Source of the DNA: Pandoraea pnomenusa
GTDB taxonomy: Bacteria > Pseudomonadota > Gammaproteobacteria > Burkholderiales > Burkholderiaceae
Assembly (NCBI RefSeq): GCF_000767615.3
Contig: NZ_CP009553.3
Location: forward strand, 2,232,001 to 2,296,000
Direction: 5' to 3'
Length of the DNA stretch: 64,000 bases
The notes beneath the pieces are model-generated. The model ran no database searches, was not told where the DNA came from, and was given only the letters and a program-made list of their open reading frames with translations. The translations under genes and the position numbers were made by a program. The number at the start of each line of letters is the position of its first letter. The stretch's first letter is position 1. Of the stretch, positions 1-64,000 are shown piece after piece.

Positions 1-590
1 CGAGGCGTTCGCGCCATCGAGCGGCCTGCCCAGTCGGTGCGAAATGAGCCCGGCGCCACCGCCGTCACCGCGATACCAAACGGTGCGACCTCTTTGCCAA
101 GCGCCTCCGAGATGCCCTCCAGTGCAAACTTGCTGCCACAGTAATAGGCGATTCCCGGCATCGTGATGTAGCCGCCCATCGACGTGATGTTCAGAATGTG
201 GCCGCGGCGGCGCGCACGCATGTACGGCAGCACAGCCTTCATCATGGCGACCGCGCCGAAGACGTTCACGTCGAACTGCCGCCGCATTTCCGAGAGTGGC
301 GATTCCTCCATGATGCCTTCGTGCCCATAACCGGCGTTGTTCACCAGTACGTCGATCGGCCCGACCTCGGCTTCGATGGCGCTTACGGCGCCGTCGATAC
401 CGACGAAGTCGGTGACGTCGAGCACACGTCCCCACGCGGCGTTTGCCGACAGTGACTCGAATTCCCGTCTCGCCTCGTCGCTTCGCACCGTGCCGATGAC
501 CTTGTGCCCCGCCGCCAGGGCTTCGCGTGCAAGCGCGCGTCCGAAGCCGCTGCTGACGCCAGTGATGAGAAGTGTCTTGCCGGGTGTCAT
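1..590 (-). CDS. SDR family oxidoreductase (3' end lies outside the window)
   Basis: Classical short-chain dehydrogenase/reductase, predicted to be a cytosolic NAD(P)-dependent oxidoreductase of unknown substrate. The N-terminus has the Rossmann dinucleotide motif TGVSSGFG near residue 9, followed by the structural NNAG motif and the catalytic Ser region with YYCGSK (Tyr-x-x-x-Lys). The ORF begins at the ATG at 590 and is still open at base 1, so only about 196 residues are visible. It is divergent from an AraC-type regulator, a common arrangement in which the regulator controls the oxidoreductase. That link is inferred from orientation only. Confidence 0.9.
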   Translation of the reverse strand, partial: MTPGKTLLITGVSSGFGRALAREALAAGHKVIGTVRSDEARREFESLSANAAWGRVLDVTDFVGIDGAVSAIEAEVGPIDVLVNNAGYGHEGIMEESPLSEMRRQFDVNVFGAVAMMKAVLPYMRARRRGHILNITSMGGYITMPGIAYYCGSKFALEGISEALGKEVAPFGIAVTAVAPGSFRTDWAGRSMARTP

Positions 591-762
591 GGAGGTATCT
601 CCCAAATGTCGATGGAAGATTGCATGTTAGGCTTGTGAAGGTGCGGAGTTAATCCAAATTCCGCGAACTTTCTTGCACAAAACTATGAATCTCGGACCGG
701 CTTCAAATTCGCTGTCTTCGCCGTCGCCACGGTCCGCACCTTCCCCGCGAGGTCGAACGCGC

Positions 763-1674
763 ATGGTCCCCTTGCTGGAAGCGTTGGCGCCGGATGAGGG
801 TTACAACCTGACGGCGCTGCCGAGCGTTCGCGTCCTGCGCTCGAATCGTCCGTTGTCGCGCACCCCCGTTCTGTACGATCCGGGCATCGTCATCGTCTGT
901 CAGGGCACCAAGCGAGGCTATTTCGGTGATCGGCTATACCTATACGACGAGCAGCATTACCTGGCCGTATCGGTGCCCGTGCCGTTCAGCATGGAGACGG
1001 ATGCCTCCGAAGATCGTCCGTTGCTCGCGTTGTACCTGCATCTGGATTTCGCATTGGCGGCCGAGCTTGCGGAGCGGATTGCTCACGAAGGGGGCGCGGC
1101 GTCGGGGGTGGCGCCGCAGAGCATGATGTCGACGCCGATGGAGGACGCGATGCGCGCCTCCGTTCTGCGCCTTCTCGAGGCGCTGCATCGGCCGCTGGAA
1201 GCGGCGGTGTTGGGGGAGGGACTGCTGAGGGAGCTGTATTTCCGCGTGCTCACCGGCGCGCAGGGTGGCGCGATGCGCGAGGCGTTGGCCATGCGCGGGC
1301 AGTTCGGCCGGATCGGCCGCGCGCTGCGATTGATTCACGCGAACTACGCACAGCGTCTCGACGTGCGCCAACTGGCCCGGGAGGCGGGCATGAGCGTGCC
1401 GAGTTTTCACAGTCATTTCAAGGCGATCACGCGGGTCTCCCCGATGCAGTATCTGAAGTCGACACGGCTGCATCAGGCGCGTCTGTTGATGGTGCGTCGG
1501 GGGATGACGGCGGAGGCTGCGGGCCTTGCCGTGGGGTACGGGAGTGCGTCGCAGTTCAGTCGTGAGTTCAGGCGTCTGTTCGGTTCGACGCCCGCGGCGG
1601 AAGCCCGGCGTATGCGCGAGAGTTTCGCGATTCCGGCGGAGTTTGCCGATACGCCTTATGTCTCGTCGCACTGA
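763..1674 (+). CDS. AraC family transcriptional regulator
   Basis: DNA-binding regulator of about 303 residues. The N-terminal half looks like the AraC_N cupin-type arm (around GIVIVCQGTKRGYFGD and the following beta-rich stretch). The C-terminal 100 residues carry the two AraC helix-turn-helix units (ARLDVRQLAREAGMS-type first HTH, then AAGLAVGYGSASQFSREFRR, the family signature). I chose the ATG at 763, which has GAGG ten bases upstream; an ATG at 685 and a TTG at 673 are in frame but have no ribosome-binding site. Divergent from the SDR gene, which is its likely target. Effector unknown. Confidence 0.9.
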   Translation: MVPLLEALAPDEGYNLTALPSVRVLRSNRPLSRTPVLYDPGIVIVCQGTKRGYFGDRLYLYDEQHYLAVSVPVPFSMETDASEDRPLLALYLHLDFALAAELAERIAHEGGAASGVAPQSMMSTPMEDAMRASVLRLLEALHRPLEAAVLGEGLLRELYFRVLTGAQGGAMREALAMRGQFGRIGRALRLIHANYAQRLDVRQLAREAGMSVPSFHSHFKAITRVSPMQYLKSTRLHQARLLMVRRGMTAEAAGLAVGYGSASQFSREFRRLFGSTPAAEARRMRESFAIPAEFADTPYVSSH

Positions 1675-1790
1675 ATTTTGCGCGACCGCTTCACCCGGAT
1701 GCTGCGCGGGAGCATACTGCGTCGCATGCGTGGCGGGTGTCGCGCATGAACGGACTGCCCAATGCGGTTTCACACGGATCGGAATCCTCA

Positions 1791-2498
1791 ATGACAACGT
1801 TTCAACGCCGCGCTCATCCGGAGCGTCATCGCACCGAACACATCGGCTGGTTGCGTGCCGCCGTCCTGGGGGCCAATGACGGCATCATTTCCACGGCCAG
1901 TCTGGTCGCGGGCGTCGCCGCGGCCCATGCGAGCCATGCCAGCATCACGACCACGGCGGTCGCGGGACTGGTGGCCGGGGCCATGTCGATGGCGGCTGGC
2001 GAGTTCGTATCGGTCTATTCGCAGGCCGACACGGAAAAGGCGGATTTGACGCGGGAGCGCGAAGAGCTGAAGAACAGCCCCGAAGCGGAGCATCGGGAAC
2101 TGGCCGCCATCTATGTACGGCGGGGCCTGGATCACCAGCTCGCGGACCAGGTCGCCACGCAACTGATGGCGCACGATGCGCTGGGCGCGCATGCGCGTGA
2201 CGAATTGGGGATCTCGGAGGCGTTGAGCGCGCGTCCGCTGCAAGCCGCGCTGGCTTCCGCCGGGAGCTTCGCCGTCGGGGCCGCCATGCCGCTGGCGGTG
2301 GTTCTGCTGGCACCCGAGCAAAGCCTGCTCTATTGGGTGGTGGCAACGGCGATTGTTTTCCTTGCCCTGCTCGGTGTCGCCGCCGCCGCCGTGGGCGGAA
2401 CGCCTTTGTTCAGAAGCGCCTTGCGCGTGGCCTTCTGGGGCACCCTGGCCATGGCGGTGACTGCCGGCGTGGGGGCCGTGTTCGGCACCACTGTCTGA
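1791..2498 (+). CDS. VIT1/CCC1 transporter family protein
   Basis: Inner-membrane protein of about 235 residues, in the vacuolar-iron-transporter/CCC1 family. The N-terminus has the family hallmark WLRAAVLGANDGIISTASL, followed by a helix ending in MSMAAGEFVSVYSQ, a charged cytosolic segment (DTEKADLTREREEL), then hydrophobic segments to the C-terminus. Known members move Fe2+ or Mn2+; the substrate here is not determined. The ATG at 1791 is preferred over the upstream in-frame 1737 because family similarity begins shortly after it. Confidence 0.88.
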   Translation: MTTFQRRAHPERHRTEHIGWLRAAVLGANDGIISTASLVAGVAAAHASHASITTTAVAGLVAGAMSMAAGEFVSVYSQADTEKADLTREREELKNSPEAEHRELAAIYVRRGLDHQLADQVATQLMAHDALGAHARDELGISEALSARPLQAALASAGSFAVGAAMPLAVVLLAPEQSLLYWVVATAIVFLALLGVAAAAVGGTPLFRSALRVAFWGTLAMAVTAGVGAVFGTTV

Positions 2499-2520
2499 GT
2501 CGGTAGACGGTTCGACCGCG

Positions 2521-2545
2521 GTGTAGCCGTCGCAGACGGCTACAC
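2521..2545. terminator. Perfect 11-bp hairpin between convergent genes
   Basis: An 11-base inverted repeat with a 3-base loop (arms 2521-2531 and 2535-2545) lies between the VIT gene stop and the stop of the leftward 65-aa gene. There is no T-run on either side, so it is terminator-like rather than a classical intrinsic terminator. Confidence 0.5.
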
Positions 2546-2547
2546 GG

Positions 2548-2745
2548 TTACCACGTCGGTCGGATCGTGTACGCGTGCCGGAAATAGGCGCGACCAAACT
2601 CGGTCGGTTCGAAGTGCTTGCCGACAGGGCGGATCAGTTCTCGCGCGAGCAACGCGTTGATCACCGCATCCGACGGCTGCTGAGGGCTTTTTTCCGCGAT
2701 GCGCTGGAGCGCGGCGGTAATGGCTTGCGCTGAAAGGGCGAGCAT
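2548..2745 (-). CDS. Small hypothetical protein, 65 aa
   Basis: I do not recognise a named family. The protein is compact, with a predicted helical N-terminus (LALSAQAITAALQRIAEK) and a conserved-looking C-terminus rich in aromatic residues (FEPTEFGRAYFRHAY). The start is supported by AGGAG six bases upstream of the ATG. It is convergent with the VIT gene. It has no signal peptide or membrane segment. The clean Shine-Dalgarno and protein-like composition make a real gene likely. Confidence 0.6.
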   Translation of the reverse strand: MLALSAQAITAALQRIAEKSPQQPSDAVINALLARELIRPVGKHFEPTEFGRAYFRHAYTIRPTW

Positions 2746-3022
2746 GATGTGCTCCTGTTGGATTTGTAGGAAACCCTCGGGATTGCGTTTCGATAGAGAC
2801 GCTCAGTGGGGGCGTTGAAGGGCGTGGACGGCCGGTGAGGCGCGCAACCGGGTCCATTTTCCAACGCGACCGTGTCGGCATCGTGTCGCGGAAGCGGTCT
2901 TTCGGCTGAGTTCCATGGCGTCATCAATCGACGCGACCGAAAGGAACCTCGCCGGGTTCGACGGCGCATGCCGCGCAAACGGAAACCAATGGGCGGGTGC
3001 GGTCATGGGCGTTATGTTGGCA

Positions 3023-3304
3023 CTAGGCCTGCGCCGCGCTTCGGTCGAAAAAGCCGTCGACGAGCGAGCGTGCGTACTCATCGCCGGCGCGGCGTGCGTC
3101 ACCGATCGAATCGAACAGCACGCTCTCGAGTCGAAAGACGCGCGAGTCGTCCGACGGCGCCCGGTCTTCCGCGTCGACCGGGCTGATCCGTACCGAGACG
3201 GCGAGTAGTCTTTCGTGCTTGCGCCCGTTCGGATCGCCGGCAGGGTCGTGAAACACCAACGTTTCCAGGCGAAAACCTCGATACGACGGGGTTATGTGGG
3301 ACAT
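3023..3304 (-). CDS. Hypothetical protein, 93 aa
   Basis: No recognised function. The start is well supported by GGAGGAAAT directly before the ATG at 3304. The protein is soluble and mixed alpha/beta in appearance: an N-terminal SYRGFRLETLVFHD strand-rich section, then charged residues and a helical FDSIGDARRAGDEYARSLVDGF C-terminus. It lies just downstream of cspA on the same strand (77 bp gap), so it could be read from the cspA promoter. Confidence 0.6.
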   Translation of the reverse strand: MSHITPSYRGFRLETLVFHDPAGDPNGRKHERLLAVSVRISPVDAEDRAPSDDSRVFRLESVLFDSIGDARRAGDEYARSLVDGFFDRSAAQA

Positions 3305-3380
3305 ATTTCCTCCGACGGGATGAGCAGATTCACGTCACCGTGCATGCGCGAGGCGAGCGGGAAGGCGGAGCGCGAAAGGA

Positions 3381-3593
3381 TCAGGCGGGCTTGATATTGG
3401 ACGCCTGCAAGCCCTTGGGGCCGCGTTTGACGTCGAACGTGACGTGCTGATTCTCTTGCAGGCTGCGGAACTCGGTGCGTCCCTGCGGCTGAATCTCGGA
3501 AAAATGCGCGAACAGATCGTCGCTGCCGTCATCCGGCTTGATGAAGCCGAAGCCTTTGCTGTCGTTGAACCATTTGACGATTCCGGTGCTCAT
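3381..3593 (-). CDS. cspA: Cold-shock protein, CspA family
   Basis: A 70-residue single cold-shock domain (OB fold), an RNA/ssDNA-binding chaperone. Both nucleic-acid-binding signatures are present: [11 protein letters not shown] (RNP1) and DLFAHFSEI (RNP2). Length is typical of the family. AGGAG precedes the ATG. The leader is long: the best promoter match (3751-3779) puts the transcript start about 150 bases upstream of the start codon, as is usual for cspA-type genes with a structured 5' UTR. The symbol is used at family level, because Burkholderiales carry several csp paralogues. Confidence 0.95.
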
Positions 3594-3750
3594 GTGAACT
3601 CCTGGTTTTCCCGGCGAGCCGACAACGCGAAATGCGTGACTGGGCGCCAGTGGCGGACAAACAAGAAATTCAGAGATCGGAAGTGTCTCGCAAAGATCGG
3701 TGAGATCGACGCTTGATCGATAAACGTCAGACTTGATGTTCGATAGATCA

Positions 3751-3791
3751 CTTATACGCGGGTTGGGTACCTAACACAATGAATATTGTGT
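3751..3791 (-). promoter_or_regulatory. Predicted cspA promoter with overlapping palindrome
   Basis: Read leftward, -35 TTGTGT (3779-3774) and -10 TATAAG (3756-3751) are separated by exactly 17 bases. An 18-bp inverted repeat, ACACAAT-N4-ATTGTGT (3774-3791), covers the -35 box, which is where a repressor or activator would bind. The interval 3594-3750 is the predicted untranslated leader; I see no gene in it. Confidence 0.55.
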
Positions 3792-3886
3792 AAGTGCACT
3801 TGCGCGCGACGCGACGTCCGGGGGCGCTCAGGTTGCCTGAAAGTCGGACGCGCGCCCGCGGTTGTCGGCTGGCACCGCTACAAACG

Positions 3887-3922
3887 AAAAACCCGCACAG
3901 CCAATGACTGTGCGGGTTTTTC
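3887..3922 (-). terminator. Intrinsic terminator of tRNA-Pro
   Basis: A strong hairpin, ACCCGCACAG / CTGTGCGGGT with a 7-base loop, flanked by A4-5 on the left and T4-5 on the right, so it can act in both directions. It sits immediately downstream of the leftward tRNA gene. Confidence 0.8.
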
Positions 3923-3927
3923 TATTC

Positions 3928-4004
<77 letters not shown>

Positions 4005-4294
4005 TGAGAGATGCGTCTGGAAGATGCATCGCTCGAAAGAACGCGATTATAGCAGAGCTTTTCGCGGGATTGAAAGGGGCGATGCAGGCCGGACGCATAT
4101 TTTTTTGCGTGACGGGCGTCATCGCTGCGTTCGTCGCGCATCATGCATCGATTCACACCGAATTTTCGGGCGTCCAGGACGACCTATTTCCGCTCCCGAG
4201 CACGGTGATGGTTATCCCGAATGTCGAATTCGAAGGCGCTCACGATAATGGAATTCTGCCGACATCCTGCCCCCTCGTGGCTCGGAGACAAGCC

Positions 4295-5983
4295 ATGCCG
4301 CAAACCCTGAATTTCGAGGACGCGCGCGATCTGCTGCTCGCACAGCGCGCGCACTACGATGTGGCGTATCGTGACTTCCGCTGGCCGGTGCTGACCCGCT
4401 TCAACTGGGCGCTCGACTTCTTCGATCCGCAAGCGCAAGGCAACGATCGGCCCGCCCTCTGGGTCGTCGAAGAGGATGGGCGCGAGACGCGTCTGTCGTT
4501 CGCCGAGATGTCGGCGCGCTCCAACCGCGTCGCCAATTTCCTGCGTCAGCGAGGGGTCGCGCGCGGCGACCGTGTACTGCTCATGTTGCCGAATCAAGTC
4601 GAACTCTGGGACCTCATGCTCGCGTGCATGAAGCTCGGCGCCGTCATGATTCCCGCCACGACGCTGCTCGCCGCCGGCGATCTCGTCGACCGACTCGAGC
4701 GCGGTCGCGTGCGGCACGTGATCACCACCGCGCGCGAGGCCGCCAAGTTCGCCGCGCTCGCCGGCGACTACCAGCGCCTTGCCGTGGGCGAGGCCCCGCC
4801 CGAAGGATGGACGCCGTTCGCCCCGGCCTACGAGGCCAGCGATCGGTTCGTGCCCGATGGCGAGACCCTGGCGACCGATCCGCTGCTGCTGTACTTCACG
4901 TCGGGCACGACATCGCGTCCGAAGCTCGTGCTGCATACCCATCAAAGTTACCCCGTGGGGCACCTCGCCACCATGTATTGGCTCGGACTCCAGCCCGGCG
5001 ACCTTCACTGGAACATCAGCTCGCCCGGTTGGGCCAAGCACGCATGGAGTTGCTTCTTCGCGCCGTGGAATGCCGGCGCGGCGATCTTCATCTATAACTT
5101 CTCGCGCTTCGACGCCCGCACCGCTCTGCAAACCGCGGCACGCTGCGAGGTCACCACCCTCTGCGCCCCACCCACCGTCTGGCGCATGATGATTCAGGAA
5201 GATCTCGCGCGGCACCCGGTGAAGTTTCGCGAACTCATCGGTGCGGGCGAGCCGCTCAATCCCGAAGTCATCGATCAGGTCAGGCGCGCCTGGAACATCA
5301 CTATCCGCGACGGCTACGGCCAGACCGAGACGTGCTGCCAGATCGGCAATTCGCCCGGCCAGCCGGTCAAGGCGGGCGCGATGGGGCGTCCCATGCCCGG
5401 CTACCGCGTCGTGCTGCTCGATCACGACGGCAACGAGACCGACGAAGGGGAGATCTGTCTCGCGCTGGCGTCGCGTCCAACCGGACTGATGCAGGGGTAC
5501 GAGGATGACAGGGAGAAGACCGCCGAAGTCATGCGCGACGGCTATTACCACACCGGCGACGTCGCCATGCGTGACGAGCGCGGCTATTTCACTTACGTGG
5601 GCCGGGCCGACGACGTCTTCAAGGCATCCGACTACCGCATCAGCCCGTTCGAGCTCGAGAGCGAACTGATCAAGCATCCGGCGGTGGCCGAGGCGGGCGT
5701 CGTGCCGAGCCCCGATCCCGTGCGCCTCGCGGTGCCGAAGGCCTTCGTGTCGCTTCGCAGCGGCTTTCAGGCGGACGATAAACTCGCTCTCGATATCCTG
5801 CGTTTTTGCCGCGACCATCTCGCGCCATACAAGCGGATTCGGCGCATCGAGTTTTGCGAGTTGCCGAAGACGATCTCCGGAAAGATTCGGCGTGTCGAAT
5901 TGCGCCGGGCGGAGGAGGGGCGTGCGCTGGAGTTGCGCCGCGAGATGGAATTCTGGGACGTCGACTTTCCCGATCTCAAGTGA
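4295..5983 (+). CDS. AMP-dependent acyl-CoA synthetase (medium-chain type)
   Basis: Adenylate-forming ligase of 562 residues. It is predicted to activate a carboxylic acid (short/medium-chain or aromatic) with ATP, then transfer it to CoA in the cytosol. Visible motifs in order: the P-loop-like YFTSGTTSRPK, the A5 motif DGYGQTE, the A7/A8 hinge YHTGDVAMRDERGYFTYVGRADDVFK, and the catalytic Lys context PKTISGKIRR near the C-terminus. The start is at 4295, with GGAG upstream; the longer open frame to 3971 runs through the tRNA region and is rejected. It stands alone between tRNA-Pro and a leftward permease, so the substrate is not indicated by context. Confidence 0.92.
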   Translation: MPQTLNFEDARDLLLAQRAHYDVAYRDFRWPVLTRFNWALDFFDPQAQGNDRPALWVVEEDGRETRLSFAEMSARSNRVANFLRQRGVARGDRVLLMLPNQVELWDLMLACMKLGAVMIPATTLLAAGDLVDRLERGRVRHVITTAREAAKFAALAGDYQRLAVGEAPPEGWTPFAPAYEASDRFVPDGETLATDPLLLYFTSGTTSRPKLVLHTHQSYPVGHLATMYWLGLQPGDLHWNISSPGWAKHAWSCFFAPWNAGAAIFIYNFSRFDARTALQTAARCEVTTLCAPPTVWRMMIQEDLARHPVKFRELIGAGEPLNPEVIDQVRRAWNITIRDGYGQTETCCQIGNSPGQPVKAGAMGRPMPGYRVVLLDHDGNETDEGEICLALASRPTGLMQGYEDDREKTAEVMRDGYYHTGDVAMRDERGYFTYVGRADDVFKASDYRISPFELESELIKHPAVAEAGVVPSPDPVRLAVPKAFVSLRSGFQADDKLALDILRFCRDHLAPYKRIRRIEFCELPKTISGKIRRVELRRAEEGRALELRREMEFWDVDFPDLK

Positions 5984-5998
5984 CGTGCGGCGCCATGC

Positions 5999-6772
5999 TC
6001 ATCGGATGTGCTGAATCACCAGCTCCGCACCGAGCATTGCCAGGCCGACAAAGAAGCATCGGCGAAAGACCGGCGCACTCACACGGGTGCGCACCCACTG
6101 GCCGAGGAACATCCCGCCCAGCGCCGGGACGAGCGCCAGCAGGGAAACCCCGATCGCATGTCCGTGGAAGATGCCGTCGTGCGCCAGCCCCGCGGCAAGT
6201 GCCAACGTCGACACGGTAAACGACAGCCCCAGCGCCTGAACCAGATCGTCCCTGTCGAGGTCGAGCGCCTGGAGAAACGGCACGGCAGGGATCACGAATA
6301 CGCCCGTCGCCGCCGTGACCAGGCCCGTGATCGCGCCAATGCCACCCCCGAGCGCACCGGTCGTCGCCCGCGACCAGTGCCCGGGCACATGCAGGCGCAC
6401 GGCCGCGAGCCCCAGCGCCGCATAGACGAGCAGCGCCACACCCAGTGCCATGCCGGCCACATTGCCGCCGTTGGCAAGCCATCCGCTGCCGGCCCAGGTG
6501 CCGACGCAGATGCCGAGCAACATCGGCCACAGTCTTCCGGCCAAAGCCGCGAAACGTGGACCGGCGAGCAGTTGCCAGACGTTGGTAACGAGCGACGGTA
6601 CGATCAGTAGTGCCGCGGCTTCGGCGGTCGGCATGGCCAGGCCGAGCAATCCGACGGCCACCGTCGGCAGGCCCAGTCCGATGACCCCCTTGACGAAGCC
6701 CGCAAGCAAAAAGGTAACGAGCCCCAGCGAGAGCACGGGGATGAGATGGGTCATGTGTTGGATCGTCGTCAT
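5999..6772 (-). CDS. TauE/SafE family (sulfite exporter-like) membrane protein
   Basis: Inner-membrane protein of about 257 residues with roughly eight hydrophobic segments, belonging to the TauE/SafE/DUF81 family. The opening segment FLLAGFVKGVIGLGLPTVAVGLLGL and the second-half repeat GGIGAITGLVTAATGVFVIP are typical of the two-fold family architecture. Substrates in the family include sulfite, sulfoacetate and other organic anions; none can be assigned here. Starts at 6796, 6772 and 6757 are possible; 6772 leaves a short cytosolic tail before the first helix. Divergent from gshA and convergent with the CoA ligase. Confidence 0.88.
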   Translation of the reverse strand: MTTIQHMTHLIPVLSLGLVTFLLAGFVKGVIGLGLPTVAVGLLGLAMPTAEAAALLIVPSLVTNVWQLLAGPRFAALAGRLWPMLLGICVGTWAGSGWLANGGNVAGMALGVALLVYAALGLAAVRLHVPGHWSRATTGALGGGIGAITGLVTAATGVFVIPAVPFLQALDLDRDDLVQALGLSFTVSTLALAAGLAHDGIFHGHAIGVSLLALVPALGGMFLGQWVRTRVSAPVFRRCFFVGLAMLGAELVIQHIR

Positions 6773-7102
6773 GGCGCCAGTATCGGCGTCGCGCATCGGG
6801 CCGCCAATGCGGCATTCGCGCAGGCGGACTCAGGCAGACGCTGAGGCTGGCGCGAGCGGTGAGGCTTGCGCCCGGACGGCGTCCGACGCGGTTTGGCGTT
6901 TTCAGTTATGCTCAGGCCAAATTCGCGCCGTGCCGCGCATCGGGCGCGTCCCCCGGAGCCCTCGCTCCGGCGGCCGTGCCGATGCCATCGGCACCCCGTA
7001 GACCCCCGTCGCTGCCCCCGCACCGATCATGGCCTTCGTCATGAGGGGGCGCCGGCGACGACAGCCATGCCAATGCATTGCGCCTGCCCAGAGGGATGGA
7101 AG

Positions 7103-8755
7103 TTGGAAAACCAGAATCGTCAACACGAACACATCGCACACGCCGGTCAGGAGGCCGCTCACGGGCTGCTCGATCGGCGTCTGGCGCTCATCATGCAACC
7201 CGCCCACCGCGCGCTGCTCGCTGATGGCCTGTCCGGCATTGAACGCGAGACCCTGCGCGTACAGGCCGATGGCGCGCTCGCACTGACCCCGCATCCGCGT
7301 GCCCTCGGTTCGGCGCTGACCAACGACGAGATCACCACCGATTACTCCGAAGCGCTGCTCGAGTTCATCACGCCACCCCAGCACGACGCCGCCGACGTCA
7401 TTGCCCGGCTCGACGAGATCCACCAGTTCGCCTATCGCAAGCTCGGCGCGGAACTGCTGTGGAGCGATTCGATGCCGCCCGCGCTGCCGCCGGAAGACGT
7501 GATTCCCATCGCCGACTATGGCACGTCGCACATCGGCATGCTCAAGCACGTGTATCGCCGCGGTCTCGCGCTGCGCTACGGCAAGCCGATGCAGTGCATC
7601 GCCGGTATTCACTACAACTTCTCGCTCGCCGAGCCGGTGTGGGAACTGCTTCGCAAGCACGAGGGCGCAACCGAGTCGCCGCGCGATTACCAGTCGGCCC
7701 GCTATGTTGCGCTCATCCGCAACTTCCGCCGCTATAGCTGGCTGCTGATGTATCTGTTCGGTGCGTCGCCGGTGTTGCATGCCGAATTCCTGCGCGGACG
7801 CGAACACGGCCTCGACGCTTTCGACGAAGGCACGCTCGGCCTGCCCTACGCGACCAGCCTGCGCATGAGCGACCTGGGCTATCAGAACAGCGCACAGTCG
7901 GAGGTGTCGCCGTGCTACGACTGTCTGCCCAGCTACATCGATGCGCTCACGCAAGCGGTGAGTCAGCCGCACCCGGCGTACGAGGCGCTTGGCACGAAGC
8001 GCAATGGCGAGTGGATCCAGCTCTCGACCAATCTGCTGCAAATCGAAAACGAGTTTTATGCCACGATCCGCCCTAAGCGGGTCACATACAGCGGCGAGCG
8101 CCCCGTGCAGGCACTCGCGCGGCGCGGCGTGCAGTACGTGGAGGTCCGCTGCATCGACATCGATCCGTTCCTGCCGGTCGGTATCGACGTCGACACCGCA
8201 CGCTTCATCGACGCGTTCCTGCTGTTCTGCGCACTCGAAGACAGCCCGTCGTGCTCGAATGCCGAGAACATGGAAAATCGCGACAACTTCGCGCATGTCG
8301 TCAAGGAAGGCCGCAAGCCCGGCCTCGTGCTGCATCGCGGCGGCGAAGCCATTACGCTGTTCGACTGGGCGCAGGCGTTGCTCGATCGCATCGATCGCAC
8401 GGCGGCGGCCTTCGACGCCCAGCGTGGCGGCGCTCATTATGCGCACTCCATGGCACTGCAGCGGGCCAAGGTGCAGGACGTCTCGCTCACGCCGTCGGCG
8501 CGCGTGATGGCGGCGCTCGAACCGCTGCGTGGCACGAAGGGCGGCGCATTCCAGGCGTTCGCGCTCGAGCAGAGCAAGCGTCATGCGAAGACCTTGCGCG
8601 ACATGCCGCTCGACCCGAAGGTCGAGGCGCATTTCGAGGCGCTCGCGCAGAAGTCGCTGGCATCGCAGGCCGAACTGGAGCGCACGCAAGTGGGCGACTT
8701 CGACGCCTTCGTGGCTGCCTATCGCGCCGGCACGCTCGGGACGGTCAGCGTCTGA
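7103..8755 (+). CDS. gshA: Glutamate-cysteine ligase (proteobacterial GshA type)
   Basis: First enzyme of glutathione biosynthesis: ATP + Glu + Cys to gamma-glutamylcysteine. The N-terminal block GIERETLRV, then [19 protein letters not shown] and the central GIHYNFSL, are diagnostic of the E. coli-type GshA family, and the length (550 aa) fits. I favour the TTG at 7103, preceded by GAGG at suitable spacing. An ATG at 7066 and an internal ATG at 7193 are alternatives; conservation begins near 7200. It is followed by a strong terminator and stands alone. Confidence 0.95.
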
Positions 8756-8781
8756 GGACGAACGAACCGCTCTACGAAACA

Positions 8782-8806
8782 AGCGCCCTTCAGGGCGCTT
8801 TTTTTA
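8782..8806 (+). terminator. Intrinsic terminator after gshA
   Basis: Stem AGCGCCC / GGGCGCT with a TTCA loop, followed by seven T residues. It separates gshA from the convergent azlCD operon. Confidence 0.92.
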
Positions 8807-8822
8807 CGAGCGTGGCATGGCG

Positions 8823-9146
8823 TCAGGCGAGCACGCCGAGTTGCCAGGCGAAGAAGACCGCCAGCCCGGCGCCGATAGTGAGCAATTGGTGACGCGTGGC
8901 CGCGCACACGGCGATCGCCACCAGCGCGGCCACGAGTTGTGGATTGCGCCAGGTCAGCTCCAGTCCATTGCCGTGGGGCGCGAGCGTCATCGGTACGATG
9001 ATGGCCGTGAGCACGGTGACGGGCACGAACGACAGCGCCTCGCGCAGCCACTCCGGGAATCTCACCCGGTCGCCCAGCACGAAGATGCCGGCCTTGACCG
9101 CCAATGTCACGGCCGCCATGCCGAGAATCGCCAGAACGTAGTTCAT
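8823..9146 (-). CDS. azlD: AzlD family branched-chain amino acid exporter subunit
   Basis: Small inner-membrane protein of 107 residues with about four hydrophobic segments, the partner of AzlC in exporting branched-chain amino acids. The RFPEWLREALSFVPVTVLTAIIVP block is characteristic of AzlD. Its ATG overlaps the azlC stop codon by four bases, so translational coupling is expected. Specificity within the AzlCD family is not resolvable. Confidence 0.92.
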   Translation of the reverse strand: MNYVLAILGMAAVTLAVKAGIFVLGDRVRFPEWLREALSFVPVTVLTAIIVPMTLAPHGNGLELTWRNPQLVAALVAIAVCAATRHQLLTIGAGLAVFFAWQLGVLA

Positions 9147-9937
9147 TGCGCACCTCCCGCCGGCTTGCCAGACGCGCGCATGCCACCGGGTTTGCGCGCA
9201 TCGTCTTCGCCGCTCTTGCGGGACGGGCGTGCGCCGTTGCGACGCTTCGCATGCAGCATGATCATGCCGGCCGCGATGCCCAACGCCACGGCCGCGAGCA
9301 GGCCGAGCTTGTAGGGCAAGCCCTGGCATGCGTAGGCGCTCGCGCCGGCGACCACGGTAGCCACCGCCCAGGGCACGCGGGCCATCTGGGGCACGATGAT
9401 CGCAATGAACGTGGCGACCATGGCGAAATCCAGGCCCAGGGTTTGCAGGCGTGGGAAGGCGGCGCCGAACAGCAGACCCGCGAGCGTCCACACCTGCCAG
9501 TTGAGGTACATCGACAGCCCCGAGCCGAGGAAGTACCACTGCCCCAGTGGATCGTCCGGGTGACGATGGAAGTGACCGCTGGTGACGGCGAAGGTCTCGT
9601 CCGTGAGCAGGAATCCCAGCACCGTGCGCCACCGCAGATCCAGATGCTTCACATGGGGCAACAGGTTCGCGGCGTACAGCATGTGACGCAGATTGACGAT
9701 CAACGTGGTGGCCCACAGCACCGCGTAACCTACGCCGGTGGCGAACAGGCCTGCGGCGATGAACTGGCTCGAGCCGGCGAAGACAGTGAGTGACATGAGC
9801 TGCCCGTGCCATGGCGCGAGCGGCGTGGTGGCAACCAGCGCACCGAAAATCAGGCCGAACGGTGCTGCGCCGACGATCATCGGCAGGGTGTCGCGAGCGC
9901 CTGCGGCGAAGCTTGCCGCACGGGACGGAGCCGGCAT
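9143..9937 (-). CDS. azlC: AzlC family branched-chain amino acid permease
   Basis: Inner-membrane protein of about 264 residues, the large subunit of the AzlCD exporter. Recognisable features are the opening LPMIVGAAPFGLIFGALV, then AGSSQFIAAGLF and the LTDETFAVT motif typical of AzlC. The open frame extends to 10015. I prefer the ATG at 9937, which has GAGG upstream and begins just before the first conserved helix. First gene of a two-gene operon with azlD. The 5' flank holds a short direct repeat (GTGCTTGAG twice, near 10080-10098) of unknown meaning. Confidence 0.92.
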   Translation of the reverse strand: MPAPSRAASFAAGARDTLPMIVGAAPFGLIFGALVATTPLAPWHGQLMSLTVFAGSSQFIAAGLFATGVGYAVLWATTLIVNLRHMLYAANLLPHVKHLDLRWRTVLGFLLTDETFAVTSGHFHRHPDDPLGQWYFLGSGLSMYLNWQVWTLAGLLFGAAFPRLQTLGLDFAMVATFIAIIVPQMARVPWAVATVVAGASAYACQGLPYKLGLLAAVALGIAAGMIMLHAKRRNGARPSRKSGEDDARKPGGMRASGKPAGGAQ

Positions 9938-10118
9938 GGAAAAACGTTCCTCGATAGAAGTCGACCGAAGTCGATGCAGGTCAATGGAAGCGGCGCGGGC
10001 AGGATCGCGCGCCAATGCCCGGAGCTTAGCGCCTGCCCGGGCCGACGCGCTTGTACGTTCTTGCGCTTAAAGTGCGTGATGTGCTTGAGGTGCTTGAGGT
10101 CGAAGGCCCGTGCTCATG

Positions 10119-10148
10119 AAAAAGCGGCCACCGCCTGGGTGGCCGCTC
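10119..10148 (-). terminator. Intrinsic terminator after the PBP1A gene
   Basis: Read leftward: stem AGCGGCCACC / GGTGGCCGCT with a short loop and five T residues. It lies about 30 bases past the stop of the PBP1A gene. Confidence 0.85.
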
Positions 10149-10174
10149 AGCGCATGGACGATGCCCGGCGCGAC

Positions 10175-12697
10175 TCAGGGATGTTTGAACAGGTCGAGAA
10201 TGCGCGCCTTTTCGCGGGCATCCACGCCGCCGGGCGAGGGCGGCTGGGCGGCCGCCGGTGGCGGCGCGGCGGGTTCGGGGGTGCTGTTGCCGAAGAACGG
10301 CAGCGAGAAGCCCCCGCTGTTGTCGTCGATGCCGATGCTCGCCACGAAGCCGTTGCCGGGCAGCTTGTCCGACTCGTAAAGCTCGCCGTTGACCACGCTC
10401 ACGCCCGGCGGCATGGCCATCTGCTGCTGCGGCACGCCGTTCAGGGCAACGCTCATGTATTTGGTCCAGACCGGCAACGCCAACTGCGCGCCGAATTCGC
10501 GGCTGCCGAGCGTTTTCGGTTGATCGAAGCCGAGCCAGGCCACCGCCACGAGCGTGTGCTGGTAACCCGCGAACCACCCATCGAGAGCGTCGTTGGTGGT
10601 GCCGGTCTTGCCGGCCAGATCGGTGCGTTTGAGCACGTTCGTGCCGGCGCCCGTGCCGCGCTGCGCCACCGATTGCAGCAGGCTGTTCATGATGAACGCG
10701 TTCGGTGCCGAGATCGCGCGCGCGGCGTTCACATTCGCGATGACCGGCGTGGCCTTGTTGAGCACGTTGCCGCGCGCGTCGCGAATTTCGCTGATCAGAT
10801 ACGGCGCGACACGGTAGCCGCCGTTGGCGAACACCGCGTAAGCGCCCGCCAGTTGCAGCGGTGTGGTCTGGCCCGCGCCGAGCGCCATCGGCAGATACGG
10901 CGGCACCTTGTCGGCGTCGAAGCCGAAGCGCGTGGCGTATTCCTGCGTGTATTGCGTGCCGGCGAATTGCAGCAGACGAATCGCCACCAGGTTCTTCGAG
11001 CGCTGCAGGCCTTCGCGTACGGTCATCGGACCGCTGAAGGCGTCGTCGTCGTGCGGGTCCCAAGCCTGCCCGCCGGTCTGCGAGGGCGGCAGGTTGAGCG
11101 GGCCGTCCATCACCATCGTGGCGGGGCTCACCCCTTTCTCGATGGCCGCCGAATACACCACGGGCTTGAACGTCGAGCCCGGCTGGCGCCAGGCCTGCGT
11201 GGCGCGGTTGAACTTGCTCTGATTGAAGTCGAACCCGCCGACGAGCGCGCGGATCGCCCCGTCGTCGGGCGAGAGCGAAACCAGCGCGCCTTGCACCTCC
11301 GGCAACTGCGCGATGCGCCACTTGCCGCGCGCGTCCTTCATCACGCGGATGATCGAGCCCGGGCGAATGCGCAGCTTCTCGCTCGCTCTGGACGAGAGTG
11401 CCGACGACGCGAAGCCGATGCCGTCGCCGCTGACCACTACCGCGTCGCCCGAGAGCGGCACCGCGGTGACCTGCGACGAGCTGGCGGCTACCACGACCGC
11501 CGCGACGAGGTCGCCGTTGTCAGGATGTTCCAGCAATGTGTCCTCGATCAATTGCTGTCGATCGGGCATGGCCGCCGGCAGCTCGACGAATCCCTCCGGC
11601 CCGCGGTACGCATGACGGCGCTCGTAATCGAGCACGCCCATGCGAACGGCGTCGTAGGCCGCCTGCTGCTTTTTCGAATCCAGCGTCGTGATGACCGTCA
11701 GGCCGCGCGTGTATGCGTCGTCCTTGTACTCGTCGTACACGGCCTGGCGCACCATTTCGGCCACATACTCGGCATGCACGTTGTACTCGTTGCCCGCGGT
11801 CCGGGTGCGGATCGGTTCGTGCAGTGCATCTTCGTATTGGTTGCGAGTGATGTAGCCCAGGTCGAGCATGCGCTTGAGGATGTATTCCTGACGGATTTTC
11901 GCGCGCTTCGGATTGACGATCGGATTGTAGGCCGACGGCGCCTTCGGCAGGCCGGCCAGCATGGCGGCCTCGCCAAGCGTGATGTCCTTGAGATCCTTGC
12001 CGAAGTAGATGCGCGCGGCGCTCGCGAAGCCGTAAGCGCGCTGGCCCAGATAGATCTGGTTCATGTACAGCTCGAGAATCTTGTCCTTCGACAGCGCGGA
12101 CTCGATCTTGTACGCGAGCAGCATTTCGTAGATCTTGCGCGTGGCGGTCTTCTCGCGCGAGAGGAAGAAGTTGCGCGCGACCTGCATGGTGATCGTGCTG
12201 GCACCCTGCGCGGCGCCGCCGTGCAGTACGTCCGACACCCCGGCTCTCAGGATACCGATGAAGTCGACGCCGCCATGATCGTAGAAACGATAGTCCTCGA
12301 TCGCGAGCACGGCCTTCTTCATCACGTCCGGAATCTGGTCGATCGTGACGAGACTGCGGCGCTCCTCGCCGAATTCGCCGATCAGCACGTTATCGGACGT
12401 GTAGATGCGCAGCGGTACCTTCGGGCGATAGTCGGTAATGACGTCGAGCGGCGGCAGGTTGGGGCGCATCACGATCAGCGCATAACCGACGATCAGGGCG
12501 CCGACGACCGCCAGGCCAGCGAGCGTGGCCAGGACGACGGCAAGCGTGCCGAAGCCGCGCTGACGACCATGGCGGCTGGTCGAGGCAGCAGGCGCCTGGG
12601 ATGCGATGGCGGGGGCGTGTTGGCGGATTTGGCGGTGTTGGCGCGCCGGATGAGACGGCGTGCGAGGCGGCAAACAATGCTTCAAGGACATACCCAA
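10175..12697 (-). CDS. mrcA: Class A penicillin-binding protein, PBP1A-like
   Basis: Bifunctional peptidoglycan synthase of 840 residues, anchored in the inner membrane by one helix (about residues 50-72) with the enzyme in the periplasm. The glycosyltransferase (GT51) domain shows AVLAIEDYRFYDHGGVD (catalytic Glu), ASTITMQVARNFFLS and AGLPKAPSAYNP. The transpeptidase domain shows PGSTFKP (SxxK), the RSKNLV region (SxN-like) and KTGTTNDALDGWF (KTG). An OB-like insertion between the domains fits PBP1A rather than PBP1B. It is a single-gene unit here, not next to pilMNOPQ as the usual mrcA of the group is, so it may be a second paralogue. Confidence 0.93.
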   Translation of the reverse strand: MGMSLKHCLPPRTPSHPARQHRQIRQHAPAIASQAPAASTSRHGRQRGFGTLAVVLATLAGLAVVGALIVGYALIVMRPNLPPLDVITDYRPKVPLRIYTSDNVLIGEFGEERRSLVTIDQIPDVMKKAVLAIEDYRFYDHGGVDFIGILRAGVSDVLHGGAAQGASTITMQVARNFFLSREKTATRKIYEMLLAYKIESALSKDKILELYMNQIYLGQRAYGFASAARIYFGKDLKDITLGEAAMLAGLPKAPSAYNPIVNPKRAKIRQEYILKRMLDLGYITRNQYEDALHEPIRTRTAGNEYNVHAEYVAEMVRQAVYDEYKDDAYTRGLTVITTLDSKKQQAAYDAVRMGVLDYERRHAYRGPEGFVELPAAMPDRQQLIEDTLLEHPDNGDLVAAVVVAASSSQVTAVPLSGDAVVVSGDGIGFASSALSSRASEKLRIRPGSIIRVMKDARGKWRIAQLPEVQGALVSLSPDDGAIRALVGGFDFNQSKFNRATQAWRQPGSTFKPVVYSAAIEKGVSPATMVMDGPLNLPPSQTGGQAWDPHDDDAFSGPMTVREGLQRSKNLVAIRLLQFAGTQYTQEYATRFGFDADKVPPYLPMALGAGQTTPLQLAGAYAVFANGGYRVAPYLISEIRDARGNVLNKATPVIANVNAARAISAPNAFIMNSLLQSVAQRGTGAGTNVLKRTDLAGKTGTTNDALDGWFAGYQHTLVAVAWLGFDQPKTLGSREFGAQLALPVWTKYMSVALNGVPQQQMAMPPGVSVVNGELYESDKLPGNGFVASIGIDDNSGGFSLPFFGNSTPEPAAPPPAAAQPPSPGGVDAREKARILDLFKHP

Positions 12698-12841
12698 CGA
12701 AAATTGCAGGATGGGAACAGGCCGGCCGGCCTAGCGCTGCGTGGATCCCCGCCGCGCGGCGAAATCGGAGCAGTATGCCACGCCCGGCGCGTCACCCTCC
12801 AAAAAAATGGGGGGAGGCCCGGAAGGCATACCACGTATGGG

Positions 12842-13474
12842 TCAGCGACGGGCTTCCGTGGCCATGCGCAGGGCGAGCGCCCCAAGCACGCCGCCCATGA
12901 GCCAGCGCTGGATGCGCAGCCATGCCGGACGCTGGCCGAGGAATCGCGCGATCCCCCCCGCCGACAGGGCGACACCGGCGTTGACCATCACGCTGCACAC
13001 GATCTGCGTGGCGCCGAGGGCCAGCGACTGCGTGAGCACGCTGCCATGCTCGGGATGCACGAACTGCGGCAGCAGCGCCAGGTACAGCATGGCGATCTTC
13101 GGGTTGAGCACCGATGTGAACAGGCCCATCAGGAACAGGCGGCGGTTGCCGTCGCGCGCCAGGGCGCGAACCTCGAACGGGGAGCGCCCGCCCGGCTTGA
13201 GCGCCTGCCAGGCCAGCCAGAGCAGGTAGAGGGCGCCGCCGAAACGCAGCACGTCGTAGGCAAACGGCACCGCGAAGAGCAGGGCGGTGATGCCGAAGGC
13301 CGCGCACAGCATGTAGAAGACGAAGCCCAGCGCCACACCGCCCAGCGAAACGAGTCCCGCGGCCGGTCCCTGGCACAGGGAACGCGAAATCAGGTACATC
13401 ATGTTCGGCCCCGGGGTGAGGGCCATACCGATAGCGACCAATGCGAAGGCCAGCCAGGTCGAAAGTGCAGGCAT
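12842..13474 (-). CDS. LysE family translocator
   Basis: Amino acid exporter-like inner-membrane protein of 210 residues with about six hydrophobic segments. The N-terminal ALTPGPNMMYLISRSL is the RhtB/LysE family signature, followed by the GGVALGFVFYMLCAAFG segment and, later, the NPKIAMLYLALLPQF motif. Substrate not predictable. Same strand as the PBP1A gene downstream and the TPR gene upstream, with gaps of about 145 and 92 bases, so operon membership is uncertain. Confidence 0.92.
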   Translation of the reverse strand: MPALSTWLAFALVAIGMALTPGPNMMYLISRSLCQGPAAGLVSLGGVALGFVFYMLCAAFGITALLFAVPFAYDVLRFGGALYLLWLAWQALKPGGRSPFEVRALARDGNRRLFLMGLFTSVLNPKIAMLYLALLPQFVHPEHGSVLTQSLALGATQIVCSVMVNAGVALSAGGIARFLGQRPAWLRIQRWLMGGVLGALALRMATEARR

Positions 13475-13566
13475 GTTCGATGCGTCTCAAATGGGCAAGC
13501 TGCACGATACCACGGTGCCGACGGGTTCGCCGGTTGGCCCGAACCGCTCGGTCACGCGATGCGAAA

Positions 13567-13869
13567 TCAGCCCAGCCGTTTGAGAAACACGGTCATTTCC
13601 TTTTCGGCCTGACGGTCGCCGTGCGCCTGGGCCGCCGCGATGCCGCGCGTCCAGGCATCGCGCGCGCCTTCCACGTCGCCGGCGCCCTGGCGCGCCTTGC
13701 CCAGCAGCTTCCACGCAGCGGTGTAGGCCGGGTCGAACGCCACGCATTGCGTCAGATGGGTGGCCGCGACCGGATAATTGCCGGCGTCCAGATAACCCTT
13801 GCCGAGGCCGAAGCGCAGCAGCGCGTTGTCCTTGCCGGCGGCCAGCAGTTTCTCGAGTCCTTCGATCAT
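13567..13869 (-). CDS. Tetratricopeptide-repeat protein, 100 aa
   Basis: A small soluble protein with about two and a half TPR units: LLRFGLGKGYLDAGNYPVAATHLTQCVAFDP, then AAWKLLGKARQGAGDVEGARDAW, ending in a capping helix. TPRs mediate protein-protein contacts; no catalytic motif is present and the partner is unknown. The ATG at 13869 gives a clean 100-residue protein. The longer open frame to 14028 runs through an AT-rich, promoter-like stretch and is rejected. Confidence 0.8.
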   Translation of the reverse strand: MIEGLEKLLAAGKDNALLRFGLGKGYLDAGNYPVAATHLTQCVAFDPAYTAAWKLLGKARQGAGDVEGARDAWTRGIAAAQAHGDRQAEKEMTVFLKRLG

Positions 13870-14180
13870 GATTTGTATATATGTAATTGATATATAAAAA
13901 ACGTAATAAGATTGCGAGGCTTCCCCGATCACCGGCGGCGCGATGGTCATTCGCCGTGGCGTTTTCCGTTTCGGCGTTCGAGACGCCCGACGCCACCTCG
14001 TATGCGTCGACGACTTGACTTGCATCAACCGGACGCCGCGACATCCCGTGGCGCATGGGCACGTAAACCCGCACGATGCTCAAGTCTGGTGCACATCGCG
14101 CCGATGTGACAAGTGATAACGGCCCGTCAGAGGCCCGGATCCACGGGTGGTGACCCATTACGAAAGACGGAGACGACAGA
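13870..14180. other. Intergenic region between the TPR gene and the chemoreceptor gene
   Basis: No gene seen. 13873-13912 is an unusually AT-rich island (TATATA-type inverted repeat near 13876-13895), immediately upstream of the leftward TPR gene and probably its promoter region. A separate inverted repeat, CACATCG-CGC-CGATGTG (14092-14108), lies about 75 bases before the chemoreceptor start and could be an operator. Confidence 0.5.
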
Positions 14181-15803
14181 ATGTTGCGTAGCTTCTCGAT
14201 CAAGGCACGCCTTGGCATCACCATGGCGCTGCTGGCGGTATTGTTGATTCTGTTAGGGGCCCTGGGCATCGCGGGCATGACGCGCACCGGTGACGCATTG
14301 CGAGAGACGTATGCCAATCATCTCGCGGCCACGGTGGCACTTGGCAAGGACAACGCGACGCTCGCGCGCACCCGGGCCATTCTCGACCGCGTGGTGCTGC
14401 ATCCCGAATCGCCCGATGGCGACAAGATCGCCGCCCGCGCGCGCGGCATGATCAAGGACGCGAATGCGGCATGGGCCACGTATCAGGCGTTGCCGCGCGA
14501 GGCGCAGGAGGCGCGGCTCGCGGATGAGGTCGCGCGCCAGCGCGCGACGTTCTTCGACAAGGGCATGAATCCGATGCTCGCCGCCATCGATGCGCGCGAC
14601 CGCACGGCGATGGACGATCTCACGATGAACGCGCTGCCCAAGTACTACGCGGCGCTCACCGCCGCGAGCGACGCGCTCGCCGCGTACAAGCTGAAGCTTG
14701 GGCACGACACCTACGAGGCGTCGATGACCGAGCTCGCGGCGTTTCGCTGGCTGAGCATCGGCGCGACGGTGTTCGGCGTGCTGATCGCCATCGCTTGTTA
14801 CTTCTCGTTGCGCGGCGCGATCATGCGTCCTCTCGGCGAGGCACTGACGCACTTCGATCAGATCGCGGCAGGGCGCCTGGACAATCCGGTGGAGGTGCGC
14901 GGCAAGGACGAGATGTCGATGCTCATGCGCGGGCTTGACGCCATGCAGTCCCGTCTGGCGGACACGATTCGCGGTGTACGGCGCAGCTGTGACGCCATGG
15001 CGACGGCCACCGCCGAAATTTCCGCGGGCAATACCGACCTGTCCGCGCGCACCGAGCAACAGGCCGCGTCGCTCGAGGAGACGGCGTCGTCGATGGAGCA
15101 ACTGACCGCAACCGTGAAGCAGAACGCCGATAACGCCCGGCAGGCGAGCCAACTCGCGGTCAACGCGTCGGATATCGCCGCGCGCGGCGGTCAGGTCGTC
15201 GCACGCGTCGTCGACACGATGCAGGGCATCTCGGCGAGTTCCTCGCAGGTGGTGGACATCATCGCCGTGATCGACGGCATCGCGTTCCAGACCAATATCC
15301 TGGCCTTGAACGCGGCCGTGGAAGCGGCGCGCGCAGGCGAACAGGGGCGGGGCTTCGCGGTGGTGGCGGGCGAGGTGCGCACGCTCGCGCAGCGCAGTGC
15401 AACGGCTGCGCGCGAGATCAAGGGACTCATCGAGACGTCGGTGCAGAAGGTGGCCGACGGCTCGACGCTCGTGACCGAGGCCGGCCGCACGATGGACGAG
15501 ATCCTTCAGGCGGTGCAGCGCGTGACCGACATCATGGGCGAAATCTCGGCCGCGTCCGACGAACAAAGCGGGGGTATCGAACAGGTGAACCAGGCCGTCA
15601 CCCAGATGGACACCGTGACGCAGCAGAACGCGGCGCTCGTGGAGCAGGCGGCGGCTGCCGCGGCGTCGCTCGAAGACCAGACGAACGCCTTGCGCGAGGA
15701 AATGGCGCGGTTCCGCCTGGGCGACGAGGGAGGCACGAGCGGTGCCGCACGGCGACCGGCGCTGCATGCCGTGGGGGCGTCGCCGCTGTCGCTGGCGGCC
15801 TGA
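14181..15803 (+). CDS. Methyl-accepting chemotaxis protein
   Basis: Transmembrane chemoreceptor of 540 residues. TM1 is about residues 11-33; the periplasmic region (about 34-188) looks like a four-helix-bundle ligand domain; TM2 is about 190-208. A HAMP domain follows, then the cytoplasmic signalling coiled coil with the near-invariant hairpin tip EAARAGEQGRGFAVVAGEVRTLAQRS. It signals through CheW/CheA. The C-terminal extension past the coiled coil is short and lacks an obvious NWETF-type CheR/B tether. The ligand is unknown. GGAGACGACAG precedes the ATG. Monocistronic. Confidence 0.94.
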   Translation: MLRSFSIKARLGITMALLAVLLILLGALGIAGMTRTGDALRETYANHLAATVALGKDNATLARTRAILDRVVLHPESPDGDKIAARARGMIKDANAAWATYQALPREAQEARLADEVARQRATFFDKGMNPMLAAIDARDRTAMDDLTMNALPKYYAALTAASDALAAYKLKLGHDTYEASMTELAAFRWLSIGATVFGVLIAIACYFSLRGAIMRPLGEALTHFDQIAAGRLDNPVEVRGKDEMSMLMRGLDAMQSRLADTIRGVRRSCDAMATATAEISAGNTDLSARTEQQAASLEETASSMEQLTATVKQNADNARQASQLAVNASDIAARGGQVVARVVDTMQGISASSSQVVDIIAVIDGIAFQTNILALNAAVEAARAGEQGRGFAVVAGEVRTLAQRSATAAREIKGLIETSVQKVADGSTLVTEAGRTMDEILQAVQRVTDIMGEISAASDEQSGGIEQVNQAVTQMDTVTQQNAALVEQAAAAAASLEDQTNALREEMARFRLGDEGGTSGAARRPALHAVGASPLSLAA

Positions 15804-15914
15804 GTCGGGGGCGCGAGACGCCGGTGCGCGGGCAAAAGCGGGGCAGGTTCATGGCGGCGGCACGCCGAACCGGGTAACATTGCCCATCTTTTGCTCAGTT
15901 GAGGGTGTCGAAGT

Positions 15915-16316
15915 ATGAAGCGAATGGCGCTGATGGCGGCGGTGGCCGTGGCTGTTCTGGCAGGTTGCGGCCCGATCAACCAGATGAGCCGGCCCGATCC
16001 GGCAACGGGTCGACTGCTCGACCAGGGGACCGGGGCTGACCGCTTCATGGTGCTCAACTGCATCTACCACGGCTGGAGCGAGCTGTCGCAGAACGTCGAT
16101 TCGACGTCGTACGCCCGTCAGGGGGCCGACCGCGTGCGTGTGTATCGAGGTCAGGACGCGCAGGGCAACGCTATCTACAATCCCTACGTCGACATCATGC
16201 AAGGCGGCTTCGGCACGCGTTTGCAGTATTTCGAGACGCCGGGCAGCCATCTGCCGCGCGATTTCGAGAATACGGTCAAGCGTTGCATGGTGCCTTACTC
16301 GGGCAGCAACGACTGA
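15915..16316 (+). CDS. Small predicted lipoprotein, 133 aa
   Basis: Signal peptide MKRMALMAAVAVAVLAGC with lipobox LAGC (Cys18), so export and lipidation are expected. The residue after Cys is Gly, not Asp, which favours the outer membrane. The mature part is soluble with two further Cys (FMVLNCIYHGW and VKRCMVPY) that could form a disulfide. I do not recognise a family. A strong terminator follows, so it is its own transcription unit, convergent with cysI. Confidence 0.75.
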   Translation: MKRMALMAAVAVAVLAGCGPINQMSRPDPATGRLLDQGTGADRFMVLNCIYHGWSELSQNVDSTSYARQGADRVRVYRGQDAQGNAIYNPYVDIMQGGFGTRLQYFETPGSHLPRDFENTVKRCMVPYSGSND

Positions 16317-16343
16317 GCCCGATCCAGGCAATTCCATGACGGC

Positions 16344-16380
16344 AAGCCCCGGCACGATGTGGCCGGGGCTTTTCTTTTTT
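16344..16380 (+). terminator. Intrinsic terminator after the 133-aa lipoprotein gene
   Basis: Stem AAGCCCCGGC / GCCGGGGCTT with an 8-base loop and a T-rich tail. Its tail reaches the first base of the cysI stop codon on the opposite strand. Confidence 0.9.
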
Positions 16381-18098
16381 CAGCCGTGAAAGTCCTCGCG
16401 CGCCTCGATGACTTCCTTCACCACGCCCTGGCGCACCAGAAAGTCGCCGAATTTTTCGCCGGCGTCGCGCTCCTTCGCGTAGCGATGGAAAAGGGGCGTG
16501 AGCTCGGCCACGACCTGGTCTTCGCTCACCGACTCCTTGTACAGCTTGTTCAGGCGCTGGCCGTGGAAGCCCGCGCCGAGGTACAGGTTGTACTTGCCCG
16601 CCGATTTGCCGACCAGTCCGATTTCCGCGATGTACGGCCGCGCGCACCCGTTCGGGCAGCCCGTCGTGCGAATGGTGATCGGCTCGCCCGCGAGGCCGGC
16701 GTCGTCGAGCACCGACTCCAGCCTTGTGACGAGGCCGGGCAGGGCGCGTTCGCTCTCCGCCAGCGCGAGGCCGCATGTCGGGAAACCCACGCACGCCATG
16801 GAGTTGATGCGCAGGGCGCTCTGGTGCTTGCCGTCGAGCAGGCCGTATTGACTGACCAGCGCTTCGATCTGCGCCTTCTTCGCGTCGCTCACGCGCCCGA
16901 CGATCAGGTTCTGGTTGCCCGTGATGCGAATGTCGCCATCGTGCACTTTGGCGATCTCGCGCAAACCGGTCATGAGGCGATAGTCTTCCCAGTCCTTCAC
17001 GCGGCCGTTCTGGATGAACAGCGTGAGATGCCACAAGTCGTCGGCGCCCTTGAGCCAGCCGTACTGATCGCCGTTGGTCGTGAACCGGAAGTCGCGCGCC
17101 GGGGCGAGATGCCACCCGAGATACTGGTTGAGTGTTTCCTTGAACCACTCCACGCCGCGGTCGTCGATGGTGTACTTCAGGCGGGCATGCTTGCGATTGG
17201 TGCGGTCGCCGAAATCGCGCTGCACGAGCAGCACCTTCTCGGCCACGTCGACGATGCGATCGGCCGGCAGGTAACCGATGACGGTGCCTGTGCGCGGATA
17301 CGTCGCGGCGTCGCCGTGCGTCATGCCCATGCCGCCGCCCACCGAGACGTTGAAGCCTTCGAGCTTGCCATCGGTGCCCACGATGGCGATGAAGCCCAGA
17401 TCGTTGGCGTAGACGTCGACGTCGTTGTTCGGCGGAATGGCGATGGCGATCTTGAACTTGCGCGGCAGGTAGTGCTTGCCGTAAATCGGCTCGTGATCTT
17501 CCTTGCCTGCCCCAAGACGCTTGTCGCCGAGCCAGATTTCGCGATACGCGGTGGTCTGCGGCAGAAGATGGCGGTCGATCTTCAGGCACCAGTCGAGTGC
17601 TTCGGCGTGGGCCGGTGAGAGGTGCGGATGGTTCGAGACGAGCGTGTTGCGATTGACGTCGCCGCACGCGGCGATGCTCGTCATGGCCACTTCGTCCACG
17701 CCCTTGATCAGCGGGCGCAACTGGTGCTTGAGCACGTTGTGATACTGCACCGTCTGGCGGGTGGTCAGCCGGATCGTGTTGCCGCCGTATTTCTGCGCGA
17801 GCTCGTCGAGCTTGAGCCACTGCGCGGGCGTGCACACGCCGCCCGGCATGCGCAGCCGGATCATGAACTGATACGCGGGTTCGAGTTTCTGCTTCTGCCG
17901 CTCGCTACGCAGGTCGCGATCATCCTGCATGTAGGAGCCGTGGAACTTGAGCAGTTGCGCGTCCTTCTCGAAGATCGCGCCCGTGAGTGGGTCGGCCAGC
18001 CCCTCGGCAATGGTGCCACGCAGATAGTTGCTGGCGTCCTTGATCTTCTCGACTTCGGAGCGCGCCGGGGCGGCGCTGGTAGGCGTAGTTTGCGTCAT
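16380..18098 (-). CDS. cysI: Sulfite reductase (NADPH) hemoprotein beta-component
   Basis: Assimilatory sulfite reductase subunit of 572 residues, reducing sulfite to sulfide with six electrons delivered by CysJ. The siroheme/[4Fe-4S] ligands are visible as two cysteine pairs, [10 protein letters not shown] and [16 protein letters not shown]. The N-terminal half has the ferredoxin-like fold motif with [13 protein letters not shown] and GDVNRNT. Full length for the family. It lies 140 bases downstream of cysJ on the same strand, forming an enteric-style cysJI unit. Confidence 0.95.
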
Positions 18099-18237
18099 GT
18101 GGGCCTGCTGTCTCTGTGAGCGCGCGGTGCGGGTGCTCGGGCGCGCCTCATGTGCGAATTGGGGACGAACCGTACGCTTATCGCGTTCTCATCGGTGGCG
18201 TGTCGCTTGCGTGTCGGGGGCGTGGCGCGCGCCACGT

Positions 18238-20103
18238 TCAGTACACGTCGCGCTGGTAGCGCTTCTCGCGCTGCAATGTCTTCACATACTCGGCCGCGGC
18301 GTCGGGTGCGAGGCCGCCGTGCTCCGCGACGATGTCCACGAGCGCGGTGTTCACGTCGCGGGCCATTTGATCGGCGTCGCCGCACACGTACAGGTGTGCG
18401 CCTTCCTGAAGCCACGCATACAGCGCCTTGCCTTGTTCGCGCATGCGATGCTGGACGTAGACCTTGTCTTCGGTGTCGCGCGAGAACGCCAGGTCGATGC
18501 GGGTGAGCGCGCCGTCCTTCACATAGCGCTGCCATTCGCGCTGATACAGGAAGTCGGTACGGAAGTTGCGGTCGCCGAAGAAGAGCCAGTTCCTGCCCGG
18601 CGCATCGAGTGCCTGCCGTTCCTCGACGAAGGCGCGAAATGGCGCAATGCCGGTGCCCGGGCCGATCATGATCACCGGTGCGTTGCTGTCCGCAGGCAGC
18701 TTGAAGTTGCGGTTTGCCTCGATATACACCGGCACCGACTCGCCTTCGCGCGCGACGTCGGCCAGATAGGTCGACGCCACGCCGCGACGCGCACGGCCAT
18801 GACTCTCGAAGCGCACGGCGCCCACGGTAATGTGGACCGCTTCCGGGTTGGCGGCAAGACTCGACGCAATCGAATACAGACGCGGCTGGAGCGTGCGCAG
18901 CGTGCCGACGAATTCGGCGGCCTTGACCTTGCGCGCCGGGAACTGACGCACGACGTCGAGCACGTCGCGGCCGTGGAGATACTCCCGCAACGCCGTTTCG
19001 TTGCCCGCCGCGAGCAAGGTCTTCAATTCGCTCGATTCAGCCAGCGCGGCATACTTCTCGAGGAAGGCGCGCGAGAGCGTGGTGATGTCGTACGCGCCCA
19101 GGAACGCGTCGCGCAGCGACAGCGTGCTGTCCTGCGTGGTGGTCGTGGCCTGCGGATCGAGCGCGAGCGTGTCGATGAGTTCGTCGACCAGCGCCGCGTC
19201 GTTCTTGACCACCACACCAAGCGCGTCGCCCGGCTCATAGGTCAGGCCCGAGCCTTCGAGCGACAGTTCGATGTGGTGCACTTCCTTGGACGAGCCGCGA
19301 CCCGAGAGTGTGATGTTCTCGATGACGCCGGCGTCGAACGGGTGCTTGCGACTGTACTGACTGGCCGCCGCGCCGGTGGAGGACGTAGCGCTCCCACCCA
19401 GGGCGGCGAACGTGAAGGTGTCGATGAGCGATGCGGCGCTCGCATTGCCGCCCGTCGTTACCGTCGCCCCTGCGGTACCGGCGGGCGCGGCCACGCGCGA
19501 GAGCGCCTCCACCGCGTCTTCGATCCAGCGCTCGGCCGGAGCGTCATAGTCGACGTCGCTGTCGACGCGCGGCACGAGACGCTCCGCGCCGAGTGCCGCG
19601 AGTCGGGCGTCGAAGTCCTTGCCGGCCTGGCAGAACTTCTCGTAGCTCGAATCGCCCAGGCCGAGCACGGCGAAGCGCGTACCCGCGAGCCTGGGGGCCT
19701 TCTCGCCGTGGAGGAATTCGTAGAAATCGCGCGCGTCGTCGGGCGGTTCGCCCTCGCCCTGCGTGGAGACCGCCACGAGCAACAGCTTGTCGTTCTTCAG
19801 GCGCGAGGCCTTGTAGTCGCCCATCGCGAACAGATCGACCTTGAAGCCGGCGGCAACGGCGCGCGCCTTGGCTTGCTCCGCCACTTCCTGCGCGTGGCCG
19901 GTCTGGGAACCGTAAAGGATGGTCAGCGCTGGTGCGGTGGCGCCGGTATTGGCCGGCGTGGCAGCAGGCGCGCCGGCCTGGCGCACCGAGTGATTGATGC
20001 CCGCCAGAAAGCCCCGCACCCAGGCGAGTTGCTCGGTGGAGAGTCCGTCGACCAGTTGGCTGAGCAACTGGGCCTGCTGGGAGGAAAGGGGCGTCTCTTG
20101 CAT
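18238..20103 (-). CDS. cysJ: Sulfite reductase (NADPH) flavoprotein alpha-component
   Basis: Diflavin reductase of 621 residues, passing electrons from NADPH through FAD and FMN to CysI. In order: an N-terminal leader, a flavodoxin (FMN) domain with ILYGSQTGHAQEVAEQ and STQGEGEPPDDA, a linker rich in Ala/Thr/Ser, the FAD domain with RLYSIASS and GVASTYL, and the NADPH domain with MIGPGTGIAPFRAF and YVCGDADQMARDV, ending in the usual aromatic C-terminus (DVY). First gene of cysJI. An AT-rich putative regulatory region lies just upstream. Confidence 0.95.
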   Translation of the reverse strand: MQETPLSSQQAQLLSQLVDGLSTEQLAWVRGFLAGINHSVRQAGAPAATPANTGATAPALTILYGSQTGHAQEVAEQAKARAVAAGFKVDLFAMGDYKASRLKNDKLLLVAVSTQGEGEPPDDARDFYEFLHGEKAPRLAGTRFAVLGLGDSSYEKFCQAGKDFDARLAALGAERLVPRVDSDVDYDAPAERWIEDAVEALSRVAAPAGTAGATVTTGGNASAASLIDTFTFAALGGSATSSTGAAASQYSRKHPFDAGVIENITLSGRGSSKEVHHIELSLEGSGLTYEPGDALGVVVKNDAALVDELIDTLALDPQATTTTQDSTLSLRDAFLGAYDITTLSRAFLEKYAALAESSELKTLLAAGNETALREYLHGRDVLDVVRQFPARKVKAAEFVGTLRTLQPRLYSIASSLAANPEAVHITVGAVRFESHGRARRGVASTYLADVAREGESVPVYIEANRNFKLPADSNAPVIMIGPGTGIAPFRAFVEERQALDAPGRNWLFFGDRNFRTDFLYQREWQRYVKDGALTRIDLAFSRDTEDKVYVQHRMREQGKALYAWLQEGAHLYVCGDADQMARDVNTALVDIVAEHGGLAPDAAAEYVKTLQREKRYQRDVY

Positions 20104-20216
20104 GTCGTGCTTGGCTCCAGGGGCCGGATCAGCATGGGGGCCAGGGCGGGTCGATCCCGCCAGGCCACCCCCAGATGGACCGGCAAGGGGATACGCAACA
20201 CCTTATCGGCTGGTGC

Positions 20217-20275
20217 TTAGAAATTAAAATAATAAAATTTAATTCTTATATATCTATTTTCCATATAAGCATAAA
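20217..20275 (-). promoter_or_regulatory. AT-rich regulatory region upstream of cysJI
   Basis: About 55 bases that are almost entirely A/T, in sharp contrast to the surrounding sequence. They hold two inverted repeats: AATTAAA/TTTAATT (20222-20228, 20238-20244) and CTTATAT/ATATAAG (20245-20251, 20263-20269). The position, about 115-165 bases before the cysJ start, and the AT-rich character suit a CysB-activated promoter. CysB binding is inferred and was not demonstrated. The rest of 20104-20645 contains no gene that I can support. Confidence 0.5.
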
Positions 20276-20505
20276 GACGGGGCGTCTTGGCGGGCAGGGA
20301 CGGGGGGATGGCAATGTGCGCGATGACGGCATGTTCGCGGTAGGTTCGATGGCAGTGCCGCTCATTGGGGGTCGGATGTGGGCACGATGCGACCATGGCA
20401 AACGGGCGTTCGAACGGGGCCGGGCCGGCGCCGGGGACGCATGCGGCGGGCACGCCGGAAGTCCCCGTGTGACGGCTTTCCGGGGGGATGGCTGTCGGTA
20501 AAACG

Positions 20506-20514
20506 TGCTATGCT
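20506..20514 (+). promoter_or_regulatory. Possible extended -10 promoter of odhA
   Basis: TGCTATGCT is an extended -10 element with no good -35 box. It lies about 135 bases before the odhA start, giving a leader of roughly 125 bases. Confidence 0.3.
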
Positions 20515-20645
20515 CCTCGCCGTGATTGATCAGGTCCTTCCAAGCACCACTTGATTCTCGCAATCCGCTAATCGGTCAGGCCGTGTCGCGGAAGGTTTCG
20601 TAACCCGCTATTTCTCGAGACACTCGTAGAAAAGGTGAGCGCAAA

Positions 20646-23507
20646 ATGAGTTTGATGGAACAATTCCAAGCGAACTCGTATCTCTTCGGCGGCAATGCCC
20701 CCTATGTCGAAGAACTGTACGAGTCGTATCTTGATAATCCGGCGTCCGTGCCGGACAACTGGCGCCAGTATTTCGACGCGCTGCAAAACGTTCCCGCTGT
20801 TGATGGTTCCAACGCCAACGACGTGGCTCACGCCCCGATCGTGGAGTCGTTCGCCCAGCGCGCCAAGGCCAATGCCTTCGTGTCGCACGCCGGCGCATCC
20901 GACCTGGCCGTGGCCCGCAAGCAGGTTCACGTGCAGTCGCTCGTGGCAGCCTACCGATTCCTCGGCGCTCGCTGGGCCAATCTGGACCCGCTCAAGCGTC
21001 AGGAGCGCCCGGCCATTCCGGAACTGGAACCCGCGTTCTACGACCTGACCGAAGCCGACATGGACAGCGTGTACTCGGCCGAGAACACGTACTTCGGTTT
21101 CGAACAGGCCAGCCTGCGCGATCTGCTCAAGGCGCTGCGCGACACGTACTGCGGCTCGATCGGCGCCGAGTACATGTACATCAGCGATCCGGTGCAAAAG
21201 CGCTGGTGGCAGGAGCGTCTGGAGAAGGTGCGTGCAACGCCCAACTTCAGCGCCGACAAGAAGAAGCACATCCTCGAACGTCTCACGGCCGCTGAAGGCC
21301 TCGAGCGTTATCTGCACACCAAGTTCGTCGGCCAGAAGCGCTTCTCGCTCGAAGGCGGCGAATCGTTCATCGTGGCGATGGACGAGCTCGTCCACCACGC
21401 CGGTGCGAAGGGCGTGCAGGAAATCGTGATCGGCATGGCCCACCGCGGCCGTCTGAACGTGCTGGTCAACACCCTCGGCAAGATGCCGTCGGACCTGTTC
21501 GCCGAATTCGAGGGCAAGCACGTCGACGACCTGCCGGCCGGTGACGTGAAGTACCACAAGGGTTTCTCGAGCGACGTCTCGACGGGCGGTGGTCCGGTCC
21601 ACCTGTCGCTGGCGTTCAACCCGTCGCACCTGGAAATCGTGAACCCGGTGGTCGAAGGCTCGGCCAAGGCCCGTATGGACCGTCGCGGCGAAGCCGACGC
21701 GGCCAGCGTGCTGCCGGTGCAAGTGCACGGCGACGCGGCATTCGCCGGTCAGGGCGTCGTGATGGAAACGCTGAACCTCGCGCAAACGCGCGGCTACGGC
21801 ACGCACGGCACGGTGCACATCGTCATCAACAACCAGATCGGCTTCACCACGTCGGATCCGCGTGACGCTCGTTCGACGACGTACTGCTCGGATGTGGTCA
21901 AGATGATCGAAGCGCCGGTGCTGCACGTGAACGGCGACGATCCCGAAGCGGTCGTGCTGGCCATGCAACTGGCCCTCGAATTCCGTCAGGAATTCAAGAA
22001 GGATGCCGTGGTGGACATCGTTTGCTTCCGCAAGCTGGGTCACAACGAGCAGGACACCCCGGCGGTCACGCAGCCGCTGATGTACAAGAAGATCGCCCAG
22101 CACCCGGGCACGCGCGCGCTGTACGCCGAGAAGCTGGTCACGCAAGGCGTGATCTCGGCCGACGAGGGCGACGGCTTCGTCAAGGCCTACCGCAAGGCCA
22201 TGGACGACGGCCATCACACCATCGACCCGGTGCTCTCGAACTACAAGAGCAAGTACGCCGTCGACTGGGTGCCGTTCCTGAACAAGAAGTGGACCGACGC
22301 CGGCGACACCGCCGTGCCGCTCAACGAGCTCAAGCGTCTTGCCGAGCGCATCACCACGATTCCCGCGAACTTCAAGGTTCACCCGCTCGTCGAGAAGGTC
22401 ATCAAGGACCGCGAGAAGATGGGCAAGGGCGAGCAGCCGCTCGACTGGGGCATGGGCGAGCATCTGGCGTTCGCATCGCTGGTCTCGTCGGGCTTCGCCG
22501 TGCGCCTGACCGGTCAGGATTCGGGCCGCGGTACGTTCACGCACCGCCATGCCGTGCTCCACGACCAGAACCGCGAGCGTTGGAACGACGGTACGTACGT
22601 GCCGCTGCAACACGTGGCCGACGGTCAGGCCAACTTCACGGTGATCGACTCGGTGCTGTCCGAAGAGGCCGTGCTGGGCTTCGAATACGGTTACTCCACC
22701 GCCGAGCCGAACACGATGGTGCTGTGGGAAGGCCAGTTCGGTGACTTCGCCAACGGCGCTCAGGTCGTGATCGACCAGTTCATCTCGAGCGGCGAAGTGA
22801 AGTGGGGCCGCGTGTCGGGCCTGACGATGTTGCTGCCGCACGGCTATGAAGGCCAGGGTCCGGAGCACTCGTCCGCACGTATCGAGCGTTACCTGCAACT
22901 GTGCGCCGACACGAACATGCAAGTGGTCCAGCCGACCACGCCGGCACAGATCTTCCACCTGCTGCGTCGTCAGATGATCCGCCAGCTGCGCAAGCCGCTG
23001 ATCGTGTTCACGCCGAAGTCGCTGCTGCGTCACAAGGAAGCCGTGAGCGACCTGTCGGAACTCGCCAAGGGTGGCTTCCAGACGGTCATCGGCGAGACCG
23101 ATGCCTCGATCGACGCCAAGAAGGTCAAGCGTGTCGTTGCCTGCTCGGGTCGCCTCTACTACGACCTGATCGCCCGTCGTCGCGAAGAAAAGTCGAGCGA
23201 TGTCGCGATCGTGCGCGTGGAACAGCTGTATCCGTTCCCGCACAAGGCGTTCGAGAACGAACTGAAGAAGTACGAAAACCTCGCCGAAGTGGTGTGGGCC
23301 CAGGACGAGCCGCAAAACCAGGGTCCGTGGTTCTACATCGAACACCACCTGATTGATGCGATGAGCGCGGGTCAGAAGCTGGCTTACGCGGGTCGCGCGG
23401 CTTCGGCCTCGCCTGCCGTGGGTTACTACGCCAAGCACTACGAACAGCTCAAGTCGCTGCTCGACACCGCGTTCGGTCGCCTCAAGGGCGCGACCGTGAA
23501 GCAGTAA
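20646..23507 (+). CDS. odhA: 2-oxoglutarate dehydrogenase E1 component
   Basis: Thiamine-diphosphate-dependent decarboxylase of 953 residues, the first enzyme of the 2-oxoglutarate dehydrogenase complex in the TCA cycle. The N-terminal motif for E2 binding ([22 protein letters not shown]) is present. It is followed by the transketolase-like core with [25 protein letters not shown] and the ThDP/Mg motif around [16 protein letters not shown]. The C-terminal domain has [21 protein letters not shown] and [23 protein letters not shown] precedes the ATG. Heads an operon with odhB and lpdA. The alternative symbol is sucA. Confidence 0.98.
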
Positions 23508-23596
23508 CCGGTCAGGTCTTACAGCGGTCGTCCTCCCCCAGGGACGGCCGCTGCCGTATTTCCGAATTGAACGTTTATCGAATCCAGGATCCAGAA

Positions 23597-24865
23597 ATGG
23601 CCATTGTTGAAGTCAAAGTCCCCCAGTTTTCCGAGTCGGTTTCCGAAGGCACGCTGCTCGACTGGAAGAAGAAAGTCGGCGAAGCTTTCGCACAAGATGA
23701 AACCGTGATCGAAGTCGAGACCGACAAGGTCGTGCTCGAAGTGCCGGCGCCGGCAGCCGGCGTGCTCGTCGAGGTGAGCGCCGCAGCGGGCGATACCGTG
23801 ACGTCCGAGCAGATCATCGCCAAGATCGACACCGAAGCCAAGGCAGGCGCTGCCGCCCCGGTCGCCGCCAAGCCGGCCGAAGCCGCTGCACCGGCCGCCG
23901 CCGCCGCACCGGCCGCTGCCCCCGCGGCCGGCGGCGCGTCGGGTGGCATTGCCAGCCCGGCCGCAGCCAAGGTGCTCGCCGAGAAAAACCTGTCGGCCAC
24001 TGATGTGGCCGGCTCGGGCCGCGACGGCCGCGTGACCAAGGGCGACGCCCTGGCCGCCGGTGCCAAGCCGGCCGCCGCTGCCACGTCGTCGGTTCCGGCG
24101 CCGGCCCCGCGCGCCTCGCTGCCGGCCGTCTCGGCCCCGGTGGGCCGCGACACGTCGCTCGAAGGCCGTCCGGAGCAGCGCGTGCCGATGTCGCGCCTGC
24201 GCGCCCGTATCGCGGAGCGTCTGCTCCAGTCGCAACAGACCAACGCCATTCTGACCACGTTCAACGAGGTCAACATGAAGCCGGTGATGGATCTGCGCAA
24301 CAAGTACAAGGACAAGTTCGAGAAGGAGCACGGCGTGAAGCTGGGCTTCATGTCGTTCTTCGTGAAGGCCGCCGTCCATGCGCTCAAGAAGTACCCGGCC
24401 GTGAACGCCTCGATCGACGGTAACGACATCGTCTATCACGGCTACTTCGACATCGGTATCGCCGTGGGCTCGCCGCGCGGTCTCGTGGTGCCGATCCTGC
24501 GCAATGCCGACCAGATGAGCCTGGCCGATATCGAGAAGAAGATTGCCGAGTACGGCAAGAAGGCTGCCGACGGCAAGCTCTCGATCGAGGAAATGACCGG
24601 CGGTACGTTCTCGATCTCGAACGGTGGGGTGTTCGGCTCGATGCTCTCGACCCCGATCATCAACCCGCCGCAGTCGGCCATCCTGGGCGTGCACGCCACG
24701 AAGGACCGCCCGGTCGTGGAAAACGGCGAGATCGTCATCCGCCCGATGAACTATCTGGCCATGAGCTACGACCACCGTATCATCGACGGCCGCGAAGCCG
24801 TGCTGAGCCTCGTCGCAATGAAGGAAGCGCTGGAAGATCCGGCTCGTCTGCTGCTCGACCTGTAA
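23597..24865 (+). CDS. odhB: Dihydrolipoyllysine-residue succinyltransferase (E2)
   Basis: Core subunit of the 2-oxoglutarate dehydrogenase complex, 422 residues, transferring succinyl from lipoyl-lysine to CoA. A single lipoyl domain carries the modified Lys in [11 protein letters not shown] (about residue 43). It is followed by an Ala/Pro-rich flexible linker, a peripheral subunit-binding domain ([14 protein letters not shown] ... [12 protein letters not shown]), and the catalytic domain ending in the [15 protein letters not shown] signature with the active-site His. AGGA lies seven bases before the ATG at 23597. Second gene of the operon, 89 bases after odhA. Confidence 0.98.
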
Positions 24866-24959
24866 GCGTTAGCGCGCACTGCGCGGCGTTGCCCGGCCAT
24901 GCGCAGCGTGGCCGGCGCCCCGCGCCTCCTCCTGCCGTCAACCTTCACTGAGTCTCAAA

Positions 24960-26399
<1,440 letters not shown>

Positions 26400-26422
26400 G
26401 CGGATTCGCGCTGACTTGCAGG

Positions 26423-26456
26423 AACAAAGGCGAGGCGACTCGCCTTTGTTTTTTCC
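26423..26456 (+). terminator. Intrinsic terminator of the odhA-odhB-lpdA operon
   Basis: A 12-bp perfect stem, AACAAAGGCGAG / CTCGCCTTTGTT, capped by a GCGA tetraloop (GNRA type) and followed by six T residues. Confidence 0.93.
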
Positions 26457-26492
26457 CGATGACCCTTGCCCCCCGGCCCGTCGCCGTACCGC

Positions 26493-27590
26493 ATGAACGT
26501 TCGCGAATACTACCAACAAGAGCTCGCCGCGCGCGGCTACAAGCCCGACGAGGCGCAGGAGCGCGCCGTCGATCGTCTGCAACAATGCTACGACGAATGG
26601 GCGGCATACAAGTCCCGTCGCTCGAATACCCTCAAGAAGTGGCTCGTGCATCCGGAACTGCCCAAGGGGGTTTACCTGTGGGGCGGGGTGGGGCGCGGCA
26701 AGAGCTTCCTGATGGACAGCTTCTACTCGGTGGTGCCGCTCCAGCGCAAGACGCGGCTGCACTTTCACGAGTTCATGCGCGAAGTGCACCACCAGTTGCA
26801 GGCGCTTAAGGGCTTGCCCGATCCGCTCGACGAACTGGCCAGGCGCATCGCCAAGCGATACCGCCTGATTTGTTTTGACGAATTTCACGTGTCCGATGTG
26901 GCCGACGCCATGATCCTGCACCGGTTGCTCGCCGAGTTGTTCAAGAACGGGGTGCAGTTCGTGATGACGTCCAACTATCGTCCCGACACGTTGTATCCCG
27001 ACGGTCTGCACCGCGACCGTGTGCTGCCGGCGATCAAATTGCTGGAAGACCGGCTCGACGTGCTCAACGTGGATGCCGGCATCGATTACCGCCGTCGCAC
27101 GCTGGCGCAGGTGCAGGTGTATCACTACCCCCTCGGCAACGAGGCCAACCGTGCGCTGCGCGCGGCGTTCAGCGAGATTGCCGGTGTGCCCGACGAAAGC
27201 CCGCTGCTGCATATCGAGCAACGCGAGCTGAAGGCGCTGCGCCGCGCGGGTGGCGTGGTGTGGTTCGATTTCCATACGCTGTGTGGCGGTCCGCGTTCGC
27301 AGAACGACTATCTTGAACTGGCCAACCGCTTCCACACCGTGGTGCTCTCGGACGTACCTCGCATGACGCCGCGCATGGCGTCGGAGGCGCGACGCTTCAC
27401 GTGGCTCGTCGACGTTTTCTACGACCATAAGGTGAAGCTGCTCATTTCCGCCGAAGTGCCGCCCGAGGCGCTTTACACGGAAGGTACGCTCGCCAACGAG
27501 TTCACGCGCACGGTGTCGCGCCTGGTGGAAATGCAGTCGCGCGAATATCTCGAGGCCCCGCGGCGCGTGGTGGACACTTCGCTGACCTGA
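26493..27590 (+). CDS. zapE: AFG1-like ATPase ZapE (cell division)
   Basis: P-loop ATPase of 365 residues of the AFG1/ZapE family; E. coli ZapE is recruited late to the Z-ring. The Walker A motif is GVYLWGGVGRGKSFLMDSFY, the Walker B region is LICFDEFHVSDVADAMIL, and the sensor-like stretch is MTSNYRPDTLYPDGLHRDR. All are typical. The start at ATG 26493 (MNVREYYQQEL) is the usual family N-terminus; the TTG at 26466 in the same frame is not needed. Placement right after the odh/lpd operon is common in beta-proteobacteria. Confidence 0.95.
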   Translation: MNVREYYQQELAARGYKPDEAQERAVDRLQQCYDEWAAYKSRRSNTLKKWLVHPELPKGVYLWGGVGRGKSFLMDSFYSVVPLQRKTRLHFHEFMREVHHQLQALKGLPDPLDELARRIAKRYRLICFDEFHVSDVADAMILHRLLAELFKNGVQFVMTSNYRPDTLYPDGLHRDRVLPAIKLLEDRLDVLNVDAGIDYRRRTLAQVQVYHYPLGNEANRALRAAFSEIAGVPDESPLLHIEQRELKALRRAGGVVWFDFHTLCGGPRSQNDYLELANRFHTVVLSDVPRMTPRMASEARRFTWLVDVFYDHKVKLLISAEVPPEALYTEGTLANEFTRTVSRLVEMQSREYLEAPRRVVDTSLT

Positions 27591-27663
27591 ACTTCAGGTG
27601 GCGTCGCATCGTTGGCCGACGCCTGCTGGCGGAAACAGGGCGCGACACGGGCTCGGTCAGGCC

Positions 27664-27696
27664 GGGATAAGGCCGCGATAAGGCCTGGATAAGGTC
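27664..27696. repeat. Three tandem 11-bp units (core GATAAGG)
   Basis: Three head-to-tail 11-base units with consensus kGGATAAGGCC (27664-27674, 27675-27685, 27686-27696, the last two with one or two changes). They lie in the space after zapE. No coding role is visible. Confidence 0.6.
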
Positions 27697-27818
27697 GGGA
27701 AGCCCGGGAAGGGCGAGATAAACGCGCAAAAATGCGCCCGATGGGACTGAGGAATCGGTGCCCGATCAGCGCATGTCACGGGGCCGATCTTGTCTGTTCG
27801 ACCCGGGGGTGACCGTCT

Positions 27819-28139
27819 TCAGCGTCCGCCGCGTTGTCGTCCGTTGGGATTGCGTGACGGAGGCGGAGGAGGCGGCGCCGGCGGTTGGCGCTGCTCGCGG
27901 ATATGGTTGTAGATGTCGCCGCGCAGGTCGCCCTGCGGCCGTATTTCCTGAGGCTGCGGGCGCGACGGTCCGGAGCGTGGGCCGCCATGATGATCGCCGC
28001 GACCGTTGGGACGTTCGGCACCCTGTGCGAACCAGCCCTGGAAGAACTGACTGGCCGACGCCGCCTGGGCCGTTGCGCTCATCGCGGCGCCGGCCAGCAT
28101 GACGATACCCATCATCCGGACAAGTCGGGTGTGACGCAT
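27819..28139 (-). CDS. Secreted Pro/Arg-rich small protein, 106 aa
   Basis: N-terminal signal peptide of about 27 residues (MRHTRLVRMMGIVMLAGAAMS then ATAQAA, with cleavage near AQA-A). It is followed by SQFFQGWF and a low-complexity tail rich in Arg, Gly, Pro and Asn with a run of seven Pro. I do not recognise a family. Predicted periplasmic or surface-exposed. The ATG at 28139, with AGGAGGTGGCACC upstream, is a near-perfect Shine-Dalgarno start. It is divergent from the DUF2939 gene, and a phased triple direct repeat lies between the two. Confidence 0.65.
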   Translation of the reverse strand: MRHTRLVRMMGIVMLAGAAMSATAQAASASQFFQGWFAQGAERPNGRGDHHGGPRSGPSRPQPQEIRPQGDLRGDIYNHIREQRQPPAPPPPPPSRNPNGRQRGGR

Positions 28140-28277
28140 GGTGCCACCTCCTTGTCGGTTGGATTGCCGCGCGTCGGACCCGGGTTGCACCAGCCGGCGT
28201 GCGGATGAGAGACATGCAGCATGGGCGACGAACGTTGCGGCTACGCTTCGAGAGTAAAAGGGTGGACGCCCGCGTGC

Positions 28278-28303
28278 TGTAAAGATTTGTAAAGCAATGT
28301 AAG
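28278..28303. promoter_or_regulatory. Triple direct repeat TGTAAAG, 10-bp phased
   Basis: TGTAAAG at 28278-28284 and 28288-28294, and TGTAAG at 28298-28303, start exactly 10 bases apart, placing them on one face of the helix. This is the usual layout of OmpR/PhoB-family response-regulator sites. It lies 63-88 bases before the DUF2939 start and about 140 bases before the leftward secreted-protein gene. The leftward reading of the last copy (TTTACA) could double as a -35 box. Confidence 0.55.
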
Positions 28304-28365
28304 CCGGAGGGTGCGGGCTGGCGTGCGTCCCCTACCATGCGCTGTTTGAACGTCGGAGTCTGGAA

Positions 28366-29025
28366 ATGCGTAAGCTGTCGATCGTCACGACCTGCGTCGT
28401 GACCGTGGTTGTAGTGGTGGGGCTGCTGTTCGGCACACCGTATTACACGCTGTGGCGTGCGCGCGAAGCCGCGAACGCCCGCGATGCCGACACGCTCTCG
28501 TCGTACGTCGATTACCCCGCCGTGCGCGACAGCCTGAAGACGAGCCTGCACGATCAAATGGCGCGTCAGATGGACAAACAGCGCAGCAATCCACTGGGTG
28601 CACTGGCGCTGGCACTTGGCGGTTGGGTGTCAGATCGGGTGGTCGAGGCATTGCTCACGCCCGAGGCCGTTGCCGCGATGCTGCGCGGTGACAGTACCGG
28701 CCTGCCGCCTGCACCAGGCGCTCCGGCCCCGGACCAGGTGGCGCCTCAAGCACCTCCGACATCCCCAGCACCCCAGGCACCCCAGGCACCGCAGCAACCG
28801 TCCGGTACGCCGCCGCCTTCCGACGCGCCGTCCAATGGTGGGGGGCCGCAAGGTGCGGACACCGCCCCGCCGCGAACGACGACGCGCACCGAGTTCCAGG
28901 ATTTCAACCACTTCCTCGTGCACGTGTCGCGCAGCGACCGCCCCGAGCGCGTGGTGACGTTTACGCTCACCCGGCGCAATCTCGTGCAGTGGCGCCTGAG
29001 CGCCATCGCGCTGCCGCCGCTGTAA
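28366..29025 (+). CDS. DUF2939 domain-containing membrane-anchored protein
   Basis: A 219-residue protein with an N-terminal membrane anchor (about residues 5-25) and a periplasmic region. The stretch GTPYYTLWRAREAANARDADTLSSYVDYPAVRDSLKTSL is the DUF2939 signature. Residues about 115-165 form a Pro/Ala/Gln-rich linker built from PQAP-type tripeptide repeats. The C-terminal part (FNHFLVHVSRSDRPERVVTFTLTRRNLVQWRLSAIALP) resembles a small beta-rich domain. Function unknown. It is followed in the same direction by two DUF2147 genes. The upstream triple repeat suggests two-component control. Confidence 0.82.
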   Translation: MRKLSIVTTCVVTVVVVVGLLFGTPYYTLWRAREAANARDADTLSSYVDYPAVRDSLKTSLHDQMARQMDKQRSNPLGALALALGGWVSDRVVEALLTPEAVAAMLRGDSTGLPPAPGAPAPDQVAPQAPPTSPAPQAPQAPQQPSGTPPPSDAPSNGGGPQGADTAPPRTTTRTEFQDFNHFLVHVSRSDRPERVVTFTLTRRNLVQWRLSAIALPPL

Positions 29026-29071
29026 TCGGCGCGGCGCGTTGCACACTCGCAGGAAGATCCCTTTGAAAGCG

Positions 29072-29569
29072 ATGTTGAACGGCATGTTCCGGCGGCGTCT
29101 GCTCGCCGCCGGTTGCCTGCCTGCCTTGTTGAGGCTGTGCGTGCTCTACGCACTAAGCGCGATGAGCGCGACCGTGACACCGGCGTTCGCGGACACGCTT
29201 TCGCCGGTCGGGGTGTGGCGCATCGTCGACGAGACCGGCGACCCGAAGGCGCTGATCGTCATCTCCGAGCGCGACGGCCAGTATGTGGGGACGCTTGTCA
29301 GGAGTCTCGGGCGACGCGATGCGCTCGAGCGTCGCTGTGATGGCTGCACCGACGACCGCAAGGGCAAGAAGCTCCAGGACATGGAGATCATTCGCGGCCT
29401 GCGCAAGGACGGTGACGAATACACCGGAGGGAAGATTCTCGATCCGGACAGCGGCAGCGAATACGGCTGCAAGATCCGCGTGGTGGACGGCGGAAAAAAG
29501 CTCGAAGTTCGAGGTTATTTCGGCATCTCCTTGCTGGGCCGCACACAGACGTGGATTCGCGAGCCTTAG
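29072..29569 (+). CDS. DUF2147 domain-containing exported protein (copy 1)
   Basis: About 165 residues with an N-terminal signal sequence ending near AFA-D. The mature DUF2147 domain starts SPVGVWRIVDE and ends in the conserved GYFGISLLGRTQTWIRE. A C-x-x-C pair (RRCDGCTD) and a later Cys (YGCKI) are conserved with the downstream paralogue. Family function is unknown; its members are periplasmic, beta-sheet-rich proteins. TTG 29063 is an alternative start, since no clear Shine-Dalgarno singles out the ATG at 29072. Confidence 0.85.
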   Translation: MLNGMFRRRLLAAGCLPALLRLCVLYALSAMSATVTPAFADTLSPVGVWRIVDETGDPKALIVISERDGQYVGTLVRSLGRRDALERRCDGCTDDRKGKKLQDMEIIRGLRKDGDEYTGGKILDPDSGSEYGCKIRVVDGGKKLEVRGYFGISLLGRTQTWIREP

Positions 29570-29765
29570 CCGATTTTCCCGGGACATCGATTGACGTGCA
29601 CATAAGCCAGACGTGTGAGCTCAGCTAGAGGACTTCCTCAGCACGACGTCACGCCTTTGGCGTAATCTTCAAAGCGACTCACGTGCGAACCGGTGCATGC
29701 GCCGGGGTGCTCATCGCCAGCGCGAGTCCTACGACAATCAATCCGTATCTGGGAGGATGACAATC

Positions 29766-30248
29766 ATGAAGCAGATCTCGAATGCAACGTCGTGGCGACG
29801 TTTGGGTGCTCACGCGCTTGTCGCCGTGGCGTTGCTCGGCGGCGTTGCCAAAGCGGCCATGGCGGCCGACAACAACTCGCCTGTCGGCGTATGGAAGACG
29901 ATCGACGACAACACCGGCAAGCCGAAGGCCCTCGTCACGATCTCGGAGCAGAATGGCCAGCTCGTGGGCGTGATCACCAAGGGATTGGGGCCGAACGACG
30001 ATCCGGAGCGCATCTGCACGAAGTGCACGGACGAGCGCAAGGACCAGAAGATGCTCGGCATGCAGATCATTCGCGGCATGCAAAAGGACGGCGATACCTA
30101 CGACGGCGGCACCATTCTCGATCCGGAGAACGGCAAGGTCTACAAGTGCAAGATGACCGTGAAGGACGATGGCCAGAAGCTCGACGTGCGTGGCTATATC
30201 GGCATTTCGCTGTTGGGCCGCACGCAGACCTGGGAACGCGAGCAGTAA
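29766..30248 (+). CDS. DUF2147 domain-containing exported protein (copy 2)
   Basis: A 160-residue paralogue of the preceding gene. The signal peptide ends near AMA-A. The mature domain again begins SPVGVWKTIDD and closes with GYIGISLLGRTQTWERE; the CTKC and YKCKM cysteines match copy 1. GGGAGG nine bases upstream fixes the ATG at 29766. About 197 bases separate it from copy 1, so it may have its own promoter. A strong terminator follows about 100 bases after the stop. Confidence 0.88.
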   Translation: MKQISNATSWRRLGAHALVAVALLGGVAKAAMAADNNSPVGVWKTIDDNTGKPKALVTISEQNGQLVGVITKGLGPNDDPERICTKCTDERKDQKMLGMQIIRGMQKDGDTYDGGTILDPENGKVYKCKMTVKDDGQKLDVRGYIGISLLGRTQTWEREQ

Positions 30249-30351
30249 AGCAGGGTGATGCAAGCGGTCGTCGATGCGGCCGCGAGTTCGGACGCAGCGG
30301 CCATCACGTGTGCATCGACCTCGGCGCGATTTCGTCGTCGAGGCTCAGGAA

Positions 30352-30384
30352 AGGCCCCGGACGATACGTCCGGGGCCTTCTCGT
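30352..30384 (+). terminator. Intrinsic terminator after the second DUF2147 gene
   Basis: Stem AGGCCCCGGAC / GTCCGGGGCCT with a GATAC loop, followed by TTCTCGTT. The stem is very stable and the U-tract modest. Confidence 0.75.
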
Positions 30385-30488
30385 TCATGCGTGGCCAGAC
30401 GCCGCGAGGGTTGCCGCGGCGATGCCGCGCCGAGGGAGTCGCGCCGCCGATGCGATCCGTGACCTGCCTCGGATGCCTCGCGCCTGCG

Positions 30489-31853
30489 TCACTCGAGCGG
30501 TATGAAGTTACGGCTTGCCGATGCCATCGAAGGCAGACGTGCCAGACGTGCCAGACGTGCCAGACGTGCCAGACGTACGAATAGCGACCGAATCATCTGC
30601 GGCATCGAATGACGCTCGATCGATTCGGCGAGGCTGCTGGTGGCCGGGGAAGACGCCGGTTGCGTCCCGCGCGAACCCGACGGCGCCGCGGGCGGCAGTC
30701 CGATGCGTGTGCCGACCGGATGCGGCATCGACAGCCGTGCCAGCCATGCCACCGTCGTGCCGATCAGGGGAATGCGCTCGGCGATTTCCGTGGCGGTGCG
30801 CACCACGCTTTGAACCCGCGAGAGCACTTCTCCCTGCACGTGATAGGCGTCCACGCGCGAGGACGCCGGTGTCGCGTGATGCCGGGCCACCGTGCGCTCG
30901 TGCAGTCCGGCGGCGTCGAATGTCAGGCCGTGCGATCGCTCCACCACGGAGGTCTGCGCCGAAGCGAGGCCACCGCCCAACGAGTGCCCCGTGAACATCA
31001 GCCGCGACGCCGGGTACAACTGCGTCAACGTCTTCCCCCAGGCGATGGCCGCCTCGTATTGGCGTGAAGGTAACCCCAGCGCCTGCAAAACATTCTGCTT
31101 CCAGTCGACGTAAGCGCGTGCCGCGATGTTCATCTCCGTGCCGCGATTGGCGGCCAGGATGTTGCCGCTGACGGGGTCGGCGTAAACGGCACCAAAGAAC
31201 CCGGACCCCCCGGGGCCGTTGTCGTCATGCGCGTCGATGCGTTGCACGCGCGCGGGCAGGATCTGCGGGATCGACTGGTCGAAGTAGACGTCATGATCCA
31301 CAAGCGCAGCGGTCACGACGTTACGTTGTTCGAGCATCTTGCGAGGCATCGCGTCGATGCCGTGCGTCTCGATCCACGCATCAATCTCGTCGACGCGTTG
31401 CGCGACAGCCACGAGACGCGACGTCTGATATGCCGACGCTTTCGCCTCGCTTTCGTCCACGAGTGATGTCAATTGTTCGAGCACGCTGTCGAAAGCCGCC
31501 GCCTGTTGCGGGTCCGACGGGCGCACCGGGGACGAGCGCCGGCACAGCTCGCGCGTCGCATCGATCCATGCCTGCGTCAACGCCCTCGAGCGACGCTCGT
31601 GCGCGTAATGCGGATCGGCGTCATGTCCGATTCGGGGAGACGTCTGGACGCCGCGCAAGGTGCGTCGCCATCGCGCGCTGGCGATCCGTTGCTCACGCGT
31701 CAGGGCATGCCACTGATCTGATGTTTCGGATGCCGAAGAATGGTGCGCTTGCTCGGGGTTTGCATCGCCATGGGTGGTGGGGGCAGGCGTTTCGTCGAGG
31801 ACGACGTGGGGCGTTACGGCAGGGGCGTGCCGCAGACTTGTTGGGCCAATCAT
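30489..31853 (-). CDS. Lipase-3-like alpha/beta-hydrolase, possible secreted effector
   Basis: A 454-residue protein. Residues about 215-385 form a class-3 (fungal) lipase-like domain: the oxyanion-type NRGTE (237-241), the nucleophile elbow FTGHSLGGGLAS (Ser291), a candidate Asp335/His338 region (VDAYHVQGEVLSRV), and a late His378 in HPVGTRIGLP. The first 110 residues are hydrophilic, low-complexity and without a signal peptide, as in many type III or VI effectors. The C-terminus carries (RLA)n encoded by a 9-bp tandem repeat. No secretion genes are adjacent, and no good Shine-Dalgarno is seen before the ATG. Hydrolase assignment is fairly firm; effector status is inference. Confidence 0.72.
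   Translation of the reverse strand: MIGPTSLRHAPAVTPHVVLDETPAPTTHGDANPEQAHHSSASETSDQWHALTREQRIASARWRRTLRGVQTSPRIGHDADPHYAHERRSRALTQAWIDATRELCRRSSPVRPSDPQQAAAFDSVLEQLTSLVDESEAKASAYQTSRLVAVAQRVDEIDAWIETHGIDAMPRKMLEQRNVVTAALVDHDVYFDQSIPQILPARVQRIDAHDDNGPGGSGFFGAVYADPVSGNILAANRGTEMNIAARAYVDWKQNVLQALGLPSRQYEAAIAWGKTLTQLYPASRLMFTGHSLGGGLASAQTSVVERSHGLTFDAAGLHERTVARHHATPASSRVDAYHVQGEVLSRVQSVVRTATEIAERIPLIGTTVAWLARLSMPHPVGTRIGLPPAAPSGSRGTQPASSPATSSLAESIERHSMPQMIRSLFVRLARLARLARLARLPSMASASRNFIPLE
30532..30576 (-). repeat. 9-bp tandem repeat inside the lipase-like gene
   Basis: Four perfect copies of GCCAGACGT (30541-30576), preceded by one copy with a single mismatch (30532-30540). They encode the tripeptide Arg-Leu-Ala repeatedly near the C-terminus. 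Because the unit is a multiple of three, copy-number change would lengthen or shorten the helix without a frameshift. Confidence 0.9.
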
Positions 31854-32153
31854 GATGTCGGTGCGTCAGGGGAAGCGTCGTGGGAAACCGCGCGCGGGTC
31901 GCCCGGCGTCGGAACATGACGCGGGTAAGGGCGACGCGGTGGCGGAACGGCGAGCGATTCTGCTCGCGCGCGACGCTGTCGGACACCAGGAATGGCTCAT
32001 TTCCCAAACGTCGGGCCATGACGACAGGGGGGCAACACCCGAGCACGACAAAGCCCGGGCAGTGTCGCTTCACTGTCCGGGTTTGCCGACGTCATTGGCG
32101 CCTGCACGCCGCTGACGTTCCCCCTCGCGATCTTCGGATGCCGACGCGTCCGC
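31854..32153. other. Intergenic region with the terminator of the lipoprotein operon
   Basis: No gene seen. It contains a leftward-reading hairpin at 32054-32081 and, further left, the presumed promoter region of the lipase-like gene, in which I cannot pick out convincing -35/-10 boxes. Confidence 0.6.
32048..32081 (-). terminator. Terminator-like hairpin ending the lipoprotein operon
   Basis: Read leftward: CCCGGACAGTG / CACTGCCCGGG (one mismatch, 6-base loop) followed by CTTTGT. It lies about 75 bases past the stop of the last lipoprotein gene. Confidence 0.6.
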
Positions 32154-33422
32154 TTACCTGGCCAGCCCGCCCAACAGTCCGGTGACCGGCGCCAGCACAC
32201 CGGCGGCACTGCCTGACCCGGTCGTGCCGCCCGAGCCCGCGCTGGCGAGCGACGTGAGCGGGGTCGTGACGGTGCTCAACAGCGTGGTGACGGTGCCGAG
32301 CGGATTCGTGGCGCTGCTGCCGCTTCCACCGACGCCCCCGGTGCCGCCGGTCACTGCCGTGGCGCCACCGAGCAGGCCGGTGAGGCTGCCCAGCGGATTG
32401 GCGCCCGACGTGCCGCCGCCTGCTGTCCCGCCGAGACCGCCGAGCAGACCGGTCAGGGCGCCCAGCGGATTGTTGCCACCGGCCGTTGCGGGCGACACCG
32501 TCGTATTGCCGACGTTGGCGAGCACATTGCCCAGCGCGTTCGGGCTCGTTGCGCCCGTGTTGCCGAACAGCAGACCGCCGGCGCTGGTCGCCGTGTTGCC
32601 CAGTGCCATGAGCGGATTGCCAAGGCTGGCGACCACGGCGTTCGGCGCGGCGCTCTTCACCTGGGTGCCCGCCAGATTCAGCGCGCCGCCCAGCGTGCCC
32701 AGCAGGCCTGCCACCGGCGTGCCCAGCCCGGTCGTGTTCCCCACGGTCTGCGTGGTGCTCACCACCGTATTCGTAATCGGCGAGATGGCGGACGAGAGCG
32801 CCGTGGTCGCCTGCACGACGGGTGCGCTCCCGAGCGCCTGCGTGAGCGCCGCGCCGCCGCTCACGCCACCCTGGCCGACGGTGGCGACCGCATTGCCCAG
32901 CACGCCCGTGAGCGAGTCGACAGGGGTGTTCGCGAGCGGGCCGCTCTTGCCGATGCCCGCGATGCCGCTGCCGAGCGATTTGCCCGCGTTGCCGAGATCG
33001 GTCACGACACTGCCGGTGCTCGCGAGCGTGGTGCCGACCGGGTCGGTGCCTGTCTTGCCCAACTGTCCGAGCCCGCTGCCCACGCCGGTGCCCAGATCGG
33101 TCACGGCGTTACCGGTTTGCGTGAGGGCCCCGCCAAAGCCCTGCGTGGCCTGCGGCGACACGCCCGGAATCGTCGTGCCGGACACCTGGTTTCCGACGGC
33201 GCTGACCACGGAGCCGACCGAGCTCACCACACCGTTGCTCGACGTTGTCGGGTTCGTCGGGTTGTTGGGGTCGTTCGGATTGGTCGGTGTGTGGGGATTG
33301 TTGGGGTTTGTCGGCGTGTTCGACGTCGCGCCACTGCCGCCGCCCGAACTGGAGCAGCCGGTGACGCCGAAGAGCGCTGCGACGAGCGCGGCGAGCAAGG
33401 TGGGGTGAAGCCATTTCGACAT
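32154..33422 (-). CDS. Glycine-rich repeat lipoprotein (paralogue 1), 'collagen-like' type
   Basis: A 422-residue predicted outer-membrane lipoprotein: signal peptide with lipobox VTGC (Cys23) followed by SSSGG. Residues about 30-62 form an Asn/Pro/Thr linker (NPNNP/PTNP repeats). Residues about 64-245 form a module shared with the two upstream paralogues. The C-terminal third consists of NPLGxLTGLLGG-type repeats, ending LAPVTGLLGGLAR. Similar proteins are often labelled collagen-like triple-helix repeat, but no regular Gly-X-Y run is visible. Last gene of the sigma-54 operon, 59 bases after the MarR gene. Function unknown; adhesion or matrix is inferred. Confidence 0.8.
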   Translation of the reverse strand: MSKWLHPTLLAALVAALFGVTGCSSSGGGSGATSNTPTNPNNPHTPTNPNDPNNPTNPTTSSNGVVSSVGSVVSAVGNQVSGTTIPGVSPQATQGFGGALTQTGNAVTDLGTGVGSGLGQLGKTGTDPVGTTLASTGSVVTDLGNAGKSLGSGIAGIGKSGPLANTPVDSLTGVLGNAVATVGQGGVSGGAALTQALGSAPVVQATTALSSAISPITNTVVSTTQTVGNTTGLGTPVAGLLGTLGGALNLAGTQVKSAAPNAVVASLGNPLMALGNTATSAGGLLFGNTGATSPNALGNVLANVGNTTVSPATAGGNNPLGALTGLLGGLGGTAGGGTSGANPLGSLTGLLGGATAVTGGTGGVGGSGSSATNPLGTVTTLLSTVTTPLTSLASAGSGGTTGSGSAAGVLAPVTGLLGGLAR

Positions 33423-33481
33423 GACATGTCTCCTCGAACAGGGACGAGCGCTTCCGGGGGGGCGTAGCTCGCCGGCGGCCG

Positions 33482-34213
33482 TCAGGCCTTGGACGTGGGG
33501 CCCCTGGCACTGGACACCAGGCCAGCGATGTCCTGGTCGGCCTCGAAGCGCAGACGGAAGGTTTCGCTCTTCAGGGTGCGAATGCTCTGCACCAGGAAGT
33601 CGTGGATCGCGGCGAGTTCGCTGTGGTCGTAGGCGGCACTCACGGCGGTGAGCTCGCGCGAGACGGACGACAGGAACTGCTCGATCTGAGCGCAGCGTTC
33701 GGCGATCGGATGGATCATCACCATGCGGCGGTCGTGCGGATTCTTTTCGCGCTCGACGAAGCCGGCGCGCTCGAGCCGGTCGATGACGGTGGTGATGCCG
33801 CCAGAACTCACGCCCATGAGCTCGGCCAACTGACCGGCGGTGATCGATTCGAGTTCGAGAATCAGGTCGAGCGCGTTCAGATCGGTGACGTTCAGACCGA
33901 GCTGTTCGGCCAGCGCTGCGTGATAGAGCGCGGTGTACACGGCGAGCCGGCGTCCGAGCGAGCGGACGATGCCGGCGACGAGATCGTTTCGGTTCGTATG
34001 TCGGTCGCTCATGGTGCCGTGCGTTGCGTTGAGCGGGGAGGCAGTGGCCGTCGCCCCGGAAGCAGCGCCCGAATCGGCGCCGTACGTGTTGTGGCTCTGG
34101 CGGGCGCCGACACCGCCGGCGGTCTCGCGCATGGCCGGGGGTTCGGCATATTGCGAGGCGGATTCGCCAAGACCGCGCATCAGCACGCCGGTGTCGGATA
34201 GGAAGCGGGCCAT
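33482..34213 (-). CDS. MarR family transcriptional regulator with long N-terminal extension
   Basis: 243 residues. The C-terminal 150 form a MarR winged-helix domain: LNVTDLNALDLILELESITAGQLAELMGVSSGGITTVIDRLERAGFVEREKNPHDRRMVMIHP shows the HTH and wing in order. The first 70 residues are low-complexity (Ala/Ser/Gly/Thr) and not part of the family core. AAGGAG five bases before the ATG at 34213 supports translating this extension, although an internal ATG (about 34012) would give a standard MarR. It is embedded between two lipoprotein genes in the same operon, so it probably regulates this operon or the neighbouring pilus genes. Confidence 0.87.
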   Translation of the reverse strand: MARFLSDTGVLMRGLGESASQYAEPPAMRETAGGVGARQSHNTYGADSGAASGATATASPLNATHGTMSDRHTNRNDLVAGIVRSLGRRLAVYTALYHAALAEQLGLNVTDLNALDLILELESITAGQLAELMGVSSGGITTVIDRLERAGFVEREKNPHDRRMVMIHPIAERCAQIEQFLSSVSRELTAVSAAYDHSELAAIHDFLVQSIRTLKSETFRLRFEADQDIAGLVSSARGPTSKA

Positions 34214-34298
34214 GGCATCTCCTTATCGATGAATTGCCTGGGGCATGCGCGGCGCCGGAACGTCGGCGGCGCGCGCGATGCCATGTGTCACTTGCGAT

Positions 34299-35477
34299 TT
34301 ACTTGCCGACGCTGGCGACGCTGCCGAGCGGGGTGGTCACCGGTGCGAGCAGACTGCCGAGGCCGGCGGTGGCGCCACCCGAGCTGCCGCCGGCCGCGCT
34401 CGTCACGCCGGAGAGCAGGCCCGTCACGGGCGCGAGCGGGCTGGCGCTGCCGCCCGACCCCGACGCGGCACCGCCCAGGCCGCCCAGCAGACCCGTGACC
34501 GGCGCAAGCGGGCTGCCCCCGCCGCTGGTGCCGCCAAGTCCACCCAGCAGACCCGTCACCGAGCCGAGCGGATTCGCGTTGCCGCCCGCCGCGGTCGATC
34601 CGAGGTTGCCGAGCAGCGAGCCGAACGGGTTGGCCGTGCCGGTCGAGGTGGATCCGTTCAGGAACGAGCCGACGCCGCCGACTGTGTTGCCGGTGGCGAT
34701 GACGGTGTTGCCGAGCGCCGTCACCACACCGTTCGACGAGGTGCCCTTCATCGTCGTGCCGACCGTGCCGACCGTGTTGCCGACCGTCGTGAGCAGGTTC
34801 TGCACCGGGCCGCCCAGACCGGTCGTGGTACCTACCGTGCGGGTGGTGTCGGACACGACGTTGGTGACCGGGTTGATCGCCTTCGAGAGCGTGGAAGTGA
34901 CCTGCGTGACCGGTCCACCCGTGAAGGCCTGCTTCAGAATTGCGCCGCCCGCGATGCCGCCCTGGCCGACCGTGGATACCACATTGCCCACGGCGGACGT
35001 CAGTCCGTCGACCGGCGTGCCGGCGAGCGGGCCGCTCTTGCCGATGCCGGCCACACCACTACCCAGTTGAACGCCCGCCTGGCCCAGATCGGTCACGACG
35101 TTGCCGGTGCTGGCAAGCGTGGTGCCGACGGAATCGCCTGACGTGCCGGTTTGGCCGAGACCCGCGCTCACGCCGTTGCCGAGATCGGTGACGGCGTTGC
35201 CGGTGCTCTTGAGTGCGCCGCCGAATCCCTGTGACGCTTGCGGCGAGACGAGCGGCAACTGCGTGCTGGCGACCTGATCGCCGAGCGCGCTCACGACGTT
35301 GCCGGCGGAGCTCACGACGCCGCCCGCGTTCGTTGCGGTGGTGCCCACGGCGTTCGGCGTGCCCGTGGTGCCGGCCGAGGTGGCACCGCTTCCGCCACCG
35401 CCGCTCGAGCAGCCGGTCAGTGCGATGGCGGCGATGGCGGCCGAGGCGAGAAGCGTGCGTTGGAGTGCGAGGTTCAT
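34299..35477 (-). CDS. Glycine-rich repeat lipoprotein (paralogue 2), 'collagen-like' type
   Basis: 392 residues with lipobox LTGC (Cys23) followed by SSGGGGSG. A short linker leads into the shared module (about residues 50-235), which is closest to paralogue 1: identical blocks include QGFGGAL, TGNAVTDLG, VGTTLAST and GIGKSGPLA. The C-terminal part carries about four PLAPVTGLLGGLGG-type units. The start at 35477 has AGGAG ten bases upstream; the open frame runs further, to 35528, without a ribosome site. Third gene of the operon. Surface location likely, role unknown. Confidence 0.8.
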   Translation of the reverse strand: MNLALQRTLLASAAIAAIALTGCSSGGGGSGATSAGTTGTPNAVGTTATNAGGVVSSAGNVVSALGDQVASTQLPLVSPQASQGFGGALKSTGNAVTDLGNGVSAGLGQTGTSGDSVGTTLASTGNVVTDLGQAGVQLGSGVAGIGKSGPLAGTPVDGLTSAVGNVVSTVGQGGIAGGAILKQAFTGGPVTQVTSTLSKAINPVTNVVSDTTRTVGTTTGLGGPVQNLLTTVGNTVGTVGTTMKGTSSNGVVTALGNTVIATGNTVGGVGSFLNGSTSTGTANPFGSLLGNLGSTAAGGNANPLGSVTGLLGGLGGTSGGGSPLAPVTGLLGGLGGAASGSGGSASPLAPVTGLLSGVTSAAGGSSGGATAGLGSLLAPVTTPLGSVASVGK

Positions 35478-35534
35478 GGTGTCTATCTCCTGTGTCGTTC
35501 TGAAAGTTTCGATTCGGTTTCGGCGCATCGCCGC

Positions 35535-37097
35535 TTACTTCTTCGCGCCGAGCAGGCCGCCCAGCAGACCCGTCACCGGGGCGAGCGGGCCGGTGCTTCC
35601 GGTGCCGCCGGCGCTGGTTGCGCCGCCGACCGCGCCCGTGACCGCGCCGAGCAGGTTGGTCACCGGCGCAAGGGCGCCGCCCGCGGTCGCGCCGCCAGTG
35701 CCACCGGTCGCGCCGCCGGCCACGGCGCCGAGCCCGCCGGTCAGACCCGAGACGAGATTCGTCACCGGGGCGAGGGCGTTGCTGCCCGGCGTGCCGCCGG
35801 CGGCGCCGCCGAGCGCCCCCGTCACGCTGGCGACGAGGGTGGTGACCGGTGCGAGCGGGCTGCCGCCCGAGGCGCCGCCCGTGGCGCCACCGAGCCCGCC
35901 TGTCAGACCGGCGACGAGATTCGTGACCGGGGCGAGGGCGTTGCTGCCCGGCGTGCCGCCAGCGGCACCGCCGAGCGCACCCGTCAGGCCCGAGACCACG
36001 CTCGTGACCGGGGCGAGCGGGTTGGCGCCGCCAGTGGCGCCACCCAGGCCACCCAGGCCGCCTGTCAATCCCCCCAATGCCGACGTAAGCGGCGCGAGCG
36101 GATTGGCGCTGGTCGGCGTGCCGTGCACGGCGCCGCCGAGACTTGCCACGGTGTTGCCCACGCCTGCGACGATGCCGCCAACGTCCGCGGCGACCGGGTT
36201 GTTGAGTTGCCCGCCGATCTTCGTGCCCACGCCGGCCAGACCGCCGCCCACGGTGGCCAGCAAGCCGGCAACCGGCGTACCCAGGCCCGTCGCATTGCCG
36301 ACCGTTTGCGTGGTGTTCGTCACCACGTTCGTGATCGGAGTGATCGCGGAGGAGAGCGACGTCGTCAGTTGCTGCACCGGCGCGCTCGTAACGGTCTGCG
36401 TGAGCCCGGTACCGAGCGACTGGCCGGCCATGCCGACCGAGGTCACGACACCGCCGAGCAGCGTGGTGACGCCGTTGATCGGCGTGCTGCCGAGCGGGCC
36501 TGTCTGACCGAGACCGGCGACGGCGCTGCCCAACTGCGTGCCCGCCGTGCCGAGATTCGTCACCGCCCCGCCCACGCTGGCGAGCGTCGGGTTGAGCGGG
36601 TCGCTGACCGAACCGAGCTTGCCGATGCCGTTGGTCAGGCCCGTGCCAAGTGTCTGCACGGCGGTGCCGGTGGACACGACGGCGCCCGACAGACCCGATT
36701 GCGTTTGTGTGCTCAGCAGCGGGAGTTGCGTGCCGGCGAGCGTCGTGCCCACGTCGCTGACGGTCTTGCCGACTTGGGTGACAACCCCCGTGCTTGCCGT
36801 ACCGGCGACCGTGCCGATCGGGTTGGTGGTCGCGCTCGTGCCGGTGCCGCCATCGCCGTTGCCGTTGCCACCCGTGTTGCCATTGCCGCCGGTGCCCGAG
36901 CCGCCGGTTCCCGAACCGTCGCTGACCGTTCCGGCGCCCGTGCCGCCGCCACCGCCAGCGCCGGCCGTGGTGCCGCTGCCACCGCCGTCGCCGAGCGAGC
37001 CGCTGGTGCCCCCGGAGCCTGAGCTGGCGCAGCCGGTCATCGTGATGACGGCAAGCAGGCAGGCGGAAGCGAGCAGGTTGCGTTGAAGGTTGTTCAT
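35535..37097 (-). CDS. Glycine-rich repeat lipoprotein (paralogue 3), 'collagen-like' type
   Basis: The longest paralogue, 520 residues, with lipobox MTGC (Cys23) followed by ASSGSGG. A Gly/Thr/Asn-rich linker of about 60 residues (GTGGNGNTGGNGNGDGGTG) precedes the shared module (about residues 98-285), which is more divergent than in paralogues 1 and 2. From about residue 305 to the end there are at least seven units of the form (P/A)LAPVTxLVxGLTGxLGGaxGG, spaced about 30 residues apart and mirrored as long DNA repeats at 35570-36100. AGAGGACACCATC precedes the ATG. Second gene of the operon. Confidence 0.8.
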   Translation of the reverse strand: MNNLQRNLLASACLLAVITMTGCASSGSGGTSGSLGDGGGSGTTAGAGGGGGTGAGTVSDGSGTGGSGTGGNGNTGGNGNGDGGTGTSATTNPIGTVAGTASTGVVTQVGKTVSDVGTTLAGTQLPLLSTQTQSGLSGAVVSTGTAVQTLGTGLTNGIGKLGSVSDPLNPTLASVGGAVTNLGTAGTQLGSAVAGLGQTGPLGSTPINGVTTLLGGVVTSVGMAGQSLGTGLTQTVTSAPVQQLTTSLSSAITPITNVVTNTTQTVGNATGLGTPVAGLLATVGGGLAGVGTKIGGQLNNPVAADVGGIVAGVGNTVASLGGAVHGTPTSANPLAPLTSALGGLTGGLGGLGGATGGANPLAPVTSVVSGLTGALGGAAGGTPGSNALAPVTNLVAGLTGGLGGATGGASGGSPLAPVTTLVASVTGALGGAAGGTPGSNALAPVTNLVSGLTGGLGAVAGGATGGTGGATAGGALAPVTNLLGAVTGAVGGATSAGGTGSTGPLAPVTGLLGGLLGAKK

Positions 37098-37124
37098 GAT
37101 GGTGTCCTCTGGTCGTTGTCGTTA

Positions 37125-37412
37125 TCAGGCGAGCACGGCTTGTGCCGCCAGACGGTTGTTCATGCGTTGTGCGATGAGCGCGAACAGCAGCGCGTCGACA
37201 GCGGCGCTGCCGAAGCCCGTCATTGCATGGGCCGAATGCGTGGCGTGGCCGTTGGCCGGATCGAACGGTGTGGCGGTGGCGCGCACGCCACCGCCGTCTT
37301 CACCGCCCCTCCCTGGGCTTGCGCCTCTACGATCGTTGCCGCCGATGCGCTGACGCTGCGCGGTGATGGCTTCGGTGCGCTGCGTCGGTTGCTTGGTATT
37401 GCCAATGATCAT
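37125..37412 (-). CDS. Small protein, first gene of the sigma-54 lipoprotein operon, 95 aa
   Basis: No recognised family. The N-terminal two thirds are hydrophilic and Arg/Gly/Thr-rich (IIGNTKQPTQRTEA, then GRGGEDGGGVRATAT). The C-terminal 30 residues are an amphipathic or weakly hydrophobic helix (GSAAVDALLFALIAQRMNNRLAAQAVLA). There is no signal peptide. GGGGGG six bases before the ATG, the ORF position 28 bases before the next gene, and a sigma-54 promoter about 45 bases upstream argue that it is real. Confidence 0.6.
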   Translation of the reverse strand: MIIGNTKQPTQRTEAITAQRQRIGGNDRRGASPGRGGEDGGGVRATATPFDPANGHATHSAHAMTGFGSAAVDALLFALIAQRMNNRLAAQAVLA

Positions 37413-37454
37413 GGTGTCCCCCCGGTGATCTTCAGCGTTGCGATGCAGGGGTAT

Positions 37455-37471
37455 GCGCAAGAGGTGTGCCA
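37455..37471 (-). promoter_or_regulatory. Sigma-54 (RpoN) promoter of the lipoprotein operon
   Basis: Read leftward from 37471: TGGCACA-CCTC-TTGC, with the obligatory GG and GC dinucleotides ten bases apart. This differs from the consensus TGGCACG-N4-TTGC at one position. The predicted transcript start is near 37445, about 33 bases before the 95-aa gene. AATCAATGATTTC (37471-37483), immediately upstream, resembles an IHF site with one mismatch. Confidence 0.8.
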
Positions 37472-37498
37472 ATCAATGATTTCGGATTTGAAGACTTG

Positions 37499-37509
37499 CT
37501 CTAGTTTTT
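37499..37509. repeat. 11-bp motif CTCTAGTTTTT, copy 1
   Basis: Identical to 38297-38307, with partly shared flanks (AAGACT before, CG after). This copy is about 28 bases upstream of the sigma-54 promoter; the other is about 240 bases upstream of the first pilin gene. Confidence 0.5.
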
Positions 37510-37652
37510 CCGTCAAACGGCTGAAAAGCCTGTATTTATTTGCGTTTTGGAAAACAAGAATCTTTTGGATCGAGAGATCGGTGTTCGCAGGGAACGGGTA
37601 AAAGTCAGGGTTAACGCGATCGGAATATGGCGAGTGTCGGGCGCAAATCCGT

Positions 37653-37693
37653 TCCCGTTACGTCGGGCGTTACGGGTAACGTTACGTAACGCC
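37653..37693. promoter_or_regulatory. GTTAC inverted-repeat cluster, candidate upstream activator site
   Basis: GGCGTTAC (37666-37673) and GTAACGCC (37686-37693) form an 8-bp inverted repeat with a 12-base spacer that itself contains the palindrome GTAACGTTAC (37676-37685). Another GTTACG lies just left. It sits about 200 bases upstream of the sigma-54 promoter, a usual distance for enhancer-binding-protein sites. Confidence 0.5.
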
Positions 37694-38296
37694 GCTGTTC
37701 GAAAAGCCTTCGGGGTGCCGACAAATTGAAGCGCCTGGATGCGTCGTATCCGCTTCAATGCGAATTCGCGCTGATATGGTCGTCGTGCTCGAATTGGGTT
37801 GTTACAGCACGCGTGGCACGGCTAGTTATCGACATTGAAATCGAATCGAATGACGAACCAATCTCTCGGGCGCGGGGCGGGGCCCGGAACGCATCATGAA
37901 TGGAAAGGATGGGAAAGACTGCGCGTCTGGCTCGCCTGTGCCGGCGTGCCAAGGCGGTTTCGACGCGCGATACGGAGCGCGCTATAGAGCGTGTTGCGGA
38001 GCGCGTTCCCGGGTGGGAAACCGGGCGCGAAACCGGGCGCATTACGAGGCCCGGTTGTTGAAGTGCGTCCGCCCCCGGAATCAGACGGGGCGGATGTTGC
38101 ACTCGACAATCGCGTCGGCAGCGTGGAAATGAATGAAAAGTTATTTAAACGGCTGGTGTATTCGATTCGCGATTGGATGTGGCGTCGCGCAAATCATGGT
38201 TTTCCCTCGCAAGCGTTGTGCTGCGTGGTTTTGGAGTATTGTTTGATCAACCCATGTAACGATTTCTTACACTCTCGGTGGTGATTGGAACCAAGA

Positions 38297-38307
38297 CTCT
38301 AGTTTTT
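38297..38307. repeat. 11-bp motif CTCTAGTTTTT, copy 2
   Basis: Identical to 37499-37509 and in the same orientation, about 240 bases before the first Flp pilin gene. Confidence 0.5.
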
Positions 38308-38547
38308 GCGATTTACTTTAAATTACGATCAGAAAAAATCAGCGCGCCGCCGCAAATGATGTGTCGACAAGCAAAGAATTGGTGGCGTACAACGTAAAAG
38401 AGGTTCGAAAGCCTTGCTGCGCAACGAACCTGAGGCCGAAGTCCAGAGTTGATGAGTGATTTGGCGGGATGCGTCACGCGGCCGACAGGCCGGTGATGCG
38501 CCGCCGTGGGTGAACGGGCGCCTCGCGCCTTCATGAGGGAGACTGAT

Positions 38548-38733
38548 ATGAAACTCGGCAAACGTATTCGACTGTTCGCTCGCGACGAGCGAGGTGTCAC
38601 GGCGCTGGAATACGGCATTCTCGCCGCGATTGTCGCCGTGATCATCGGTGGCACGATCTACGCCAACCTCACGGGCACGTTCTCGACGGTCTTCTCGAAA
38701 GTGACCTCTGCCGTGACGGCTGTCGGTGCCTGA
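38548..38733 (+). CDS. flp: Flp family type IVb pilin (first copy)
   Basis: Prepilin of 61 residues, the major subunit of the Flp/Tad pilus. A positively charged leader (MKLGKRIRLFARDERG) is followed by the processing site G-VTALEYG and the hydrophobic assembly helix ILAAIVAVIIGGTIYANL. Cleavage by the prepilin peptidase encoded downstream is expected after RG. GAGGGAG lies upstream of the ATG at 38548. First gene of the rightward tad locus. Confidence 0.93.
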   Translation: MKLGKRIRLFARDERGVTALEYGILAAIVAVIIGGTIYANLTGTFSTVFSKVTSAVTAVGA

Positions 38734-38879
38734 CGTTCGCTGACGCTCACTGACGTCGACCGGCGGGCGCCGAGCGTGTTCGCGGCTGCCGCCGCCCATG
38801 CAAAAAAACACAACGGGCGCCGCAGTCATCGAGACGCCGTTGCGGGAAGTCGGATGCTGTATTCGCGGGGATGCGCATC

Positions 38880-39080
38880 ATGAAAGCAATGCGAGCGGGA
38901 ACAAGACATCGAGGGCACCGTCTTTCGCGGCAACGCGGCGTTACGGCACTGGAGTACGGAATTCTGGCGGCGATCGTGGCGCTCATCATCGGCGGGGTCG
39001 TGTACACGAACCTGAGCAGCGCGTTGACGACGGCCTTCAGCACCGTGTCGTCGGCGGCGACGTCGGCGGTCTCGCATTAG
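38880..39080 (+). CDS. Flp family type IVb pilin (second copy)
   Basis: A second prepilin of about 66 residues, with the same processing block RG-VTALEYGILAAIVA followed by LIIGGVVYTNLSSALTTAFSTV. Its leader is longer and richer in Arg/His than that of the first copy. GGGG lies nine bases before the ATG at 38880; the ATG at 38871 is in frame but too close to that site. It begins 147 bases after the first pilin gene. It could be a minor subunit or a redundant copy. Confidence 0.88.
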   Translation: MKAMRAGTRHRGHRLSRQRGVTALEYGILAAIVALIIGGVVYTNLSSALTTAFSTVSSAATSAVSH

Positions 39081-39139
39081 CGCGGGGAGCGCATTGCTCG
39101 GCATTGCTCTGCATTGCTCGTATCGAGGCGGAACATCGC

Positions 39140-39619
39140 GTGCTGATATTGCTGACTCTGTTGTGCGTGCCGATCGTGGTCACCGACCTGATTGCGCGCC
39201 GTATTCCGAACGTGTGGCTATTGTGCGTCGGTGCGCTCACGCTGGCCTGGATGGCATGGCGTGCGTGGCACGGCGAACCTCGGGTGTGGTGGGTGCATGG
39301 CCTGGGCGCGCTCATCGGGCTGATCGGGTTGCTGCCGTTCTGGTGGCGCGGTGTGATGGGAGCGGGCGACGTGAAGCTGTTCGCGGTGATCGGGCTGGTG
39401 GCGGGATATCCCGCGTTGCTGCCGGTCTGGTGTCTGGCGAGCGTGGCGGCCGGCCTGCATGCCCTGGTGCTGTTGGCCGGACGGGTGAGGGGCCTGGCGC
39501 GGTGGCGTGACCGGTTTGCGGCATCGCGAGCCTGGCAAAGCATTCTGCGTTGGCGGGATGGACGCATCGGATTGCCCTACGGGGCGTATCTGGCCGCCGC
39601 GGCGCTCGTCGTAAGGTGA
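39140..39619 (+). CDS. cpaA: A24 family prepilin peptidase (CpaA/TadV)
   Basis: Inner-membrane aspartic protease of about 159 residues that cleaves Flp, TadE and TadF-type prepilins. It has the catalytic GxGD motif, GVMGAGDVKLFAVIGL, and the first catalytic Asp in VVTDLIARRIPN. It lacks the N-terminal methylase domain of PilD, as expected for the TadV/CpaA class. The start is most likely GTG at 39140, with GAGG upstream; no ATG fits. About 210 bases without a gene separate it from tadE. Confidence 0.9.
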   Translation: MLILLTLLCVPIVVTDLIARRIPNVWLLCVGALTLAWMAWRAWHGEPRVWWVHGLGALIGLIGLLPFWWRGVMGAGDVKLFAVIGLVAGYPALLPVWCLASVAAGLHALVLLAGRVRGLARWRDRFAASRAWQSILRWRDGRIGLPYGAYLAAAALVVR

Positions 39620-39828
39620 ACGGCAGATTGGAAGTCGTTGGCGGCGGCGAAGCCGGTACGGCGTGAGGGCGTCGTTCGAGATGTCGCCGAGGTGGCGTGT
39701 TGGGGGACGAGTGCTGCAAGAAGCGGCACCGCTAGAACGGGAGGCGCGGGCGACGCCGCGCAAATGAGCAGCACCAATGCGTCGCCAAACACGGCCACAC
39801 AGCGCCGTGCGCGACGGGGAGTTTCGTC

Positions 39829-40314
39829 ATGAAGCGGTTTGGGGCACAGGCAGCATCGGCATGGCCGGGACGGCTAAGTGCGCGCTCGCGCGGCGTCGCT
39901 GCTCTCGAATTCATGCTGATCCTGATGGTCCTGCTGCCTGCCTTCTATGTCGCCGTCGCTTTCTCCATCAATATTCTCGCCCGACAGATGCTCACGCAAG
40001 CCGCCTCCGAGGCCGGCCGTGCAATGCTGCGCGCGGGTACGATGGCCCAGCGTCAGAGCTACGCCACGTCGGCGATCGCCAACACGCTGACCTGGCCGTC
40101 ACCGTCGGTCGTGAGCACCAGTTTTCCGGCTGACGCCACGTATCCCTGTCCGGCATCGGGGTCGGCCACCAGTTCGCAATGCATCGTTCACGTGACGCTG
40201 ACATTGACGCAGCCCATGACCGTCAACTGGCCGGGGTTGGGGGCGCTCGTGCCGGCCAGTGTCGTGGGCGCGGCGGCGGTCACACTCGATACGTCCACGA
40301 TCGGCGGGAGTTAG
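39829..40314 (+). CDS. tadE: TadE-like pilus assembly pseudopilin
   Basis: A 161-residue pseudopilin: basic N-terminus, then RG-VAALEFMLILMVLLPAFYVAVAFSINILARQ. This is the TadE signature with a prepilin-peptidase site, followed by a mainly extracytoplasmic domain containing two Cys (YPCPASGS and SSQCIVHV), likely a disulfide. In other tad systems TadE is processed by TadV and is needed for pilus assembly. Position between cpaA and cpaB is standard. Confidence 0.88.
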   Translation: MKRFGAQAASAWPGRLSARSRGVAALEFMLILMVLLPAFYVAVAFSINILARQMLTQAASEAGRAMLRAGTMAQRQSYATSAIANTLTWPSPSVVSTSFPADATYPCPASGSATSSQCIVHVTLTLTQPMTVNWPGLGALVPASVVGAAAVTLDTSTIGGS

Positions 40315-40438
40315 CCGTGTCGCCGTGTGATTTGCGTGCCGGGCTCGAAACAAGCGATGTGCGGTTTGCCAGGTTGTCATGCCGCCGGTGCGCCGGCGTC
40401 CCGCAGGTAGTGACTGAACGGCCGAAAGGCCCCAAGCC

Positions 40439-41452
40439 ATGAACAAAGCCACCAAGATTCTTGCTGCCGTGCTGGTTGTCGCCGGCGTGCTGCTCGCGCT
40501 CTTCGCGTTGCGTCTGGGGACGTCGAACGCGCCTGCGCCCGCGACCACGCCGTCGCCGGTGACGCAAACGCTCACGCAACGCTTCCCGGCCGTGGTGGCG
40601 GCCAAGGCGCTCGCGCCGGGGCAGCCGATCGGCGCGGGCGACGTGAAGATCGAGGCGTTCAATAGCCAGACGGTGGGCGGTTTCTCGAACCCGGCCGATG
40701 TGGTGGGGCGCGTGCCGCTCGTGGCGCTGGCGCCCGGCGTGGCGCTCACGCAAGGCACACTCGCGCATGGTCTCTCATTGCAACTCGCGCCGGGCGAGCG
40801 TGCGGTCGCCATCCCCGTCACGGAAACGGTCGGGGTGAGCAACCGGATTCGCCCGGGCGACTACGTGGACGTCTTCTTCACCCTCAAGACCAACCAGGCG
40901 GGACCCAACGGCGCCGTGGCGGATGACACGCAGGCACGTCTGCTGGCCTCGCGCGTGCGGGTGCTGACCTACGGCAATGCGTCGCTCGACGACGTGACGC
41001 CGCCGCCGGCGTCGCCCGGCGTGGCCTCGACGGTGCAGGCCGTGGCGTCCACGGCACCGCCGCCGCAACCGGCGAGCAACCCGCCGCCGGTGCCCGCTAC
41101 GTCCGCCGTGGTCGCCGTGCCGGTGGCCGACGTCAACCGGGTAATGCTCGGCACACAGCAGGGAAAAATCATGCTGGCACTTCGCAATCCGGGCGATGAC
41201 GCCATGCCCGACACGTCGCTGTTCCCGTCGCCGCCGCCGGTGCTGGCTGGCAAGGCCGGTCTGAGGGTCGACGATCGCGCTGCGCTCTCCACACCCGAGA
41301 ACCAGGCCTACGCCGGGATCGCCGCGACCGGACTCGCGGGAGAGCCGGTGCGTCGGGCGACGGCGTCGCGTGGGTCGGGAACTTCGGGCGGCGGGACGGG
41401 CGGCGCCATCGAGGTGGTGCGCGGCGCCGAACGATCGACGGCCGCTTATTGA
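40439..41452 (+). CDS. cpaB: Flp pilus assembly protein CpaB (RcpC)
   Basis: A 337-residue protein with an N-terminal membrane anchor (about residues 6-25). A SAF-like domain follows (AAKALAPGQPIGAGDVKIE, then GVALTQGTLA) and the conserved RAVAIPVTETVGVSNRIRPGDYVDVFFT block. A Pro/Ala-rich linker (PPPQPASNPPPVPA) interrupts the second half, which ends in a Gly/Ser/Thr-rich tail. CpaB/RcpC assists the outer-membrane secretin and pilin modification in other systems. The start is the first ATG. Confidence 0.92.
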   Translation: MNKATKILAAVLVVAGVLLALFALRLGTSNAPAPATTPSPVTQTLTQRFPAVVAAKALAPGQPIGAGDVKIEAFNSQTVGGFSNPADVVGRVPLVALAPGVALTQGTLAHGLSLQLAPGERAVAIPVTETVGVSNRIRPGDYVDVFFTLKTNQAGPNGAVADDTQARLLASRVRVLTYGNASLDDVTPPPASPGVASTVQAVASTAPPPQPASNPPPVPATSAVVAVPVADVNRVMLGTQQGKIMLALRNPGDDAMPDTSLFPSPPPVLAGKAGLRVDDRAALSTPENQAYAGIAATGLAGEPVRRATASRGSGTSGGGTGGAIEVVRGAERSTAAY

Positions 41453-41510
41453 GCCACACGAAGCCGCCGACAAACCCATCAACCGACACAGTGACCGATA
41501 CAGCCACGCC

Positions 41511-42887
41511 ATGACCAGAAGCCAGGTTCGCACTGCCAAACGAGAGACGAGACGCGTTACGGGACTGCTGTTGTGCTTCGCCGCGTTGCTCGCGTGCTCG
41601 GCGTCGGTATCGGTACGCCTGGCCGATGCGGCCGACTCGGGCGTGAGCGCCGCAACGCGCTCGCTGACGATGGGCGTTCGCGAGCAGCGCGAGTTGCCGG
41701 TGCCAGGCTCGCTCGAGCGTGTGGCGGTGGCCGACCCCACGGTGGCCGACATCGTCGTGCTCAAGGGCACCGGCGGGCGGCGCGGTTCGGTACTTGTCGT
41801 GGGCAAGAAGCCGGGTACGACGCAGGTCTCGGCGTGGCCGCGTGGGGGGGAGCCCGTGCGCTGGGAAGTGCATGTCACCGGGGATCTGCAAGGGGCGCTC
41901 GGCGACACCGGCACCGCCAGCGTCGATGCGCGCGGCAATGCAGCGCTCATCAAGGGCCACGCGAATACGATGATCGAGCACAGCGGCCTGCAATCGGCGG
42001 CCGTCGATGCGTCGGGCAAGGGCGGGGTGGTCGTCGACCGCTCGACGGTGGGCGACACCGGGGTGGTGCAGGTCGACGTGAAGATCGTGGAGATCAATCG
42101 CAACATCCTCAATCAATTGGGTGCGAGCTTCAGCGCCTCGCGCACTTCGGGCTCGGGCAGCTTCGGCGTGGGCTCCACGCTCAACTCGGCGTTCCGCAGC
42201 GGCGCCGTGCCCAACTTCGGATCGTTCTTCGGCACGATCACGCGCGGCGCATTCAATCTCGCCGCCGAAATCGACCTGCTGCAAACCAATGGTCTCGGTC
42301 GCGTGCTGGCCGCGCCCACGCTGGTCGCCCTCTCGGGACAGAGCGCGAGCTTTCTCGCCGGCGGCGAGATCCCCGTGCCGCAGGCGGGTGGGCTCGGCAC
42401 CACGAGCATCATTTACAAGCCGTTCGGCGTGGGACTCACGGTGACGCCGACGATCCTGTCACCCAATCGCATCGCGCTGAAGGTCGCGCCCGAGGCGTCC
42501 GACATCGATTACACCAACGCCATCGTGACCAGTTCGATCCAGATCCCCGCGATCACGACGCGCCGTGCGGACACGACCGTCGAACTGGGCGACGGCGAAA
42601 GTTTCGTCATCGGCGGCCTGATCTCCCGCACCACGACGGCTGCCGTCGACAAGGTGCCGCTGCTCGGCGATCTGCCGCTCATCGGCGCATTTTTCCGGAA
42701 TCTGAAGTACAGCAGCGCCGAAAAGGAGCTGGTCATCGTCGTCACGCCGCATCTGGTGAAGCCGGTGGCCAAGGATGTGGCTATGCCGTTGCCCGGAGAT
42801 ACGCGCGAGAAGCGCCCGGGGCCGGTGTGGGGCGACTATCTGATGGGTGGGGCAAGCGACAGCGAGCTGCCGGGATTCTCGAAGTAG
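41511..42887 (+). CDS. cpaC: Type II/III-like secretin CpaC (RcpA) of the Tad pilus
   Basis: Outer-membrane pore subunit of 458 residues. A signal sequence (about residues 20-43) precedes the pilus-secretin N-domain (QRELPVPGSLERVAVADPTVADIVVL ... VVGKKPGTTQVSAW). The secretin core runs from VQVDVKIVEINRNILNQLG through LAAPTLVALSGQSASFLAGGEIPVP to PLLGDLPLIGAFFRNLKYSSAEKELVIVVTPHLV, the diagnostic secretin block. ATG at 41511. Part of the uninterrupted tad operon. Confidence 0.95.
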   Translation: MTRSQVRTAKRETRRVTGLLLCFAALLACSASVSVRLADAADSGVSAATRSLTMGVREQRELPVPGSLERVAVADPTVADIVVLKGTGGRRGSVLVVGKKPGTTQVSAWPRGGEPVRWEVHVTGDLQGALGDTGTASVDARGNAALIKGHANTMIEHSGLQSAAVDASGKGGVVVDRSTVGDTGVVQVDVKIVEINRNILNQLGASFSASRTSGSGSFGVGSTLNSAFRSGAVPNFGSFFGTITRGAFNLAAEIDLLQTNGLGRVLAAPTLVALSGQSASFLAGGEIPVPQAGGLGTTSIIYKPFGVGLTVTPTILSPNRIALKVAPEASDIDYTNAIVTSSIQIPAITTRRADTTVELGDGESFVIGGLISRTTTAAVDKVPLLGDLPLIGAFFRNLKYSSAEKELVIVVTPHLVKPVAKDVAMPLPGDTREKRPGPVWGDYLMGGASDSELPGFSK

Positions 42888-42964
42888 CGCCGGCACCGTC
42901 GTCACGACGGGGCCGGGCGACGCGGGAGCCGCAGCGCTGCGCGCAAGCAGTAAGGAGTGCATAA

Positions 42965-44305
42965 ATGAACGCACCGACGCGAATACTGGACACCATGACC
43001 GAGTTGCACCGTTTCCTCTTTTGCAGTGCGCATGCGGGCCACGGACAGTGGCTCTCGGCAGCGCTTCGCGAAGCGGGCGTGGTGCTGCAGGAAGCGGGGC
43101 GTCCGGCGCAATTGCAGCAGCGCATTGGCGATCTCGATCCGCAGGTCGTGCTGCTCGACTTTTCGGGCGAGCCGACCGGACACGCCGACGACGCGCCCGA
43201 AGGCGGCATCGCCCAGGCCGTCGAGCTCGCACAGATGCTCAAGCGCGTGGCGCCCAAGCTGCCGCTCGTGGCCGTGGGATCGATGGCTCGCGCCGACGGC
43301 ATGAAGGCCGCGATTCGCGCCGGTGTGCACGATTTCATCGACGTGCACGCCACGCATGACGAGGCGCTCGAGGTGGTTCGTCGCGTGGTGGATCACACGC
43401 CGCCGCCGGGCCCGAGCGCTGCACAGCGCCACGGACGCTTCGTCGTTCTGCTGGGCGCACGTATCGGCGTGGGCTGCAGCACGCTCGCGGCGCATCTCTC
43501 GCAACTCGGGCAGGAGATGTCGGTCGGGTCCGTCGACGACAAGCCCGCCAGGCTCGCGAAAGCGGCGGCCGGCAAGGACGACAAGGTCGATACGTCGTTG
43601 CTGGGTCATGTCGCGCTGCTCGACCTCGGGTTGCCCTCCGGCGACGGGCTGCTGTACCTGAACACGCAAAGCCAGTTCAGTTTTGCCGAGGCGGTACAGA
43701 ACCTGCGGCGCTTCGACGAGACGCTGGTGCACACCGCGCTCTCGCATGCGCCCAGCGGACTCGCGGTGCTGCCGTTGCCGCTTGACCTGGGCGACATGCG
43801 CAGCGTGGCGGCCGCCGACGCACTCGCGCTGACCGACCGTCTGCGCGCGTTCTTCGATCTGATCGTGGCAGATCTGGGAGGCTTCTCGAACCCGGCGTTC
43901 GTCGCGAGCCTCGTACGCGCGGCCGACGAGGTCTGGCTGGTGGTCGACCAGAGCGTGGGGGCGATCGTTTCGCTTGCGTCGATGTTGCGCGATCTCGAGG
44001 AAAAGGGCGTCGATCGCGGCCATTTGCATCTGGTGCTCAATCGCTACGACCCGCGCTATGGCATGGCGGCCGATCAGATCGCAAAGCGCTTCGATGTGCC
44101 GCTGCTCGCCACGTTGCCCGACCGCCCGCTGGCCATGCTCTCGGCGACCAACCAGGGCAAGCTGATTCTCGACACCGCGCGCGGCGATCCCTATGTGCGC
44201 GCTTTGCAACCGCTCGTCGAACGGCTGCTCTCGGCGCAGCATGCGAAGACCGCAGCGCACCGCCAGCCTTCGGGCTGGTTGGGGCGATTCATGGGAAAGC
44301 ACTGA
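42965..44305 (+). CDS. cpaE: Pilus assembly protein CpaE/TadZ, MinD/ParA-like
   Basis: 446 residues. The N-terminal 130 look like an atypical receiver domain; the rest is a MinD/ParA-type ATPase fold that places the Tad machine in the cell. The nucleotide loop is GARIGVGCSTLAAHLSQLG, in which both expected lysines of the deviant Walker A (KGGxGKT) are absent; this is seen in some TadZ proteins and predicts weak or no ATP hydrolysis. Later motifs (DLIVADLGGFSNP and LVLNRYDPR) match the family. Only one base separates it from cpaF. Confidence 0.9.
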   Translation: MNAPTRILDTMTELHRFLFCSAHAGHGQWLSAALREAGVVLQEAGRPAQLQQRIGDLDPQVVLLDFSGEPTGHADDAPEGGIAQAVELAQMLKRVAPKLPLVAVGSMARADGMKAAIRAGVHDFIDVHATHDEALEVVRRVVDHTPPPGPSAAQRHGRFVVLLGARIGVGCSTLAAHLSQLGQEMSVGSVDDKPARLAKAAAGKDDKVDTSLLGHVALLDLGLPSGDGLLYLNTQSQFSFAEAVQNLRRFDETLVHTALSHAPSGLAVLPLPLDLGDMRSVAAADALALTDRLRAFFDLIVADLGGFSNPAFVASLVRAADEVWLVVDQSVGAIVSLASMLRDLEEKGVDRGHLHLVLNRYDPRYGMAADQIAKRFDVPLLATLPDRPLAMLSATNQGKLILDTARGDPYVRALQPLVERLLSAQHAKTAAHRQPSGWLGRFMGKH

Positions 44306-44306
44306 T

Positions 44307-45677
44307 ATGACCGACTCCATCGAATTCGCCGACGACAAGCGCGCGTTCGCCAACTCGCAGCAATTCCAGGACATCAAGAACGCGGCGCACGAACATCTGC
44401 TCGCGCGCATCGAGGAACTCGGCGCGGAGTTCGGGCGCTGGAGCCGTGGCGCGATCCAGCAATTCGTCGACCTCGAGATGGACGGCTTCGTGCGCCTGCG
44501 CCGCATTCCGATCAACGAGTCGGAGCTGCGCCAGATTTCCGACGCGCTCACCAAGGAACTCGCCGGTTTCGGTCCCATCGAGGATCTGCTGGCCGATCCG
44601 GCCGTGGAGGATATTCTCATCAACGGCTACAACGACGTGTACGTGTCGCGCAAGGGTGTGCTGGCCCGTGAAGCGCTGCGCTTCTCGGACAACCAGCACC
44701 TGTTGCGCATCGTACGCCGCATTCTCGCGCCCATCGGTCGTCGTCTGGACGAATCGAACCCGATGGTCGATGCGCGCCTGCCCGACGGCGGTCGTCTGAA
44801 CGTGGTGATCGAGCCGCTTGCCGTGGACGGACCGGTCGTCTCGATCCGCAAGTTCCGCAAGGACCCGCTCAAGCCGTCGGACCTGCTCGCGCTCGGCAGC
44901 TTCAACGAAGAAATCTACGCGCTGCTCGAAGCGGCCGTGCGCTCTCGTTGCAACATTCTCGTGTCGGGGGGCACCAGCTCGGGCAAGACGTCGCTGCTCA
45001 ACGCGCTTGCCAGTTTCATTCCGGCCACCGAGCGGGTCGTGACCGTGGAGGACACGGCCGAGCTCTCGCTCAATCACCCGCACGTGGTGCGCCTCGAGTC
45101 CCGCCAGGGCGGGTTCGACGGTTCGGGCGAAGTGACGATCCGCGACCTGATCCGCAACAGCTTGCGCATGCGCCCGGACCGGATCATCGTGGGTGAGGTG
45201 CGCGGCTCCGAAGTGCTGGAAATGATGCAGGCGATGAACACGGGCCACGAAGGCTCGATGGCGACGATTCACGCCAACTCGCCGCGCGAGTGTCTCTACC
45301 GCCTCGAAATGCTGGCGGGCTTCGCGGGCTTCCAGGGCAGCGAAAGCAGCCTGCGCCGGCAGATTACCAGCGCGCTGGATTTCATCGTGCAGATCGGGCG
45401 CCTGTCGAGCGGGCGACGCCGAATCTTGTCGATCACCGAAGTCACCGGTGTTTCGGATACGGTGATCTCGACGCAGGAACTGTATCGCCACGAGACGGTC
45501 GTGGGGCCCGACGGGGAAGAGAAAGATCGCTGGATTTCACTGGGGCTCCAGCCGCATTCGCCGAAGCTGCAACGCTACAGGGAGCACACGCGCAACGCGG
45601 CGGCTGCCGCCGCGCAGACCCAGGGCAACCCGCCGCCCGATTCCGGCGGCGGCGGATTCTTCGGACGCCGGCGATGA
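44307..45677 (+). CDS. cpaF: Tad pilus secretion ATPase CpaF/TadA
   Basis: Hexameric AAA+-like secretion ATPase of 456 residues that powers Flp pilus extension (and retraction in some species). Motifs: Walker [15 protein letters not shown], Asp box region [10 protein letters not shown], Walker [17 protein letters not shown], and the His box [15 protein letters not shown]. The N-terminal three-helix region and the [12 protein letters not shown] block are typical of TadA. The C-terminus is a Gly-rich tail ([15 protein letters not shown]). The stop codon overlaps the tadB start by four bases. Confidence 0.96.
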
Positions 45678-46618
45678 ACGCCGTCGTGCTGTGGGCCGCA
45701 TGTATCGCGCTGCTGCTGGTGGCGGCGGGGCTCGAGCTTTGGCGCCGCGCGCAACTGCGCGCCAAGGCGCAGGCGACGAGCGCGTTCATCGAGAGGCAGC
45801 TTGCCCAGACCGCCCCGCGCTTCGGTACCCCCGGCACACCCGGTGACGCCGGCGCGAACGGCGCGAGGCGCGCGCCCCGGCGCAAGTCATTGCCATGGGA
45901 GTTCTTCTTCGAGCGCGCGGGCGTGCAGCCTGATCCGACGTTCTACACGTTGCTCATCGCGCCGGGGCTGGCGCTGGTGCTGGGGTTCTGGCTCTGGCAC
46001 GGGCCGCTCTCGGCGATCGTCATTCTCGTGATGTATGCCGTGGGCACCGTTCTGCGTTACTGGTTCAAGGCGGCGCGCCGGCATCGCAATATCGTGCGGC
46101 AATTGCCGGTGTTTCTCGACGGCATGGTGCGCATGCTCACGGTCGGCAACAGTTTGCCCGCCGCGTTTCAGACGGCTGCGGGCAATGCGGACATGCCACT
46201 GCGCGAACTGCTCGAGCGGGCGGTGCGGCAGGTGCAGGCGGGGGTCGATCTGGATGTGGCGCTCAAGCAGATCGCCCGCGTGTACCAGGTCGAGGAGATC
46301 TACCTGTTTGCGGCGGTCGTCGATCTCTCGACGCGCTTCGGCGGGCGCGCCGATCAGATTCTTGCGCGCATGGCGGGTTTCATGCGCGATCGCGAGCAGG
46401 CACAGGCCGAACTGTATGCGCTGTCGTCCGAGACCCGTCTGTCCGCCTGGGTGCTCGCGGCGCTGCCGATCATCGTGAGCGCGATGCTGATGCTGCTCAA
46501 TCCACGATTCTTCGAGCCGATGTTCCAGGAGCCCTCGGGGCAGAAGTTGCTGGCCGTCGGCGTTGGGCTGGAAGTGCTGGGCGGCTTCTTGCTGTACCGG
46601 CTGGCCAAGTCGCTGTGA
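45674..46618 (+). CDS. tadB: Tad inner-membrane platform protein TadB
   Basis: A 314-residue member of the type II secretion F family (GspF-like). The N-terminal helix is followed by a basic linker, two hydrophobic helices (about residues 95-130), then the cytoplasmic F-domain (RQLPVFLDGMVRMLTVGNSLPAAFQTAAG ... VDLSTRFGGRADQILARMAGFMRDR) and C-terminal helices. It pairs with TadC as the membrane platform for the CpaF ATPase. The start overlaps the cpaF stop. Confidence 0.94.
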   Translation: MNAVVLWAACIALLLVAAGLELWRRAQLRAKAQATSAFIERQLAQTAPRFGTPGTPGDAGANGARRAPRRKSLPWEFFFERAGVQPDPTFYTLLIAPGLALVLGFWLWHGPLSAIVILVMYAVGTVLRYWFKAARRHRNIVRQLPVFLDGMVRMLTVGNSLPAAFQTAAGNADMPLRELLERAVRQVQAGVDLDVALKQIARVYQVEEIYLFAAVVDLSTRFGGRADQILARMAGFMRDREQAQAELYALSSETRLSAWVLAALPIIVSAMLMLLNPRFFEPMFQEPSGQKLLAVGVGLEVLGGFLLYRLAKSL

Positions 46619-46637
46619 GCGGGCAAGGGTGACGTCC

Positions 46638-47687
46638 ATGAACTTCTCGTCCCTGTCGAACCTGTCGGGCAATTCGCATCTGTGGATGATGCTCGGCGTG
46701 CTGATGGTCGCCGCCGGGCTGTTGCTGGCCGCCTCGGCCATCCTGTTGCGCGCCATGCGCCAGGGGCGCAACGAACGAATGATCGACCAGGTTCTCGCGA
46801 GCCGCCAGCAACAGGCGCTCGCCGCGCTGCGTGCGGCCAGCGCACCGCTCGGCCATCGGGCGCCGGGCGACGATGCCGCGACGGACCCCGGCGAGGCGGG
46901 CGAGGGCGTACGACGCGGCTGGCGTGCCGTCTTCGACCGCGCAGCGGCGCTCGGCAAGCAGTGGTCGGAGACGCGTCTGGGGCAGCACCTGATCGCCGCA
47001 GAGGATCGCCTGCTGCTCGCGCAGTGCGGCTGGGACAGCGTGCGCGCCAAATCGTTGTTCCTGTTCTCCCGCGTGGCGCTCGCCGTGGTACTGCCCCTGC
47101 TCGTGTGGCTCTGGTTTCCGGGCGGCGGCGGCCTGAGCACGATCGTGCGCCTGCTCGGCGCGGTCGGCGTCGGCCTGCTTGCGCCAAAGTTCTACGTGCA
47201 GCGCAAGGCGGCTGCGCGCCGTCGCGATCTGATCGAGGAACTGCCGCTGCTCATCGACCTGCTGCGCCTGCTCCAGGGCGTGGGGCTGTCGATGGACCAG
47301 AGCCTGTATGTGATGGTGTCGGATTTCCGCGAAGTGCTGCCGATCCTGTCGAAGGAGTTCGAGAACGCCAACCGGCAATATGCCTCGGGGCGCGGGCGCG
47401 AGGCGTCGATGGGCCGTTTGCGCGAGGTGTACGACAACGACGATCTGCGCGCGCTGGTGCGCCTGATCGTCCAGGTCGAGCAGCACGGCGGCGCCGTGCA
47501 GGAGCCGTTGCAACAGTTCAGCGACCGGTTGCGCGAGCAGCGTCGTCAGACGATGAAGGAGCGTATCGGCAAGCTCACCGTGAAGATGACTCTGGCGATG
47601 ATGCTGACCCTCCTGCCCGCGCTGATGCTGGTGGTCGCCGGGCCGGCGTTGCTCTCGCTGACCAAATCCATGGAGGTCATGCAGTGA
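46638..47687 (+). CDS. tadC: Tad inner-membrane platform protein TadC
   Basis: A 349-residue GspF-domain protein, partner of TadB. It has an N-terminal membrane helix (about residues 13-35), a hydrophilic variable stretch, two central helices near VALAVVLPLLVWLWFPGG, and the F-domain RDLIEELPLLIDLLRLLQGVGLSMDQSLYVM with GGAVQEPLQQFSDRLREQRRQTMKERIGKL. The C-terminal helix is MTLAMMLTLLPALMLVVAGPALL. The last codons overlap the GTG start of tadD. Confidence 0.94.
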   Translation: MNFSSLSNLSGNSHLWMMLGVLMVAAGLLLAASAILLRAMRQGRNERMIDQVLASRQQQALAALRAASAPLGHRAPGDDAATDPGEAGEGVRRGWRAVFDRAAALGKQWSETRLGQHLIAAEDRLLLAQCGWDSVRAKSLFLFSRVALAVVLPLLVWLWFPGGGGLSTIVRLLGAVGVGLLAPKFYVQRKAAARRRDLIEELPLLIDLLRLLQGVGLSMDQSLYVMVSDFREVLPILSKEFENANRQYASGRGREASMGRLREVYDNDDLRALVRLIVQVEQHGGAVQEPLQQFSDRLREQRRQTMKERIGKLTVKMTLAMMLTLLPALMLVVAGPALLSLTKSMEVMQ

Positions 47688-48856
47688 ATCGACCCATTCC
47701 GACATCAGGACCGAACGCCCGTGAGGTGCGTCGGTCGATCGACATCGCAGGTATTGGCGACATCGACCCCGTGGTGCGCGTCGGGCCGGCTGCCGGCGTG
47801 CTCGCCCGTGCATTCGCGGGCGTCTCGCTTGCCGCGCTTGGCTTGTCGTTGCTCGCCGCATGTAGCGCCACGAATATCGGCGGGTACGGTGCACCGTCGG
47901 CCGCCGCGCTCATGCAAGCCCAGCAGAACGATGAAGAGAAGGCCAAGGCGGCCAGGCCCGACACTCGCGAGTTGTACCTCTCCATGATTCGGCAGATGCA
48001 GGAGCACGGTTCCTACTTCGCGTCGCTCGCGCACATCGACCAGTTCCGCATTCAGTATGGTGCTGCGCCGGATGTCGATCTGCTTCGCGCCGATGCGTTG
48101 CGCGAGACCGGCCAACCGGATGCGGCCGAGCAGGCTTACCGGGCATTGCTCGGCGGAACCGAATCGGCAGCGGCATGGCACGGTCTCGGTCTGGTGGCGG
48201 CGCAGCGCAAGGACTACGCGAGCGCGGCGCAGGCGCTTCGCGAGGCCGTGACGCGTGCGCCGACCGAAGCGTTCTATCTGAGCGACCTCGGCTTCGCCCT
48301 GTTGCGCAATGGCGAGACGAGCGCCGCGCGCGTGCCGCTCGCACAGGCGGCCGAATTGCGCCCCGACAACCGCAAGGTATTGAGCAATCTCGCCGTTTAT
48401 CTCGTGGTGACCGGCGAGCGTGCGCGCGCCGAGGACATGATGACGCGCGCGAAAATGCCGCCGTCCACGCGAGAGGCCATCAACAAGCTTGCCGCCGATA
48501 TCAAGGCGCACGCGAAGGCCAGACGGGCCGCGGCCGCGGCGGACGCAGCGCGCCTGGCCGCGCTCAAGGCCGCGTCGTTGAGCATGCTTGCGTCGGGTGC
48601 GTTGCCGGTCGCCGCCACTCGCGGCGCCGCCAACGACGCAGGCGCCACGATGGGCGACTCGGGTCCGGTGGTCGTGCAGCTGTCGCGCCCGGCGCAGGCA
48701 CCGATGCAGCCCGCTACGGCAGCTACGGCAGCTACGCCTGCCACACCCGCCACGCCCGCGACGGGTGGCGCGGAAGCAAAACTCGCACGCGCGGCGGACG
48801 TCGCGCGCAGCGATATGCCGACATCGATGCTCGATCGTTTCGGGCGGTCTCAATGA
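47684..48856 (+). CDS. tadD: TPR lipoprotein TadD, pilotin-like
   Basis: About 390 residues if translation begins at the GTG that overlaps the tadC stop. A lipobox LAAC (Cys60) follows an unusually long 40-residue pre-signal segment, so a start nearer 47774 would give a more normal signal peptide. Residues about 90-260 contain TPR units (LLRADALRETGQPDAAEQAYRALLG, AWHGLGLVAAQRKDYASAAQALREAV, FYLSDLGFALLRNGETSAARVPL). The Ala/Thr/Pro-rich C-terminus has short ATAAT/PAT repeats. TadD helps secretin assembly in other systems. Confidence 0.87.
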   Translation: MNRPIPTSGPNAREVRRSIDIAGIGDIDPVVRVGPAAGVLARAFAGVSLAALGLSLLAACSATNIGGYGAPSAAALMQAQQNDEEKAKAARPDTRELYLSMIRQMQEHGSYFASLAHIDQFRIQYGAAPDVDLLRADALRETGQPDAAEQAYRALLGGTESAAAWHGLGLVAAQRKDYASAAQALREAVTRAPTEAFYLSDLGFALLRNGETSAARVPLAQAAELRPDNRKVLSNLAVYLVVTGERARAEDMMTRAKMPPSTREAINKLAADIKAHAKARRAAAAADAARLAALKAASLSMLASGALPVAATRGAANDAGATMGDSGPVVVQLSRPAQAPMQPATAATAATPATPATPATGGAEAKLARAADVARSDMPTSMLDRFGRSQ

Positions 48857-48936
48857 CGCCGCGGATCGTCCGTACCCGCGAGGCGACGAGCGACCCGCTC
48901 GGGAAACGAGTCACGCAAATTCAGGGAGAGGTGATC

Positions 48937-49557
<621 letters not shown>

Positions 49558-49563
49558 GGTGCC

Positions 49564-51681
49564 ATGACAGTGCGTGCGCCCGTGCACCCAACGGATCGTG
49601 CGCTGCCGCCCGGCAGGCGGCAGCGCGGGTCGGTGCCGATCCTGGCCTTCGTCTTCGTGATCGTGGTGATGATTCTCGCGGTCGCCATCGACGCGGGCTT
49701 CGCGTTCATGAAACGGCGCGATCTGCAGCGCGCCGCCGACATGGCCGCGCTGGCCGGCGCGCAGACATTGCCCGGGTGCGCCAACGCAACGTCGTATGCC
49801 ACCGCCGTGCAGAACAACGTCAATGCCAACATGGGAACCACCGCGACCGACTTGCAGGTGACTTCGGCGTGCGGTTTCTGGACCTCGCCCGCGGCGACGG
49901 CCAGCGGCCCGGGCACCTTCGTGGCGGCCACGTCCGCGAATGCATCGACCGGCAATGCGGTCTCGGTCACGCTTTTCCAGCAGGTGCCATCGTTCTTTCA
50001 ACTGGCCGGAACCCGCACGATCACCGCCACGGCAACGGCGCGCAAGGCGCCGGCAGTGGTGACGTTCACCGTGGATTCCGGCTTGCTCGCGCTCAATACG
50101 GGCAACTCGGTGCTCGGTCCGTTGCTCACGTCGCTCGGCGTGAATGCCGCGGCGTATATCGCCAACGGACAGCAGCTCGTGGGTGCGACGATCACCCCGA
50201 GTGGCCTGCTGCAGGCGCTGGGCGTGCCGATTACCGGCGACGTCACCGTCGCATCGCTGCAGGGGCTGGCGACCGTGAAGAATCTTACGGTGGGCACGTT
50301 GCTGAGCGCTACCCAAACGGCGCTCGCCGCCCAAAGCGGTGCGCTTTCGGCGTCGGTCACGGCGCTCAACGGTGTGGTGAGCGCGCTGGCGGGGTCCAAC
50401 GCACTGAGCCTGCCGGTGAATCTCTTCGGCACGGCCACCACGCCGGGCGTGTTCGCCAACATCGACATGGCCGGGGTGAGTGCCGCCAACGCGCTGACGG
50501 CCAATGTGAATGTGATGGACCTGATCTCGACGGCGATCATCGGTGGCAGCGGCACGAGCGCGATCTCGATCCCGTCGCTCTCGATTCTCGGCAATACGGT
50601 GAGCGCGAAGGCCAGCATCATTTCACCGCCGCAGTTGGGCATCGGTGGCGTGGGCGCCACGGCGAGCACGGCGCAGGTGCGCGTGTTTCTCCAGGTCAAT
50701 ACGCAGGCCAACGGCTTGCTGGGCGGCGTGCTCAACATCGCCGGCACCAGGCTGACCCTGCCGCTCACGGTCGAGCTCGCCCAGTCGACGGCGACCGTGA
50801 CGGCCCTGCAATGCGGTGCGACCCCTTCGGCAACACTTCAGGAGACCTCGGGGCTCGTGAATCTGTGCGTGGGATCGGACGCATCCGGCAGCGTGCAGAA
50901 CACGAGCGCCGCGAGTTGCACGACGGTGCTGACCAATCGCGTGCCGATCGCCACGCTGCTCGGGGCGATCACGGTCAACGGCAAGGTCAGCGCCTCGCTG
51001 GTGACCAGTACCACGCCGGCGCCGACCAAGACCTTTACCGGCCCGTTTCCGCAAACCTGGGGGCCGGTCGGCTCGACGGTGAACCTGAGCCAGATCGTGG
51101 GGGCGCTGCTCGGCGGCCTCACGGTGGACGTGGGCACGCAGCCGATCGGCAATTCGTCGGGCGCGAGTCTGAGCAATGTCACCAACGGGCTGCTCGGCGT
51201 CGTCCCCAATGCCGGACTGGGCATCACGACCGTGAACAATTACCTGAATACGGCGGCGTCGAACCTGCAAGCGACGCTCTCCAGCCTGAACACGACGCTG
51301 GGCGGCGTGCTCACGCTGAACGTCGGATCGATCGTCGGCGGCCTGACCGGCACGATCACCGGCTTGGTCAATACGGTAGGGAGTATTCTGGGCGGGCTGC
51401 TCGGCAACGTCGTCACCACGCTGGCCGACACAGGATGCAGCCTGAGTGGCAACCCGACGAGCTGTCGCGCGCAGTACATCAACGACAACAACATCATCAG
51501 CACGAGCAACCTCACGCCGGTGCTGACGAGCGTGCTCTACACGCTGCTCAACCCGCTGCTCGCGCCGTTGAGCGCCCTGATCAACAGCGCGCTGTCGGCG
51601 CTCGGCATCACGATCGGTACCACGACGGTGACCGTCGACAGCATCAACTGTCAGAACGGCCTCGTTCAACTGGTGTATTAG
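49564..51681 (+). CDS. tadG: TadG family pilus assembly protein
   Basis: 705 residues. The N-terminus is QRGSVPILAFVFVIVVMILAVAIDAGFAFMKRRDLQRAADMAALAGA, the TadG/TadE-type transmembrane segment followed by the invariant RRDLQRAADMAALAGA. The long exported region (about residues 60-705) is Ala/Ser/Thr/Gly-rich and repetitive, with few charged residues. It has NTLLGxVxxxL-type glycine/leucine repeats and several Cys (e.g. LQCGATPS, DTGCSLSG, CRAQY, NCQNG). It lacks an obvious von Willebrand MIDAS motif, unlike some TadG proteins. Last structural gene of the tad operon. Confidence 0.88.
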   Translation: MTVRAPVHPTDRALPPGRRQRGSVPILAFVFVIVVMILAVAIDAGFAFMKRRDLQRAADMAALAGAQTLPGCANATSYATAVQNNVNANMGTTATDLQVTSACGFWTSPAATASGPGTFVAATSANASTGNAVSVTLFQQVPSFFQLAGTRTITATATARKAPAVVTFTVDSGLLALNTGNSVLGPLLTSLGVNAAAYIANGQQLVGATITPSGLLQALGVPITGDVTVASLQGLATVKNLTVGTLLSATQTALAAQSGALSASVTALNGVVSALAGSNALSLPVNLFGTATTPGVFANIDMAGVSAANALTANVNVMDLISTAIIGGSGTSAISIPSLSILGNTVSAKASIISPPQLGIGGVGATASTAQVRVFLQVNTQANGLLGGVLNIAGTRLTLPLTVELAQSTATVTALQCGATPSATLQETSGLVNLCVGSDASGSVQNTSAASCTTVLTNRVPIATLLGAITVNGKVSASLVTSTTPAPTKTFTGPFPQTWGPVGSTVNLSQIVGALLGGLTVDVGTQPIGNSSGASLSNVTNGLLGVVPNAGLGITTVNNYLNTAASNLQATLSSLNTTLGGVLTLNVGSIVGGLTGTITGLVNTVGSILGGLLGNVVTTLADTGCSLSGNPTSCRAQYINDNNIISTSNLTPVLTSVLYTLLNPLLAPLSALINSALSALGITIGTTTVTVDSINCQNGLVQLVY

Positions 51682-51804
51682 GGCAGGGCGACGACAATGG
51701 CCAATGGATCACGAACGCTGCCCTGACCCGGATTCGGCATCGGGCCGGACTACGGAACTTCACCATGCCGGACGCCGGGGGCGTTCGGCAAAACGCGGAT
51801 CAGC

Positions 51805-53220
51805 ATGAAAAGCAAGCCAGTACGTGAAGACCTCGACGTGTACGTGTGGGAAGGCAAGTCGGACATTGCCGACCGGGTGGCGCATTGCCTCGCGAGCTTC
51901 GACATGGAAGTCATTCGCGCCGACGGCATCGACCTGTCGCGCGAGCGCACCAGGGCGCGTCCGTCGATCGCCGTGGTCAGCGTGTCGGTCATTGAGGGGG
52001 CGTCGACCAACGCACAGGAGTGGCAGCTCGGTCACGGCATGCCCGTGATCTGGGTGGCCACGTCGCCGCGCGAGAACGATCCGCGCGTATATCCGCCCGA
52101 GTACAGCAATATCCTCACGCTCGACTTCACGGGCGCGGAGCTGCGCACGCTCATCTTCAAGCTCTCGGGCGCCATTGCCGACGCCGACCGCGCGCCCACG
52201 CCGGCCGATCCGCTCGTCGCGCGATCGAGCGCCATGCTCGGACTGCTCGCCGAGGTCGATGCGTTCGCCGATTGCGATTCCAACGTCCTTATTCACGGCG
52301 AAACCGGGGTAGGCAAGGAGCGCATTGCGCGCCTGCTGCACGACAAGCACAGTCACTACGGGCAGGGGCCGTTCGTGGCGGTGAACTGCGGCGCGATCCC
52401 GGACGGGCTCTTCGAGTCGCACTTCTTCGGCCACGCCAAGGGCGCGTTCACCGGAGCGCTCTATTCGCACAAGGGCTATTTCGAGCAGGCCAACGACGGC
52501 ACGCTCTTTCTCGACGAAATCGGCGATCTGCCGCTGTATCAACAGGTCAAACTGCTGCGCGTGCTCGAAGACAGCGCGGTCACGCGCCTGGGCTCCGCAC
52601 AGCCGGTCAAGCTCGATTTCCGGCTGGTGGCGGCGACCAACAAGAATCTCAAGTCGATGGTGCGCGACGAGCTGTTTCGCGCCGATCTGTTTTATCGGCT
52701 CGCGGTCATCGAACTGCATATCCCGAGCCTCGAAGAGCGCGGCGCCATCGACAAGCTGGCGGTCTTCACGGCGTACCTGGACAAGGTCGTCGGCAAGCTC
52801 GCCGGCGATGGCGATGGCGACGTCGCGGCGCAGGTGCCCGGGTGGCTTCGCGAACTGGTCGAAGGCGGTGTATTTCCCGGCAATGTGCGCGAAATGCGCA
52901 ATATCGCCGAGCGCGTCGGCATCATCTACCGGCAACTCGGCGGCTGGGACGAGCGTCGCATCCGGCCGATCTTCGACGCGCTGGCGATCAGCCCGGCCAC
53001 GCGCGGCGACGATACCGCGCGCGCCGGTGCTTCGGCCGATCGCGCTCGCTGGGACGCCACCGAACGGGCCCGTATCGTGGCGGCGCTCGATGCCAACGGC
53101 TGGCGCCGTCAGGACACCGCCAACGCGCTGGGCATTAGCCGCAAGGTGCTGTGGGAAAAAATGCGCAAATATCAGATCCTCGGCAACGACTCGGAGTTGG
53201 CCAGCGAGTACGAGGGGTAA
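51805..53220 (+). CDS. Sigma-54-dependent activator with degenerate receiver domain
   Basis: Bacterial enhancer-binding protein of 471 residues. Residues about 10-125 resemble a receiver fold but lack the acidic pair and the phospho-acceptor Asp (the third strand reads SIAVVSVSV), so phosphorylation control is unlikely. The AAA+ domain has Walker A GETGVGKE (165-172), an intact GAFTGA loop (213-218) for sigma-54 contact, and Walker [11 protein letters not shown]. The C-terminal Fis-type HTH is [35 protein letters not shown]. It follows tadG by about 120 bases and is the obvious candidate to act at the sigma-54 promoter at 37455-37471. Confidence 0.92.
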
Positions 53221-53578
53221 GCGGGCGGACCGGGCACGGGGCACGGGGCACGGGGCATTTTCCGCGGCTTGCGTGGGCGCGTGCGCAATGTGTCGGCTTG
53301 TGACGGGATTTTTCCGACAAGCAGGTTCCGCTCGGAGGAACTCGCGCGTTCGCCGGAGTTGCGCGGTATCAACAGTTGAAATCGCGCCTGCACAATTCAG
53401 CATTCCCTGCTTGGAAGAGCGCCCCGCAATGGATAGAATTGGCGGCTATTGCGGGCGTGCGGTTATCATTCAACAAATACGCAGGTCTCAGATCCTCGGG
53501 ACGGAGTCCGGGGTGGCGAATGAATGCGACGAATAAGGGTCGACAAACGATCCAGTCGATAACAGGAAAACAGATCAG
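53221..53578. other. Intergenic region before the DUF2968 gene
   Basis: No gene seen. 53232-53257 holds three perfect tandem copies of GGGCACG plus a partial fourth. A weak promoter (TTGGCG near 53439 and TTATCA/TATCAT near 53463) may serve the DUF2968 gene. Confidence 0.5.
53232..53257. repeat. 7-bp tandem repeat (GGGCACG)3.7
   Basis: Three perfect 7-base units (53232-53252) and a partial fourth, 11 bases after the activator gene stop. Confidence 0.85.
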
Positions 53579-54322
53579 ATGAAAATCAGTGATTGCCGGG
53601 GGCGGTTTTGGTTAGGCGTGGGGGTGGCATGCCTGGCTGCGTGGGGAACGTCGGCAGGCGCCGCCGAACCGGTCAAGGATGTCACCGGCGCAACGCCTTC
53701 GCAACTGGCAGCGCCCGCCGCGCCTGCTGCGCCTGCTGCGCGTTCGCAGACCACGGCGCCGGCCGCCGCATCGGGGACCATCCAGGAACTGCGCGATCGC
53801 ATCCAGAACAAGGAAGTCACCGAACTTCGCACCACATACAACGGCCGCTACGGGGCGAGCCTGTTGTTCTATCCGCAGACGATGGGTTACTACGTCGCCC
53901 TGTTTCACGAAGGCCAGTTCTGGCGTGCCGTCAAGCTGAACAACGAGAAGAAGGCCGAATCGCTGTACGCCGACTTCGTGCGCCAGACGCAAGTGCTCGC
54001 CGACGTGGAAATCCGCCGGATCAAGCTCGAAGCGCAGCGGGCCATGATGGAGCGCCAGTTGGCCGAGAGCGAAGCGCGCCTGAACGCCGTGCAGAGCGAT
54101 CTGGCAATTCAGCGCCAGCAGGAACAGGCGCTGGCCCAGAATCAACAGGCCGTGCGTGAGCAGGCCTCGGCGCTGGAAACGGAACGCAACGCGGCGCGTA
54201 TTCGCCTGACGGACCTCCAGGGCCAGATCCGCTCGCTCGAAGCCGAGCAGAACAGCGCAGATTCCGACCTCGTGCGCTCGGTCAAGGGGGCCGGCACGCG
54301 CAAGCCGGCACGTCGTCGCTGA
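53579..54322 (+). CDS. DUF2968 domain-containing exported protein
   Basis: A 247-residue exported protein. The signal peptide ends near AGA-A. An Ala/Pro-rich linker (APAAPAAPAA repeats) follows, then the DUF2968 core TIQELRDRIQNKEVTELRTTYNGRYGASLLFYPQTMGYYVALFHEGQFWRAVK. A long coiled coil rich in Glu/Gln/Arg (about residues 125-230) ends in a basic tail. This family is largely confined to Burkholderiales; function unknown, probably periplasmic and helical. A terminator lies about 115 bases downstream. Confidence 0.88.
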   Translation: MKISDCRGRFWLGVGVACLAAWGTSAGAAEPVKDVTGATPSQLAAPAAPAAPAARSQTTAPAAASGTIQELRDRIQNKEVTELRTTYNGRYGASLLFYPQTMGYYVALFHEGQFWRAVKLNNEKKAESLYADFVRQTQVLADVEIRRIKLEAQRAMMERQLAESEARLNAVQSDLAIQRQQEQALAQNQQAVREQASALETERNAARIRLTDLQGQIRSLEAEQNSADSDLVRSVKGAGTRKPARRR

Positions 54323-54752
54323 TTGCCGCCGATCGCCGCCGATCGCCGCCGCCTCGCCTGAGGCGGCGCGCTGACGGAGGGCCCCGACCGGCCCTGCGGC
54401 CCTTCGGAGGCAGCGGGCACCTCGCAGCAAAAGATAGCCGCCTTCGGGCGGCTTTTTCGTGGGCGCTACACGCATTTGCGGGGACTGTCGACTCACGAAT
54501 CGCGCATGCCTGGGATATGTCGCGCATTTGCAACTCGAAATACGGGACTCCCCGCGCGGTCCCGCGCCGCCGAGACGCGGTAAAACCCTCGGCGTGCCGC
54601 ACTGGTCATGGGGCGCGGCGCGAATTATCCTAGCGTGGCATGTCGCGCATTACCCCCGGAAATCCGCACCTGCCCGGACTGGCGAGGGAACCGGCGCCCA
54701 GTTAGAATAGCGCCCATTTTGTGCAGCGCAATAAAGCGATTACCCAAACCTT
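54323..54752. other. Region between the DUF2968 gene and kup
   Basis: 54327-54355 carries CCGCCGATCG-type short repeats. A terminator follows (54437-54457). The remainder is the kup leader, which contains a 12-bp direct repeat, ATGTCGCGCATT, at 54517-54528 and 54640-54651, and a possible -10 box TAGAAT at 54703-54708. No gene seen. Confidence 0.5.
54437..54457 (+). terminator. Intrinsic terminator after the DUF2968 gene
   Basis: Stem GCCGCC / GGCGGC capped by the stable TTCG tetraloop and followed by five T residues. Confidence 0.92.
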
Positions 54753-56645
54753 ATGACGCAAAACATACGACACGGGCACCGCCCTCAGGCCATGCCCGCG
54801 CTCATGGTGGCGGCCATTGGCGTGGTCTTTGGCGATATCGGCACCAGCCCGCTCTATGCGCTCAAGGAATGTTTCGATCCGCAACACGGCATTCCGTTTA
54901 ATCAACAAGCCGTGTTCGGCATCATCTCGCTGCTGTTCTGGGCACTGGTGATCGTCGTCTCCTTGAAGTACGTGTTGTTCGTGATGCGCGCGGACAACCG
55001 CGGCGAAGGCGGCGTGCTTGCGCTCATGGCGCTCAGCCTGCGCAGTGTGCGGGCGGGCAGCAAATGGGCCGCGGTGCTCATGATGCTCGGTATGTTCGGC
55101 GCTTGCATGTTCTACGGCGACGCGGTGATTACACCTGCGATTTCCGTGATGTCGGCCGTCGAAGGCCTGGAGATCGCCGCGCCGTCGCTTTCGCGCTTTG
55201 TGCTTCCCATCACGATCGTCATCCTGATCGTCCTGTTTTCGATGCAGAAGTCCGGCACGGCCAAGGTCGGCCGCCTGTTCGGGCCGGTGATGGTGACGTG
55301 GTTCGTGATTCTCGGCGTGCTCGGGGTCTACAACATCGTGGCCGCGCCCGAGATCGTCAAGGCGATCAATCCGTACTACGGCATTCATTTCATCCACACG
55401 CACGCGCTGCAGGCGTATATCGTGCTCGGCTCCGTGTTCCTGGTGCTCACGGGCGCGGAAGCCCTGTACGCCGACATGGGGCACTTCGGGATTCGTCCGA
55501 TTCGCTTCGCCTGGTCGTTCCTCGTGTTTCCCGCGCTGGCATTGAACTATTTCGGTCAGGGTGCGCTGTTGCTGACGAACCCGAAGGCCATCGAGAATCC
55601 GTTCTTTCTGATGGCCCCGGACTGGGCGCTCATGCCGCTGGTGATCGTCGCGACCGCAGCGACCGTGATTGCATCGCAGGCGGTGATCTCGGGCGCGTTC
55701 TCGCTCACGAGCCAGGCCATTCAACTCGGCTACGTGCCCCGCATGAAGATCCTGCACACGTCCGATCGTGAGATCGGGCAGATCTATATGCCGGTGATCA
55801 ATTGGGCGCTGCTGCTGGTCATCGTCTGGATCGTGTTGGCATTCAAGTCGTCCAGCAACCTGGCGGCGGCGTACGGTATCGCCGTGACCACGACCATGGT
55901 GATCACTACCGTGCTGGCCTGCGTCGTCATGGTGAAGGTCTGGAACTGGAACAAGTTTCTCGTCGCGCTGGTCATCACCGGCTTCCTGGTCGTCGACTTC
56001 GCGTTCTTCGGCGCCAACCTGATCAAGGTGGAAGAGGGCGGATGGTTGCCGCTGGCACTGGGCGCATTCCTGTTCTTCATGCTCATGACGTGGCACAAGG
56101 GACGTCAGTTGCTGCGCGAGCGCACCGCCGCCGACGGTATCCCGCTCGGCCCGTTCCTGCAGGGTCTGCTGGCGCACCCGCCGCACCGCGTGGCAGGCAC
56201 GGCGATCTACCTGACCGGCGGCAATTCGCTCGTGCCGGTGAGCCTGCTCCATAACCTCAAGCACAACCGCATCCTTCACGAACGCACGATCTTCCTGACG
56301 TTCCGAACCGTCGACGTGCCGTACGTGGAAGATTCGACCCGTATCGAGGTCAAGGACCACACCGGCGGGCTGTTCAGCGTGGTAGCCACCTTCGGCTTCA
56401 ACGAGACACCCGACGTGAAAGAGGTGCTGCATCTGCTCGAAGAGAAGACGGACATGCACTTCGAGTTGATGGATACGTCGTTCTTCCTCGCACGCGAGAC
56501 CGTGGTCCCGACGAAGCTGCCGGGAATGTCGATCTGGCGCGAGCGCCTGTTCGCCTGGATGCATCAGAATGCGGCCAAGCCGACCGACTTCTTCAGCATT
56601 CCCGCGAACCGCGTGGTGGAGCTGGGCACGAAGATCGAGATCTGA
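54753..56645 (+). CDS. kup: Low-affinity potassium uptake protein Kup
   Basis: Proton-coupled K+ symporter of 630 residues, with about twelve membrane helices in the first 440 residues and a cytosolic C-terminal domain. The opening [26 protein letters not shown] is the Kup signature. [21 protein letters not shown] and [15 protein letters not shown] are further conserved blocks. The C-terminal region ([42 protein letters not shown]) is intact. Monocistronic, followed by its own terminator. Confidence 0.97.
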
Positions 56646-56694
56646 TGCGAAGGAGGCGAGCGGCGTAACACGCCGCGCGCAGTATCGAAAGCTG

Positions 56695-56727
56695 CCGGTG
56701 GAGCGAGGGCTCCGCCGGTTTTTTTTT
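56695..56727 (+). terminator. Intrinsic terminator after kup
   Basis: Stem CCGGTGGAGC / GCTCCGCCGG (one wobble pair) with nine T residues after it. Confidence 0.92.
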
Positions 56728-56758
56728 GCACCTTCGGTTCGGGGGCGAGGCATCGACG

Positions 56759-56790
56759 AAAAAAAACCGCCGTCGCGAGACGGCGGTTTT
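56759..56790 (-). terminator. Intrinsic terminator after tex (bidirectional)
   Basis: Stem ACCGCCGTC / GACGGCGGT with a GCGA loop, flanked by A7-8 on the left and T3-4 on the right. The longer U-tract serves the leftward tex transcript. Confidence 0.88.
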
Positions 56791-56847
56791 CGTGCTTGCT
56801 CCGCGGTGCGGCGATTCGACTGCCGCGCGGCGTGCTTGTCACACGGC

Positions 56848-59190
56848 TCAGCGCTTGAGCTTGGCGAAAGCGGCTGCCATGGCGCTGACCGTTTCCGGTT
56901 CGCGCTGACGCGCGCCACCACCGCTGCGATGGCCGCTGCCACCATTGCCGCCGCGTGCACCGCCGCCGTTGCCCGGGCGATCGCCCGCGCCGGCCACCGG
57001 GAGGTCGTCGTTGAGCCGCATGGTGAGCGAGATGCGCTGACGGCGCGGGTCGACTTCGAGCACCTTCACTTTCACGATGTCGCCGGCCTTGACGACCTCG
57101 TGCGGGTCCTTGATGAACTTCGTCGACATGGCCGACACGTGCACCAGACCATCCTGATGCACGCCGATGTCGATGAACGCGCCGAAGGCCGCCACGTTCG
57201 TGACCACGCCCTCGAGCTGCATGCCGGGCTTCAGGTCGGTCAGTTTCTCGACGCCTTCCTGGAACGTGGCCGTCTTGAATTCGGGGCGCGGGTCGCGACC
57301 CGGTTTCTCGAGTTCGGTCAGGATGTCCTTGACGGTCGGCAGGCCGAAGCGTTCATCAACGAATTCGTTGGCCGAGACGCTGCGCACCACCGAGCCATTG
57401 CCCATCACTTCGCCGATGGACTTCTTGATCCTGGCGAGGATACGTTCGACGACCGGGTACGCCTCCGGGTGCACCGACGAGCGATCGAGCGGATTGTCGC
57501 CGCCGTTCACGCGCAGGAAGCCCGCGGCCTGCTCGAACGTCTTGTCGCCCAGGCGCGGCACCTTCTTGAGCGCCTCCCGGTTCGGGAAGGGGCCGTTGCT
57601 GTCGCGGAAGTCGACGATATTCTTGGCGAGCGTGCTGTTCAGGCCCGACACGCGCGCGAGCAACGGTGCCGATGCCGTGTTCACGTCCACGCCCACGGCG
57701 TTCACACAGTCCTCCACCACGGCATCGAGCATACGGGCCAGCTCACGCTGGTTCACGTCGTGCTGGTACTGGCCAACGCCGATGGCCTTCGGCTCGATCT
57801 TCACGAGCTCGGCCAGCGGGTCTTGCAGGCGACGGGCGATCGACACGGCACCACGCAGCGACACGTCGAGTTCCGGGAATTCCTTGGCGGCGAATTCGGA
57901 TGCGGAATAGACCGAAGCACCGGCTTCCGAGACCACGATCTTCTGCAGCCTGAGCTCGGGGTGGCGCTTGATCAGTTCCAGCGCCAGCTTGTCGGTCTCG
58001 CGCGACGCCGTGCCGTTGCCGATGCTGACGAGTTCGGCGCCGGTGGCGGCGGCGATCTTGGACAGGCGGGCAAGCGAGCCGTCCCAATCGCGGCGCGGCT
58101 CATGCGGGTAGATGGTGTCGGTGCCGAGCAGCTTGCCGGTTGCGTCGACCACGGCGACCTTCACACCGGTGCGCAGGCCCGGGTCAAGGCCAATCACGCC
58201 CTTCTGGCCGGCCGGCGCGGCGAGCAGCAGCGCCTTGAGGTTGCGCGCGAACACGCGAATGGCCTCGCTCTCGGCGCTCTCGCGCATTTGCGTGAGCAGT
58301 TCCGATTCGAGGTGCGGCTGCACCTTCACGCGCCAGCACCAGCGGCACACGTCGGCAAGCCACTTGTCGGCGGCGCGGTTCTGTTGGCGAATGCCGAAGT
58401 GGCCGGCGATCACGCCCTCGCACGGGTGCGGGACCTGCGCATCGAGTTCTTCGCCCAGGCCCAGCTTGACCATCAGGATGCCGAGATTTCGTCCACGGAA
58501 CAGCGCGAGCGCACGGTGCGACGGCACCGCGGCGATCGGCTCGGCGTAGTCGTAGTAATCGCGGAATTTCTCGCCTTCCTCGCTTTCCTTGCCTTCGACG
58601 ACCTTGGAGGACACGACGCCCTGATTCCACAGATAGTCGCGCAGTTTGCCGAGCAGCTCGGCCGTCTCGCCGAACTGTTCCGAGAGGATGTCGCGGGCGC
58701 CGTCGAGGGCGGCCTTGACGTCCGCCACACCCTTTTCGGCGTCGACGAATTTGGCGGCCTCGGCTTGCGGATCGAGCGTCGGGTCGGCGAGCAGGGCCTG
58801 CGCGAGCGGGTCGAGGCCGGCTTCGCGGGCGATCTGCGCCCGGGTGCGGCGCTTCGGCTTGTAGGGCAGATAGAGATCTTCGAGCGTCTGCTTCGTGTCG
58901 GCCGCCTCGATGGCGGTGCGCAGTTCGTCGGTCAGCTTGCCTTGCTCGTCGATGCTCGCGAGGATCGACGCACGGCGCTCCTCGAGCTCGCGCAGATAAA
59001 GCAGGCGCTCTTCGAGCGTGCGCAGCTGCGTGTCGTCGAGGTTGCCGGTCACTTCCTTGCGGTAGCGCGCAATGAAGGGCACGGTGGCGCCTTCGTCCAG
59101 CAGTTGCACGGCGGCGGCGACCTGACGCGGCTGCACGCTGAGTTCGTCGGCGATGCGTTGAACGATCTGAAGGGCTACGTTTTGCGTCAT
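56848..59190 (-). CDS. tex: Tex family RNA-binding transcription accessory protein
   Basis: 780 residues, a conserved nucleic-acid-binding protein of the transcription machinery. In order: the helical Tex N-terminal region ([39 protein letters not shown]), a YqgF/RuvC-like domain ([22 protein letters not shown]), HhH motifs ([24 protein letters not shown]), and a C-terminal S1 domain ([31 protein letters not shown]). An Arg/Gly/Asn-rich tail follows the S1 domain and could add RNA contacts. Divergent from the 297-aa exported protein. Confidence 0.97.
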
Positions 59191-59295
59191 GAGTGTTGCG
59201 ATTTACCCAAGTGCCAGGAGCGGGGCATTTTGCCATAAACCGCGGGCGCGTCCGGGCCGGCAATGCTAAAATTTGGCATCACTCTGCTCAACCTC

Positions 59296-60189
59296 ATGAT
59301 TTCTTTCGCAAAATTGTTTCCGCGCCTGACTTTGCATCGTGAACGCCGCGCCTCGCGCGTCGTTGCCGCAGTGTTCGGCCTCGCGGCGGTTGCGGCCGCC
59401 GTGCCCGGCGCGTCGTTCGCGCAAGGCCTTTCGGCCACCGAGGCGGCGGGGCGCACTTCGTCGCAGATCCGCGTGCCGCAGGTGCCGTTCGATGCAACAG
59501 CCGACCGCGTGCCGGCATCTGCCAGTCAGGCCGCTGCGGCCCGGATCGAAGACGACAAGCCGGTCGCCTACGACGATCAACTCGACCTGCATCCCGCCGA
59601 CGACGATTTTGCCGGCCGGCGCGCCTTGCTCGATCGCCAGCGCGCCTGGATCGATTACCGGTTCGAAGAGGCGAAGTACGAATGCGCGTCGAAGTTCTTC
59701 GTGAACTACTGCATCGACAATGCGCGCGACGAACAACGTGAGGCGCTGCGTGCGCTGCGCAGCCAGCGTCTGGTGCTCGAAGACCAGGAGCGCAAGGCGC
59801 GCGCCGAGGAGCGCGACGCCCGTCTGGCCGAAAAGCGCGCACAAACGCAGGCCGAAGCGCCGCAACGCGCAGCCGAGCGCGCGAAGAACGTCCAGGATTA
59901 TCAGACGAAGCAAGCGGAATATCAGCAGCGCGTGACCGAGCGAACGGGGCAGGCACCGCAGCGTGCGGCAAACGCCGAGCAGTACAATGCCAAGCAGGCC
60001 GAGCAACAGCAGAAGCTCGACGATGCCAAGGCGACGGCGGCGCAGAAGGCGGCCGAGCGTGAAGAGAACGTACGTAAGTACAACCTGAAGCAACAGGAAG
60101 CGATCGAGCGCCAGAAGAAGTCGGACGAGCGGCGCAAGGAGTCGCAATCGGGAAGTACGCCGGCACAGAAGGCGCTGCAAGGACAGTAA
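59296..60189 (+). CDS. Exported coiled-coil protein, about 297 aa
   Basis: Signal sequence ending near SFA-Q, then a region with RALLDRQRAWIDYRFEEAKYECASKFFVNYCIDNARDEQREALRALRSQRLVLEDQERKARAEER. This is a highly charged helical stretch with a Cys pair (KYECASKFFVNYC), followed by about 130 residues of Ala/Glu/Gln/Lys-rich coiled coil with roughly repeated NVQDYQTKQAEYQQ, NAEQYNAKQAEQQQ and NVRKYNLKQQEAIE units. I do not know a named family; predicted periplasmic. The ATG at 59296 is preferred over 59263 because it gives a normal signal peptide. Confidence 0.75.
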   Translation: MISFAKLFPRLTLHRERRASRVVAAVFGLAAVAAAVPGASFAQGLSATEAAGRTSSQIRVPQVPFDATADRVPASASQAAAARIEDDKPVAYDDQLDLHPADDDFAGRRALLDRQRAWIDYRFEEAKYECASKFFVNYCIDNARDEQREALRALRSQRLVLEDQERKARAEERDARLAEKRAQTQAEAPQRAAERAKNVQDYQTKQAEYQQRVTERTGQAPQRAANAEQYNAKQAEQQQKLDDAKATAAQKAAEREENVRKYNLKQQEAIERQKKSDERRKESQSGSTPAQKALQGQ

Positions 60190-60349
60190 CCTGTTGGCGC
60201 CGCGCTCGGGCGCCGTGCGCCGCACCCCGTAGCGCCGGGGTGGTGTGCGCAACGGCCTCGCGTCACTGCGTTACCGCCGACCGGCCTTCGGGGCATGACG
60301 TCACTGGCCATGACGGGAAACATTCGAGAGTTGCAGGAGAGTTGCCACG

Positions 60350-60553
60350 ATGCAGCACGATCTTCACTCCATTGGACGCCGCATCATCGAGTTGCAGATC
60401 GAACACCGCGATCTGGACTACCTGATCGACAAATTGCTGACGGAGCCCGCGTACGATGAACTTCAGGTCACCCGGCTCAAGAAGCGGCGCCTGAAGATCA
60501 AGGACACGATCACGCTGCTGCAAGTGCAGCAGATGCCGGACCAACCCGCGTAA
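60350..60553 (+). CDS. YdcH family (DUF465-like) small protein, 67 aa
   Basis: Small helical-hairpin protein: LHSIGRRIIELQIEHRDLDYLIDKLL followed by DELQVTRLKKRRLKIKDTITLLQVQ. The two amphipathic helices joined near a Pro, with a conserved LKKRRLKLKD stretch, match the YdcH/DUF465 family. Function unknown. The preceding GCAGGAGAGTTGCCACG supplies a ribosome site (AGGAGAG). It lies just before the helicase gene on the same strand. Confidence 0.8.
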   Translation: MQHDLHSIGRRIIELQIEHRDLDYLIDKLLTEPAYDELQVTRLKKRRLKIKDTITLLQVQQMPDQPA

Positions 60554-60672
60554 GCGGGGCGCCTGCGCGGCGTTCGAGGCGACTGCCTCGACGTTCGCGC
60601 CATTTTTTTCCATTGCCGGCGTCGCGAATCCCGCTGTAGCGATTCGCGGCGCCTTTGAGTTTCTGAGCCGTT

Positions 60673-62901
60673 TTGACCGATTCCGCCGCACCCAGCGATT
60701 CCCCTGACGCTTCCCTGAGCCCCGACGCGCCCACTTTCCATGGACTCAAGCCGCTCGCCGCCAAGCGCGAGCGCGAGTTGCAGGAGATCTTCGGCGAGGG
60801 CGGGATGCTTGCGCGCGCGATCGACGGCTACCGCTCGCGTGAACCGCAGACTGAAATGGCGCGCGCCGTGGCGGCCGCCATGGACACGCACGACACGCTG
60901 ATCGCCGAGGCCGGAACGGGCACGGGCAAGACCTACGCCTATCTCGTGCCCGCCATGTTGTGGGGCGGCAAGACGATCATCTCGACCGGGACCAAACACC
61001 TGCAGGATCAGATATTCGCGCGCGACATTCCGACCGTGCGCAAGGCGCTTGCCGTGCCGGTCACCGTGGCCATGCTCAAGGGCCGCGCGAACTACCTCTG
61101 CCACTATTATCTGGAGCGTGCTCAGCAGGAAGGCCGCTTCGCGTCGCGGCACGAAGCGGCGCAGTTGCGCGAGATCACCACGTTCGCGCAGATCACGCAC
61201 AGCGGCGACAAGGCCGAACTGGCGTCGGTGCCCGAGAATTCGCCGATTTGGGCGCAGGTCACGTCGACACGCGATAACTGCCTTGGCCAGGAATGTCCGC
61301 GCTACAAGGACTGCTTCGTGATGCAGGCGCGCAAGGAGGCGCAGCAGGCGGACATCGTCGTGGTGAACCATCACCTGTTCTTCGCCGATGTGATGCTGCG
61401 CGACACGGGGATGGCCGAGTTGCTGCCAAGCGCGAACACGGTGATCTTCGACGAAGCCCATCAGTTGCCCGAAACCGCGACGCTCTTCTTCGGTGAAACG
61501 GTTTCGACGGGACAGTTGCTGGAACTGGCGCGCGACTGCGTGGCCGAGGGCCTGATCCATGCGCGCGACGCAGCCGACTGGGTCAGGCTCGGCGCCAGTC
61601 TCGAGCGTGCCGCGCGCGACGTGCGCCTGACGTTCGGGCAGGACAACGCGCGCATGTCGGTGGCGCAACTTGCGGACGATCACGAACTGTTCGGTGCGCT
61701 CGATGCGGTGGATCTCGCCCTGCAGGACATGATCGAGACGCTCCAGCACCAGGCCGAACGGGCCGAAGCGCTGGGGGCATGCGCGCGCCGCGCCGTGGAA
61801 CTGCATCAGCAGCTCGAGCGATGGCAGATGGGGGTGACGCCACCCACGCCAGGCGAGACGCCGTTGCCGCTGCTGGATCCCGAGGCGCCGCGCGTGACCG
61901 ACGGCAAACGCGAGAAGGCCGCCAGGGCGCGCGAGGCGGAGGCGGCCCGCGTGGCCGCCGAAGCGAAGGCCGCGCAGCAAGCCGAGGCGGGGCAAGGCGA
62001 GGGCAGCGAGCCGAAGACGTATACGCCCCCGGAGACCGTCCGGTGGATCGAAGTGTTTTCGCAGGCGGTGCAACTGCATCAGACGCCGCTATCGATTGCC
62101 CCCATTTTCGCCAAGCAGCGCGCAGGCGCGCCGAGGGCGTGGATCTTCACGTCGGCGACGTTGTCGGTGAAGGGCAATTTCATGCACTATGCGGCGCAAC
62201 TGGGGCTCGATGCGGGCAAGTCGCTCACGCTCGCCAGTCCGTTCGACTATCCGAACCAGAGCCTGTTGTATGTGCCTCGTGGCTTGCCGCAGCCGTCCGC
62301 GCCGGGCTTTACCGACGCCGTGCTCGACGCCGCGTTGCCAGTGCTCGAGGTGAGCGGCGGGCGCGCGTTCGTTCTGTGCACGACGTTGCGCGCCGTGAAT
62401 CGTGCGGCGGAGCGCCTGCGCGATGAATTCGAGCGGCGCGGCTGGACGTATCCGTTGCTCGTGCAGGGTGAGGCGAGCCGAACCGAGTTGCTCGACCGTT
62501 TCCGCGCGCTCGGCAACGCCGTGCTCATCGGCAGCCAAAGCTTCTGGGAAGGGGTGGACGTGCGCGGTGAGGCGTTGTCGCTGGTCATCATCGACAAGCT
62601 GCCCTTCGCGCCACCCGACGATCCCGTGTTGGCTGCGCGTCTGGACGCGCTGACGAAGAAGGGGCTCAGTCCGTTCGCCGTTCATCAATTGCCGCAGGCC
62701 GTGATTACGCTCAAGCAGGGTGCGGGGCGGCTGATCCGCTCCGAGGGGGATCGCGGGGTGTTGATGATCTGTGATCCGCGTCTTGTCGACAAGCCTTACG
62801 GGCGCCGTATCTGGCAAAGTCTGCCGCCGTTCAAGCGGACCCGGGAACTGCCCATCGTGCGCGGCTTTTTCGACGAGATCGCCGCCGGCGCGAACGGTTG
62901 A
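60673..62901 (+). CDS. DinG/YoaA-type ATP-dependent DNA helicase
   Basis: Superfamily 2, XPD-like helicase of 742 residues. Motif I is LIAEAGTGTGKTYAYLVPA. The Fe-S cluster cysteines are CHYYLERA then CLGQECPRYKDC (four Cys in all, XPD spacing). The DEAH box is VIFDEAHQLPETATLFF, and the C-terminal motifs include GSQSFWEGVDVRGEALSLVIIDKLPF and QGAGRLIRSEGDRGVL. An Ala/Glu/Arg-rich low-complexity insertion (about residues 405-445) separates the two halves. The first in-frame start is TTG 60673; the next in-frame ATG (about 60805) would remove poorly conserved residues only. Confidence 0.92.
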   Translation: MTDSAAPSDSPDASLSPDAPTFHGLKPLAAKRERELQEIFGEGGMLARAIDGYRSREPQTEMARAVAAAMDTHDTLIAEAGTGTGKTYAYLVPAMLWGGKTIISTGTKHLQDQIFARDIPTVRKALAVPVTVAMLKGRANYLCHYYLERAQQEGRFASRHEAAQLREITTFAQITHSGDKAELASVPENSPIWAQVTSTRDNCLGQECPRYKDCFVMQARKEAQQADIVVVNHHLFFADVMLRDTGMAELLPSANTVIFDEAHQLPETATLFFGETVSTGQLLELARDCVAEGLIHARDAADWVRLGASLERAARDVRLTFGQDNARMSVAQLADDHELFGALDAVDLALQDMIETLQHQAERAEALGACARRAVELHQQLERWQMGVTPPTPGETPLPLLDPEAPRVTDGKREKAARAREAEAARVAAEAKAAQQAEAGQGEGSEPKTYTPPETVRWIEVFSQAVQLHQTPLSIAPIFAKQRAGAPRAWIFTSATLSVKGNFMHYAAQLGLDAGKSLTLASPFDYPNQSLLYVPRGLPQPSAPGFTDAVLDAALPVLEVSGGRAFVLCTTLRAVNRAAERLRDEFERRGWTYPLLVQGEASRTELLDRFRALGNAVLIGSQSFWEGVDVRGEALSLVIIDKLPFAPPDDPVLAARLDALTKKGLSPFAVHQLPQAVITLKQGAGRLIRSEGDRGVLMICDPRLVDKPYGRRIWQSLPPFKRTRELPIVRGFFDEIAAGANG

Positions 62902-62922
62902 GTCGTCGCGGGCGAGCATAAA

Positions 62923-62951
62923 AAAAGCCAGACCCGCGGGTCTGGCTTTTT
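62923..62951. terminator. Bidirectional intrinsic terminator
   Basis: Stem AGCCAGACCC / GGGTCTGGCT with a 2-base loop, flanked by A6 and T5. It serves both the helicase gene and the convergent bamD. Confidence 0.93.
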
Positions 62952-62983
62952 CGTGGGCGCCGTGTCGGCGCTCGCTGTTCCGG

Positions 62984-63808
62984 TCAGCGCCAGATCTGCC
63001 ACCAGGATTTCTTGTCACCGCTCGTGTCGGTGCGATGGCCGACCGTCAGGTAACCGCTGTTCGGATAGGTCTTCTCCATCACACGGCGGGCGTCATCGCG
63101 CAGTTCGGTCATGCCGAGCTTGTCGTACGACTTGATCATGATGCCGAGCGCATCTTCCAGCGCCGGTGCCTTGTCATATTCCTTGAGCGCGCTCTGCGCC
63201 CGGTTCACGGCGGCAAGATAGGCGCCGCGACGATAGTAGTACTCGGCGGCGTGAACCTCATGGGCCGCCATTGCATTGACGGCGTAGCGCATGCGCAGGG
63301 CCGCATCGTTCGCGTACTTGCTGGTCGGATAGTGCTCGACCAGATACTTGAAGCTGTCGTAGGCCGCACGCAGGGCCTTCGGGTCGCGCTCGCTCAGATC
63401 CTGGCCGGAGAAGCGGCCGAACAGACCCAGGTCGTCGTTGAAGTTGATCAGACCCTTGAGGTAATAGGCGTAATCGATCGAAGGGCTGTCCGGATGCAGC
63501 CGGATGAAGCGATCGACGGCGGCCAGCGCCTGTGCCGGCTCGTTGTCCTTGTAATAGGAGTAAGCCGTGTTGATTTGCGCTTGCTGGGCATGCGGGCCGA
63601 ACGGGTCGCGGCCTTCGAGCAACTCGTAGTACTTCGCGGCCTTGGTGTAGTCGCCGCTATCGAAGCTGTCCTTGGCTTCCGAGTATAATTTGTTCGTCGA
63701 CCAGCCGGCCGTTTCGTCGACTTTCTCCGGCAAAATGCCGCAGGCGGCCACGCCGCCGACCACGACTGCGGCCAGCATCAGTTGTTTGACAAGTTTCAGG
63801 GCTTGCAT
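62984..63808 (-). CDS. bamD: Outer membrane protein assembly factor BamD
   Basis: Essential lipoprotein of the BAM complex, about 274 residues. Lipobox VAAC (Cys23) is followed by a TPR-rich body: YSEAKDSFDSGDYTKAAKYYELLEGRDPFGPHAQQAQINTAYSYYKDNEPAQALAAVDRFIRLHPDSP is the usual BamD opening, with the conserved YYLKGLINF further on. I use the ATG at 63808, which gives a normal signal peptide, rather than 63823. A good sigma-70 promoter lies just upstream. Divergent from a probable rluD, the standard arrangement in the group. Confidence 0.96.
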   Translation of the reverse strand: MQALKLVKQLMLAAVVVGGVAACGILPEKVDETAGWSTNKLYSEAKDSFDSGDYTKAAKYYELLEGRDPFGPHAQQAQINTAYSYYKDNEPAQALAAVDRFIRLHPDSPSIDYAYYLKGLINFNDDLGLFGRFSGQDLSERDPKALRAAYDSFKYLVEHYPTSKYANDAALRMRYAVNAMAAHEVHAAEYYYRRGAYLAAVNRAQSALKEYDKAPALEDALGIMIKSYDKLGMTELRDDARRVMEKTYPNSGYLTVGHRTDTSGDKKSWWQIWR

Positions 63809-63829
63809 GCTCGTTGGCTTCACTTCTCG

Positions 63830-64000
63830 ATGACCCGATCAATTCTGCCGGATTATAGCGTAACCGCCTCATTTGCCACGGAAATTGCGGAGGATTCGTC
63901 TGACGACGACCTCGATTCGCTTCCCGACGCTTTTCCGAGTGCCCCCCATGTCGCCCTTGCCGCGGGAGAATCCCCGGGGGCAGCCGCGCCCGACGGTGCC
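63830..64000 (+). CDS. rluD: Probable RluD pseudouridine synthase, N-terminal fragment (runs off the window)
   Basis: An open frame of 57 codons from the ATG at 63830 to the window edge. Only an acidic, Ala/Pro-rich leader is visible (TEIAEDSSDDDLDSLPDAFP), with no catalytic motif, so the call rests on position: bamD is very often divergent from rluD in Burkholderiales, and these RluD proteins carry a variable acidic N-terminal extension. The start overlaps the bamD leader region and a later start is possible. Confidence 0.5.
   Translation, partial: MTRSILPDYSVTASFATEIAEDSSDDDLDSLPDAFPSAPHVALAAGESPGAAAPDGA
63852..63879 (-). promoter_or_regulatory. Sigma-70 promoter of bamD
   Basis: Read leftward, a perfect -10 TATAAT (63857-63852) is preceded by GTGGCA (63879-63874, four of six matches) at 16-base spacing. 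The transcript would start near 63845. Confidence 0.7.

Follow-up and report, generated by a model that had tools for sequence, protein, structure and literature searches.

A conserved sigma-54 promoter with an upstream CGTWACG array at a Collagen_mid lipoprotein operon, and its probable activation by the GtrR ortholog of the adjoining tad locus

The window analysed here, a 64-kb stretch (64,000 nucleotides) of the Pandoraea pnomenusa genome, carries a lipoprotein operon that is transcribed divergently from a tad pilus locus. The features on which this study draws are as follows.

32154..33422, minus strand: Collagen_mid lipoprotein 3, 422 aa, lipobox VTGC (PF15984, E 7.3e-43)
33482..34213, minus strand: MarR-family regulator, between lipoproteins 2 and 3 (PF01047, E 1.4e-15)
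34299..35489, minus strand: Collagen_mid lipoprotein 2, 396 aa, lipobox LTGC (PF15984, E 1.4e-45)
35535..37097, minus strand: Collagen_mid lipoprotein 1, 520 aa, lipobox MTGC (PF15984, E 1.1e-51)
37125..37412, minus strand: first gene of the operon, 95 aa, with a match in 29 of 32 genus genomes
37457..37471, minus strand: predicted sigma-54 promoter, -24/-12 element TGGCACACCTCTTGC, the sole exact match in the window
37500..37580, no strand assigned: second conserved block of the leader, including the TCTAGTTTTT box (genus alignments)
37656..37691, no strand assigned: candidate upstream activating sequence, four CGTWACG copies starting at 37656, 37668, 37680 and 37685
38298..38307, plus strand: TCTAGTTTTT box upstream of flp, the same box as at 37500-37509
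38548..38733, plus strand: Flp pilin gene, which opens the divergent tad locus (PF04964, E 1.8e-11)
51805..53220, plus strand: sigma-54 activator (bEBP), ortholog of GtrR/BCAL1536, at the end of the tad locus (PF00158, HTH_8)

A sequence-only reading of the window had described a leftward run of a 95-aa gene, three lipoprotein genes and a MarR gene, and the order of the open reading frames together with the Pfam assignments bears this out. All genes from the 95-aa gene to lipoprotein 3 lie on one strand with intergenic gaps of 27-85 bp, and all three lipoproteins combine a PF15984 match above the cut-off with a lipobox, the latter taken from the translations. Searches of the 95-aa protein against Pfam and NCBIfam gave no match, and scans for sigma-70 promoters and terminators returned nothing above shuffled controls. 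The operon is followed on the same strand by a lipase-3-like gene (30489-31853; PF01764, barely above cut-off).

The collagen triple helix family (PF01391, G-X-Y repeats) has no match in the three lipoproteins of the window. An AlphaFold2 model of the 396-aa lipoprotein 2 (mean pLDDT 67) places helices over residues 47-278 (block means 65-92) between low-confidence ends; a fold search with the Collagen_mid model found nothing in the PDB at E 0.001 or below, and a sequence search of the PDB for Collagen_mid relatives found none at 0.01. From this model, collagen appears less likely than a flexible chain, anchored by its lipid, that carries a helical mid domain. As PF01391 is unmatched and the mid region is predicted to be helical, 'collagen-like' is a poor label for these proteins, and the model suggests that the mid domain of proteins so named is a helical fold and not collagen.

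The sigma-54 consensus takes the form TGGCAY-N5-TTGC, and a sequence of this kind with GG-N10-GC spacing is found at 37457-37471. The element TGGCACACCTCTTGC reads from 37471 to 37457 on the minus strand, its last base lying 44 bp before the ATG at 37412; the near-consensus site with exact GG/GC spacing that had been called at this place is thus present as described. Arithmetic from the -24/-12 element puts the predicted transcript start at about 37445, the position given by the earlier reading. Taken alone, the match says little. TGGCAC-N5-TTGC without mismatch occurs once in the 64 kb, at this site, and across the 5.39-Mb genome it occurs 21 times against 9 for the reversed pattern, a rate of ~0.1-0.25 per 64-kb window that makes a single exact match weak evidence. 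With two mismatches allowed, the window holds 83 matches where 80.5 are expected, so that loose matches to the consensus are uninformative.

Conservation of the GG and GC elements in orthologous leaders had been set beforehand as a test of the promoter. Among the 32 genomes of the genus set the 95-aa protein is matched at 30 places, and at 28 of these the leader carries TGGCAY-N5-TTGC, with its GG and GC, some 60 bp ahead of the start codon, which lifts the site above chance. The two places lacking the element are a weak (35%) match in G014 (L032) and a second, weak match in G013 (L033). Three divergent leaders (L029, L030 and L031) retain TGGCAT...TTGC while the bases of the spacer differ, and flp is divergent from the 95-aa gene in all 28 genus loci (L004-L031). 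In a genus-wide alignment of the intergenic region, 37500-37580 and the GTTACG repeats stand out as additional conserved blocks. Seven genus loci (L006, L007, L009, L011, L016, L020, L028) have another sigma-54-like site some 760 bp farther upstream, which was set aside, since its motif is not kept in the other genus loci aligned, and we regard it as clade-specific or due to chance.

The GTTACG repeats belong to an array that is found well beyond the genus. Motif discovery with spaced 4-mers, given no prior motif, was applied to the 300 bp upstream of 35 promoters, 34 from 25 tad-linked loci of ten genera plus that of the window. The dyad ACGT/TACG, which is the core of CGTTACG/CGTAACG, ranked first, in 34 of 35 leaders and 11 of 12 groups, whereas the top words of three shuffles reached at most 5 groups. 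Counted directly at 80-350 bp upstream, CGTWACG has at least one copy in 35/35 leaders and at least two in 31, against 0.03 per leader expected from base composition; divergent pairs share DNA, so the 35 leaders are not independent. Every one of the 28 genus leaders also has at least one copy. In the window the array sits 185-220 bp upstream of the -24 element, a distance greater than in most other genera, which we count against the explanation favoured below.

The loci behind these leaders come from 32 stretches (L136-L167), mostly 20 kb long, taken around orthologs and paralogs of the tad-locus activator. Twenty-five of them, from ten genera, hold a Collagen_mid gene adjoining tad (L136-L158, L161, L165); the other seven comprise a tad locus without Collagen_mid (L159), three non-tad activator paralogs (L160, L162, L163), two short pieces (L164, L166) and L167, which derives from G014 and holds only a Collagen_mid fragment. 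A sigma-54-like site lies upstream of Collagen_mid in all 25 tad-linked loci, with a score of at least 14.3 on a weight matrix built from consensus frequencies. Against this must be set the further scattered sigma-54-like sites that appear in 18 of the 25 loci at a scan threshold of 12. Two divergent sites were kept as leaders in genera g3 and g24 and in L154; seven of the nine plus-strand sites there lead into a detected Collagen_mid gene, and those of L139 and L154 do not.

Collagen_mid genes also occur away from tad. At 18 such places (L168-L185), on another contig or more than 0.4 Mb distant, site and array are found together at 13 (14 promoters), all in g11 (Burkholderia) and g20 (Paraburkholderia); at three of the 13 (L180, L183, L184) the lipobox rule gave no ORF at the expected position. 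None of the five g24 paralogs (L168-L172) has site and array together at the gene, which counts against the explanation favoured below; they are a second, shorter Collagen_mid type that lacks the sigma-54/enhancer module. Outside these 18 places, L186 (G137) holds two divergent Collagen_mid genes and two sites with arrays on a contig without the activator, and no sigma-54 site is found in L187, which adjoins the G046 locus and holds no known Collagen_mid gene. In a set of named genomes, the best 79 of 190 relatives found, every one of the 79 loci pairs a sigma-54 site with one or more CGTWACG copies lying 80-350 bp upstream of it, whereas the same test at 772 control places of these loci was positive at 7, one of which is the own promoter of L241 and two of which, high-scoring (L289), may be further such genes. 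Tad genes are seen in 61 of the 79 loci and not in 18, two of which (L271, L285) lie near contig ends, so that their tad linkage cannot be judged. This set partly overlaps the 200 genomes used below, and the two results are therefore not independent.

That a conserved element other than a promoter resembles the -24/-12 consensus by chance has a point in its favour, in that a single exact match in a window is nothing unusual, but persistence through nearly all genus places, all named-genome loci and unlinked paralogs, with the elements retained while spacers vary, leaves this explanation with a negligible share of the probability. A second alternative accepts the sigma-54 site as activated from elsewhere and takes the CGTWACG array as the operator of a repressor or other regulator, such as the MarR protein of the operon; the palindromic form of the array and the presence of a MarR gene inside the operon speak for it. 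However, among L136-L167 a tblastn search finds the MarR gene only in the genus loci L156-L158, whereas the array is present in all ten genera tested, and a position ~100-350 bp upstream fits an enhancer rather than a promoter operator. We judge an operator role improbable and, with arrays in every leader and every named-genome locus, consider CGTWACG a conserved candidate upstream activating sequence.

The likeliest partner of such a sequence is encoded at the far end of the tad locus. The locus itself is identified by Flp_Fap and Tad domains in the window and by an equal gene order in other loci (tblastn); a second Flp-like pilin reading frame runs from 38881 onward, after the first, and second pilins are seen in many genus loci too. 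The gene at 51805-53220 follows a TadG-like gene, and its product has a PF00158 AAA+ domain, a GAFTGA loop at residue 213 and a C-terminal Fis-type HTH, the features of a bEBP. It is the sole bEBP among the ten window proteins scanned, and the genome-wide PF00158 scan adds none, in agreement with the earlier statement that the window has no other sigma-54 activator. That scan gave ten strong matches and three weak ones; with so many strong bEBPs genome-wide, the fact that the window holds just this one does not prove the pairing. An ortholog of the activator is present in 31 of the 32 genus genomes.

Its closest PDB sequence, 7vbs/7vbw, is a sigma-54-dependent regulator of 465 residues whose alignment spans residues 1-464 (E 1.3e-181); this sequence starts like the published gtrR primer, from which we infer that 7vbs/7vbw is GtrR. 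The gtrR primers of PMC8174753 match the 463-aa tad activator of L142 with 2 mismatches at the start codon and 1 at the stop, and GtrR is given as 463 aa (PMC8174753). The full-length PDB match, the length and primer match of L142 and the position of BCAL1536 within the Flp operon identify the window activator, on sequence and locus, as a GtrR ortholog. The recognition-helix stretch of the tad activators of Collagen_mid loci is 88-100% identical to that of the window protein, while the N-terminal 130 residues are 43-85% identical. Ten tad activators read GSFTGA in place of the GAFTGA of the window ortholog (Burkholderia 3/3, Paraburkholderia 3/3, g10 2/2, g16 1/2, Trinickia 1/3; loci L141-L143, L147-L149, L152, L161, L164 and L165), a difference between this genus and Burkholderia that we count against the favoured explanation.

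Activator and Collagen_mid co-occur closely, and in two genomes they decay together. Among 200 genomes, 106 have both PF15984 and a GtrR ortholog, 89 have neither, 3 have only PF15984 (G182, G190, G192) and 2 only the ortholog (G014, G037). The exceptions are informative. In G014 the activator is broken and Collagen_mid is seen as a fragment only; G190 combines a broken activator with a single Collagen_mid gene that lacks a sigma-54 site, yet it retains two CGTWACG copies close to that gene, a point against the explanation favoured below; G182 has a partial Collagen_mid without site or array; and in G037 (L159), with tad and no Collagen_mid, the tad-linked ortholog reads GALAGA in place of GAFTGA. 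G192 speaks against the pairing, as it has array and promoter with a best activator match of 38% (E 6.9e-53), below ortholog level, though its assembly is in 440 contigs, which makes the absence of the activator uncertain.

These observations suggest that TGGCACACCTCTTGC is a genuine sigma-54 promoter and that a GtrR-type bEBP, acting via the CGTTACG/CGTAACG array, drives the Collagen_mid operon as a core part of its regulon; we put the probability of this reading at about 0.86. The presence of the module before most of the Collagen_mid genes tested, at tad or elsewhere, argues that the family forms the core GtrR regulon, and GtrR is best read as an RpoN-dependent activator with the adhesin-like Collagen_mid lipoproteins as its core targets. 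We propose that the GtrR-type bEBP from the last gene of the tad locus binds the upstream array and, by DNA looping, contacts the RNA polymerase-sigma-54 that waits at the -24/-12 element, thereby driving transcription of the operon for the Collagen_mid surface lipoproteins, which would act with the Tad pilus in adhesion or aggregation. The signal would be RpfR together with cyclic-di-GMP, a step taken from the Burkholderia literature.

The main competitor keeps promoter and array and assigns their activation to another bEBP of the genome, the tad bEBP serving other promoters. Nine strong bEBPs besides the tad one are available, G192 keeps the module without an ortholog-level activator, and paralogs of the Trinickia group have a similar recognition helix, so that cross-talk is possible. 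In a Trinickia polysaccharide locus (L160, g25), a 51% paralog of the activator, its helix 83% identical, accompanies the same array and a sigma-54 site before a gene with ManC-type domains, which speaks for the favoured explanation; two more paralog loci, L162 (helix 83%) and L163 (88%), gave no convincing pairing of array and promoter in the stretch examined, which speaks against it. The close co-occurrence and co-decay of this particular ortholog with Collagen_mid, its location at the tad locus, and the fact that the sole other array seen near a bEBP gene adjoins a paralog of this same activator make another bEBP unlikely, and the earlier hunch that the tad-encoded activator drives the lipoprotein operon is very probably right.

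The same hunch had extended to the pilus, taking pilus and lipoproteins as co-regulated parts of one surface-attachment program. The lipoprotein half of this stands, with a sigma-54 promoter and the tad activator as its likely driver; the pilus half, on the same switch, is not supported. No GG-N10-GC with a weight-matrix score of at least 11 was found before flp in the window, and since flp has no visible sigma-54 promoter the pilus is not established as a GtrR/sigma-54 target here. Seven loci of the genera g3 and g24 have an additional sigma-54 site that points toward flp across a Collagen_mid gene, which makes co-control of the pilus plausible in those genera. The TCTAGTTTTT box lies at 37500-37509 and again upstream of flp; 24 of 28 genus loci carry it on both sides with no more than one mismatch, and the shuffled control gave 56/2800 on the flp side. 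Judged from its placement, the box at both divergent promoters may couple the two operons in this genus, perhaps by binding a regulator common to both, for instance the operon's own MarR protein.

The sequence-only reading could match this arrangement to no described system, and this holds only in part. The Flp cluster, the lipoproteins BCAL1523/1524 and GtrR are each known separately; what was not found in the openly licensed literature is a report that joins them through sigma-54. The Flp cluster of B. cenocepacia is described as two putative operons, BCAL1524-1520 and BCAL1525-1537 (PMC2753556), and BCAL1523/1524 are Collagen_mid lipoproteins adjoining flp (PMC10224339). Contact with host-derived membranes induces both of them along with flp genes (PMC7970998). 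BCAL1524 occurs in outer-membrane vesicles and promotes autoaggregation, which is reduced when the protein is lost (PMC10303873). These proteins and BCAM0695 are of the same PF15984 family as the lipoproteins of the window (PMC10224339, PMC10303873, PMC7970998). The main text of PMC10224339 contains none of the words 'sigma', 'promoter' or 'enhancer' and leaves the regulation of the Bcc lipoproteins unexplained.

GtrR is BCAL1536, the partner of RpfR (PMC12838280), and a BCAL1536 mutant is reported to be attenuated (PMC5295037). The RpfR-GtrR system of B. cenocepacia resembles the present one in its activator, a full-length ortholog encoded within the Flp operon BCAL1525-1537 just as the window activator ends its tad locus. 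It differs in its reported direct targets, cepI and bclACB (PMC12838280, PMC8174753), and the passages of these papers that describe them name no sigma-54 promoter, CGTWACG enhancer or Collagen_mid target; that the published targets are other promoters counts against reading Collagen_mid as the core target. Going by its published description, BerB of B. cenocepacia is a bEBP of similar layout (GAFTGA at 208-213, against 213 in the window) that depends on RpoN and c-di-GMP and controls a biofilm trait (PMC5552954), and RpfR also interacts with BerB (PMC9684580). BerB differs in its locus and in its target, berA and the Bep polysaccharide (PMC5552954). FleQ of Pseudomonas is an AAA+ activator related by sequence that aligns only from about residue 97-125 on, and it differs in controlling flagella and Pel (PMC5552954).

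In the openly licensed literature we found no report of the promoter, the enhancer or a link between GtrR, sigma-54 and Collagen_mid. The conserved GtrR-sigma-54 regulon of Collagen_mid lipoproteins predicted here appears to be new, its pieces having been published separately. It would give the virulence-linked GtrR a predicted mechanism (a sigma-54 activator), a DNA site (the CGTWACG array) and primary targets (the Collagen_mid lipoproteins), it suggests a reason for the joint induction of these lipoproteins and the Flp pilus on contact, and it bears on how related bacteria decide to attach to surfaces. A wider proposal, which we hold tentatively and at somewhat less than even odds, is that GtrR, known for its quorum-sensing partnership with RpfR, is fundamentally the dedicated RpoN-dependent master activator of a family-wide surface-attachment regulon, that its paralogs read the same enhancer for exopolysaccharide, and that the effects on cepI and virulence are secondary or later. 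The regulon so conceived would span Collagen_mid genes at tad and elsewhere and, in certain genera, also lipoproteins with a collagen triple helix and small receiver-like proteins.

A composite array-promoter pattern gave 195 matches in 86 of the 200 genomes, against 30 matches in 27 genomes for the reversed control; both totals include overlapping placements, the spacing of the pattern excludes the window's own leader, and at such a control rate single matches prove nothing. Nineteen of the stretches found, not adjoining Collagen_mid (L218-L236), were inspected in part. In g3 the module precedes small receiver-like proteins (L218-L220, L232, L234, L236), two of which (L219, L234) were searched and had no Pfam match, and also lipoprotein-like ORFs with G-X-X runs (L221, L222, L224), of which the L222 protein matches both PF01391 and PF15984. 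In the divergent genus members G023 and G030 (L225, L226) it stands before similar proteins; that of L225, the one tested, has a PilZ domain, a hint at a link to c-di-GMP. Within the 5.39-Mb genome, GTTACG-N0-30-GTAACG occurs at only two places, the window array and 933441-933481. The latter (L237, G000:C1:933353-933481) lies directly upstream of an exact TGGCAY-N5-TTGC before an ORF, and a composite pattern with its spacing is found in 25 of the 32 genus genomes, in rows mostly alike in sequence, against 1 match for the reversed control.
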